Shown here: piece by piece, positions 1-64,000 of the stretch | Numbering within the stretch: the stretch's first letter is position 1 | Layout: each line of letters starts with the position of its first letter | Assembly (NCBI RefSeq): GCF_019649055.1 | Contig: NW_026570240.1 | Coordinates: forward strand, 744,001 to 808,000 | Reading direction: 5' to 3' | Origin: Paramacrobiotus metropolitanus | Taxonomy: Eukaryota; Tardigrada; Eutardigrada; Parachela; Macrobiotidae | Length of the DNA stretch: 64,000 nucleotides | Notes under the pieces: generated by a model | Database searches by the model: none | What the model saw: only the letters and a program-made list of their open reading frames with translations | Told to the model about the DNA's origin: nothing | Program-made: the position numbers and the translations under genes

Positions 1-3000
1 GCTCGGAATACAGCTTTTCAAGCAGGGTACAAATACATTGTATCAAACTTACGAAATTTATTAGGTTGAATTGGCGCAAAAATTACTGAACATTGTAGCA
101 CACCGGCAAACGTAAGCAACAGCATTGATATCAAAGCACTCTTTTTTTTGAAAAGATCTTGTCATCGTGCTGCGTAAACAATACTACTGCAGTTTTGTAA
201 AATTCATCAGATATGTCTTAAAGTTGTATTTTCGCATAAAACGGACATTTGTATATTAACGTCGGTACAAAGGCGTCAGTGGAGCACTTCAATGCCATTT
301 AACGAATAGATCGTTCTGTCGCAGTAGCTAAGATCAGACGATTAAAGCTTCAAGTATATCTAACTGCACTGTGCATTCAATAAATAATTACAAAAGGTAA
401 AATAAGTGGATCATACTTACAAGATAAATTCTTGTTCCCAGCATGGTTGTGATCCTTTCACAGGATTTGTCGTGCTCTTCACATTTTCGAGCTTTACGGT
501 AACGTAACTGTTGAAGCGATCTGAAAACATTTGCGACATACCAATGCAAGTATCTTAAAGCAGTTTTCGTTTGCTAGATTTATCAATCATCCTCCTTCTT
601 TAATTACCTGGAGGTCCGTTGAGTCTGCCTCTTTTTACTGGAATAAAAGAAACGCGCAATTAAGTAATGATTGGTATGACAGTATAGTATGAAAAATGCT
701 ATAACTGAACAATATATGCTGCACATGGTTACCGAAAATTTGAGATTCGTTACGCTCCACTGTAACATTTCACTTTTAGTTTTACATTGCAAAATACAAT
801 ACGAGATGAGGGTCCACTATAGGGACAATATGCGCGTGCGCAAATGTGCCGTCTTCGCGACAGAGTACCAGTAAACCGCGAAATAAATAATGAAGATAAA
901 AGTAATTCTCGCGTACGAACGGTTAATATTAATTAAACCACAAGTACTTGCGCATAATGGAACTGCAATTTAAATACGCTCGATTTCGCCAATTTTGAGG
1001 CTTCTGTACTTATTCTGACGATACGATATTATACATGATTGTGGTGTAACAATATACATCTGTATACGTCACTTTACCAGTTAGAAGGTGGCTTATAACA
1101 AAGGTTTAGCTTAGATTATTTTGCCGTGTGTGGTGGCCGAAAATCATAGGCATAAGAAGCGTCATCTGTTGAACAATTAATGACCTCAAACTAGAAAACC
1201 TCCAGGCGTTTTAAATGCGTCAGTTATACCACACTATATTAGAATATTAATCACTGTAATATGTGATTAACAAAAACAACGATGATCATGATCATTCGTG
1301 CGAAAGACTTGGATAACCGGTCGGTTAACAATTATTGCCTATTATTTCCCGTCCCGCCACATCCATTTCAGGTGGACTTCACTCGACCTTTGCGTGTCAG
1401 TCCGTATAATTTGTACTTCCTCTATTTGTCCTCGGCGTAAACTCGGAGAAAAACTGTTCCGAACCACTATGGGAATCTCGCTACGGACGCTTTTCGCACG
1501 CGGCTATCGTTCGAAATGGGCCTGCTGAGAATCTGATAGCAGAGTAAAACAGACAAAATACACTCCAACTGACAGCACCTACTCGCTCCAGAAAGTTAAT
1601 TATTCTGGATATATCGGTGGCCAACTGACTGACTGCTACATGCAGCAGCGTGTGATCAGCTATGGCATGCTCCCCCCGATTGCAGATGCACTTCTCAGAG
1701 AGCTTGCTCACAATAAATGGATTTCAGCAGTACTTGTCAATGTATTGGTCTCCACTTTAAGGTTCTTGATAATCGATTTCACTGTACCGATCAGACAGTT
1801 TCCTGGGTTCCGAAACTTATTCGCTGATGATTATTTGAGACACTGCAGCTTAAATCCTACAATCACTCACCAGTCACACACAATAAGGACATATTTTAGC
1901 TCCAAATCATATTTGCGGTATAATCGGCACACACTGACTAACAGTCTGGATCAATTATCCAGATACTGCCATTCTTCCAGATGAAAAGTATTCAAACATT
2001 TTCAGGGAATTGCGTATATCCGTGACGGTGGTACAGCAACCCGGTGCGCAGAATAAAAAATTATCACAACTTCGTTAGCGGTGTAATCGGCAATCGTAGA
2101 GGACACAGGAACAGTCGCTGCCGTTGATTTCGCCGTTATGGATTGCTAATGTTTCCCTTAACCGTGCAACATGATTTTCCGCATGGTTCCATTCTGTAAA
2201 GTGAATTAAATTTCCGTAGACGGCACACAAGGTAAATTACATGGAGTGTTTTCACAAATGGCTGGTGCCGAGTTAATAAAAGTGTATCCAAATGCACAGC
2301 GGTGGAAGATATGCATGGGCTTGGAAGAGGAAATGCAAATCATTACATCACACGTAGATATAAAATGGGATCAGGTCCGGTACATGCGCTGACTACTATG
2401 TCGCTGGCGCTGCACAACGCGCACCAGCGTATTGCTCGATTATGTTTGCCGTTCTGCAGGGACGCAGCGGTCTCTTCCCTGTCTCCCAAGTGCTGCATAC
2501 AAATTCTTATCAAAGCCAACACAGGCGGCGTATGCGTGAGCTCATACGTCACCAGCTGGCTGTGTCAGCGGAGGGACAACAGTGTACACGGATGGATGTC
2601 TGCGTCACAAATACGGGATAATTTCAATCCCGGCTCGGTATTGATCCATGGCCAAGTACGACAACGCTGTCAAGCAAATTCCTTTACAGATAGGATCTCG
2701 CAGCTCATTGAAATTCCAGTTCCTATTGTGCGTATCAGCATTTGCATGACGCTCTATACATATTTAGAATTGGAACACTCATTTCTTTTGTAATGCCGGT
2801 TGGCAGCTTGCATGGCAGTCTGTCGTGTTGCTTCCTCAATTTCGTTATGCTGCTAGTTTGGGACCGATAATAAATACGTACTTAGCAAAAATGACAGTTT
2901 AATTACACCTTTCCAAAACAATGTTTTCGTGGTTTTAAGCGCTTTAAAGTTCAGATATAGTAGGCAGTATGTTAGTCAAATTGATACTGCCATAATTATG

Positions 3001-3780
3001 AAGTTTAATATTCCATTCAAAGGTTAACGTTAACCAATTAAAGGCGTTAACGCCTTTAAGATTATGCCAAATCGGAAAGCTACCTGAATATCGCAAGCGC
3101 ACTCGTATGTAGATTGAAATTTATGGCGTGTTAGAAGTAGCCATAACTAATTATTAGAACTTACTACAAAATCGTATCAGGTTACAATAGTTTATACGAT
3201 CGTTTATCGTTACAATCGACTGTACAGACACTTCCGCCGCACTTGTGTGCATAATTGCAATGCTTTTCGTACCGTATCTTTTTCTTTTCTATGTCCTAAG
3301 CGGTCTGCATTACTGATGCCATAACAAAATTAAAATGGAAACGAAACACATAGGAAACGGAGCGTACGCGCTTACGGCATTTATGGTGTCTGGACGACGA
3401 GTGGACGTGGGCGGATTTGGGACAGCTATACCGCCTATACGGACGCATACGAATGCAAACTTTTAGTTCATATCGAGGCCCTGTTCTAAACTTCTACCCC
3501 CTTTGTTGATCACTGGACCTCTGCTATAGGGATCCACTGTAGGCAAAGCCAAAAACTGAAGATATGGATTGTTTCACTTTGTTGAAACTTGGGGCATCCT
3601 TGGACCCTTAATCACGGCACTTGTTGATGTTATTTTGATGAGCTTGACTTTCGTGTTTTCTCCATTCTAACAGTCAGCCAGCAGAAGGGTATTTTACTTT
3701 AGAACGGCCTACCTTGATTTTGTTTGTTTCCTTAATCAGTATGATTTTGTACTATCTGGCCACACCAAGGGTTTTCCTAG
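1..3780. other. Gene-poor stretch, no assignable gene
   Basis: I see no splice-consistent gene here. Open frames are short and AT-rich. One exon-like frame runs on the + strand from 2388 to a TAA at 2621 (77 codons including basic runs such as HRRRMRELIRHQ). It has no start codon and no recognisable family, so it is not called. Two perfect palindromes near 3.03 kb are listed separately. Confidence 0.5.
3022..3059. repeat. Two adjacent perfect palindromes
   Basis: Two gapless palindromes lie almost back to back: a 14-bp one at 3022-3035 centred on AACGTT, and a 22-bp one at 3038-3059 centred on GTTAAC. Both contain the GTTAAC/AACGTT type of core. Function unknown. Several other perfect inverted repeats occur in non-coding parts of this window. 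Confidence 0.75.
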
Positions 3781-4135
3781 CAGCAATCCATGCAGTTGCG
3801 TGATGCTGCGGAGTTTGCCTCACCGATTGTTCCGGCTTATTTGCGTCTACATGGTTCTACTCCTTCGGAGCGGATCGCTTCCAGCAGGCCAGATATCCGA
3901 AAGAGCGGACTGCAGAAAGTTTATTCACAATTTTGCGAAATCAACCTTAAAGATGACTCAAGACAATGATTTAGTTTTTTTCGGCGACAATCCTTACACG
4001 GTAGGACTTGGTGACAAGCGTCCAGCGACATCGAAGTCAGAATCTCATGGGTGTACGCTTCTCAGCCACTGGGTTAAAATGGACAACATGGTCTTCCCGG
4101 AGTGGATGTTAACAGGAAATTGCTCAAGCAGGTAA
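3781..4135 (+). pseudogene. Heparanase-like (GH79) fragment, frame broken
   Basis: Two overlapping + frames together resemble the N-terminal half of heparanase, an endo-beta-glucuronidase. Frame 1 (3781 to a TGA at 3967-3969, preceded by a CCTAG acceptor-like site) contains VPAYLRLHGS, matching the family's SPAYLRfGGT segment. Frame 2 (from about 3950 to 4135) contains NDLVFFGDNPY, like the DLIFGLN segment, and then LLSHWVKMDNMVFPEW, like LLdYC..kgYni.WELGNEPN. The asparagine and glutamate of the conserved GNEP proton-donor motif are not seen. There is no start codon, a frame change is needed, and no other heparanase exons are visible nearby. I read it as a relic, though an exon of a gene with a sequence error is possible. 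Assignment is from memory of the family only. Confidence 0.4.
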
Positions 4136-5482
4136 ACCACAATTCTGGTAATTTTTTATGGATTAAATTGCTGTCTACGGTACCATTATATAATATAAAA
4201 GGCGTCAACTGCAGCCTTGTGGTAGAGGAACTCTCGATAGCGCACCTCACAATTTCAAATGTGATTACACGATTACTGGTATTGTCTTTGTCTTTAATAG
4301 TATTGACTTGGTATTGTGCAACACACGCAGTAAAACATTATATCCCTCTGTCATAATTTATTAATGTTGCTAACAAACCTTATGCTAGTGTACTTCGATG
4401 CTTTGATCTGTATTCGTTGACCACTGTAATGCAACCACACTGTACGGAAGTAAGAGGTATCTGCAGATTCTATACATAACTACAGCAACCCATAACAATA
4501 TGCTTTACGATAAAATTAATAAATTTTGTAGCAGTTTTGGTTATTGCTTTGCCAGGTGTGTTGAGGGGAAATTTGACTGCCAGGCTAAATTTGAATCCAT
4601 CTCACTGATGCGGATCCTTTTGCCTGCTGATCGGTTTTGTGCTGGACAGGCTGACGATACTTCCTACACGATCTTTAACGAAAAGGCCACAACGCATTGT
4701 TTTTGCAACATTAAATAGGAAAAAATTAAATTTTTGTGAATTTGGTTTTAATCAAACCTTTTTATTAACTTTTCGGTTTCAAATTCTGTGATGCCTGTTT
4801 TATGTGTTAGCGTTTCGAAGTTTTCCATTTTGATATTTGTGCATATTTTTCCGGTCGCGGTCACGACGGGGTGTTAAATGTCTTCATAAGATAGGCCGAT
4901 AGTGCAATTTCAAATTGTTTGTTGGAGTAATGCGTTCATTTCTGAACATTTTTGCATGAATAATTGCATAAATGATGCTATAACTCGCAACATTAGGCTG
5001 ACTTCGAAAAGTAATTCGCTGGATCGGTACATGTCTGCGACAAAACACATTCTTATTTATCAGAAAAGTAGTTAATCAATAGTGAACAATAAGTAGTTAA
5101 TCAGGCATTTATTTATTCATTTTTTTGTTCATTTACTGCAATCGTTATTCAGGTATTTATATTTTATAACAATTTCAATACTGAAGCGAAATCTTCAACA
5201 CATGAAACAACAAAGCGCAACGCAGTTGCACTACGTTTTCGTAACATGAACGAATTATTAATTAACTAGCCAAAAAGTGTGAAACGGTAAAAATATGAAT
5301 GGCATGGAAAGGGAACTAGCGCAACGCAGGTAATATAAGATTTCGTTCAGAGATTCCTGGTAAGCAGTTGGAAGTAATTATATTATTGCGTCAAACAAAG
5401 CATGGTAAACTGGACGGTTGTACACGAGGAACACAAATTATTGCCATTACGGAATAAGCGATTTCTTACAGTACTGCTTGAC
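4136..5482. other. Intergenic, nothing recognised
   Basis: AT-rich sequence downstream of both the heparanase-like relic (+) and the P450 gene (-). The short + frame at 4500-4718 matches nothing. TTTATT runs at about 5108-5118 (AATAAA on the - strand) could be distal poly(A) signals of the P450 gene. Confidence 0.4.
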
Positions 5483-8400
5483 CTATATGCAAACAGCCGT
5501 ACTACTTCCAGTTTGAGTGCCAAACGGACAAATATTGCGACTAAAATCTGTATTACTTTGGCGAGTATGACTTAGGAGTGCCGCGTTGAATTCGGGAATA
5601 CGTTTCTGGAGACGAAGGTGAACAGGTCGATCTTGAGCCAAGGTCATTTCGATGATGGGTTGAACCGGCTCCTCGTTGGCACACTCCAGTTTGCATTTAC
5701 CGATCAGCTAAACATATACAACACATTTGTGTTAATTAAAGAAAACAAGAGGCAAAAAGCATTGAAACTGATGCAAGAGTGCAGAAGCCCACAGAAAAAT
5801 GCATTATCTACAAAAAATAGTGGAAAGGTTCGCACCATACAATATTCTTCGGTTTATACAATTACTATTTTATGCAATTTAAAATTTTAATTATATTTCT
5901 TTCTTCCTGAAACAGTCAGATTGCTGCGGTTCAACTATCTAAGAGCAGAGCGCTGGACACGGTCAGTCGTTTTTCGTAACACCAACCATATTTCATACCT
6001 TGCTCAAAAGTATGTAAATCTTCATTTCCGCTATACGGCGACCAATACACATGCGTCGTCCATGTCCGAACGGCAGACTGCAGTACATTTTTTGCGAGGG
6101 AGTCAAATCCTTTTGTACCCAGCGTTCGGGGATGAAATTCAAGTGATCGGGAAACACACTTTCGTCATGTCCCACTGCCCATAAACTGATGACCACCTCT
6201 TCCTGTGAACGCACACCTTGTGTCATGTACGTATATATACAGTAACATATAAGATATAGATATGCGCTTTTGAGTTGTTACACTAAAACGTAATTACAAA
6301 GCGAAGTGGGCAACACTTACACCAGCAGGAACTCGGTAACCGCGCACATTCGTATCATTTTGCAGTATGCGACTTATCACAAAAGGAGCCGGGTATAGTC
6401 GTAATGTTTCTTTCAAGGACGCTTTAACAAGCGGCAGATCCCGAAGATCATCCAATTTCAACCGGCGAGCACCAACGGAATCCACAATTTCTTTGTGGAT
6501 GCGTTCCTGCGCTGCTTGCCATTTAGCCAAACAGTACAAGTTCCATATTGTTGTCTTGGTCGTCTGCAAAACAGTCGCAGTGTGTACAAAAGACTTATCT
6601 ATGTACTTAACCAATCGCTGCGAACTAATATCAACCGCATTTAATGCGCCTCAATGAAGATAAATGTTTTATTTGCCAAGATCTACACCGCATCTGCAGG
6701 TCAATGCCCCTTACGTAATATTACATAACAAGCGACCTACATAAGAAAAAATGTAAGCTGACAGAAACCGGTTTACTGTGATTGATACACATATCAGACC
6801 GGCAAGCTTTATACCGGAACAAATAACTGTTTACGTGTTAACCAGATAATACGAGTTTACGCAGGCATGCTTGACCCTCATACTTTTTCATTCGGATAAA
6901 TTCACGAGACATGCCGTGCGAAAGAAAACTGAAAGCTTTGCTAACCTTCTGCGGTTTGTGAGAAACCTTTGGGATTATTCTTACATAATTCAACCACAAC
7001 ACTAACCAACACATTAAAAAATGAACTGAACTGTGTCACGACACCTCCAGTTTATTGCCTTCATATGTACGCAAAATGCTTCAGTATTTGGTGGTCGTTA
7101 GAGAATACAATTTATAATATGCAGCAAACCATTTATAGTTTAGAAAGCATAAGAATTTCGAAGCCAACGATTGCTGCATGTATAAGTATAGGACCAAAAA
7201 CGGAAAAAGTACTTTCACAAATGTGTGCGTGAATACGGATGTTTTCCACAAATATTAATAAAGACATTGGCAAGCATCAAAACTATAATAATATACATAA
7301 GAGTAAAAAGTGGTGTGATGAATCACAACAATAATTGCTGATCGCTAGAAGGAACTTTTTATGATGGCGGTAATAATCGTACTTGCGGAAAGAAATCAAT
7401 CTTCTGCAGAAATTCCGGCAAAACACTAAGAAAAACTTCTGAACTGGTTGCCAAAGAATAAACTGCACGGATGATTCTCATAATAACTGGCAGTGGCTAA
7501 TCGGACAGGAAAATTATTAGTCATACGCAGTACAAGTACAATATAGACAAACAGCCAAACCACCGCAATTAAGGTAGGATGAACAACGTAATTTATTACA
7601 AAAATTTAGTGGTCCAGATACTGGGTGCAGCCCCGTTGACGGCAACGCCCGTTTTCTTAAAACGATGCAATTATTTTGGGCACACTACGAAATATGTTTA
7701 AAAGCAGGTTCTGATATCGAAGACTTACACCCGACCATATCTCACCGAAACGTGCAAAAGACTACATCATAATGTGCTAATGTGCCGTAACAAAATGGCG
7801 GGAATACTATGGAAGGCCGGACAGTGCGGGTATACAAACCCCCAGTTATAATACTGGAAATTCAGAATACGTAAGTACTTGTACGAGCTTAAATTCATAG
7901 TGCGTCGGGCACAGAGGTCATACGCCCAAAACCAAACAAATACTTAATCACACGGTGGCGATCTGCAAGGCCCTGAGCAGCTGTCCTCTGGATAATTGCT
8001 AACAGTTTCGAAACGGATGTGAACAATCATCTGCGAGAGTGTAATCTGACAGAGGGCTTATTATTCCTGCACTGAATCCTAGTTGTTCGGTGTTTTTTGA
8101 CTTCAAGCGTTATGTAACATGGTTCGCTCGAGCCCTAAACGACCGTGACATAGTTCGAATCGTGAGTGAGGAGGAAAAAGAATTTTAAAATTGGTTTTTG
8201 CTGCAAACATTTGCTGAGTGCTCACTGTCAGTCCATGCGAGCTAATGTTTATCGAAGTCTGCACTGGATTATGCTGCTGCACAGTCGCACAGGTAAACCA
8301 AAACCTACAGCGCCGTTGCCGATTTCACACTTGGGCAGCCCAATTGCTCACACCATTGAAAAACTGACTTATCGTTCACAATGATGCATTGTCACATTAA

Positions 8401-10847
8401 TACACTTATGCTATCGTGTGCTAGAAAATATATACACGGGTACATTAAATATGTATAGCATGTATCTGTGATACGAAGTACGAAGGCTTACTGTTTCCAT
8501 TGCGCCAATAATTAGATCAATCACGGTTAAGGCAACTTCGTCCTTTCGCAAGTGCGAATTGAGCAAAAAATAACCGGCCAGCGAATCCTTCGGTACTGAT
8601 TCTACCATCTCCATCCCTTGGCGCAACAGATTATCCGAGCATTCCACAAAATCATCCCACGTTTTACTGGACATCCATTTCTTGTACGGTGGTTCGTACA
8701 TGAGTTGCTGTAGATTGGTGAAAAATTTCCGACAGTTTGTGATGAAATATTCGGATTTTTCCGAAGGCGGACTTTGAAAACAACCAAGTCGGCTGCTGAA
8801 TAATACTGCACAAATCGCTATTAAGAAGAAAAACAGTAATTAGAAAAATGCAAGTGTGAGTGCTTCTGTATTACATTATACTGTACTGTCCATCCATATT
8901 GTTTGCACCATAGGTTGTTAATTAACTTACATTCTAGTGACCACTTGAATACTTCTTTTTCGATGTTATACACCGTGTTGGTCTGCGTGTCGGCAAGATG
9001 TTGCAGGTGTGCAATAAAGTCATCTGCGACTGCCGACAATGGTTCAAAATGACACTCAATCTCCTTAGGAGCAAGCAGCTTTTTGTCAAATGTTGATCTG
9101 AATTTGAACCATTCCTCCCCTTGCCTGCAATTTGCCAAATTAAAATAAGAAAATTTTGCAATTGTACACCGAGTAATATTCGTAAACACATGTACGAGTG
9201 ACGTGATGCACTCTAGCCATTTTGCTGCATAACTAACAATGTGACCTGTCATGCACTTCAGCGCTTTTTGTCCATGTTATTTCTTAAAAATATTCCGCGA
9301 AATCTCAATCATATGATACGTTCCTGTGCGCATTTTTAAAGTCACATAGTGTACTGCAATTATTTAAGCACGAGACAAACACTGAAATATTCGCACAACA
9401 AAATTCTTTCTTTTACGCAGCGGAATGTAATTAAATTTTCAAAGAAACTCAGTGCAACTAAATTAATAACAGACTTTTCGGTCACGGTCTTCCTTATCTC
9501 GTTAATTATTCACCATACTAATACAGAATCAAATTTTTGCAACGTTTTTACTGTCGTCATAATGTGTGTGCAACGGTACTAGGCGGTTATATTGTAAACA
9601 GCGGTATATGAACACAATTTCTTACAGCAAGCGTGGTTATTAGCACCAAGCCATAATCAATCTTGCATCAGTAATTAACGTGCTACTAAAACTTACGAAT
9701 TAACCAGGCCTTGACTCAGATTCCGCATTTTCCGATAACGAACCATTGGCTCCAGCACTACTCTCCGCGGGCATTTGGGCTCTTCTTGAATCACTTTTGT
9801 TCTCCATTCGCGTAAATCGCGCAGTACATTAAATGTTCGCCCGACAATCTTCTCACGGAAAAACGGGCCGTACTGGTTAAATCGGTGAACGTGAGCCTAA
9901 ATAAAATGGAACAATAATTTTATTAACGTAAGTTTACTGGTTGGTGTTTAATGCCATCCGGACTCGGACTGCTATAAAAATTCATTACAGATACGGTAAC
10001 TGGCTATTGCAGTATTGCTGAAAACCGTAGACCGCAAGAAACTCCAAGGTGAAGCTGTAGCCGTTTATTTTACATCTTATAAAAATTCTGAATTAAAATT
10101 GTTTGAAAAGTTACGAACTAATAAAGCTCAGTGCCGATTATCTTTTATGTTCGTTATTTCCTGCACTGGCAATAAACCGCAACTCACCTCAAACAATTTG
10201 TTAAATCGGAATCCGTTCTTCTTTATATACGCGAATAGGGTTCCCACAAAAGGAAGACCTTTGGGCCCCGGTATTTCATTCGAGCACCTTGTCAGCTGCA
10301 AATAGACAGCGGCATTGTTTTTTCAAAATGACTCGAAACCGCGATGAGTGACAGGGTTTACGTAGGTAGTACTTTTCCAGCTCGAAATGCGGTGCGATAT
10401 TACCAAGGAGATTTTCGTTGTATACTTATTCATAAATCTGCTCTGATTAATTTCACTGAGACATGCTTCGCTGGCTTATAAATTCCATCACAAAGTAAGT
10501 AATCACACGATATGAAGGGTACCGTCAATTATCGTATTATGTCGAATTAATGATCAAAATCATAATGCGGAAACTGGGCCAATCTGTGCCATTAAACACT
10601 TGACTGCTGACTATTAATTTTTGCTACGTTGTGCACCTCAATAAGACATAAAATACTAAATTAATCTTACCGAATCTGCCGAAACAATTTCGCCGTGGGA
10701 ATCGCCATTGTAATCCGCGTACACAGCTGAGTAATTGGTGGAATGTTTGTTGTGATTGGCGCCAAAAGAAGATTGCTTGAAAGGACAAGTTCCAGATGCT
10801 GCATTCGAAGCATGAGGACTTACTAATCTACGTACGATTCGGGACAT
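5483..10847 (-). CDS. Cytochrome P450, mitochondrial clan
   Basis: A heme-thiolate monooxygenase of about 558 residues, probably in the mitochondrial inner membrane and fed by adrenodoxin. Exons in transcript order: 10847-10671, 10295-10188, 9896-9697, 9124-8931, 8817-8492, 6563-6321, 6202-5999, 5707-5483; all phases agree. The N-terminus (MSRIVRRLVSPHASNAASG) is an Arg/Ser-rich, acid-free presequence typical of mitochondrial import, which favours the ATG at 10847 over the in-frame one at 10877. Visible motifs: proline hinge IPGPKGLPFVGTL; RLGCF, a mitochondrial-clan hallmark, after an intron in the KWSLES codon run; I-helix GAMETT; K-helix KETLRLYP; PERW; and heme loop PFGHGRRMCIG with the axial Cys. 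The intron at 6564-8491 is much the longest. Subfamily (CYP12-, CYP44- or CYP302-like) cannot be fixed by eye; substrate unknown. Confidence 0.9.
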
Positions 10848-13800
10848 AATATTACTATGATATGTAGACCAGGTCACACTTTTGATACGATCTCTGACGA
10901 TAAATCAGCGCTTGCATGCGCAATCGCAACTATTTAGATGCAAGCAAAAGCAAAACAAGTAGCAACCATCCAGCGTTTCAATAGTATCGCGCACGGTAAA
11001 TGATGGCGGGGATGCAACTGAAGACTCTGGGTTCCCACAAGGCTAGGGAATGCTGAGAAAAAAGATTCGACGGTAGCGGTGCGCCACTCAGCTTGAAGCA
11101 AAATTGAAAAATTCGCGAAAAACGATGAACACCGCCGTTTTATACTAACTTCCGATGTTTTATAACAAGTATAACATAACGGCACGTAACCGTTTTTAAC
11201 TGGAAAATAAAAAGTTGGAGAAAACAACGGTAAGCGATGATATGTCAATATGCGCACATCATTGTCAGCAACCCAAGCCCGGTGCACCACTGCACGTACA
11301 TACCGCCCGCTGCAGGGCAACCCGCTAAAACTCGATATCCAAGCGAAGTCCCAGCTGGCGACGGGTACGCTGGTGACCACACGGCAGTACTGCTCCAGCG
11401 AGAGAGATGGCTATCGAAAAGCGATTACTATTTGAGTAAACTCGGTACTTCCATAGTAAATGAAAGTCAAGCCCCGCTTTCGTAATAGTACGCGTTCGTG
11501 AACTGCGCGCGCTCGAGCGAACCACAAGAACCAGTCCAATCAAAAACGTGTCGGCATGAGTGAATGTATGTACCGAAATTGATCCTTCCACTCCAAACGC
11601 GAGACAATCGAAAATAAAATGCCAAAATGCCAAAGACTAGAACGTTATTCGTAATACTGTTACATAAACGACTTTATATTGTTAAATTAACTAGTTTATT
11701 GGAAATGCCGAAAATTGCAATTGTTGTAGATGAAACAAACAATATGTAGCACGTACAAGCTGCATGGGTAAGTAACTAAGTATAGTACTATGGATTGTTA
11801 CTGTACTAAAATAACTGAAGCAAGTTCGCAAGATCGGAAAATCCGATCTTGAGAATCTCGCAAAATAGCCGGCTTCAGTTGCCTACTTATACCTGGTCAT
11901 CGTATGCATGCACGTGTACGGTATTTATAGACATGTTACAAAAGGTATCGATTAATGTTGTTTTCCAAGATTCGGATGTGAGTTTTTAAATTTACGTTTG
12001 TGTCGGATTATTGTGATACAGCTTCCATGATTTGTTGCAGCTTGTAGCATGACGATTAACCCTATAAGTTGCTCGTAGACATACAGTATAATTATTAGGT
12101 GTAGTACGCACGGGAATTTGACATTCCAGGAAAAGGAATGCGAATAACACTTACAACCGATAGCCACGATATACCCGTACAAGACTTTGCAATGGCCGTG
12201 TTTCCACTTCCAGGTTCCCAAACGATTGACCATTAAAACTATTACTAGACTGGATGAAACCTAATGGATATATCAATCAAATAATTATGACGCTATTCAG
12301 AGTGCGTAACTAACGTATGGAACCAGAATTTCAAAATTGCACACAATTGAGCAAAGGTGTACAGATATCGATGTACCCGATCTGTAATTGCTGTACAATC
12401 ATTTTACATGGCACTAAAGGGGATTTCGAGATAGTTAGTTTGAATCTGGAAGTCGCGATTTTTTAATTTAATTGTAAACGTGGAAGTATTCCTTGCAATT
12501 ATATGATAATAAAGATGTGAAGAATAGTAACACACCACTACATTTTACCCATTTTTTGCGCTAGTAATTCGTTAAAAGCTTTGCAAACAAAACTTTTAAG
12601 ACTGCATTTGAGGATATGCGAATTAATCAGTGCGTAATTCGTATTTTATATGTATGCATTGCCAAATCTCCCATACATATGCATTTCTTGTTCTTTGTCA
12701 TGCTGTTTTTTTTATACGAAAAATTTTCATGCCCCATTATCATTACAAACAGATACCTATGTAATATTATCGAACGGCAAAAAAATTTCGTAAACCGTAG
12801 TATATTACCGAAATTATTATAACGCATGGACTTGTACTCGTATATGGATTTCGGGCCGTAGTTTATGCGTTCAGAATTAACTGCGCGGGTTTCGATACAA
12901 TCATCATTTTCCCATATGGCCATGTATTTGTTATTTTGTCACGGTACGTTTAACAAAAGAGCGATGCACTTTACAGTAATTTCAAGAAAATATTAAATAA
13001 CAGAATACTGAGGACAGCGATTGTGAAAATACTCTGAAAATACATTTGTAGAAGGTCAAGTAATCCTACGCAGGCAAAGTTAATGCGTTAAATACCCGTG
13101 CTACCCTAGTCCTCGAACTGCTATTGGAATAAAATATATGACCAAAGGGTCCCGTGACGTCGTATAGAATACGGTACAGTATCTAGATCTTGAACAAAAA
13201 TTTGGACAATGTTTAGCAGCATATCATTTTCATTAAATCGCAACCGGTAGCCTCATTGCTTCACATATCTGTAGGAAGCCTACGAAGTGTTCATGCCTGT
13301 ATTAATTACAAACACCATCTACCCATCTGCGGTTTTTACCACGAAATTTTTAACGTGGCAGCTCAAGTTTGTGAAATTTTTCCTTGGTCTGGTAATTTAT
13401 GGCTTTTCACAACCGTGACCTTTGTACAGAATATGAGCATGTACTACTCACTTAGCGACAATCGGATACGCACTAATATTGTTTTATAAAAACCAAAGAA
13501 GAACTTTTGATAACTTAAATTAAATCCTGGTAAAATGTCCGGTTCTTTACTTGTTAGTGGCAATGCTTTCCTTAAGTTGATTCTACGGAATAAGTCGTAT
13601 TAAAGCTGTCCGAAACAGATGTAGAGACGCCTTTGTCTGCTTACTAACGCTGCAGTAGTGTTAATCCTGTTAAATGTCTTGTAGCTTTATACGAGTACTA
13701 CGCGAAATAGGAAAACGTTTTGTTTTGCTATCACATAATTCGACAAGTTATAGTTTAGCCTTTACAAATACGAATAGGGGAACTGTTAATACAATCTGGT

Positions 13801-15181
13801 TGACTTACAATTACAACAAAGTGTACTAATAAGCAATTTAAATTTACGTGGAATCGTCACCGGTTATAATACCAAGTGGTACTTAAATGGATAATAAAAC
13901 AGATACGGAACACTACTGCGCTAGCGCACGACGAACCTCTTATAAAGCTTGGTACTTGTATTAATCAGTGTAGTCAAAAATTATGTACACTAAAATATCT
14001 GACAATTTAATTATTAACATCGATTTAAGCCCAACTATCAGTTCAGTTAATGGGGCTTTCACAGACGAGATAGCCTATGCGGTACATGACATTCGTATGC
14101 GTGGATTCACAAATCTTACAAGTTAGTACAAGTTCCTTGTGCGTACCAGTTAAAAAGATATTACGTACTGGTACAGTAATAGCGCCACTGTTTAAATATT
14201 AGTAGTCCAAAATTAGAGTAAACGAAGGAAAGCCTGTGCTGTAAGCCTTTCCGGTTGAAACCCTATTGAACATCTTGCGCCTCCAATCTGTGCCATGAAT
14301 CTTCATTGGAGAAAGGCTTATAGTAAAGTCTTAGGCCCCGATGGATCTCAAGTCTGGCGGATTATATTAACGGAGTGAGAATCGAATCGAACGGTCTTAG
14401 TTTTCTCAGTCGACGGAAGCCGGGTTCTGGTTTGGATATGACTGGCGTATATACGCATCCGAAAAAACAGCAATATAAGCAATGAAAATGCTCATCGGAT
14501 CCGTCGATGCGATTCGTTCTTGCGATATATGGGTTACCAGACAGCGTTGCAAAAGACCGCCGTATTAACTGCACTTGGACCCGTTTTGGATCTGCAGTGA
14601 TTACGCTTGAGGTTGCAGCAAATCAGACTTAATATCCCAGTATTTCATCTGAGTTTTCCGAAGATGTAGCCAAAAACTACTAATTCGTTCACCGTATTTT
14701 GCCATATGTTTTGGACTGTCAAGGACTCTCTCCAGTCTCGATTGTGTGTATTTGTGGCATCGCTGGGAGTAGTCACTTGATGGATAATGTGTTCATCCCG
14801 GTAGCAAATGTCCTCTTAAATTATGCTGCTATGCATCACCAGTTGCTTGATTTGTGTTAACGGACCTTACGTTTTTATTAACATTTCGAACGAAATCTCA
14901 CCGGCATTTTTCCCGTGATCCAGTGCACAAAGTTGGTGCTGTTGCTTAATTAAAGCACAAAAATCACATTCGCTTTTACACTACCGATATGCGCTTTACC
15001 GCAACTTATTGCGAGAGAATTTCGATGTTATTGTTGCACTGATTGACTGTTTTGGAATTTATCTGAAAAGGTTTTGAGAAATCTTTTTTCCCTCTGGTTT
15101 GCTTTAAAATTGCGTTAATTTGCAACATTCGTGCAATACACGGGACCAGGGACACATTACGGAAACCGGAAGTCTGGAGCA
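10848..15181. other. Long intergenic stretch, no gene seen
   Basis: This separates the divergent P450 (-) and receptor A (+) genes, so promoters of both should lie at its ends. Open frames at 10934-11633 and 14362-14574 are short, overlap on both strands and match nothing. A 10-bp perfect hairpin occurs at 11829-11851. Confidence 0.45.
11829..11851. repeat. Perfect 10-bp inverted repeat
   Basis: Arms 11829-11838 and 11842-11851 are exact reverse complements separated by AAA. No gene context. Confidence 0.7.
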
Positions 15182-18100
15182 ATGGTGTGGTGTTGTGGAC
15201 TTCGCTCCCCGAAATGGATCAGATATATAATTCCAATTTTTATACTTCTCTTGGATTCAGTTTGCTGCAGCCAGGATGCAAAGCGTTTATACGTAAGCTT
15301 GTACCCGCTGAAATTCTAGATGCAACTAATTAGTGTCAATTCAAAGCACTTCCATACAGCTGACGCCTGAATTAAGTCTTTTCCGTTTTCTCAGGATGAC
15401 CTGATGAAGGATTACAATAAACTGATTAGACCGGTTCGCAGTAATACGGGCACCCTAAATGTTTCCCTGGGACTGAAGCTGACGCAGCTCATTGACGTGG
15501 TAAGTTAGTTGTCTCAATTATTCTGGGATGGTGGCAGTTATCCCAGCTCAATGATTCTTAATCACATCCCGCCCTTCCTCGTGTGCAGTCCACTGGAATA
15601 CTGTGCCTCGTGGGATTCTCATACTCATCAAGCGAAAATATCAACATGCCTGCTTGATTAAAAACTCCCCCTAAGAAGAAAATGAGAAGCCTATAAAATG
15701 TTTGCTTAATTGACTTACGAACTCAGCAATGGCACGGATGCCGGTACCTACGCGACGCTCGTACCTAGCTATAGTCAGTATAAAGCGTAAATGCATAGTT
15801 CCACGGGAAACGGTTATCAAGAAATGCAGCTGTGATAAACAGGATAATAATGAAGTTTAAAAAGGTTGTTATACTAGGTAAGTTATGTGCTTGTTCAGGT
15901 TATTTTGTCTAAACAAAAAGAATTTTAGAAACAAGTTCACATTATACATTTTGATGAAACACGTTAGTAATTGTACCTGAAATTGGTCCTCATGAATCTA
16001 ATCAAAGAATGAATGTTTTCACCGCATACCACACTTATAATAAGTGAGTAGCGGTTGCGCAGTGGTACATTTTAATTCAGTTTCACAGAGTACTCACGCT
16101 TAGTGTTCGGTAATAGTGCAGACGTGACTAGAAAATTATAGAAATGGTCAATTTGTGTCTTTTTGGAAGCGTAAATTTAATTGCTTTGAGTATGCTTTTA
16201 GTAGCAGACTCTTTATAGAGATCTTTTCACGAATAAACATCCGCCATCACGCGCACGCTGCAGTACAAACATAAATGTCCCTTACAAGTTAGAAGGAGGA
16301 GCACAGTGTACTATAGCGCCATATAATGTCATTAGTAACTGGTCATTTCATGATTAATACTTCTATTGATTTTACCAGTCTTGACTCGTTGCGGTTTTGA
16401 TTACTGCTTTGCCAACGCTTTGCTTGATGGCACCAGGAAAAGCGAAGATGCCTTTTTTAAAATAATAGTTGTTTTTCTGATTTCTACATGATTTTATTAA
16501 CAGGAAAAGCAATAAGGGAAAATTTCAAAGAAATCGCAATATAAATATTTTCCCATTTTCAAATGATGTTGATGTCAACTAACACAATGTTTGCATATCC
16601 GCTGTACACTTGAGGAAGAAAATCGAAAGATACATCACTCAGTCATTTGGATTGAATTCGATTAAACCTTTTACCACGTCGAAAACTGTACTTCACTTAT
16701 TTGTATCAGTTGCAAAAGTTTGTAAGGTGCAAAAAGAAAAGTAAAACACGTATCCAAAAAAATTAAACTGTACATTAAACTGCACATCATACAAGAAGTA
16801 CAAATGGGCATTCCCGAACCGTGGCAGTCGACGTAAAAACGAAAACAGTGTAGATGCACACGGCTTTTACCAGAAGCTCCGCGGGTACGCAAATACAAAT
16901 TTGTATTTAAATAATAAATCGCCGAATCGTGCATGGCAAATAAACCTTTGAACTACATGCTGTGAAAAATTTTTTGCAGGATGAAGTGAATCAGGTAAAA
17001 GCGTTGGAATTCCTTAGCTGCAAGCACCGGAGAATTAATTACCAAAGCTATTTAGGTCATTACAACAAATGTTTGGGTGCGCCAGGTAAGGAAACGCGCG
17101 AAATGGCATTGCGCATATACAGATTAACCTTGCGACCACTCATAATAAATTTCTCATAATAAATAATAATAAATAATACTCATAATAAATTTTTTTCTTA
17201 ACCGAGAAAGTTCCAATACACAAGGCTTCGCCACTTTTGGTAATGCGCGGATTGTCAATAAAAAATGTTGAATTGTAACATTAGCACAGCCTATTGATTG
17301 ACTAATTACTGCCGTATTATCCACCAGGTGAGAATATGTTACCTACACGACAATAAGATATGTGCGTGTTCCCACAACGCAATCTAGCCAGCTGCCTAAT
17401 TGGATTGCTGTATTGTACATGTGCTGGGCTCCGCTATGACATGCTTAAAGTTAAAGGAATGGCCTTTAGGTATTAAGGAAATCTCCTTACGCTGTTATTT
17501 CCCAAAACAAGAGTGCCAGGATCGTTACTTATCTCGAGAATCATTTACTGAGCTTGTGATGTTTCCAGCTGGCTAGACTTTTAGTTCGCTCCTGTCACAA
17601 TTTTGCTTGGATTCGCTGCGTCACATTTCTCTACAGAACCATCTTGCCCTGCGCTTGAGTTAGTGCGGTCCGATCGATGGACGATCGGAAATAAGACTTC
17701 CGGTCACTAATCAGGCAGCAACATTGTTTGCACTTTATGACTTTGCACAAAAATAACCAAGGGCACGATTTCATACTGTTTATTCTACATCAAACAAAAC
17801 AAATTAACCACAGTAGATATTTTGAAGAGCTCTGCAATATGAATGATATAAGTACTATACCCTTGCTGTGAGTAAAATATACACATTTAGGGTTAATAAA
17901 ATTATTATTGTGCTCAGGAGTGGAATGATTACAAGCTGAGCTGGGATCCAAAAGAATATGGAAACATTACTGTTTTGTACATTCCCAGTGAATACATGTG
18001 GCTGCCCGATATCGTCTTGTATAACAAGTACGTGCGGTACAGCAGGCGTGACTTCCGTAATACGACCATGCAAAAAATATGTGCAGTAACTATGCGGTTA

Positions 18101-21100
18101 AAATTTTTCATATAAGAAATTCGCTGATTACGGTATCATAATAAAACTAAATCGCTTTGTATTTGTTAACAGCGCTGACGGTAACTACGAAGTCACACTG
18201 ATGACAAAAGTCGAAGTGCGCTCCAATGGTGATGTACGATGGGAGCCGCCCGCGATATACAAAAGGTTTGTTGGCGATCGTTCACATTTGGGAGAGACAA
18301 AGACTTCTGAGCGTAAGCCATTTAAAAATTATTAAAAACATGCGATTGACCTTTTCAGTTACTGCCTGATAAATGTGGAATTTTTTCCTTATGTAAGTGA
18401 TTTCAGTTTGCATTTGCACTATATTTTATTATTGGTAAATGGACGCTTTACGATATGCGTAATACGAGTATATTTCCGGGCTTTGCTCTATAAAGCCGCA
18501 AATTTTTTACTTTCATGTTTAACAAAATCTGTTATCAATTTTAGGATGAGCAAAAATGCAAAATGAAATTTGGAAGCTGGACATACGATGGGTGAGTTGG
18601 GCAACGAAACAAATAATATGGTGAAAGGTACAGTAATGAAATAATGTTGTATATGTAATATCTAAATGTTACGGCTGCTAAAATGTAGAATAAAATATTA
18701 TTGTTTATAGGTATTTCTTCTCAAATCACGTTGATAATTTTAAATTTAAAGAAGTATCTCGCACGCTCAGGTGGGCGGTGGATCTGAAGCCTATACGAGG
18801 ATATCACAATGATAGTGTCGACATCGCTATTGGAATGGATCTGTCGGAATACTATCCAAGCATCGAATGGGACATTATTGCGGTAGGTTTGCAGCTCGTC
18901 CTTTGTGTTGCACGGAAATAGATTTTTGTTTTTCTCATTTTTGATTTTCAAATATTCCTGAGTATTGTTTGAAAACATCGATAGTCACGTTCAGTCTTTA
19001 TAGGTGCCAGCAAGACGGCACACCATCTATTACCCGTGCTGCACGGAGCCGTATCCGGATATCACCTTCACCATCATTATCCGCCGGAAAACGCTATTTT
19101 TCACCGGTAATTTTCTAATATTTTCTACGTGGGTCGACTGTTATGTATTGTCTCTCTTCACAGTTAACTTGATCAGCCCGTGTGTTGCCATTTCATTCCT
19201 GACGATTTTAGTATTTTACTTACCGAGTGACAGTGGCGAAAAGGTAAGAACAACCATTGTATATCAGTTTACAATTAGATGTGTGCTGTCCACTAAAGAT
19301 CGCTGTGGCTCTATTGTTTGTATTAATATTAAATTACCTTTTGCAGGTTACCCTGTGTATTTCTATTTTGCTTTCCTTGACTGTGTTTTTCCTCCTTCTC
19401 GCAGAGGTTAGTTTTATTTAGCTGTATATGTCTTACCGACAAATTGACCATCAAATCCTCAGTCTTTCCATCTCGTTTACAGATTATTCCTCCTACATCA
19501 CTGGTGGTACGTAAACTAACGGCCATATTTAACAGGACGTTAACTACAAATTCTGCAACAAGATTTTTCATCAGGAAAGCAATCACTTAATTGTTTTTTT
19601 TCTTTTCAGATTCCTTTAATTGGAAAATACTTACTCTTCACAATGATATTGGTCACTTTAAGCATCGTTGTCACGATAACAGTTCTGAACGTTCATGTAA
19701 GTCGTTTTGCTTATATACATAAATACAGATGATTTGCCTAAAATCAAATTATCGCCAGTAATGATTTATAACGCGAATCATTCGTAAAATATTCTAACGT
19801 TCCTGGTTACTTAGGCGGAGTGCTTGTACAGTAAATCGCGTCTTCAAGACTAATGTAATTTGCGCCCTAGTTTCGCAACCCGGCAACACATCGCATGCCG
19901 CGCTGGGTACGAAAAGTGTTCATCCAGTTTTTGCCGCGTGTTTTGTTGATGCGGCGGCCGACACACCGGAAAGAAGAGGATCTGATGGGGCCCCAGCGAT
20001 TTAATTGTAATGACGACCACGCGCGGCGCCGGCATTCGCCGTATAACCACCAAGCGCAGCCGCATCTGAGCTATTCTGCCGTAATGACCCAGGAAGATCT
20101 GCTGTCTACTCCCGATCTTGATCATCTGCGCAGAAGACCTTATTCTTCGGATGTCCAAAGAGCGATTGATGGGATCCGCTTCATCGCCGATCACATCCGC
20201 GAAACGGATGCTTTTGGAAATGTAAGTTTCGGTCCCAACTGTGTAACAGCAATACTCGCTGCCCGAATACGACAAAAAATGACCAATACCATTACCGTAA
20301 AATGTGCGTACTCAGCAAGTAAGACAATGAAATGTGACCGACACGGTAACATATCCAGTGTGTTTGACTTTCTAAAGGTTACATGACCGTTATAATTCAC
20401 ATAATTTTGAATGGTTTTGTGAGAAACTGACCGGTCACCAAGAGACGATAGCCTACAAACCCCAATTTTTGAGCAAATAATTAAAATTTTATTGCTTGTC
20501 TGGCAAAAAAAGATGTTTTAGGTCGTGCAAAAAATATATATTAATGAAAGTCAGGTTTGGCTTTGTGATACTTACTGCAGCTGTAAATGATGTACGTTCA
20601 TTGTACGTAGATTACTTCAAAACGCTAAAATTAATGATAAAACTTTGATTTGCTACCCAGCGTTGCCAGAAGATAATTACTTCCAACCAAACCCACCCTA
20701 ATATTACTTACATTAATAAAAGCAATCGGATTTGTATTACACCCGATTCACTCGTTCAGTCTTATAAACAAGAATTTAGGAAACCCTAAATTTCTCTTTA
20801 GTCAACTTATAATAACTATTGTATTCTTTAATTTGTAGACGGTTCAAGATTGGAAGGTAAGTGGACCGAAAGCAAAAAAACAGCGGCCAATTAATTGCGG
20901 TGTCATATTTGCAGTACGTGGCGATGGTGCTGGATCGATTATTTTTATGGATATTTAGCATTGCTTGTGTTGTGGGAACTTTGGTCATTATACTGCGAGC
21001 GCCTAGTTTATATGATACAAAGGAGCCGATACCAAAAAAGAATTGCTATAATGTTATTCCAGGAAGCGACGAAAGCATGAAATGCTTATTTGAGGTAATA

Positions 21101-21355
21101 TTCACACTATTTGTGATAGAATGTGTCCACTGTGGTTTAAAGGAGCGGTATTTATTTAGGCGAAAGATTCAGCAGCATTGCTCGATTTGCATTCATAATG
21201 ATGTAAAAGGCAATTCGGATTTAACCTTTTACCAAGAGCACCAATTCCGGACAAACCGATTCATGCCGTTTAATAAAGCCACACTTTGCATGCATATTTG
21301 TTCAATGCATATGTATATCCCACCTCAAACGGGCCAACTTGTACAGACCAGCTGA
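15182..21355 (+). CDS. Nicotinic acetylcholine receptor alpha subunit (A)
   Basis: A subunit of a pentameric acetylcholine-gated cation channel, about 606 aa. Exons: 15182-15292, 15395-15499, 16980-16994, 17056-17085, 17918-18027, 18173-18265, 18359-18392, 18545-18591, 18771-18882, 19004-19106, 19164-19243, 19347-19406, 19483-19506, 19610-19696, 19871-20221, 20839-20856, 20915-21355. Exon 1 is a signal peptide; the start at 15182 leaves a hydrophobic core just before the mature SQDAKRLY. The Cys-loop (C..NVEFFPYDEQKC) is intact, YYPCC marks an alpha subunit, and GEK plus AEIIPPT flank TM2 as in cation channels. [12 protein letters not shown] follows TM3, and a long cytoplasmic loop precedes TM4 ([16 protein letters not shown]). 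Odd points: a 15-nt exon (DEVNQ), and about 110 residues after TM4 where family members usually stop soon. The last exon may therefore splice instead, for example at the GTAATA near 21093. Its 3' end faces receptor B. Confidence 0.9.
21151..21156 (-). terminator. Candidate poly(A) signal of receptor B
   Basis: AATAAA on the - strand (TTTATT on +), about 260 bp past receptor B's stop and inside receptor A's last coding exon. If used, B's 3' UTR is antisense to A's coding sequence. Inferred from the hexamer only. Confidence 0.35.
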
Positions 21356-21380
21356 AAAGCGAGCTGCGAATGCGCATGGC

Positions 21381-21386
21381 AATAAA
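21381..21386 (+). terminator. Candidate poly(A) signal of receptor A
   Basis: AATAAA 26 bp after receptor A's stop. With usual cleavage 10-30 bp downstream, A's transcript would end at or just inside B's last coding exon on the opposite strand. Confidence 0.45.
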
Positions 21387-21415
21387 AACAGATGAATATA
21401 TTTTTTCTGGAACAT

Positions 21416-24400
21416 CTATATCTTTCGCTTGTCCAGAGCTTCTCTGTAATCAAATAACATGGGGGCATCCAAGAGTATTCCAAGTGTGCCAATAACGCAG
21501 GATAACGTAAAAATCCATAAAAACAATCGATCTGGAAATTCAAATGCCCGTAAGAAAGTCATTAAACTTGTTACCCAGCAGGACCAATCTGCATGCTGCT
21601 GTTGCTGTGTGCACATGGCAGATGTGTATCCTGAAATGTCTCTATTTATCTAAAGCGGTCAGAAGCGTAATTTTACAAATTATATTCATTGTTAAGCCGG
21701 AGAGTGATTTATGCTCGATATACAAATATTAAGAATCGGCAGCGGCAACACGCAAGTTGCACCAGTCTAGCTGATACAACAGCGCAATATTACACATCTT
21801 ATCGGGATTATTAACGTCTGCAGCCTTATTACACGCACGGTTTGCAAACAAGGTATTAGAAAGTAATGTTTTTTTGAGAGATAAGCTGTTTAGCTAACGG
21901 CGAGAGAGCGGAACAAAAGATTATACTTTGAAAAGGAAACTTTTCAAAGTTTTCAGCAGACTCGGAATTTCAAAAAAAATTCCGAGTCTGCTGGCGGTAA
22001 CCACCGCTGACATAAGTTCAAAATTTGAAGTATACACGTTAAAAATCACTACTTTGGAGCATTTGTTTATTCGGCAGCAGCCATCAAAGCAGTAAAAAAG
22101 TCATTCGCGGTCTCAATATACATGCATATTGATACTTAATTGAAAATTGTGAACCGGTGACATGCAACGCATGTAAGCATTTCATTTTAAAGCGGTAATA
22201 CAGTATTTACAGGTAGGTTATGTTTGCAATGGCGGTAAGCAACGTACTCTTAATATGTACCTGTATATGTGCGTACAGCCTATTAGTTGGCTGAATAGCT
22301 GCATTTCTGTAAGTAGGGTAGAACTTGTAATTACCTAGCACCATCGCCACAAACTGCCAGTCTTCCATCACTTCATTCAGTTCCTGAAGGATAAGAATCT
22401 GGTAGCGCGCAATTATGGCATTTAATATCAGTTATATTATCACCTCCGCTTTTCTTATGTGATCGGCAATATACACCACTCCTTCAACCGCCTTCTGTAT
22501 ATCCGTCGTATACCGCTTCCGTATGGTTGCCCGATCACTGTCTTGATTACACGGACTGAGCATAAGATCTGTTTCGCCCAACGCATTAGCTCTTGTTAAC
22601 CACGATCCACTATGATGTATATTGTCAAAAGTCGCTTCTCTGGCCAACGGCGCCCGACGGATCGATCCCGCAGCCGTCATATCTTCCGCAAAAGTCTCCC
22701 GAATTTCGACGCCATTACATGTACGGATACGTACGCGCGGCTGATTGGGATTGCTATGCCATTCATCAATCGGGCGCTGCATACAAAGCAAGCGCGGGAG
22801 AATTTCGATGAACAGATGCCGTACCCATGGAGCCATGCGGTGGGCAGAAGGGGAGCGAAACTAAAATAATTACAAGAGCTGAAGTCTACTTTTCCAGCAA
22901 AAATTATTTAAAAATTCAGAAGCATATTTACAGTATGCACAAGCCTGTATGACTGCACGTCATACCAGGTTTCGCACAGCACAGTATGCAGTAGTAGGTA
23001 TTCGGAATTTCGGAGACTACGAGACGTAGATACTATAGGTGCTCTGCACTTACATGAACATTAAGGACGGCAACCGTTACGACAATACTGAGCGTCACTA
23101 GGACCATTGTGAAAAGCAGATATTTGCCTATTAACGGAACCTAAAATTTTCGAACAGATATTGATTTTATTTTCACTTTTGAAGCGAATTGTCCTATAAT
23201 ACTTTGCTTACCACAAGGGAAGTCGGAGGGATTAGCTGCAACAAAAACGATTCCGATAATGCGACACATTTTGCAAAAGAATTATCAGACTTTGGATGAA
23301 AATGAGGACAAAAGCGTCAATTTACTTACCTCGGCCAAAAGCAGAAAAAACACTGTCAACGACAGCAGAATGGAAATGCACAGCGTGACCTAAGACGGAC
23401 AGACTGGAGTAATTAAGCTAGAATAGGGTACGAATAGACGATTAACGTAAACTGCTGAATCTAACTATGATTCTAAAACGCTAAAACAAAAGGTCACGCA
23501 GTTTGTTGCACGTACACAAGACTAATGGAAAAGCTTCCGACGAATCACGGGCCTGCAGAGTATAACTTACCTTTTCTCCGCTTGCGGAAGGTAAATAAAA
23601 GACCAAAACCGTCAAAAAGGAAATGGCCACACAAGGTATGATAAGATTAACTGCAAATACATATATATATCAGTAAGTGCTGTTGGTAATAAGTAAGTTT
23701 AAATCTTCCCATCACTGCAGCAGCCTACTGCAGCCATAAGATACTTCGGCTTAAAGCTTAAGGCATGGTTAGTTAAACAAAACTAACTGATTTATATATC
23801 TTAGAATGCTGCTATTTCTTACCCGTATAAAAGAGTGTTTTCCTCCTTATTGTCACATTAAACGTAATGTCTGGATATGGCTCGGCACAACAGGGATAGA
23901 ATTTTTCATTGCGTACAGCTGGCACTCCAATGATTTCCCACTCGACCTAAACCACTAATATATTGCCACCGCGCGCCGTAGTTCATTTCGACATAGTGCC
24001 TGTTATATGGTGTTCCAAAATAATGTTTCTGAACGCACGTCATTTAAAAGCCAAAACTAAGCTGGAATTTTCTGCTAATTTTAGATGACATCATTTTTAC
24101 ATAAAACTAAAAAGTTAGTTGTGGAATTCATTTAGTCATTGCTTGGTCATGCGGATTAAATTCGTTCATGGTAAGTAGGCAGATACTGTATTACAAAATA
24201 ACTGCTGTATCAAATAAAAAATGATAACTCTTTTGTTTGTTTCGGTTAGTGTTAAGTTACATAAGCTTCAATATTAATGTTATTACAAGCATACACTCTG
24301 TTTCACAGGCCGAAATTTCTGTTAAACCAAATATATAAAAATATAAGAAAACTTACGCTAGAATAATACTCCACTAGATCGATTCCACTGGTAATATTGT

Positions 24401-25915
24401 TATATCCTTCCACTTCATCAATATGACGTAGGTCAACCTGAACCATGCGAGCGATACACCGAAATCGTTATCAAAATTCGTTTGCATAAAATCTGTTTTC
24501 TTAAACTGATTTATAATTATATGGTTGCGGCAGTAATTTCAATACCTGAAATCCATCGTACGTCCATGAACCAAACTAAAACCAGTAACAATTATATAAA
24601 GCCATTTTGTGTACAGCAATATTCGGCGTGCATGTTTAGGTGGTCAGCAATGTTTTCTATAGTGAATACTTTGAGCGTAATCCCGGTTGCCTTGAGTAAT
24701 TTTAAAGAAAAAACTCACTTTCATTGCACAGTCTTGAATATCAAACGGAAAGTACTTCACATTGATCGAGCAGGAGCTTTTATAAATAGCTGGAGGCTCC
24801 CTAAATGAAATGTTGAATTTATACCATTATTAATTTAAGTAACCTGTGCACTAGTATGAATATTTTTAATAATTATTATGAATGGAAGTATATGAAATGT
24901 ATAAAGCCTTTCACGTTCATGAGCATGCTTGCGGGAGAGGGATTAAAATAGCTTACCAAATAACCAGCCCGTCTGGATGCAGCGTAGCCTTCGTCATGAG
25001 AGTGACTTCATAATTACCATCCGCACTGGTAAAATCAAACGAAACCTTGTAAAATTAGCATGGAAACAGCTTTGCTTGCAGCAGTTACTTGTTATATAGC
25101 ACTATATCAGGAAGCCAAATCATTGTTGATGGAACATATAACCGCTCCACTCCTCCATATTCCCTAGGATTCCATTTAAGCTTGGAATCGTTCCACTCTT
25201 GCCTCACCCATACCTTCGAAAAACAGTTTCGTAATTCGGTAAGGCATATTAATTCCATGATTTAAACTATTCCATGTGAACAAAGTATTTAAACATTTGC
25301 GTTTTAGAAAACACTGTTGCATTCCAACATCGAAATTTGATGTTGAAATACAGGAGCACATTAAAATTTGATGTTAAAATCAAATTTAATGTAGTCACAT
25401 AAAAAACAACAAATAGTCCAGTGTGGTAAATGCACAGTGACTGTAATTATACTCGTATATGCTATTGCTGGCCCTCAACCAATATTATGAAGCCTATTCG
25501 CAAAAATTACCTTACAAGCTGGGAAGGGCTAAGCGGAAACGCAAACTCTACAGACATTCGCGGCAATAAATTGCTACGTGCGTAAACCTTCAATATAATT
25601 ATACAGAATTTGTGCTACTCGGGATGTTGCAGGTTTTCGGATTTAAAAAATAATCACGAATAATAATGAGCGAAGTTTAATTTGTTGCGCTTACGTACAT
25701 ACATTAACCGTCATAATCTGGTTCTTCTCGTCGACGTCGATTAGTTGGGATAATCGTAGTCCCATTTTGACAGTTAACCTTTCGGTATTATTGCCAACGG
25801 GCCTTATTAGACGATTGTATGTTGATAGGAGATCGTCATAAAGACGTTTTGCGTCAGCATTTGCCGAGGCAGCTACAAAAAGCAACACTTTAATTAGCGA
25901 GATATTTATGGGCAA
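21416..25915 (-). CDS. Nicotinic acetylcholine receptor alpha subunit (B)
   Basis: About 518 aa. Exons in transcript order: 25915-25703, 25213-25089, 25025-24957, 24800-24719, 24575-24546, 24437-24357, 23946-23823, 23650-23571, 23389-23330, 23235-23212, 23140-23054, 22860-22444, 22383-22335, 21531-21416; phases agree throughout. [20 protein letters not shown] at the N-terminus is a signal peptide. Ligand-binding tryptophans sit in [20 protein letters not shown] and FGSWTYDG. The Cys-loop is [15 protein letters not shown] and FYPCC makes it an alpha subunit. TM2 is the canonical cation type ([18 protein letters not shown]), and [12 protein letters not shown] follows TM3 as in insect alpha1-4-like subunits. 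TM4 ends soon before the stop, the usual family length. Intron positions differ from A in the early ligand-binding domain but match over TM1-TM3, so A and B are old duplicates. A GTAG just inside exon 1 could be an alternative acceptor. Confidence 0.92.
21925..21993. repeat. Two tandem perfect hairpins in a receptor B intron
   Basis: An 11-bp perfect inverted repeat (21925-21935 / 21940-21950, loop GAAA) is followed at once by a 17-bp perfect one (21954-21970 / 21977-21993, 6-nt A-rich loop). Both lie in the intron between receptor B's TM3-TM4 loop exon and its last exon, so they would be transcribed in the pre-mRNA. Function unknown. Confidence 0.75.
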
Positions 25916-27627
25916 ACAATCTGATTGCTTAATGTAAGATACAATATATAAATTAAGTTGCTTGCTGATTAAGGTAGCGCCTATGAGATACGCGAATCCT
26001 CAGCGTTGGGTTATGCTATCCTTTATTTTGTTGCGTTCAAGGGTTGTCTTTAATTGCCACCTAATTTAAAAATCGATTGTCATTCAAATCTACGGTTAAA
26101 TAACCGACAGCATTATGTGGACGTAGCAAGCAATAATAACAGACGTTGTGCTAGTGTGTCGTCGTACATTCTACAAAGCATTTGTATATATCTGCTCTGA
26201 CAAAATTGTGCCGTAAAACACGATTCGGCACTGAAAGCCGATACATTTCCGGTAGGCAGCAAATAGAATGCTTTTAACAATGCGCAGAGCGTTAAATAAA
26301 CGGAAATTGTTATCTATGAAAACGGAATGGCAATTCTGACAATTTCACTGCTCTAACAAATTGTTAACAACCTGCTTCAGCAAATATGGGACCTTTAAGA
26401 GGATTAACCGTATCCGGGCGGAATCGAAATCCCCGTTTCACTTTGTCAGGCTTGTTGGTGGCAAAATGTTACGCCAGGGTTAGCTGTATTAACAAAACTT
26501 TTCCTGTTTCGGGAGTTTATTACTAGGCACAGTATTTAAATTTATAAGATATTCCACACTACATGTTTGCACGTGTGTTCGAAACCTTTTTGTAACTGCA
26601 GTTAGCTTTGTTTCTGATGAGATATTGTGTCATGGCGATTTCACATTTTTTAGCTTTGCCGCCTATTTAGTTTTGCCCACAGTGCATGGGTAATTTAAAA
26701 TTCGATGGAAAACGTGTCATACTACCAGTGGTACTAGTACTTATACATAATTACAATTAATCTGAATATATTATGTGCAAGGAAGCCCCTGTAAGTTGCG
26801 GTGCTTTCATACCACTCATTTTTGACATAAAATAGTTTTGATACTTGGTTCACAGCAGTTTACATAATCATAAAACGAGAGAGTCCAAATCGGTTTGGAA
26901 TAAATTCCATGCTTTCACGCTTGTAGTTTTCTCATAAAATTAACGCAAGCTCGATTACACCGCCCTCAAGTCGCTAGATATTCGAATCCCTAGACAGAAT
27001 GGTATAAAGAAATTGGGGTGTGCTCAACAAGAACGATCAAGGATAGAGCAAATGCGTGTCCGCTAAAGGGCATAGATACTATGAAAAAGACAGTAAAATC
27101 AATAGAAAGAAGCGTATACCCTAAATGATAATAAACCCCTTGAAATTCGTCCATGAATTCAATTCATTACAGCGTTATACTGTTTGCCAATTACAAGTGC
27201 CGACAAACGGATATTCATATTATTCAATGAACTTTTAAGCTTGGGCGGCTTTTCTAATCCAGAGAAGATGTTCATCCATCTTGTAGACTTATAGCTATCA
27301 CAAAATAATTCGTAGTTGATAAAAAGTAAAAGAATTAGTCATGATTTCGCAAAAACTGTAAGAAACACATGCCCTATTATGCGGTTAAATTTGTAGATGT
27401 ATAGACTGAACTTTATGTATAAACTTATAATACTGACAATGAGTACGCTGTGCACGCTTACGTACAGCTGGTATGCACCAAACATGCTAGCACCAAAATC
27501 ATATACGAATTTAAAGTATCGCATTCGCAACTAAAGCAGATTATGGTTTAATTTAAATTTAAATTCACCAATGTAATTAATTTACTATGCACATTACTGT
27601 TATTATCTTTTCAGGAATCAAACCAAG
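25916..27627. other. Intergenic, upstream of receptor B
   Basis: No gene seen. Receptor B's promoter should lie at the left edge. The open frames present are short and AT-rich. Confidence 0.45.
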
Positions 27628-27675
27628 ACCGAGTACATTATTTCCAATCTTTCAATTGGAAATAATGTACTCGGT
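27628..27675. repeat. Perfect 21-bp hairpin
   Basis: Arms 27628-27648 and 27655-27675 are exact reverse complements around a 6-nt loop, the longest perfect hairpin found in the window. It lies just past the 3' side of the receptor relic on the - strand. It has the shape of a terminator-like stem or a recently made inverted duplication; no function can be assigned. Confidence 0.8.
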
Positions 27676-27713
27676 ATATTGTATCGTAATTTAATGCGCA
27701 GTATAAGATAACC

Positions 27714-28621
27714 TCAAGATTTCGCGCGAAATTGCACTGAAAAAAGACTCAAATTATTTAAAGCAAGGGTGTCGAAGAACTTACACTGAATGAGAATGGA
27801 GTGTGAAAGGACGAACAGCTGGAGGAAATCCCATATGACTTCTTTACCTGTCAGCATGATCGTGCTATCCACCGTGACATCCGTAGTTGAAATAAGCGCT
27901 ATTTGGCTAGCTCGGTTTACATACAGCTTAACAATACTTGTGAAGGCGAGTTTAGCCGGTATGCCGTGATAAAGTGTTATGCATCCTTTCTTCCGCAGTC
28001 TTAATTGGTGACCACAACCTGGACGATTGCCGACTGAATTTAAAGTCAATTAGGCAAGCCAATCTTAAGGTCACCACGGAGCGCAATGAAAACAAACGTA
28101 CGGCGTAGTGCGATACCAGTGGTTGTTGTAGCAGTTCATTAAGCTACTTAACATACAATCATAGTGGGGATCAGGGCGATAACGACCATCCCAAACTGCA
28201 TTATTAAAAGTAATCCAAACCGGCGCAATCTGTTGAACGCGGTGGCACAACTGATTAGAGGCGATCCTGTGTAATATTATATTGGTAAAAAATTTCCAGG
28301 AGTATTGACTATGCGGACGCAGGAATGACGAGGAGGCGGTCTTATCCGCGTATGTGCTGCGGCGTATCCAGAAAGCGCCGTTCAAGATGTGTTATCTCAC
28401 GAATTGAGCGTCGAAGATTCTACTGTTGTCCAGTCCTGAAGGACCCTTCGCAGGATATCCGCTTTCGTGAGATGATTTGATGAGAAAAAGCACGAATCTA
28501 TAGCTGAATGCATTGACACTGACTTGCCGGCTAACCAACCACGTATATAGAGTATTGTATCGGTAGCACAATATAAAGCCATCTGCTGATCGTATAACTT
28601 GTGTGCAGAACCCGTCCGCAC
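27714..28621 (-). pseudogene. Decayed nicotinic receptor ligand-binding domain
   Basis: Several overlapping - strand frames carry receptor-like segments in the right order but with frame changes. They are AHKLYDQQMALY (near 28603, compare AKRLYDDLM); VSVNAFSYRFVLFLIKS (about 28540-28490, compare [15 protein letters not shown]); LDNSRI (about 28430, compare WNDSKL); APVWITFNNAVWDGRY (about 28215-28175, compare [16 protein letters not shown]); VTVDSTIMLTGKEVIW followed one frame over by FPPAV (about 27880-27825, compare VTLMTK..PDGLVIWEPPAI). No Cys-loop pair, no YPCC and no transmembrane exons follow. It lies between receptors C and B on the same strand, as expected for a dead member of the cluster. 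Each match is weak; the conserved order makes the case. A heavily diverged live gene with extra introns is the alternative. Confidence 0.4.
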
Positions 28622-29651
28622 ATTTTACAGCATGCATCGTAAACTTTGGCAAGTAGTTATCATTCGCAATACTGCAGTTAAATATGGCTCTAAGCCATGC
28701 GCAATATAAGTATGTCACAAGTGCCTTTCTGAATAAGATTATTGTCTTATGAATTCCATTCTGTGCCTTAAAATCCAAATGTAAAACGTCATGGCTCATT
28801 AAAATCTGTCAAAGGGATCTGAAGTCCTTTTTTGTATGGAGACTTGGAATTTATTAAGCAAGATGATCGCGATGTACTATCTCTCATCCATCAAACGGAG
28901 GATGTATTCTACTAGTTTATAATGATGCTGTGTAGTCACCACTGGAAAACAAAAAAATATAAAAATCGGTTGGTAGCACAAGTTGCTTATAGTATCGCGC
29001 TTATATACCGATTGTTTTAACCATCAACTGTGAGTCGTGACCCCACGGTATAATGGCGATTCTTTACTCCACCACTAGTAAATATTAATGTATTGGTGAT
29101 GTTTCACGATCATTACGACGATCAGCAAGCGGTAGCAATCTCTAGCATTGTAAAAACGTTGTAACAAACTTTATCATGAAACGAAAAATATGTAGAAAGA
29201 CCAATATATATATTTATAGAAACATGATTAATTTCTCACTAATATTGTTGGTAACTGAAAAATATTATCGACTAATGGTAAGAACTGCAAACTCTAATGT
29301 ATGTGGCAAAAAAAATCGTTCAATCAGTGCAGTAAATTTAAGCTTTTACCGTAGCAGCAATTAGCATTTTTCGTATATGCCTAAAATGTGCACGGCATTT
29401 TTCCTTTCCATCTTCCTTCTGAAAACAAAATCCATGCATGCCAACTGGCGTCTAATGCTATACAGTATTGCTACAACAGTTTTGATTCTCCATTTTTAAT
29501 CATTCGGTAAGCAGATAATGAGCTATCCACAAACGCGAAGCATCACAAGCAAAACAGTGCACTAAACAGAGAATACAAGACGTTTAATTACTTTATTTAA
29601 TGAGCTTTATTACTGAACATTCTCCAAGGTGACAACTTTTGTTTGTTTGTA

Positions 29652-32600
29652 TTATCGAACGCATCGAAAATCTCCAAAGATTTCCTGCTCCTGCATAAGG
29701 ATGGACAATGAGCCAGCAGCCGTGACAATAAAAAATATCCACAACAAGCCTGCAGTACCAAAAATTGCAATGTCATTTCCTATTTAAATTTTTGCATGAA
29801 TTTCTTTATTTCCGAGGTATATATGCGTCGTAAACAGAGACAGCTTATACAAGTATCGGTCCGCAATTTTCATTCTTTACAGTAGCTCACCCCGGTCAAT
29901 TACCGTAGCCATCCATTTCCAGTCTTCTTCAATCTGAAAACGAACTTTCTTATTTTATTTCTCATGCTACGATATTTACCATAATGCATTCTTGTATAGA
30001 TGTATTGTACCTGTCGTATGTGATCCTTCCTCCTATACGAATCCGCAATAACGTCTAGTGCATCAAAGTATCTGCGATTATGTCTGAGAGCGTCAGTCGG
30101 ATCGTCTATCAAATCCGATGTGATCGATTCGGTCCTAACCAACGGTATTTTGGATCGTTTTCTGTTTTGAGCAGTTAATTCTTGCAGTTCTATCAAATTT
30201 TCTTTTTGAAAGCATTCGGGTGGTTCCATCGTGTGGCTTGTGCGGGGTGTTGCAGTAGCACTGTTAACATTCGGTGAAGCGGCTTTCCCACCGGGAATGG
30301 AGAGGTTACGAACCGAAAACTGATGAGATCGCACGTATCTAGTCGAAAAGCAGTATGTTGTTTAAACTTGAATTATTGACGCAAAAGTTTTGACCAGCCT
30401 ACTGTACAATGTAACAGCTGATATTTCGAATTTTGAGTTTCTTTCAGTGCTAGTTATACATACTCGTATGTATACCGGTGACATACAGTTACACATATAT
30501 GTATGGAACAAAGCAATCAAACCGGCTGTTTTTCATGAGAATCATGTTTACAAAACATCAACGTACCGACGAGGCTTCCTCATCAGGAATATTACGGGCA
30601 AAAACTGAAAAAATAAATACTGAACCCATTTGGGTGGTGCCGGATGGATTTTTGGGCTTCGGTAATGTAGATGGATAGTCCAAACAGTGACCACAACAGA
30701 GACGAAATTCATCACAAAAGCGAACAATAGATATCTGCAAAGGTAGCGTACATGATCTATGTATTGTGACTGTTTTTTAATTAACAGTTAATGTTTATTT
30801 CTTACTTAGCCATTAAAGGCAAGTCTTTAGAGGGAGGCAAAATTTTGGAAACCAGCAGAAGGTAAAATACCAAGGTCACTGAAAAGAAATTATTCCACTT
30901 GGCACAATGTTAATGTATATCACTCTGTACAGCAGACTCATGTCCCTACTTATTTTCTTGGTTAATTAAGCTCTAAGGTTTTGTGTAATTTACTTTTGAT
31001 GATCTTATGCGACTAATTATGCAGTTTACTCACCAGAAATCGATATGCTTAAGGCCACCTTTTCTCTGAAACCATGATTGGCAATTAATACAGGCATAGA
31101 CACAAGAACAGACACAATCAAACGATTCGAAAGCTTACCCGCTAGCGGAAGGCAAATAAAATACAAGGACCTGTATAAAAATTATATAAAAAATCTGTAT
31201 CAGAAAAAATGCCGTCTAAACGCAATTACTCTAAACTTACTGTTAGAAAGGTCACCAAGCAAGTAGGAATGAGCAAATTGACTGTATAAAATAGTGGCCT
31301 TCTTTGTATCACAAAATAATACACCATTTCAATGCGAGGCTGTTTATCTGGAGTGTAGTAAAACATTGGTTGGCCTTTTGCTTCCAGAATGCACCACGTT
31401 CCTAAAATTAATCATGTTTTACAGTTCACACTTCTACGTAAAATGTTTCGATAACATAAGAAAAATTATAAATCGGCATGTTTTGTATACCGGAATCCGT
31501 GAAGTCAGTTAGATCAACAAAATTTGTTTCGCCGAAAGATTCAAGAAGAACTTCTTGAGAATTCCATGTCCAAGAACGAAAACGCATTTTGCATGTTTGA
31601 ATCTGCAGAGAACGCGAGACAACTTTACAGCATTCGAAAGCCTGCTAAATCTTACTGACCGTAAATATATATTGATTTAGAAATATTTTCTTATTCAAAT
31701 ATATAGAGTACTGGAGCAGCAAAAGTTCGCCTAATTCCACATACGGTAGCCTCTTTCCTATAAGAACAGGAAACTGACCGACGTCAGTTTGCACGGATCG
31801 GCAAAACGTGCACGGATCGGCGACGGAGAGAACATTGAATTTGAGTCAGCATATGACCGTACATTACAATTTGGATAATTAGTTTTTGAAAAAAGATAAG
31901 TTCATAAAATTAAATTTAAATAACATTTATACAATTGATAAATCACTTTTTTTTACTCGAAGGAAATAATAAAATGAGTTTACCGAAATCATGAAATGTA
32001 CGTCGACATCATTGTTAATTACGGCACTGCGCATCGTTGCAACATCAGATCTACTTCTATACATGTAAAATTCGATAACAACATAATATATAGTCGCTAT
32101 TGATGCTACTACACGCATATTCACTTCGTACGTCAAAAGGGAAATAGACGACATTGATCTCGCAAGTTGATTTATAAATTGATGGAGGTAGCCAACTGAT
32201 GTCTCCTTTAGAGTAAATGACAACTGCAAAAAAATACAGATTTCAACACAAACTTGAATAAAACAGTTCTGTCTTTCTATAGTAAAACCACATATTTATA
32301 ATTGTACACTTAAATGTGAACTAGACCGGGCAATTCTAGTTTCCAGACTATTCACCACGGCATCTTATCACTACAGTTCGATTGTTGAAGGAGAAAAGCT
32401 TAATGGGTTTTTGACAACTTTCTTGCACTCATTCCAGAATCATATTTTCGATGATACTTCAAGATATGAATGCGCAAAGGATGACAAATTACTTGAAGAC
32501 GAATATCTAGTAATTTAGTTACGGCCAAGATTGATGAGTGCAACTTGGTTGTGCTAGAAAATTAGCAGATCCAGATGGGCGGTTCAATACTTGGTTCGCT

Positions 32601-35440
32601 AACGGCTTTACCATTTTGCACGCTCACGTAAAATGATATAAGTAACAATTAGCAACTGCGCGATAAAACTGATTACATGCATTTGCCTTCACCTCTACTG
32701 GTAGAGCAAAAGATTGACTTACCATTGGATTTATAACTAACTCCGTACTTTCCGTCAGCACTGCAAACGATCATAATTGTCCGCTTAAAATCACACGCAG
32801 GAAGAAATCCCAACTTACTTGTTCAAAAGAACGACGTCCGGCGTCCACACTTTATCGGCAGGCATCCTGACGGCCTGGATATTTCCGTACTTTTCAGGTG
32901 TCCAAGCCAACTGTGGATCGTTCCAACCCTTGAAAGTATTATGCCAGTTATTAAAATTGTAAATAAAAATTGTCGAAATTTACGAAAGCACTTACCAACC
33001 TATACCATAAATTAGTCTTGAAAACCTGGTCTCTCTCGTTCTAAAATTACAAAATGATCAATGATCAGGACTAGCAGCTTATACTGGAAAAATTCCCTTC
33101 CCACAAATTTGACTCACCACGCCTAGGATTAAGACTAGAACAATCCCAAAATGAATTTTAACTGGATCGCTTAAATTGGTAACAGGACGAATCAGTGTGT
33201 TGTAGCCGTATGATAGATCTCGTATGAGCGCGCCTTGATTTTCCGCTGATCCTGTAACATCAGTTCATGGCATTAGTAAGGAAATGTAATTGTTTTTTCG
33301 GACACCATGACGGAGCACACGCATGCGTTTGTATATCAGGTACAACTTGGGCTGTAGCCTGAGTCTGATCGCTGCGTAACTTGCTGCTCATAATCAATAT
33401 GTTACTTCCGAGATCGATGGATTGGATCCCGGATCCCTAATCTAAGATTAAGGTTCTTTATTCGGCTACTTAAAATAACAGTCTCCACTGCGAGCTATGG
33501 CAAGTAATCAAGCAATGTACTGGTTCGGCATTTACTCCAGAATTTCATATTGGAGATTCTTCGATTGCAATGACAGAATGCAATAACATAACCACAGTTT
33601 ACAGATTTTGAATAATAATTTAAACAAATCCTCGATCTGAGCGTGACAAATTCAGTAATCCGCATTTTTTGCTAGGGCACGAACAAATGACTACGTTAAA
33701 TGTTAGTAACCTTTATAAGTATGGGGAAAAAGGTATGTAGCAGTGTGCGTACCACATGCGCTGTTTATAGTTAGCGAAAACAGAAATTTTTAACACAATA
33801 TATAATCACAATATGGGTTTAGATTAATTATTATCAGATATTATTACTACTGTGCAACAAACGCATTAAAGCGGAAAGGTTTTATTTGACAACTCTGAAA
33901 ATGAAAAGCAGACCTACCAAAGTGTTACTGTAGTCGCGAGTCAAAACGCTTAATTTTCATACATAATATGCTATGCAGATACGACTCACTGTACGAAAAT
34001 ACGGCATTTTCACGCGTAATGCAGTAATTAGTATTTAGTAGCGTAATGCAATAGATTCTTAAAAACAATGTTTACGTATTTCTGCATTGGCTTTTTTCTT
34101 TTGTGCTACGCATGCGCTTCCCTGTGCCCGAGTACGGATGCCGTATATGATAATATTATATTGGCAAATAAATATCGATGTCGTATTATACGAATCCGCT
34201 GCACATGTGAATTTAATAAAGTATAGTAGCGCAAACAAGCGAGCCACTTGCCGCTGAATAAACATTCGTCAAGAGAAGCGATATCCAGGAGCTTTCTTTC
34301 CGGACCGCTTCCCATTCAATCAACGCTTTTCTGGAATTTTTTCTAGAACCCGGTTATATGAGTTTTCCATTCATTTTGAACCACTTATGAGGACAGCCTT
34401 ATTTGCGGAGACGGCTAGTTCTGCCATACACTGCTCTTAATATACGTAAATGTCTGCTTTATATACATTCATATTCCAGGCCAGTCCAATTCAGTGTAAG
34501 CTTACCTTTCCGTCTGCGGGGAATAGCAGTGCAAGCATTCAGATCACTTACATTTGTCAATTTTTTAATCGAACTTTTTTTGAATGGCAAACCTTCTCGG
34601 CTTTCTTCAACGTCTTTTTTCTTTCTTCAACAAACAGCTCTTTTCCGAAAGTTGTACTATTAATTAGCCTATCGAAACCCATATACCAGCTAGGGCGATT
34701 TCCTATGGATATCAGTTCATTCAGTTGAGCATTTCTTATTCCGTTTCGTTTAGCAAACCCGTTTACTATAGAAGTTTTTTATTAGTTCGCTAGGTATTTG
34801 AAAAGACTGTTAGTGTATACTTTATGATTCAATCAGAAATAATCATGGCATTTGACGAGACAATTAACCATCTCAACCACTCAGCTATTTTGTTATACGA
34901 GTACTGTAAATTCTCGAATTTGCCGCATAGTAAAAGCCGGGCTGTATTACTGAATGGCTGCATGGATGGCGCATCTAGGCATACAGCATCATCAACTACT
35001 TGGAATACGTCTAAAATGACCACTCGCAAAGATCCAGAAAAGTGTTTTCTAGAGCACGACAGACTCAATCCGATCACTTATACCATCCAATTCCCAAGAG
35101 CTTTATCGCTGCTCTCGTCCTCAGACATGCTCATTGTTAATTCCGCTGATTTTTTACCAAACATCACAATTTGCAGCCAGAAATGCAGTGATCTACCTGC
35201 TGCTATCAAGTTGTAGTATTGTGCGCTGCCAATCGATCTTGCATTTACGAAGGTTTACCAAATAAACAACTCACCGAAGTATGAGTATGCTGATACTTGA
35301 TCACACACCGATAACCGTATAATCCAGATTAGTACTCCACACAAAAAACTATTACATCGGCGATATATGGCAATTGTTTCTCCAGTACTCGTACCGCTAT
35401 ACGCTAACAACAAAATTAATTGCAAAAGCCGCATTATCAT
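29652..35440 (-). CDS. Nicotinic receptor non-alpha subunit, unusual TM2 (C)
   Basis: About 503 aa. Exons in transcript order: 35440-35395, 33251-33118, 33040-32996, 32928-32819, 32760-32723, 32223-32132, 31602-31491, 31401-31241, 31170-31139, 31065-31034, 30878-30806, 30734-30567, 30338-30011, 29933-29891, 29749-29652; phases agree. Exon 1 encodes only a signal peptide ([16 protein letters not shown]) and is followed by a 2.1-kb intron. The ligand-binding domain has [25 protein letters not shown] and an intact Cys-loop ([15 protein letters not shown]), but no vicinal cysteines, so it is a non-alpha subunit. TM2 runs [19 protein letters not shown], then LVSKILPPS. Compared with A and B this is T2'A, L9'V and, most strikingly, E20'K in the outer ring, while the -1' Glu of GEK is kept. 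[13 protein letters not shown] opens the cytoplasmic loop. The agonist cannot be inferred. Confidence 0.88.
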
Positions 35441-37603
35441 TATAATATCCGAATCCCATGATGTGGTCAGATGTTAACATTACTTGTTAAGACTCAAATA
35501 TCTATAAAGTATTCCAAGGGAGAACTGTGCCGATGACCGCAAACAAATGCACATTTGGCAGTACGTAGGCACATAAATTAAAATAGTGATTTCGGTTAAA
35601 ATGTTAAAATGCAGCGAAAGTGGTCACAATTATTGCTGTCGGTGTGCGTGCACCGCGCACCGCATCTTAGTGCCACAATAGTCTAATTTGCACATTTCCC
35701 CGAGAACCTCCCCCTCCATTAAACCACAGCAGAAAAATCATCAACTGATCCAATATTGATATCAATCAAGCGCTTAAATGGACCATCACAGAGGGTTTTG
35801 CTCAAAAGTAAAAATTATATATGGTAAATAACGTGATCATAAAGGAGCAGTTGTATCAGGAATGGAGCCGGTTACAACGTCGATAATGTTAGTAGAGGGC
35901 TGAGAATGAAATGCAAATACGGACAGTTATCGTTGGGGATATGGTAGCGGTCGATCCCTTGTGGACTCTCGACTCGTGTATGTTTATGTGTATGTGCGCT
36001 GTGTACGTATTGTATACTTGCCTACATGTGGAATATATTCGTTCCCCGATCATGGCTGCCTGGCTGCGCTGTCTGTCCAAGCAACACTCATTTCGGGCCG
36101 AACAGATTTTGCGGCCGGAAGTTGAACGATGTTTATGCCAAGGAAATGCAGAGCGGCCCTTTTGTGCACTGTCCCAGCTGCAAGGATAAAACAGGGCGTG
36201 GTCTAAACGTACGGCAGAGTTTTTCCCATCTGCGTATTGACTTCAGCCCACTTTTTGACAGCATAACCTTACTTCCACCTTTTTCATAAGATTCGGGATT
36301 TGGTCTATTCGCCCCGATGTCTAATAAATGTCAAAAACCCCGTGTAATCGCACGAATGCGGATCCACTGCTCACATCTGTAGAATTTATAGGTACCCGGT
36401 AGAAATAAGGAGTGAAAAATTGAGGAGGAATACTTTAGATGCTCGAACGGAACATAAAGGCAGAGGTTGTCACAATGCCGGTGCGGCGTGCAATGGTCAA
36501 ACGCGTCAATCGTCGTGAAAGTATATGCCTTACTGCCTACCGGGCAGTGCAGACTACGGGTTACTTACTAACGATTTTTTTAAAAATACTTTTTACAATG
36601 ATTGTACGGTTAACTTAAATCTGCTTAAATTAAATCCGTTCATGTTTATAACACACGATGATGTTTATGATGTTTATAACACACAGGAGTGATGATATGA
36701 ACGACACAAGCATACTGTACCGATATACCGCTTCTATGCACAGCCATAACTTAAACCGTTTTATTATGCAACGTTGTGATATAGCAAGCGGAATTGTTTT
36801 TATTTACTTAATTTTACTTTTTACATACAACTTGTGCGCCATAGTTATAGTAATGTCCTGTAACGCTAATGACAGTAATATGTAATGTGTATAAAACTTT
36901 CCTTCTTTTCGGTACAGTGCTGACGTGTATTTTGTGCAAAGCAATCCTTTGGACGCTTTTTGTATTGCAATGTAAGTTATGCATTATACTTAAACGAAAT
37001 TAATTCTTCTGTTATATTTACTAGGCTGTAATTTACCATTAGTAAATATAGTAAGTACTCCGATTTCATGGAGTTTGCTAATATCGTGCGATCAGCGAAT
37101 ACTGAAATTCGCTTAATTACTGGAGCACGCCGGCACGGTGTCGGTGTCAGACCCGCCTGCCGCTGCCCGACCAGTCTGTGCTGATAGTTGCACTTTAAAA
37201 CTGCCTGCCAGCGGCTTGGCCTGCTTCATCGTCAGCTGTGACATCATTTGCATATTGATAAAAATTCCAGCAGTGCTTACTTATCAGAACATGATCATGC
37301 CTGGTCCATATTCATTTTAAGTTTTTAACAATGTAAGGAGTGGTTCTTTCTTTATCCGTTTACCATGTGTACGTTTCGTGGTTGCGACAAATATTTCGCA
37401 GTGCGCTGTTTTGTTCTAATTTGGTTGCACTAACATATATCCAAAACATTTGTTTTCATCGAAAGCCGCGCATTTATCGGTTTTGCGCTTACTAACAAGG
37501 GTTTGCGCGCAGTTGCTGGTTTAGCTCGTTGGATGGCAAAAACTCCTGCAGCGTCAGGATAGCAGTACCGGTGCCTGAATTCTGGAAGATCGCATAAGCT
37601 AAG
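35441..37603. other. Intergenic between receptor C and Dicer, one Cys-rich frame
   Basis: A divergent promoter region between receptor C (-) and Dicer (+). It holds one notable + frame, 36026-36289, with CAVCPSNTHFGPNRFCGRKL and then FVHCPSCKDK. The C-x2-C ... C ... H-C-x2-C spacing suggests zinc binding and looks like an exon. I see no partner exons and cannot name a family, so no gene is called. Confidence 0.35.
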
Positions 37604-40600
37604 ATGTCCGCCATACAATCGTCAACGGAGAAGTTTATAGCTCGTCCTTATCAGGTAAGTTTGAAATAATTGCCGGATAAATCTGAGTCTTCTACAGTTT
37701 GAATATTGTTTGTATGTTGATGGTTATTGCGTGTAGTAGTTTGATAAACCATACTTTACCACAGAGCGTTTGCGATTTTGCTAGCTTTTAATTTGCCTGA
37801 ATAGCTAAAAACGGTATAAAAGTTAAGCGCGACTGAAAATTGCGAATGTCAGCCTGTTTTTGTTTCAGGATGAATTGATTCAAAAAGCCCTGAAAGAGGA
37901 CATTATCTGCGTGCTCGGAACTGGTGCGAGTATTTTGCTTACTGATTCATTTAGTTGTCGTATATCGCTTGCATTTACTGGTTACTAAAGAATACAGTCT
38001 GTTAACGTTCAGTCTGTTAATCTAGGTACTGGGAAGACTTACATTGCAGTCCAGGTCATACAGCATGAGCGGCATGAATTGATAGAGGATTTGGAAAACG
38101 GAGGCAAACGATCCGTTTTCCTTGTTCCAACAGGTTGTTTCTCGGCGTTCACTTACCATGTTCGCACGCAGGATATAATCGGCATTGTTCGAATTATTTT
38201 AGTCGCTCTTGTGGAGCAGCAGGGAACCGTTCTTTTCAACCATACTGGGCTTAGCGTGGGAAGTAAGGAAATTCCGTGGACACTGTGAGGCCAAAATCAT
38301 TTTTGCTTATCGCCTGATAACTATATTTTTCAGAGTATTGCTCGTCGGAAAACATCGATGATTTGGATATTCCGGGATGGAAGCGCGAGTTTCGGACGAA
38401 GAAAATTCTTGTGATGGTGCCAGATGTACTGAAAGATTTGCTGGAAAAGGCATTTCTGTGTACGTAGAAACAACTTTTCCGGATTCATTTGATTGTTATC
38501 CAGATCTGTTGTCTTTTGACTGTTTTCTAGCCTATGTTACAGTTTTTATTTTTTTGGAATAGTTAACTGTGAAATACCGACGTTCGTTATAACTGAGAAG
38601 TGCAGTCGCATGATGGTTTCTGATATTTTATAGTGCCAAAACACATTAATCGGCTGATCGTGGACGAATGCCATCACGCAGGTGGAGAGGAACATCCGTA
38701 TCGACAAATTATGCGTCTTTTGCATGCCAGCACGGATCGTGGTCCGAGAATTTTAGGCTTGACGGCGTCTGGTATTAACGTCAGGCTTAAAAAGAAAAAC
38801 AGGACTCCACAAGAACAGCTGGAAGATGAAATCAAGCAACTGGAGTCATGTCTTGGTTGCAAAGTTGTGACATCTGTGGATGAGTCCCTGAACGAGTATG
38901 GAGCTCGTCCCAGCCCGAATATTGTGACTTTTCAGGTGCGGTAACTTTAAGTACTTTCCGAGTTCTGCTGACGCTTCATTTTTTTGTTTTGCACAGTCTG
39001 ACATGATCTGGAATCCCAGTGTACTCACATGGGCGAAAATGTTTTGTAGTTTTGGATGTGAAGTTAATACCACAAAGTTTTGTGCATTCGCTTTGTACCT
39101 TACACCTACTGAAGTTGAATATATTTTATTTTAGGTTTTTCGACCCAACGGTACGGACCAGGAAATCATAGAAAGCATTAATGAAACCGTTGATTGGCTG
39201 GATAATGCAAAGAAATGTGACTTTTCGTCGCGCCCAACAAATTTGGACGCCTCACCACTCGACAGCGAAAAATGGGTTAAAGATTCCATAAAGGAGATCA
39301 AAAATGCGGTTTCACAAGTGCACAATACTTTGACTACTATGGGAATTTACTGTGCCTACATAGTAAGGACTAAGGATGCTGTAAACGAAATCACAAGTTA
39401 TTAATGAAATCATAAAGCGCACAAAATTTAACGTTAGGGGCTTAGATAATTAAGGGGTTAGATAATTCAAGTAATGCGATAATTTAGTTTGTTAGTACGG
39501 ATGCGTTTTTAGACATCTCAACAGTTGCTAAAGGACCTGAAGATGATGCTGAGCCGAGGTTTATTTCGAAGAGACCTCTCCGAGCTGGTCAGCGCCTGTA
39601 TCTGCAGACTTCAACAAATCGGTACCTGGTTCGAGGTGGCTTACACTATTCCTCAAGCGCAGCCAAATTGCAGCGACCGTTTCCTGCTGAGGCTTGTGAC
39701 ACCGAAAGTAATAAAGTTGCTGGAATTGTTTCAACCGTATGTCGTGGCTTCCGCAGGAGCCGGGGGTATGTTCTTAGTTCTTAAGAGTACCTATTTCTGT
39801 AGGTTTTGTTACACACAATGTCTTAATTTCCAGAAAGGAGCAACGAACTGTGTTGCATCGTGTTCGTAAAAGAGCGGTATAACGCATGGGCTCTACATCA
39901 GTTTTTGCAGCTCCTACGTACTACTAGGGAGAAGAACTATGAATGGATCAATACCGGATTTTGTGTGGGACAGCTAGAGGAAAGCGGTTCAGAAGGCAAG
40001 TGTTCCATTTCGCGTCACTTTTTTATGCCTGTCGGATAATTTCGCATTTTCACTGGTTTTACTGGTTTACTGGTTTTTTTTACTGGTTTTTTTACTGTTT
40101 TTTTTACTGGTTTTTCACTGGTTTCATTTTCACTGGTTTTACTTACGTTGTCGTGTTTTGTAGAAACCATTGGAGACAAGATCGGCTTGTCTGCCACTCA
40201 ATTGAAAGCGACGTTATCGAAATTCCGCAGCGGAGAGTTGAATGTTTTGATTGCCACGGACGTTGTCGAGGAAGGTTTTGATGTTCGTGAATGCAATTTG
40301 ATTATAAGGTAATTTCCTCCAGATAGAAAAAATTAAACATGTTCGAATTTTTAACATATTTAACAACCGTTGCGCAGTTAGCTCCTGCCTTACACAGTAT
40401 ATATATATTTATTATATATATGTAATTTTGTCTGCGTCATATACTGGTACTTATCATGTTTGTCCGCGCACCTTAATGGCGTAAACAATTGCCCTACTCC
40501 GTATCGTTTTCCCGGCATATAACTTGATTTCAACGAACCAGGGGTTGTAGTTTTTACAAGCTTAATTTGGAGTTTTACTAGATTCAACGAACCTACGACT

Positions 40601-43600
40601 TACCGATCGTATGTGCAGTCGAAAGGAAGAGCAAGGGCGAAAAATTCCAAATTTTTGATGATGGTCGGCCTCGACGAGGTGGAACACTTTCGAAATAACA
40701 AGTTGCATGAATTCCAGCTGTTGGATGCAGTGATGAAAGATCACTGCGTAGATCGAAGCAGTCCCACTGAGGAGGATCGCAGTGATCATTTTTCCGATGA
40801 GAAGTATCCTCCCTATCGGCCTCCAGGGAGTAAGGCTTGTGTAACTTTGGGCAGTGCATTGAATTGTTTGCAAAGGTGAGTGGTACTTAATTGTTGACTG
40901 CTGGAGTAATGTGAGTCCGAAAACTATCATGGACCTTTTAGCAGAAATTACACTTCTTTCTTTTTATTCAGATATTGCAACTCACTGCCGAACGACAAGA
41001 TGACCACCTGTTTAGTGGTGCCAGATATTATTAAATTGGGGAGCGAGCGGTTCATCTGCAAACTGTATTTGCCTTTAAATGCGGCGATAGAAAAGGCAGT
41101 TGTGGTAAGAGTTGGAGACTGATTTTGTTTGTGATTCTGAAATCTGATTTTGCAAGACTACGCACTTTTTTACGGACACGTAATTTACTTAGGCTATTGG
41201 AAGAACTTTGTTTAATTGTTTCAGGGGCCAGAAATGGAAACCCCCGTTTTGGCCAAGAAGGCCGCGGCACTCGTTTGCTGTCAAATGCTTCACGAACGCG
41301 GTGAACTGAGCACTGAACATTTGCTGCCAAAGGACGACGAAGTTGAATGGAAGGATGCAATCGCCGCATTTGTAGGATATCGCGAGAAGGAACCAGTACC
41401 AATCGCGTCGGCTCAACCTGGTACTCGTCGTCGTTCGCAGTTTTACCAGAGAACTGTACGCATGAACTTAACAATTTTTAAAAAAAATTTTTTTACATTT
41501 CTTTAATTTTTTTAAGAACTTATAATTTTTTGCCTATATGGTCATCTTAATCGCCGCATATTTACAGGTGCCCTCCAGTCTGAACGCATCCACTCCTACC
41601 GTTGGAGGGATGTTTTTACATCAGATTCTTTGGAAGAAAACTGGAAGAATTGCGGCAAGTATGGACACGATTGCGGACCTCAGTATGGTAAAGAATTTGT
41701 CCATGGCTGGCACGACCACTGGATGGTCATGGACGCTAATACATATCGGGATGCCGTGGTCGTGACATCCTATAAACCGGAAGACCCGTCAAGGCGTTAT
41801 TATGTCATGGATGTTCCAGCAGGATATACGCCGACGAACTACATTGTAAAGGAGAACAACAACGTAGTGCAGCATATGATGGGAAAATACGGATACTCTA
41901 TACAACATCCACATTCCCCCTTGCTCCATGTTCGTCACCTCTCAAAAAGGTAACTACATGTACTGAGATTGCTAAATTTACTAGATAGCATTGGCGTTAT
42001 ATTGGACTTATTATTTCGGGATTTGTAACTGTGATTTTTAGACTGAGCTTTACACCTAAACCTTCGGATGTGAAAACCGCCCCGAAGAAAGATATTCATC
42101 TGCCAATGGAGTTTTGCCATGTTTTGCCAGTTTCCGTTCAATGGCATCAATCTTTTCGGATCCTTCCTTACGTTTTGTATCGCTTGCGCACCATGCATAA
42201 TGTTTTCGATCTGTACCAAGAGGTCGGAATGGCCTTGTGGGGCAGCGTTTGTCCTCCGGAACGTTGGAAACCACTTGTCTATGATCCGAAGTATCACGAT
42301 GTATATGTGCGGCCACCACCACGCCCCACATCATCGGATTCGCTTTCATCTTTAACTGGATCGAGTGACTCAGAAAACTCGCCTGCTGAAGAACACGGTA
42401 TATTTTATGACAAGTTCAAGCAGCAGATGTACTATAGAAACCGGGAATGGAAAAAGAATCAGTTGGCTAAGCGCAGTCCATCGACACAACCGGTATTTTC
42501 TTTTACTTCATTTGCCATGCCGGACCGAAGTGCTGTGGCAAATGGATCTTTAAGCGACTGGGTCGCACCGCCGCAAGCTTTTGACCATGAATTTTCTAGC
42601 ACTGCAAGGACATCGTTGCCGGAAGTAACATCATTTGTCAAAGCAGTGACGACTGCATTTGCTGGCGATTGTTTCAATATGGAGCGCATGGAGACGATCG
42701 GGGATGCATTCCTTAAAATGACCACTTGTTTGTACTTGTTTATGGAATACCCAAAATATCACGAAGGTCGCTTGACAGAGATCAAAGGAATTCAAGTCTC
42801 CAACTACAATCTATACCGATTGGGGAAGCTGAAGAATCTGCAAAGTTATATTGTGAACTTGAACGTTTTGGCTGATGCAAAACGCTTTTATTTACCTCCG
42901 GGCTTTGTCCCTTTGGATCGTTTGCAAGAGCCTAACCGTTACGATCTACCTTTACGCGATAAAAGTTTGGCTGATGTTGTGGAAGCTCTCATCGGGATGA
43001 TGCTTCTGGAGGTAAATGCTTATTACGCCCAGCGCTTTATGGAATGGATGGGATTGAAAGCAATTCATTCACGCGGAAAGATTGGTAGTGGGCAGATTGA
43101 TAAAGGATTTAGCTCTTTGCGAAGGGCTGAAGACGATCCGCTCTTCAGGGAGCTTTCTACACTTGTAGCTCCATTTGGAGACTTCGAAAAACGGATTGGA
43201 TATATGTAAGTTGCAGTAAATACATCTGCACACTTTGAATAAAGTGTTTTATTTATACCAAAGGAATTTATGCTGCATGTTATAATTATTGAAGTTATAA
43301 CACATGCATTAGTGCATTAGTATTAGCACAACTTGTTACAAGCGTTATCTTTTGAAGTGGCTTTTCTTTGTAGATTTCGGGATAAATCTTATTTGCTCCA
43401 AGCGTTTTCGCATAATTCATATAACCGAAATCAACTGACCGATTGCTACCAGCGTTTAGAATTCTTGGGCGATTCAATTCTGGACTACCTAGTAACTCGG
43501 CACATATACGAAGCAGACAAGACCTTAAATCCGGGAAAATTGACGGATTTGCGCATGGCTTTGGTTAACAACAAGACATTTGCGAAGCTGGCTGTCAAGT

Positions 43601-44460
43601 ACGGATATCATCACTGCATCCGATATCATGCTCCGAAAATTTTTTCATTTGATTTCTCGCTTTGCCGAAGAAGTGAAGAAGGCGGATCCCGATGTGGAAG
43701 TTTTGAAAGCTAGTGATGTGGTATGCGGTTGTTCATCGAGTCATGAGGACTTGTTATATTTGTGATGCAATAAGCTTAATAATTAATTTATCCATTTGAA
43801 TGGACTGGAAAAATTCGGCTTAATTTGTAGTTTTATTTAGATTTTTCCTAACCTCTATTTCGAATGTATTGTATTTGTAGCATTTGCATTTTGCAGTATG
43901 CTGGATTTGACGACGATGAAGAGGAAGCGCACACTGATATCTATGAAGCTGCAGAAACGCCAAAAGTTTTAGGGGATATCTTTGAATCTGTAGCGGGAGC
44001 AATATTCTTGGATAGTGGACTTTCCTTGGATGCGGTTTGGAAAGTGTATTATAACCTCATGCGCAAGCGAATCGGTAACATAACTTGCAGTTTTTCTTTT
44101 ATTTTAATTTTTGTCATCCAATACGTGAAGAGTATTACTTTCTTATTTTTATGGTATAGATTTCTGTCTGAAGCATTGTCCAAAAAATTCGGTTCGGGTG
44201 CTGTTGGAATACGAGCCCAACAATGTTCGCTTTTCGTAAGAAATCTTGCTTTGTTTTATAAAACTTGGTTTACACTTTACAGCTTCTCGCCCTCATGTTT
44301 CAGATTGCAGCTCACCGATAAGGGCAAAGTGGTTGCGACGGTGGAAGTCACCGATAAGGGAGTCTTTCGTGGACAAGGGAACAACAGTCGCGCTGCCAAG
44401 TGCAATGCAGCCATCGAGGCTTTGCGCGCTTTGTATCCCGAATCTCTGCCGTGTGATTGA
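37604..44460 (+). CDS. Dicer: Dicer, double-stranded-RNA endoribonuclease
   Basis: Cuts double-stranded RNA or pre-miRNA into small RNAs in the cytoplasm; about 1472 aa once one extra base is discounted. Exons: 37604-37654, 37869-37923, 38026-38133, 38203-38262, 38334-38459, 38634-38935, 39135-39362, 39525-39765, 39834-39986, 40164-40308, 40582-40875, 40972-41104, 41225-41455, 41579-41949, 42042-43205, 43374-43720, 43897-44074, 44160-44235, 44304-44460. Domains: helicase with Walker A GTGTGKT (about 33-39), DECH (about 144) and motif VI QSKGRARA (about 499); Dicer-dimer domain (about 575-680); platform-PAZ (to about 880, with SPLLHVRHLSKRLSF); RNase IIIa (ERMETIGD about 1045, DVVEAL about 1143); RNase IIIb (QRLEFLGD about 1249, GDIFESVAGAIFLD about 1362); C-terminal dsRBD. 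All acidic catalytic residues of both RNase domains are visible. In exon 16 the frame must drop one T in the T6 run at 43640-43645. The exon 9 donor (GTTCAG at 39987) is weak but restores phase. dcr-1 versus dcr-2 type not determined. Confidence 0.93.
40051..40140. repeat. Minisatellite in a Dicer intron
   Basis: About nine imperfect copies of ACTGG followed by T runs of variable length fill most of the 40.0-40.16 kb intron and form a T-rich tract before the acceptor. Copy number probably varies between individuals. Confidence 0.8.
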
Positions 44461-44842
44461 TTTGGCGCTCAAAATTTTTAGTGATCGAAGACGTTCCTTG
44501 GCGTACTTATTGTGGTGCGTTGGATTGGTGATGTCAGCCAGCGGTGCTTTCGTATGGTTACGTAATTTTGATTACATACGACGCGTTTATTTTGTTCTTT
44601 TGGAAAAATTTTTTATTTTCGCCTCGGATTTAATTTTTACTGTATTTAAACATTACTTATATTTGTTGCAGTTGTATACCAAATATTTGAGGATGGATTT
44701 TACGTTCTGATTACAAAGTGAAAGTGAATTAAAGTGAATTGATTCCTGAATTCCTGTCAGTTTTATAGACTCCCGTGCAACTGCACACATCATTTAACGG
44801 GGCCTTTAATATGTAATAATGTAAAGAATGTACACACAGTTC

Positions 44843-44885
44843 AAACACACTATAACACAGTGTGTTACTGTGTTATAGTGTGTTT
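44843..44885. repeat. Perfect 19-bp hairpin downstream of Dicer
   Basis: Arms 44843-44861 and 44867-44885 are exact reverse complements around a 5-nt loop, 383 bp past Dicer's stop and 215 bp before the GPATCH3 start. It could lie in Dicer's 3' UTR or in the spacer. Confidence 0.8.
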
Positions 44886-45099
44886 ACAAATTTACGTACA
44901 AATTTACAAAGTACAAATTTACGATTGAAAGAAAGTGTGACTGCCTATTCCTATACTTAAATTATCAGTGTTCATCAGATTTCATAAGAAGGAAATTTTA
45001 CCGTTTGTTGACTTTCGCAGTAAAATCTAAAGGGATTTTGTGGAACTAAATCGCTTGCCATGGAAGAGTTTTGCTGTGAGGTGACTGAGTTATTAACTT

Positions 45100-47163
45100 A
45101 TGTGTAGTTTCACCGAGTATGTTATGGCTGACGAGCACAAGATCGTTGTTGTCCGCAATATTCCTGCAGTCTTTCATTCCAGTGATCTGCGCTCTTATTT
45201 TTCCACATTGATTGAAACAGAATGCTTTGCCTGTTTTCATTATCGTCATCGGCCAGAAGTGCTAGCGGAGAGTAGCAAACCCGAGCAGAAGGAATCTCAA
45301 CAGAATTCTTCCAGTTCAGCACCCGACCATACCAGATGTTGCTTTGTCAAAGTTAAGTCCGCAAATCTGAGAGAATTCCTCTTGTATAACGGAAGGCACT
45401 GGACAGACGAAAAAGGTAGCCTTCTGCCGTCGAGATGCCACATTATTGTTATGAAGCTGCCCGGGGATAAAACCAGCCCTCAGATGGTGCTTCATCAGCG
45501 TCACCCTCCTTACCATATCTCACGCGCCACGAGCGAAGGATGGAGCGGCGTTATCATCTCCATCACCAGAACCTGCAGGAGTCAGATGTGCAGAGTCTCA
45601 TTGAAATGAACCCACCAGCCCTGATGCCACAGGGCAACGTGGGCACGCCAACAAAATTCTTTCTGGCTTTAATTCAGAAATGCCAGATGCCATCATCGCT
45701 GATTAAGAGTTTGGGCTTGCGTTTTCCCAAGGGCCGACGAAACAGAAAGTACGGTCAGGTTCCTATGAATTACGGGACGGATGACAGAATCGCTCGGGAC
45801 CATGCACCAACGAGCGATTCAGAGGAAGATATTGCGCCATTTGAGTGCCATCAAACTGGGAGCCGTGGAAAAGATGATGATGATGTGCCTGTCGAGGATC
45901 GAGCAGACGCGGACAACGATGAGTGCGAAGAATGGGAAAGACACGAAGCCTTTGGTGAGGACGTTACGACGCATGAACGGAATAAAGAAAGACTTTTTGA
46001 GGATGAGCAAGAGGTAAGTTCTGCAACCAAGAGAAGGCCAAGCAGTATCAGGACTTCAAGAGAATGCAGAATTAAAAGCTGTTTTTGGGACTGCTGCTTG
46101 GTATTTATCATTTACGTAGATGTATTACCAAATATTCCACTCTTCTCTGTAGCACTCAAATTTTACCTTTAGTTCTTTTTTAAAAAGGACATAGGTACAC
46201 AAAATTATACGGTTCACTTAACGATAAATTGCAGTAAAGTGTGGCTTTGCTATGCACTGTTGACTTATTTGCTAGAAATACAACGCTCGACTGCACTGTT
46301 GACTGATTTGCTTTTAACGAATTTAAGTAAGAACTTTAGAAACGGTATAGTGTACTTACCATCAGTATAAAATAATATGATTATGACTGTCAGGCTGCGT
46401 TTGTTATTTAATTCATGTATGTATAGTACAGAACTGCAGATATTGCAGTATAACAGATACGAGTTGGCTGTTAGGCTGTTACACATTTATGGGTAACAGA
46501 GTACAGATATGTAACAGTAATTTTACTTGTAACAGGTTGTATGGGAAAAAGGCGGTCCGGGCATTGTCTGGAATATGGATGCTAATTTCTGGAAGGAACA
46601 AGACGGTGGTAGTGATCTGGATGAAGCGACGGATGATTGGGACGTTGACATGTCGATGTACTACGAGGACGATGCGGATCGCCCTGGCGACAAAGATGCT
46701 CGTGACTTCATGCAGATCCGTCGCGAACGCCAGATGCGGAATGGCTCAGCGCCTTCTCTCTTCAGGAGGAGTCGGTCAATCAGTCCTTCAAATAATTTCG
46801 TGCAATGTAAAATAGGAGGATTTGAGAAACACACAAAGGGTTTTGGGAGAAAAATCATGGAGCGAAGCGGTTGGAAGGAAGGGCGTGGACTTGGGAAATG
46901 GCGAGAAGGTATGGCGGATGCACTGGCGAGCGAAGGTCAGCAAGCATGGTCGAAGAAAAGGAGTTGGTTACCTGGGTCCCGCACTGAATCGGAAGCCAGT
47001 GAAACGGTTGGATCGAGAAATGACAGCTATTAGCAAAAGTGCTGTTCTGGAAGCGGGACAAAACGGCGTGAGGATTACGACGCGGTATGACAGCCACGAT
47101 GAAGGCGATTCGCTTAAGCGCCGGGTTGCCGCCACCAATCTCAAGTACAGAGCCAAGCAGTAA
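45100..47163 (+). CDS. GPATCH3: G-patch domain protein 3
   Basis: Nuclear/cytoplasmic G-patch protein; G-patch modules activate DEAH-box RNA helicases, and vertebrate GPATCH3 is linked to RIG-I-like receptor signalling. Two exons: 45100-46013 and 46536-47163. Match to the family is close end to end: LRSYFSTLIETECFACFHYR at the N-terminus, then MNPPALMPQGNVGTP, EEWERHEAFGEDVT, VWEKGGPGIVWNMDANFW, DDWDVDMSMYY, GDKDARD, and the G-patch GGFEKHTKGFGRKIMERSGW. The start may be 45100 or the second in-frame ATG at 45124; the shorter resembles homologues more. Two frame breaks are needed: one base lacking between about 45471 and 45500 (after KLPGDKTSP), and one extra A in AAAA at 46956-46959, after which KKGVGYLGP continues. 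Either these are assembly indels or the gene is damaged; the protein sequence beyond each break remains well conserved. Confidence 0.85.
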
Positions 47164-47344
47164 CTCTTTTTCTCTTAAAAATAGCTATCTGCTAAAATGC
47201 AGTGGTATTGCTTGTACATAGTAAGTTAACTTTGTAGGTTGCTTTTCAGATATTTATATTATTTGGTATATACTGCCATATGGTTTGCCCGTAGATGTTT
47301 ATTTCAGGTGATAGCATGCGCTGCTTAGATATTTATGTTTAGTT

Positions 47345-47350
47345 TTTATT
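47345..47350 (-). terminator. Candidate poly(A) signal of the EMI gene
   Basis: AATAAA on the - strand about 120 bp past the EMI gene's stop, inside the presumed 3' UTR of GPATCH3. Confidence 0.4.
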
Positions 47351-47467
47351 TATTTCTGTCCCTTGATGTTCCCGGTGCTTCCTTTCTGCCGTCCGATTGT
47401 TAGCGTTTTTATGAAGTTACTGTACTTTTGTGTCTCAAACGAATTTTGATAACGTGCTCAGTATTTA

Positions 47468-48806
47468 TCATGATGAATAAATAGAAAATTGTAATTTTTC
47501 ATGTGCATTTCGTTGAGATATGCTGCTGGTATTAGGAGCCAGCGTAGTCACAAATATTGGCTTCACAGTACTGGATGCCGATTCGGTGACCTTTGATCGG
47601 TCCACAACCTCCTTCGGAGCCATTCTTTGGAATGCGCTTTGGGCGTCATCATCTTCCGCGTCTTCCACCGACTGTGGTTGATCAGTATCAAGAGCTTTTA
47701 GAAACAGAGCTTGTGATCTGAAAAAATTTAAAGCGGATTTTGAGATTAAGGCTGGATCTTCCTGCATCAAACAGTTACAGTACTTTACAGTACTTCTACT
47801 TGTTAGCAGGGAAAACTAATCACAAGACAAAAGACAACAAGTCGGCTTACTTCGCTGAATCTTTCAGCATCTGCTGAAAATAACTGGAAAACTGCTTTTC
47901 GTCGCTCAAACTACTTTTAATGCTGTCTGCTCTTTCGGTTTCCGGTGGTACTACAGCGTGTGGTGTGGATTCATTATCGCTAGTAGAGCTGTTTTCCTTA
48001 TTGTCAGAGGAACACGTGTGATTGTGCAAGGCAAAGCCTGCACAGCAAGCATAGGTAATCAAGACATTTTCGGTGGCCGTGGCATTCACAGATTTTCTGG
48101 AAAAAATAGAGAGACATTGTTTTATTTATTCTAATTTATTCCGCATAACTTATCGGTTCTGCACTAAATGAAAGCTGCTGCGGAAGTACGTAATAATCAT
48201 GTGCTTACTTAATTTTTTTACCTATTCCGCACACGCTACACGGTAGCGTGAATAAAATAGATATATTAGGCTGGGTGCTTTACAATTAATATACAATATT
48301 ATGGTACTTACACGGTCCGGCAGATCCGTATCGTCTTGTCTTCTCGACAGACTGTAAAGACGCTTCGATCCAGTCGGCCTTTTAGTAAACCACCGTCAAT
48401 GTTAACAGAATCATTGCTGGGAGCGTCGGACACTGTGGCGGTCCGGCTAAGACAGACGTGTGGTCCATTCCACCATCCCGTTTCCTTGTCTGGATGTATG
48501 TCGCCTTCGGCGGCGTGAACAGATGGACTGGTGGCGTTACTCTCCGCAGACGAGTCAAAATCCTGAAAGTTGCACATAACACAGAGATTAATAAGTAATT
48601 ACTGGAGTTTCCTGTGACGTTACAGCTTAGTCGCTGCTAATATAATATTAACAAGTATTACGTACTCTTAATAATCTATGCAAACTTTCAGTAAGTTCTT
48701 GAGATGCTGACAAGCTGCGTACATGTGGTACGCGGTCGGTAGTGCTTTCTGTAACTAAACAGGTGCAACACGATATAGTCAGCAGGATTACTTTCGTCGA
48801 CAACAT
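47468..48806 (-). CDS. Secreted EMI-domain protein
   Basis: A predicted extracellular protein of 295 aa. Exons in transcript order: 48806-48666, 48562-48312, 48096-47851, 47717-47468; phases agree. Exon 1 starts MLSTKVILLTISCCTCLV, a signal peptide. Exons 2-3 hold one EMI module at about residues 75-150: GPHVCLSRT, VFTVCREDKTIRICRT and LITYACCAGFALHNHTC. This matches the spacing in periostin/TGFBI (GPNVC ... C ... C ... YeCCPGY ... C). EMI modules mediate protein-protein contacts in extracellular matrix. The rest is Ser/Thr/Asp/Glu-rich with several N-glycosylation sequons. No fasciclin domains follow, unlike TGFBI or periostin, and there is no transmembrane segment. Its 3' end converges on GPATCH3. 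Confidence 0.7.
47476..47481 (+). terminator. Candidate poly(A) signal of GPATCH3
   Basis: AATAAA 313 bp after GPATCH3's stop and over the last codons of the convergent EMI gene. With the EMI signal at 47345-47350 this implies roughly 150-170 bp of overlapping, complementary mRNA 3' ends. Confidence 0.45.
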
Positions 48807-50061
48807 TTTGGTACCGAGGCATATCAAGCAGTCGATGTAATAACTGGATTTTCGGTGACCGCAGGTACAAATATTGCTTAGTTTAAGGAAATAACTCTTC
48901 GCTGACAGCTAACGTCGCTGGGCGTAACCTTTCTGGAAAAACAATCTTAATCACTTAGAATGTTCTTGCTTCATTGCGTGTGGTGTAATCTTAAAGGCAG
49001 AGCAAACGTCGCGTTGCAGTCTGATTACGTCCATTGTAAGAGCGCAAAAATGTCCAGCAGTAGCAATTACCATCTTATGTAACGCGCGGGTTCGGCATAC
49101 CAATAATCGGCGCGCTAATGTTGCGGCCTGACCAGAACATTAAACTGGCGAAAGTATTTTTTGATTTCGTGAATTGAGACACCTGTTTACATTGTATTGC
49201 GTACGGCATTAGCGCGTAGATCTGCTGATTATATACGGCTTTACCGCAAACGTAGAGTAGGTGTTAATTTCCTTGCACACCAAAAAAGAAAACCTGTCCC
49301 AAAAGGTATCATAAACGCATAGAACTGCTTTGTACAAATTTATGGGATGTAATGCAATGCCCATCAATCAAAATGACACCGCACTCCACGTGTACTGTTA
49401 AACATTGCACACTTACACGTAAATATAAACATAATTATTACAAATTTTGTTTTAGCAAGCAGATTAATATTATTTGCGAAAATTAGCCCACTTTCTTCTG
49501 TGTTTATTGGACCAAGTTAAATAAAAAAAATATAAAAACAATTTGATAATGCATTTTATTTGCAAAAAGAATTATGGATGTGCAGTGTGCAATAACAATT
49601 TAAGTAAGGCAAAAACAAAGAAACTGCGTATCCCCCAACAGAATCAACAGTCACATTGCCAACAAACATCCATTAAGGATAAACCGTTGCTTCGATTATT
49701 GTGGTGAATTTTGTGTGGTACACATTCAGACATGCGCATTACTCCCTTTTGTATAAGCCCTGTTTCCGTCAGGTCATGCACAAGAAGAATGCGCGGAAAC
49801 CTGGCCCGGAACCAACTTGCGGCGGTGGGCGATCCTGTTGCTGTGTTAATTACTACTTGCAACAAACAGAAAAAACGCTGTAATAAACTCACGCATGATC
49901 AACAAATTGGAGTAATTCCAATAACAAAGGGAAAGCAATGGATACATATATAAAGTGTAAAACGGTCCATCGGTTTGTGTCATAATCTGTTATTTCATTT
50001 GCTTGGACATTCGCGACCTTGGCTGCACCGCACCGGTTGGAATACGTGTTACATAACCAAA
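48807..50061. other. Divergent promoter region, no gene seen
   Basis: This lies between the EMI gene (-) and the low-complexity secreted-protein gene (+). Open frames near 49.6-50.1 kb are short, overlapping and unassigned. Confidence 0.45.
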
Positions 50062-51628
50062 ATGCATAAAACGCCACTCTTACTTTTCGTTCTGCTTGGT
50101 GAGTGCCTCATCGTTTAATACTAAGTCTTCATATTTACATTTGGATCGAGCTTACGATTAGACGTTCAATAGTGAATCAATACAGTAATCATAAATCATG
50201 GTCAATATTATAAAAGCGCTTTCTTCTGGAAGATTCGCATTCGTTCTTTAAGTGGAAGAATCATGCACAATCCATAATTACTTTGCGCTAACATTGTAAG
50301 GCTTTATATGAGATAACAACCCGGTTACAGTGAAGCTGAAATTAACTGTTTTTTAAGGACTGGAAATAGTTTATAAAAATACAGATAAAATTATTCATTT
50401 TTAAAATAAATTAAAAGCGCTATCTGGTGCTACCGATTGCACTTTGTAAGTGCAACCAAGAAAACCAGAGCAATTAAGTAGTGAATTAACAGAGAAAAGA
50501 AATATTGTTTTTAGCTATTGTTTCCTAAAAAAGCCGTAATCAATCACCGCTGTAAACCCAATGTTTTCGTGCAGCATTATCGCAAGGCCTTGCCGCGCCA
50601 ACGCAAGACACTTCCGGCGATGACGCTGCTGACGGCTCAACTAGTCAAGCACCAGAAGCTCAGCCGTCGGATGCGGCCGCGGTCCAGCCCACGCCAGAAC
50701 CGGCAGCTGCCAGTGGACCACAGAATGTTCAAAGTGCTGCCCAGTCGCAAAGTGCTAGTGCGGCCGCCGACAACTCCAAATTAGATGATTCGCAAGCTCA
50801 ACCGGAAGCCGCGAACCAAACCAGTGAAACGCCTGAGCCGGCTCAAAGGTCAACTGCTGGCGACGTACAAAACCCTCTGGTGGGCCAGCCCGACAGACCG
50901 GGTTCCATTCCGTTCAAGCGACCGGATTCCGGTTCGATCAGCCTCGAGCAACCTGACCACATCGCGGAGTACATCCAACAGATTCGGAAGCCGAGTCTGC
51001 GAATCACAATCGATTCTGTTAACGAGGGCGTCAAAAAGAAGAACAAGAACTCCTTCCAGGATGACAACATCAAAATCAAAAAGATGAACAAAACCGTTTC
51101 GACCCGCAATGGTCAGGTGCAGACCTTCGAAGGGCCAGGTTTCAACATGCGAACGGCGGTTCTGACCGAAAACAACGACGATAAGTCCAAGAGTAAGGTG
51201 GTCACCAAAACCGAAACCGAGCGCAACTTCACGCGCAACCGTGACCGTCTGACACAGTTTGTGGGTACGCTCAATACCGACGAATTCTCTTCCGGGCATT
51301 GTTAACTGACCACGCTAATCGCGGGGTCAGTGGCAGTGTGCGTCAGACGGTGGACGGCAACCGCGAGACGCATCTGAAGAAACAGAGTCGCAACAGTTTA
51401 ACACGCGGCAGTTTCCTGAAGGCGGCTAATTTGTCCATTAAGGCTAGGTACCAGTCCGATTCGTTTAGCAATCGCGAGCACCAGGTGTCCGATCTGATTT
51501 TGGGGGGCGCTTCGGGCTTCGGTGATTCGTCGTCGGATGACTCACAAGACCAGGCACCGGCGGCTGCTTCGGGATCGGCGTCTGCCGGATCCGCGTCAGC
51601 CGAATCGGACGACCAGCAAGATGACTAA
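50062..51628 (+). CDS. Secreted low-complexity Ala/Gln/Ser/Pro-rich protein
   Basis: Exon 1, 50062-50098, and exon 2, from 50575, join in phase to give MHKTPLLLFVLLALSQGLAA, a clear signal peptide. The mature N-terminal third is Ala/Gln/Pro/Ser-rich and acidic; a polar, Lys/Asn/Thr-rich middle follows (IRKPSLRITIDSV, then KTETERNFTRNRDRLTQF). The first frame ends at TAA 51303-51305. An adjacent frame then stays open to TAA at 51626-51628 with the same codon style and an Ala/Ser/Gly/Asp tail (AAASGSASAGSASAES). One base seems to be missing near 51290-51300; otherwise the protein ends at about 255 aa. Codons are visibly richer in G/C at third positions than neighbouring genes, which can go with strong expression. 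No domain recognised; structural roles (cuticle, egg coat, silk-like) are guesses. Confidence 0.65.
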
Positions 51629-52438
51629 TTCAATGAATCAACGGGCTGCGTTGGAAATGTCTTTTACTGAAGTAGCAAGATCACTAATTCTATGCTGGCT
51701 TATTCTATGCTTTTTGTGCAATTTTTCGCATATTAACAAATTAAAAAGTACGTGACAAAGTGCATTTCTATCGTGATTGATATGCCAAACCACCGCAGTT
51801 TGTTACAATTAATCGTTTGTACCAAGTACCAACCGGAACAATGTCAATAGTCATCTGAAACATTAATTGTCATCAGCGTTCTACAGAAACGACCACGCGC
51901 GCCGAAATTCGAGTGAAAGACCGAATTATGGCGCATGCATTCATAAATTCCCGAATTAGCACAAAACATTATATGAATACCAGTTAAACCTTTACTGACT
52001 CAAGCAGTGTTTTGAAGCCTGCTTCACAAGTTCTCACGTAAATCGTACATTGTATGAACAATCCTTGTATTTTGCGCAACTTGGGGTATGCGGGTACCAT
52101 GTTATTACGAAAGTTGACCTTACTGTACTTGTAGTAAGTTGTATCACATATAAGACTGTAAGTGCAAGCGTGATGAATGGATTGCAGACATGAACAACCA
52201 GTATCAAAAGGGTTTATTAAAAGTAAAACGTCAAATGTCAAAGACAAGAGTATAAAGCAATGACAGTATCCAAGATAAGATGTCGCACAAGTTATTAAAG
52301 AATGTTTCTAACAAACCAGAGCCAGTCATACAGGTGGACAGGACGAGCAGTTGCACAATAAAAGCAAAATAAAAATATTTGTATTAAAAGCTTGTGTGAA
52401 AACACAACGAAAGTATGATATCGGTGGATTACTGTTCG
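51629..52438. other. Convergent spacer
   Basis: 3' ends of the secreted-protein gene (+) and the C1orf74-like gene (-). No further gene seen. Confidence 0.4.
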
Positions 52439-53251
52439 TCATAAAATCACAGTCTCAAAGGTTTGGAGTGTTTGTAACATATAATAATTCTGATGAGGCA
52501 AATTGCGGTCGAATATACGATCCGTCCACTGCTGGATATGGATCTTTAGACTACTGTTCATGACAACATCGGGAACAAAAAAGGAGTACAGGGGCCGTCG
52601 GCACTCTCCGTCTATCCATTCGATTTTCCACACCTTAGTGTCCTTCTGTAGACAATAGTTTGCCTCTTCGGAATTACTCCATAATACTACTGGATAACCA
52701 AGCAGGCAGCCGTACACCGTCGGAACACACCACTGTCTGGACCACTGATTTCGTTTCTCAATAACCCGTTCACCCATCGCCACCATTCCACGAATGTCAC
52801 GCATCATATCCGTTATGTCCAGAGTCATAAAGAATAGATGCGAATTGGCAACAACATCCGGTGAACTATTGGGAAGATCCTGAGGGTTCATCAAACGTGG
52901 CTTAGAAAGACCAGGTGAAATATCCACAAAAATAGGAGGTCGTAATCTCCGCGTGGTCACATGCGATCCCCAAGGCATGCGTACGTCCAGAATCTCTAGG
53001 TTTATCAGAAGTTTGCGCCCGGCAATTTCCACAACGTTAAGACCAGAAGGAGCAAATCGCTCCAGCTTCTCGAAGGACACATCGCCCCCGTCGATTATTA
53101 CAGCTGGTTTCGAATCTCGCAACCGCTCCACCTCGAACGCAATTTCGCCCGCTCTTTTGGCGAAGGATGGTCCCAGAATGTTCAGAATTCTTTCCTGGAT
53201 GGGTATCAGGTCATTCTCGAACTGCCCTTGTTCCTCTTCAGCTTCGAACAT
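52439..53251 (-). CDS. UPF0739 / C1orf74-like protein
   Basis: A single uninterrupted frame of 270 aa starting MFEAEEEQ at 53251. The frame is open further upstream but has no other ATG, and a TTTTCAG acceptor near 53274 suggests a 5' UTR exon. KPAVIIDGGDVS near residue 60 followed by an INLEILD segment, and later TVYGCLLGYPVVLW with a Cys soon after, resemble the C1orf74 (UPF0739) family. Its human member is about the same length (269 aa) and has no known function. No signal peptide or membrane segment seen. Assigned from memory of the family pattern, so moderate confidence. Confidence 0.55.
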   Translation of the reverse strand: MFEAEEEQGQFENDLIPIQERILNILGPSFAKRAGEIAFEVERLRDSKPAVIIDGGDVSFEKLERFAPSGLNVVEIAGRKLLINLEILDVRMPWGSHVTTRRLRPPIFVDISPGLSKPRLMNPQDLPNSSPDVVANSHLFFMTLDITDMMRDIRGMVAMGERVIEKRNQWSRQWCVPTVYGCLLGYPVVLWSNSEEANYCLQKDTKVWKIEWIDGECRRPLYSFFVPDVVMNSSLKIHIQQWTDRIFDRNLPHQNYYMLQTLQTFETVIL

Positions 53252-53803
53252 TCTCCTTCGCACTGATGAGGAAAATCTGAAAAGCAAACCCTTATATCTC
53301 TCGGTTATTGCAACTCCTGTTTTTCACATATTAAAAGATCAACCCGCAAATTGCTACGTAAAGCATTACTTATCCCGCAATACTTGACGAATCCCAAAAA
53401 AAGACTACAACGTCATGCAAATCTCCATTGAGTATTGACCATTAACAATTAACATAAACGTAATGTAGCAGCACCCAAAATTTTTATCAACTATTTACTG
53501 CGCGTCAAAACAGGAAGAGGTATACGTTGAGATAACCCTAGAATGGTGGCACAATGCCGTTATGATGTTATCCCAATACAAACTACAGTTGTGGATTTTG
53601 AGCGTAAAGCAAGCTAAAATCTCAACGTCAGCTTGCTCAACGAAATCCTATCAGATCTAAGTGAAAGCTACATGAAGCACTTATTGAAACGATTTTGGAT
53701 TACTGTCCCAAAATACTGCTACTTTTTTTCGTGAATAGTACTCACCTGGGCTGACGCAAGCGAGGGCCGTTCAGCAGGAAGTCGTCCAGTCAATACAGTA
53801 GAT

Positions 53804-54100
53804 TCAAATCAGGTAGAAGACCTGCAAAATCCTCCGTAAATCATCTAAACGGATTAATGTAATATCAGATATGGTCCCACAATAAAATACGAAATAATCT
53901 AGAATTTCCAAATAGCTTCCTCCAATCGTTAATACAACTTGATGTGTAGGACCTGCGGGACTACGGGAGGATATCAAATCTACGAATCTCACTGGATCCA
54001 CAGTTCTACAGTCTGAAGATCTAGATCTCTGCTCTCGCAGTAGATGACCGAGGAGGCACAAGCACGCATGTCGAAGAAAGCAATGCTCGCAGTTCACCAT
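53804..54100 (-). CDS. Unassigned small open frame
   Basis: 98-codon frame with ATG at 54100. It reads like protein in its second half (VVLTIGGSYLEILDYFVFY, then LIRLDDLRRILQ) but has no recognised domain. It lies upstream of the C1orf74-like gene on the same strand and might be an upstream exon, although I found no phase-compatible splice. An overlapping + frame (54044-54232, MTEEAQARMSKKAM...) competes for the same DNA. Either or both may be noise. Confidence 0.2.
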   Translation of the reverse strand: MVNCEHCFLRHACLCLLGHLLREQRSRSSDCRTVDPVRFVDLISSRSPAGPTHQVVLTIGGSYLEILDYFVFYCGTISDITLIRLDDLRRILQVFYLI

Positions 54101-54358
54101 GCGTGCTTCACTGAAGTTGAACGAAACGTACTCGTAGGCCAGTCACGTGACCACATGACGCATACAGACACGGTGAGCTCAATGGTTCAAATTTCTGACT
54201 TTGGAAACCATTCGCAAGGGTTGAAATTTTGACTACGAGTAGAGTAGCGAGTAGCAAACGCCAAACTATATTATTATAGTTTACTATATTATATTTTTTT
54301 TCATATTTTAATAAAAATATTTTTCATTAAAATTATATTCATATATTATATAATTATG

Positions 54359-54746
54359 TTTGTTTCATATTTAAACGTATTTTTTATTTCTTTTTATTTT
54401 AATATACTTACTTTATACTTAAAAAATATTTTAACATATATTTTAGGTGAAGGCTCCGCATACCACCTTTATACCGTTGGCTCTAATACCACCTTTTGCA
54501 CACCACTTTTGACTCCGCATACCATTTAAATTTTTTAATTTATGTAGTTAATTTATTAACATTCAAATCTGTTTATGTACCAACTAGCAAGTTGAAGGCA
54601 TTCAGTATCGCAACCGACGCTATGGAAAAACAGTACGAACACACATAATTTTTTTGTTTGTTTTCATATTTAAACGTATTTTCTATTTTTTTATTTTAAT
54701 ATACTTACTTTATACATACATTAAAAATATTTTAACAGATATTTTA
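54359..54746. repeat. AT-rich direct repeat pair
   Basis: A unit of about 85-90 bp occurs twice in the same orientation, at about 54359-54445 and 54655-54746, with small indels. Shared landmarks are TCATATTTAAACGTATTTT, AATATACTTACTTTATAC and AAATATTTTAACA.GATATTTTA-like ends. Between them, CTCCGCATACCA also occurs twice (about 54453 and 54513). The tract from 54250 to 54810 is extremely AT-rich. It could be a decayed mobile-element terminus or a locally duplicated tract. Confidence 0.7.
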
Positions 54747-54938
54747 TTATATTTTTCATTCTATATTTTAATATATATTTAAATATTTTAGAGTACTGTA
54801 TATTTTGACCGGTAAATAGTGCATCTTTAATCACAGGTATGTACATACTATTTTCAGCTGACAAACACACGCACAGCAAAAAAATAATATAAAAACTATA
54901 ACAGGCTTTAGCAAAAACTTCTGCTATGCTTTCTGTTT

Positions 54939-55473
54939 TCAGCGAAGCCCATAGCTCATAGCGCGTTCCTTCTTTGGATCTGGCTCGACAACCGCTGCCG
55001 GCCGGAAAAAATCTTTGGGACGTGGCTGGCTAGTAGACAGAGCTATTCCGCGACGGATACGGTACTATAGGCTCTTTATGCCTTCGCCCCATGGGCCGCA
55101 TATCATCTCTAACGCGAATTTTACGCATAATACGAGTTAATACCTTTAGTAAGTGCTACGGAACAAGCACAAATTTAGCAGTAGGAAAAATTTATAACAG
55201 CAACTCTTCCTCAATGATATCCTGATCGGGAATTGTACCCGTTACACAAATGCCATTTCCTCGTTGTATCTGGATAGAGAGCTCGAGTAAACTCTGCCGC
55301 GCGCTTCTGCCCTTTGGCGGTGGCGATATCGCTGTCTTCTCCACCAGCTTTTTTTTCCGTCCCCCCGGTCCACTCTCGCTGCCTTTTGCATCGATCGCAC
55401 CTCGGTGAACGTCGGAGCCGCAGCGAACACACCGAAAAAGGGAAACTAACGAAACACAACTGGCTACAACCAC
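54939..55473 (-). other. Possible small gene, exons unresolved
   Basis: Two exon-like blocks on the - strand. The distal one (ATG at 55128, or in frame from a CCGTAG acceptor at 55155) reads HLLKVLTRIMRKIRVRDDM, then RRHKEPIVPYPSRN to a TAG at 55030. Dropping one T lets it continue as PRPKDFFRPAAVVEPDPKKE to TGA at 54939-54941. The proximal block (55192-55473) is GC-rich and open in all three frames. One frame has GGRKKKLVEKTAISPPPKGR and ends DQDIIEEELLL; another can splice in phase to the distal block via a weak GTGTAA donor at 55247. No family recognised. Confidence 0.2.
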
Positions 55474-55799
55474 GGTATAACTTTATAGCGGTCGCACAAT
55501 ACAATACAAATTTACGCAAACGCATAATACTAGTACATTTGTCGAATTTTAAACCGGCAGCCTCACCATTTGCCGGAAAAGGGTCAGGTAGAAATTATAA
55601 TTCTCAAAACGTCCAACGAATTGCTCTTGCTTAACTTGTTGTCGCTCAGCTCAGATTACGTCCTATATGCTCGTGTGCGCGTGTACTTCTATATGCAAGA
55701 CGATACATATGTTATAAATTGATAATTTAGGTTAAGCTACAAATACGATATAAGTAAACTGGGAACGACAAAGATTATAACAGAAAATAACTTTCGGCG

Positions 55800-56590
55800 G
55801 TGTTGGAGTTTGGCGGGCGGTTTCGGACTTCGGGCGAATCGGAACAGTAAGAATTTTGTGTGTGACTATTTTTTGGATTCATCGAGCTTTACTCTGTATA
55901 GTTATTATTTGCTCTATGTATCGGAATTCGATGGAAGGACATTTACTAAAATTGGGGAGAACAAAACGAACTGCATTCTCTTGCAGAATCAGTGTAACCG
56001 TAAGGGCGAAAGCTGACAAAGGGAGCGAGTAAGTTTGACGCTGTTAAAGTGACCTTTCTTATATATCTCATCGCAAAACTTTGCTTTCTGTTGAGTGGGA
56101 TTCTTGGGAGCCAAGCAGTTGAATGGACTGCGGTGATCGCCAATTCGGCTGGACCAGAGGGAAATCGGATGGGCTTCACATCTACAGATCTGCGCGATCT
56201 GTGTTAGGCTTGTTGTTAGGAATGAAAAAACGGAACACTAAGTTGGGACTTCAGACGCATGGACCGGGTACTGGCGTATACTATCGCTGCGAGGCTCGGG
56301 ATGAGCCCGTAGCTAAAAACTCCGACCTTGTGACAACTGCGCTCGTAACAGAAAAAATTACGTACTTTCAAAACAGTTGTCGTTACTTATTAAACCAAAT
56401 AGTAAGCATGCATTCTTTCTTGTAGTACGTACACTTCGACACAATACACCATTAAATTTTGGTGTGTTTTTTTACTTCGATGTCGGTGCATCTTGGACTC
56501 GTCAGGCCGTGATATGCACCCGATTTCCGCAAAAAGTTCACTACTCTAAGCGGAAAAGGCTCGCGGAAAAAAGTACTGAATTTTGCCACA
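55800..56590 (+). other. Possible membrane-protein exons, unresolved
   Basis: From about 56010 to a TAG at 56203-56205 one + frame without a start codon reads KFDAVKVTFLIYLIAKLCFL, then GILGSQAVEW and RMGFTSTDLRDLC. This is a hydrophobic segment followed by a W ... C loop, faintly like the first half of a four-pass claudin/PMP22-type protein. GTAAGA near 55849 and a TTGCAG at about 55981-55986 could be 5' splice and acceptor sites. A competing frame begins at ATG 56123. Further exons were not found, so no gene is called. Confidence 0.2.
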
Positions 56591-58726
56591 TTGACTAACA
56601 TCACCAGGGTTTATCCCTTATCCACCTTGGCCATAGCCATAGCCAAAGCCTTGGCCTTAGCTGGTCAAAACACTCCGAGCTAGAATAAAATAAATTATAC
56701 AAGTAATGTATTATTCAAGTAAATTATTCAAGTAATGCTTCAAACACAAATTGTGTTTGTAGCTTCGACTTTCCGACAAAAATCAAGGTTCTTCCCAATA
56801 ATAAAATCGACGGTTTGTCGATAGTTTCCGTAGCTTACCGGACAGCTGCTAACTTTATTAGCGGCCTTAATTTTAATAGCGATTACGAAGTGCGAAAACT
56901 TTCTGAATTTGGTTAAAGGATTCACGAAATTATTAAATCAAGCCATTATAACCTATAAAGTTTTCAACAATACCAACGTTTTTGTATGTACAATTTTGAT
57001 GTACATCTGATTTTTGTACATTTTGATAGTATACATTTTGATGTATATATAGTATAATAATATAACCAACGCTTTTGTACATTTAATTCTACGACCAATC
57101 CTTGACCTACGAGTAAGCCGCGGAAGCCAGTTTTTTAACTTGACCTGCCGTACAATATATATGCAAAGTGCAAACAGCGTTTTGCTGTACAAAGTATTTA
57201 GTATTTACGATCAACTTGAAAACTCCAAATTTATGGCAGTTTTAATCGCTTCCGGGGCAAACGGCCCATATACATTTAATAATGACATTATGAGATCTGT
57301 ACGTTAAGCAGGTAAAATTTTTAACATAATTTATGTTTTCAGGCAAAAGACCGAAATCGCTCCTTTGCGATTGTCCTTTTTAATACGTACCTGGGCGTTT
57401 TTTGCATTGGAAACGCTTTTGCTACTGCATACTTATACATACAGTATATGACTTTGAAGAGGGCATATATAGCCGCCTCACAATTTTCTCGCATTGGTCT
57501 ACACAAAAAATAATTTTTCGCACCTGCAAAGGTACTTTAAGTCTGATTTATTGAGAAAGTTTCGTGTGTTTAGAACAATGAACACAAAAACTACTGTAAC
57601 AATGAACCGGTGGGTGTGCTGAGTTCAACTTAAATTAATTATAACGTATACGTACTCGTGAAGAACCGTTAGATTTTTTTATAAATAAATAATTTGGTAT
57701 TATTATAGTTAACAATTTTATTGGATTCAGAATGATTCGTATACAGAATACACAACCTATCTCGTGTTTACGTAGGGTGTGGTTTGAAAAATCGTAATAT
57801 TTAACACATGTTGTACAAGAAGAAAAAGTTAATCTTTGCTCTATGAAGCCAGGCGATACAAAATCTCTTTGAGAAATCAATCTTCGGTGCCTGCTGCCTA
57901 TTTCAGTTTGATTCAGATTCAGTAATTTATAATAGACTGTTCAAGAAGACCAGTATTTTCGAAAATTACCAAAGTATTTAATATTGCGTCAAACCAGTAT
58001 CAGTGCTTTCGTGATAAGATGGTAGTGAATTATACTATGCACGAAATAAGTATGCAGTATACGAGTAGATTCAAAATCGGCGTGCGGACTCACTACGTTT
58101 TGTTACTTCAGAATTTGGGCAGGGTTTGGACGCAGAAGAAATGTAATGTGGAAGGGATCGGTGGTAGTCCAAGCGTGTTTGGCTTATTCTTTAGAAAAGC
58201 GGCTGCAGCAGTATTATCCAAATATGCAAATATCCAGCGTGTTGACATTTCTTTGTCCCGCTGTAGAGCCATATCGTTATCGCACCGTCATTTCAGTCCT
58301 TCAGTGAATTTTTATACTCAACGTCGTCTTCGACTATTAAATGTCGACTGATACGGATGTCGACTCCTGCCGTACAAAATAAAGAGCTATTGCCGGCATT
58401 CCCTGTGAAGCTGTGATCAGATCGCTGGGAATCAGTCTGCGGTGAAAACTCTTCCCAATTTAAAGACTGACAAATCAGCTTCATGAACTTGCATTTAGGT
58501 ATCGGTTTTTTGTGTGTGCATAGCTCCACAATCAGGCGCCAGCGTCAGCTGCGTAAATTTTGCTGATTTTGTTACCTTGTGCAGCAGCATATTGTATAAG
58601 TATATAATTTCCAAAACAGCTAGTATTTAATTTTGCAGAATTTGACTTAATTGCCGCATCAATTTGCAAAGTTGATCGCACAATTCCACAATATTTGTTG
58701 GTTGCAGGCTTGCAGCATATTTACAT
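56591..58726. other. Repeat-rich, no gene seen
   Basis: Includes short simple repeats (GGCCATAGCCATAGCC near 56625) and a block at 56970-57080 where GTACATTTTGAT-like and ACCAACG.TTTTGTA-like units recur. The frame at 58019-58351 (+) matches nothing and overlaps open frames on the other strand. Confidence 0.4.
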
Positions 58727-59480
58727 TTACGTAGTATGACTGTAGCGCTGTACTCCCTCAAGGGGCTTGATGACCGCATGGCTTGCCGAGTTATGCGACC
58801 GTTTACCGGTTTTGCAAAGGTTTGAGATGAAATTTGATATTGTACGGCACCAGTTCTGTTTTTGAATTTGAATCAGGAATGCACCGAGATATCCATGGCT
58901 TTGTCTTGGATAATAGCTGTACGTGTATATATGTTGCTCAGACATACAGTCATGATGGATGGTCTTGCCGGAAAAGGTGACATCCCCAGAGAAATTCTCA
59001 AGAGTCATTTTTTTGAATGATCGACCGCGTCTAATTTCCCACTTGGGTCCATTAATTCCTGTGCACCAGTATGCCGTCCTGTTAATGGTACACCACACAC
59101 CAGCATCGTAATCATCCGGTTACGGTGAAACCTATTGAAGCGGTCTTAACATGTCCAGCCAGTACAAAAGACAAATCCATATTTTCCAGCCTATCTTCTT
59201 TAATATCATGTGAGTTTGTATTGCCCCAGTATTCCGTATTCGCCATAGCTGTATTCGTCTTTTCGCCAGTAAAGATTGATTGATACCGCTTTTCACGTAA
59301 TATTTGCATCTGTGACGCTAATTTTTCAGTTCTTCGGTTTTCGATTCTTTTAGTTCAATTCTTCGCTTAATGTTTGAGACGGCTACTGCAAGCACATCCC
59401 TTAAAACTGCATGTTGTGTACGTCGACAAACAAATTTATTATCGAATTCCCAGCGTAAGTAGCACTAGCCGATGCAGTGA
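58727..59480 (-). CDS. Unassigned coiled-coil plus Cys/Trp-rich protein, frames broken
   Basis: Reading down the - strand from a TAG acceptor-like site at about 59468: YLRWEFDNKFVCRRTQHAVL, then a heptad-like basic/acidic helix (IKRRIELKESKTEELK), then ASQMQILREKRYQS (an A-run near 59330 needs one more base). Next come DLSFVLAGHVKTASIGFTVT and, after a second one-base shift near 59120, AGVWCTINRTAYWCTG, GDVTFSGKTIHHDC and YYPRQSHGYLGAFLIQI to a TAA at 58727. If both shifts are sequence errors this is about 240 residues: coiled coil then a probable beta-rich domain. Upstream in frame, before the TAG, HKWTSRGVKSTYF recalls the W-T-S-R segment of hAT transposases, but the rest does not fit that family. 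No firm assignment. Confidence 0.35.
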
Positions 59481-59792
59481 ACATTTAATAAAATGGCAAA
59501 GTATGTAGATTTCACTCCACGGGAAGTCCATTTATGAAGATCCCAATGTGACAGATTGTTCGTCCTGTTACCTCAGCCATGGTATATTTAAAGCAGCAGG
59601 TCTACATTCATGAAAGAACTCCCTGATTAAATTAAGTATTCAAACGTTTGTCTTCAAATCGACTTCACAATACCGGCCGATCGCGAATTGTAAGTTACGG
59701 TAATTATGTGATACTGAACTACTCCTACGTTAGTGCCATGCTTATTTAGGTCCTGTTGTACAAAATACATGCTTCTATATAATTTGAATTCG

Positions 59793-59833
59793 TTGCATTA
59801 GGGTGTGCATTAATAATGCACACCCTAATGCAA
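59793..59833. repeat. Near-gapless 41-bp palindrome
   Basis: Arms 59793-59812 and 59814-59833 are exact 20-bp reverse complements with one central base. It sits about 205 bp before the ATG of the TNF-receptor-like gene. Such a short spacer would form a cruciform rather than a stable RNA loop. Confidence 0.8.
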
Positions 59834-60038
59834 GCGCATAACGCGCACCAGTTGCACACACTGATTTTATTTTTAGCTTATTGTTATTAGGACTGACAAA
59901 TTGTTTAGTTGTGGATAGCTACACCGACGATTCGGCGGGTTTAATTAAAAATATTTTTTATTGTTTTTCATAGCTTTGCCCACTTTCGGGTACCAAATCA
60001 CACAAACTTATTCAATTCCAACGGAGGGATAACCAACA

Positions 60039-63000
60039 ATGTCTTACGGCATATGCACATGGCTTGGAGGCGCCTTGTTCCTGACCTTTCTTGTGATAAC
60101 TGATGTAAGTAGGTAAAATGTCAATAATGGTATGGACGAAGGATGAGCAATTTTAAACTCATGAGCGTTATATTGAAGTAAGGCAAACAGAAAGAGTGAT
60201 CGATTTCTAGATAACTTTTGCATTGGGGCATGTTCTTTCTTTATTATACTTCACGGTACGTTAATTCGTAAAGGAACAAGGATTTAGCATTTGGGAAAGT
60301 GGGTGTCACTCGAGTGGCATCTTATGGCATCCCGTAGGGAATTAATCTTTCTTGAAGTTCGCACATAATATCACTTATTGATCTCATCATTTACAAAAGG
60401 GCTGTTTTTTTATTTGCTTGTTACAAAGATTACTCGTGCATTCAGTATTACAAAATGACTGGACTTCGTCTAAAATTGCAACACACAGCGATTTTCGGCA
60501 GCGAACAGAAGATTATCTGCTATACGTACTTCAAGTATACTCGAGTACATTAAACCAAATCTTTAAACGGCTGGCAAAAAATGTAGGCAAAAAATGTGTT
60601 AGCACGGCTGGCAAAAAATGTATTAGCCTATTAGGTAGTTCTTGTAATCCGCCAGAATGTACGAAACGACTAATTCTTCGTAGGAATTTTTGAGAATTTT
60701 TGTAATTTTTAAATACTTATTTATCTAACTCATTCTGATAAATTTGTATGCGTACCTGAATTCTTTGCTTAATACAGGATTGGATTTCGGTTAACCCAGC
60801 AAAATCAATAGAGAGCGCGGTAATAAGCCGCTGCGCGAACAAGTTGTTCGATATATGGATAATACAATTTGCATGTGTCAATAGATAGAACATTTGTATT
60901 AATGATTTTTACATAAGGGTATCCCCAACACAGTCGTTTCTGTTGTCAAAACGTGCTGGTACATCGATGCTGGGAACAACATGTTCACGGTATAACGGTA
61001 TAACAACATGTTCACAATAATGGACGTAAGCTTATCAAGTGTAAGAGTGGGCTTAAACCTTATTTAAAATTTTGCTAGCGTTTAAATAACAGAATATTAA
61101 AAATAAGTTGTTGTTAATTTGAAATTGAAAATTCTTTATTAAATGTCTGTGGTACTTTTTCAGGTTATTGTCGCCTTCAATTTCGGAGCACATCCCATGC
61201 ACCATGACCATGTCTGTTCGGCGTGTACAGCTGGACATGGGTTGAAATCGTTCTGCAACAGCACCCACGGTAGGCTGATTAAGCTAACGAAAACAGGATT
61301 TTCTTTATAGTTTTTACAGTGCGATAGGTCTAGCTAATTCGAAGTTAGTACTTATATGAATTTCCGCTTTTTACAGATTAAATTTAGTTATTATTGGGAT
61401 TTAGAAGCACATGTAAAGGCATTGAACAGCTACTTATTTATGCAACAGTTGCAGTATAAAGGAAAAAGATTGGAAAACTTTATGTAAAAATAAACATTTC
61501 ATATGGGCAAATCCATGCAGTATCCTCTCCATTAAATATAAATGCGTCTAACTGGTAAGTTCAGTCGCATTGGCTTTATGGATGTTTTCTCGTGACAGAT
61601 ACCGTGTGTGAGCCTTGTGAAGCTGGTCGATCATTTTCTTCATCCTATTTGCACATGAATAAGTGTCAACCGTGCTCATTATGCGGGCCATTGTTATTTA
61701 TCGACCGGAAGTGCAGCGTTTTATCCGACACGTCCTGTGAGTCGTGTGAGACAATCCGAAGACCGCATACCTGGGAATATTTCCGTAGCTGTTTGGCATT
61801 TCATGACAACGAGCCACAAAGCCAGCGCAACGTGAAGCTGTATTTGATGCAAAAACAGATTGCTGAAATGCGCAACGACAATCACGATTTAACGGATCAG
61901 GAGAATATCGATCTGGAGCTCATGCAGGAAGAACTGCATCTACGAAATGAATTTGATAAATTAAAGGCTGTTGTAGCGGAAGAAATGGCTGATATTAAAG
62001 AACTTGGATCAGCGGTCAATCATGTAATGGAGAAAAATTTCGACAAGAGCAAATTGGTTGCAGGCCAAATTAGCCAAAAAGGTGAGTATACCGCTACCTT
62101 ACAAAATATACTTGTACTAGTAGCAGCAGACCGACGTTGGGTTGCCGTGTAGCAGGGGTGTTTTATTTGTTTTATAGACGATATCAATCTTGCTGATACA
62201 TACGAAAAAAACCCCCAAGCAGTTCTGATAATCGTATTACTTTCGACATTTGCTCTTCTGGGACTTGGAACTGTTATTGGCATAATAATCCTGATTTCTG
62301 TTAACAAGAAAGCGTCCAGTGCAAAAACATATGGAGGAGTGAGTGTAAGTTACAAGGGCCGCGCGGAAAATTAAGTCTAATGTACTTACGCATCACAGAA
62401 CTAAGAATAAGTACTTGATATGTAGAACAAAGAACACGTACAATTTCGTTTTAGTATACAAACTCTATATAAATGGAATTATAAAACAGTAAATATTCAT
62501 TAGAACATTCTCCACATCGCCATAAAATGTTTTTAAATGTAGCCGGAAATAAGCATACTTACGTCGTACATTACCTTTTTCGGAAGATATAGACGATTAT
62601 TTTTTCCCAAGTGGCTAAAAGTTCTCTGGCCTTTAAACATCAAACCATTCTTCTCAATGGCCTGGAAATGAACGCTTTGAGCGTAACTTTATTATGCAAC
62701 TGGCGCATCTTTTGGAAAGGCGTTACGGCATCTAATGCGATTTTTTCTGGTGCAGTCAAGGAGTACTCATTAAGGTCACTATCTGTTACGGTTTAGACAA
62801 AACATGCCAGTTAGTCATTGATTTTCACTGATTATTTTGTTGACAATGCATTCGTTACATGGTAAACTGACTATCTGGACGGTTTTGCGTCAAAACGATT
62901 GCGCTATAGGGATAGGGATGAATAATATAATGTTCTACCGCAGTAACTAGTACTAACTACCGCAATAATTACATAATAATATAATTTTCTACCTACAGTA

Positions 63001-63307
63001 ACTCTGTAGAGCCATGCGTTTGTGTGCGTAGTTGCAAGATGAGATTAAGTACTGTATGTGGCGCATATATTAGTTTACATCCAAACAAATTTAAAAGATA
63101 AGTAAAATTATCGTTAAGTTTGAGTACTTAATTTTTAAACGTCTTAACGAAGCTATGGACTATCACAGGACATTTCCGAGGATAACAAAAACAAAAAACC
63201 TTAACTGACAAATCCCTTTTGTTTTGCAGATAAGCGACGATGGCGCGACCTTGCTTCAGATCGAACAAGAGCTAACCGAAGAAGATATCGATGCTAGTCT
63301 TATGTAA
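60039..63307 (+). CDS. TNF-receptor-like type I membrane protein
   Basis: 299 aa; exons 60039-60104, 61164-61269, 61599-62081, 62178-62344, 63230-63307, all in phase. Exon 1 is the signal peptide (TWLGGALFLTFLVIT). Exons 2-3 carry cysteine-rich repeats in TNFR style: CSACTAGHGLKSFC, CEPCEAGRSFSS, CQPCSLC, and DRKCSVLSDTSCESC. The stalk that follows is a strongly charged, heptad-like helix (MQKQIAEMRNDN ... EFDKLKAVVAEEMADIKEL), an unusual addition for a TNF receptor. One transmembrane helix follows (VLIIVLLSTFALLGLGTVIG), then a tail of about 45 residues ending in an acidic EEDIDASLM. No death domain is seen; TLLQIEQELTEED could be a short adaptor-binding motif. A coiled-coil stalk would favour preformed oligomers (inference). 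The ligand is unknown. Confidence 0.75.
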
Positions 63308-64000
63308 AATTGTGCCTTAATTCGCACTTGTACGAGTATATATACCCCAGCCGTTAGTAGATATTACGAAACCTGCACATTTATCATTAGTAAAATGGTT
63401 TGAGTGGATGGTTTATCCATGGATTCATAGTCAAAGCTTTGGAGAAGATATTTTCCAGTTTTTTTTATGTCTATATGGTTTACAAACGCCAACAAAGCAA
63501 TAACAGTACTAGCTATAGACTTATTACTCTTGACTGGATTTGATCAAGCTAGTCGTACAGTGGGTAACATTTTTTTTGTACTGCATAGCTACATACTCCA
63601 GAAGTAGTAAATCTTCAGGTTGAAACCATTTCACTATCCGAAACTGTTTATTGGAAGCTTTGATTTGTTGATGCCGGTATAGTGTGTGCCTTTTTGCCGT
63701 GTTAATGAGTCAATTGAGTCAACCGGTTAACATTCACTATTTACGATTAAATTATAATAATACAGTACTTCGTTACTTAAATACTTTCATCTAGATACAT
63801 GCTCGGTGGCAATTTACATAAGTAATAATTCATAATGATAATTTCGTTGAAATAGTTTTTTAATAGTATTTTTTCTTTTAATATGGAAATGCAGTTTTGC
63901 ATTTTTAGCCTCAGATACTACGAGTAGGGTAGAGTATGTATCGTGGGCAAGATTTGCGATGTTATGTTGTCCATTTCCTTTGGGTGGCGCGCGCTACGAC
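63308..64000. other. Downstream of TNF-receptor-like gene, nothing recognised
   Basis: AT-rich 3' flank with no open frame of note up to the window edge. Confidence 0.45.

Follow-up and report, generated by a model that had tools for sequence, protein, structure and literature searches.

A tardigrade nicotinic receptor gene that probably encodes a beta-type subunit with largely ordinary pore residues

The question raised by this locus of Paramacrobiotus metropolitanus is whether a nicotinic-type gene, here called C, with Val at the 9' gating position and Lys at position 20' of its second transmembrane segment (TM2), specifies an unusual pore or an ordinary subunit. The tardigrade origin is borne out by SAHS genes, which are known only from tardigrades: a SAHS1 query, confirmed as SAHS1 by a PDB search, matched a cluster of SAHS exons on C3 at up to 64% identity. 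A COX1 search found nothing. The gene lies in a 64,000-nucleotide window (the whole stretch of DNA analyzed, C20:744001-808000 of an assembly totaling 169.8 Mb), where three nicotinic receptor genes, two of them alpha and the third non-alpha, are found within ~21 kb (window positions 14311-35440). The two alpha-type neighbors of C are:

14311..20983 (approximate extent), plus strand: receptor A, alpha-type subunit, YPCC in loop C, Glu at 20'
21476..25849 (approximate extent), minus strand: receptor B, alpha-type subunit, YPCC in loop C, Glu at 20'

A similar grouping is seen in the insect alpha1/alpha2/beta2(alpha8) cluster (PMC2064938), the likeness being one of arrangement and not a demonstration that C is the same gene.

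Gene C was rebuilt by hand, exon by exon. It occupies the minus strand (35440..29652) and consists of 15 exons with 1512 coding bases, encoding 503 amino acids; every splice site is GT-AG, and the frame is open, with no stops and no frameshifts. A spliced-alignment script was run on the window with two queries from outside C, the paralogue C54_86k and human beta2. The exons through TM2 were identical with both queries (scores of 900 and 751, respectively); control stretches of the window scored 49 or less with the C54_86k query. The exons are listed below, with exons 2 to 15 placed by both the rebuild and spliced alignment.

35395..35440, minus strand: exon 1, signal peptide with the start Met, joined in frame to exon 2
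33118..33251, minus strand: exon 2, N-terminal helix region, ligand-binding domain
32996..33040, minus strand: exon 3, loop D (TNLWYRL), complementary-face Trp present
32819..32928, minus strand: exon 4, to loop A, Leu in place of Tyr (VVLLNN)
32723..32760, minus strand: exon 5, ligand-binding domain
32132..32223, minus strand: exon 6, first half of the Cys-loop
31491..31602, minus strand: exon 7, second half of the Cys-loop (13 residues between Cys), loop B
31241..31401, minus strand: exon 8, loop C without the vicinal Cys pair, TM1
31139..31170, minus strand: exon 9, end of TM1, M1-M2 loop
31034..31065, minus strand: exon 10, TM2 residues -1' Glu through 8' Ser, then base 1 of the 9' Val codon
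30806..30878, minus strand: exon 11, 9' Val to 20' Lys, shortened M2-M3 loop
30567..30734, minus strand: exon 12, TM3
30011..30338, minus strand: exon 13, intracellular M3-M4 loop, MA helix
29891..29933, minus strand: exon 14, MA helix to TM4
29652..29749, minus strand: exon 15, TM4, stop codon

The weakest part of the model is exon 1, which was placed by its reading frame and in-frame splice only and was not recovered by the outside queries. The deduced protein matched the Pfam ligand-binding domain (PF02931, 210.8 bits) and transmembrane domain (PF02932, 145.7 bits), both above the cut-offs, and retains all four TM segments, the GEK motif, and a Cys-loop in which 13 residues separate the two cysteines. 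The codon of the 9' Val is interrupted by an intron (G, then TG) whose donor and acceptor are canonical. We conclude that C is a genuine gene and that its product is a non-alpha subunit of nicotinic acetylcholine receptors.

At the binding site, loop C lacks the vicinal Cys pair and loop A has Leu for Tyr, so C cannot form the principal face of the acetylcholine site. Since the Trp of loop D is kept and there is no principal face, its partners should be alpha subunits, for example the two neighbors A and B, to which C would contribute the complementary face. The non-alpha class that the initial annotation had assigned to C agrees with loop C and with the position of C in a non-alpha clade of the tree described below.

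TM2 of C has Glu at -1', Ser at 8', Val at 9', Phe at 13', and Lys at 20' (V-T-L-V-F-Y-L-L-L-V-S-K from 9' to 20'). The residues at -1', 9', and 20' had been noted before, along with a gap-free alignment of this segment to TM2 of A and B; the rebuilt and independently aligned exons bear out the residues, and the alignment holds up to 20'. Right after TM2, the M2-M3 loop is one residue shorter in C than in A and B (PPSKDLPL versus PPTSLVVPL). The initial annotation had also presented E20'K as an unusual change in C, and here it fails: the comparison used A and B only, and because these are alpha subunits, "E20'K" describes a contrast between alpha and beta and not a substitution in C, Lys being usual in beta-type subunits. 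The further suggestion of an altered cation/anion selectivity is unsupported; a switch is not expected, because the -1' Glu and the GEK motif are intact. The intact motif also led us to reject anion selectivity for C.

Among the PDB matches listed, the best solved match of C was human neuronal beta2 (46% identity over 319 aa). Of the solved non-alpha matches, human beta2 and beta4 are the best; both read LLLISKIVPP, i.e., have Lys at 20', and resemble C in being non-alpha, in lacking the vicinal Cys pair, and in having the GEK motif and the loop D Trp. C differs from both in Val at 9', Ala at 2', and an M2-M3 loop that is one residue shorter. The vertebrate accessory subunit beta3 presumably has Val at 9', as C does; a paper on the structure of beta3 gave no information on this position. 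Insect beta1 (Drosophila ARD type) presumably has Lys at 20' and a TM3 similar to that of C, and, unlike C, a full-length M2-M3 loop; a text search of the literature for the insect beta1 TM2 motif found no paper, and the collections searched and the PDB matches listed contained no arthropod nicotinic sequence.

In Table 1 of PMC5447003, Lys at 20' is given for beta2, beta4, gamma, and delta, Val at 9' for alpha5, and Phe at 13', which C shares, for human beta4; according to the text of that paper, the 20' residue is always negative in alphas and positive in most non-alphas. Thus, 9'V, 13'F, and 20'K of C each have an ordinary precedent in the vertebrate subunits of that table. Vertebrate alpha5 is like C in its 9' Val (Table 1 of PMC5447003) and in the accessory position, which is proposed for C; unlike C, which has Ser and Lys at 19' and 20', it has Glu at both positions, and it raises calcium permeability. 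In the charge model of the same paper, a more positive 20' ring lowers the fractional calcium current of vertebrate receptors. When the model was recomputed with the published constants, each subunit changed from Glu to Lys cut the odds of calcium current ~3.1-fold, a figure fitted to vertebrate receptors, of which only the direction is applied to C. A lower calcium passage through heteromers containing C, as proposed in the initial annotation, agrees in direction with this model (as for beta2), but is not unusual.

Apart from C, 21 further nicotinic-type genes were modeled in the same genome (22 with C), clear GABA- and glutamate-type channels being left out, and a tree was built from the modeled subunits and four human ones. 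C fell in a clade of ten tardigrade non-alpha genes (support 100/100), none of which has the loop C Cys pair and all of which have the short M2-M3 loop. Lys is found at 20' in four of the ten (C, C54_86k, C4_1544k, and C4_1553k), the remainder having Asn, Asp, or Glu; Glu occupies this position in all 12 modeled subunits of two alpha-type clades (10 with the loop C Cys pair and 2 without). C54_86k and C4_1544k branch early in the clade of C, and because they, as well as the outside reference, human beta2/beta4, have Lys at 20', this residue is likely ancestral in the clade and has likely been retained by C. Lys at 20' is therefore common in the related group, taken here as paralogues and vertebrate relatives, a result that had been named in advance as speaking against an unusual pore.

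The closest paralogue, C54_86k (C54:84317-87952, locus L021), is 50% identical to C and has the same Lys at 20' and the same short M2-M3 loop; unlike C, it has Leu at 9', Val at 13', and no intron within TM2. The TM2 segments of the two differ at 8', 9', 12', 13', and 14'. In the assembly, the extracellular part of this paralogue contains two lesions (C54:85287-86466), a missing stretch that precedes the Cys-loop and a frameshift that follows it; these may reflect either sequencing error or real damage to the gene.

The branch of C is longer than that of C54_86k (0.81 versus 0.37), and given this, C is, as judged from its sequence, somewhat derived. Its length is also what speaks for a different reading, in which C is decaying or not transcribed and its TM2 has drifted neutrally. 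We regard this reading as very improbable, since C has 15 exons that read through in an open frame, with canonical splice sites, and has kept its four TM segments, Cys-loop, and GEK motif. Pseudogene status was rejected on gene integrity.

Val at 9' was found in C alone among the 22 subunits modeled in the genome. This, together with the five TM2 differences from C54_86k, would favor a specialized C, in which 8'S, 9'V, 13'F, and 20'K and the short M2-M3 loop make heteromers markedly different in gating or selectivity. That is unlikely, in our estimate: 9'V, 13'F, and 20'K are each present in ordinary vertebrate subunits, the short loop is common to the whole clade, and with the -1' Glu and the GEK motif intact, a selectivity switch is not expected. 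We also give little credence to C as a private partner of A and B, in which the same four residues and short loop would result in low calcium flux and a gating unlike that of any described nicotinic heteromer.

We conclude that C is very probably a normal, working gene whose product is a beta-type (non-alpha) subunit and takes part in a heteromeric, cation-selective nicotinic receptor of the tardigrade. Its 20' Lys, the residue of beta-type subunits, would have come down to it with its clade. In a pentamer, this Lys may offset the Glu of alpha subunits in the outer ring and decrease calcium permeability, as in beta2/beta4, by the mechanism known from vertebrates. The change to Val at 9' is small, stays hydrophobic, and has alpha5 as a precedent; it would do no more than tune gating mildly. 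Most likely, C acts as a beta-type accessory subunit that reduces calcium permeability as beta2 does, which is biology already known. Its pore residues appear largely ordinary, and C can be considered a new nicotinic subunit of a familiar type. When its pore is compared with those of alpha subunits only, a normal beta subunit seems mutated.

Other subunits modeled in this genome have Phe instead of Leu at the 9' gating position. Seven such non-alpha subunits form one clade (100/99):

C4:1546102-1548131: 9'F subunit
C4:1551754-1556204: 9'F subunit
C4:1557927-1561156: 9'F subunit
C4:2373602-2376438: 9'F subunit
C4:3516050-3518897: 9'F subunit
C49:393696-396578: 9'F subunit
C49:399600-403819: 9'F subunit

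In loop D, all seven have NGY instead of NVW. Two of these paralogues (L022, C4:1546746-1547373, minus strand; L023, C4:1552489-1553166, minus strand) are missing two residues immediately ahead of TM2, a loss that takes the -1' Glu out of the GEK motif. Because this Glu is absent, the cation selectivity of the two may differ; loss of the GEK motif has a published precedent in Tribolium alpha9 (PMC2064938). Judging by their residues, the pores of the seven 9'F subunits are much odder than that of C.

Two genes of the alpha clade (L029, C18:900130-906338; L030, C51:710157-715203) have Glu at 20', yet are without the loop C Cys pair and the loop D Trp. About eight copies of the ligand-binding domain are located at C120:45098-113741 (L048, L049), with the loop C Cys pair present in three of the four read; no transmembrane-domain match and no convincing TM segment were found in this interval, and the copies are possibly soluble acetylcholine-binding-protein-like genes.

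These data provide a first look at the nicotinic family of a tardigrade, in which a large non-alpha expansion is seen. The useful leads would be the 9'F relatives of C, two of them without the -1' Glu, rather than C itself.
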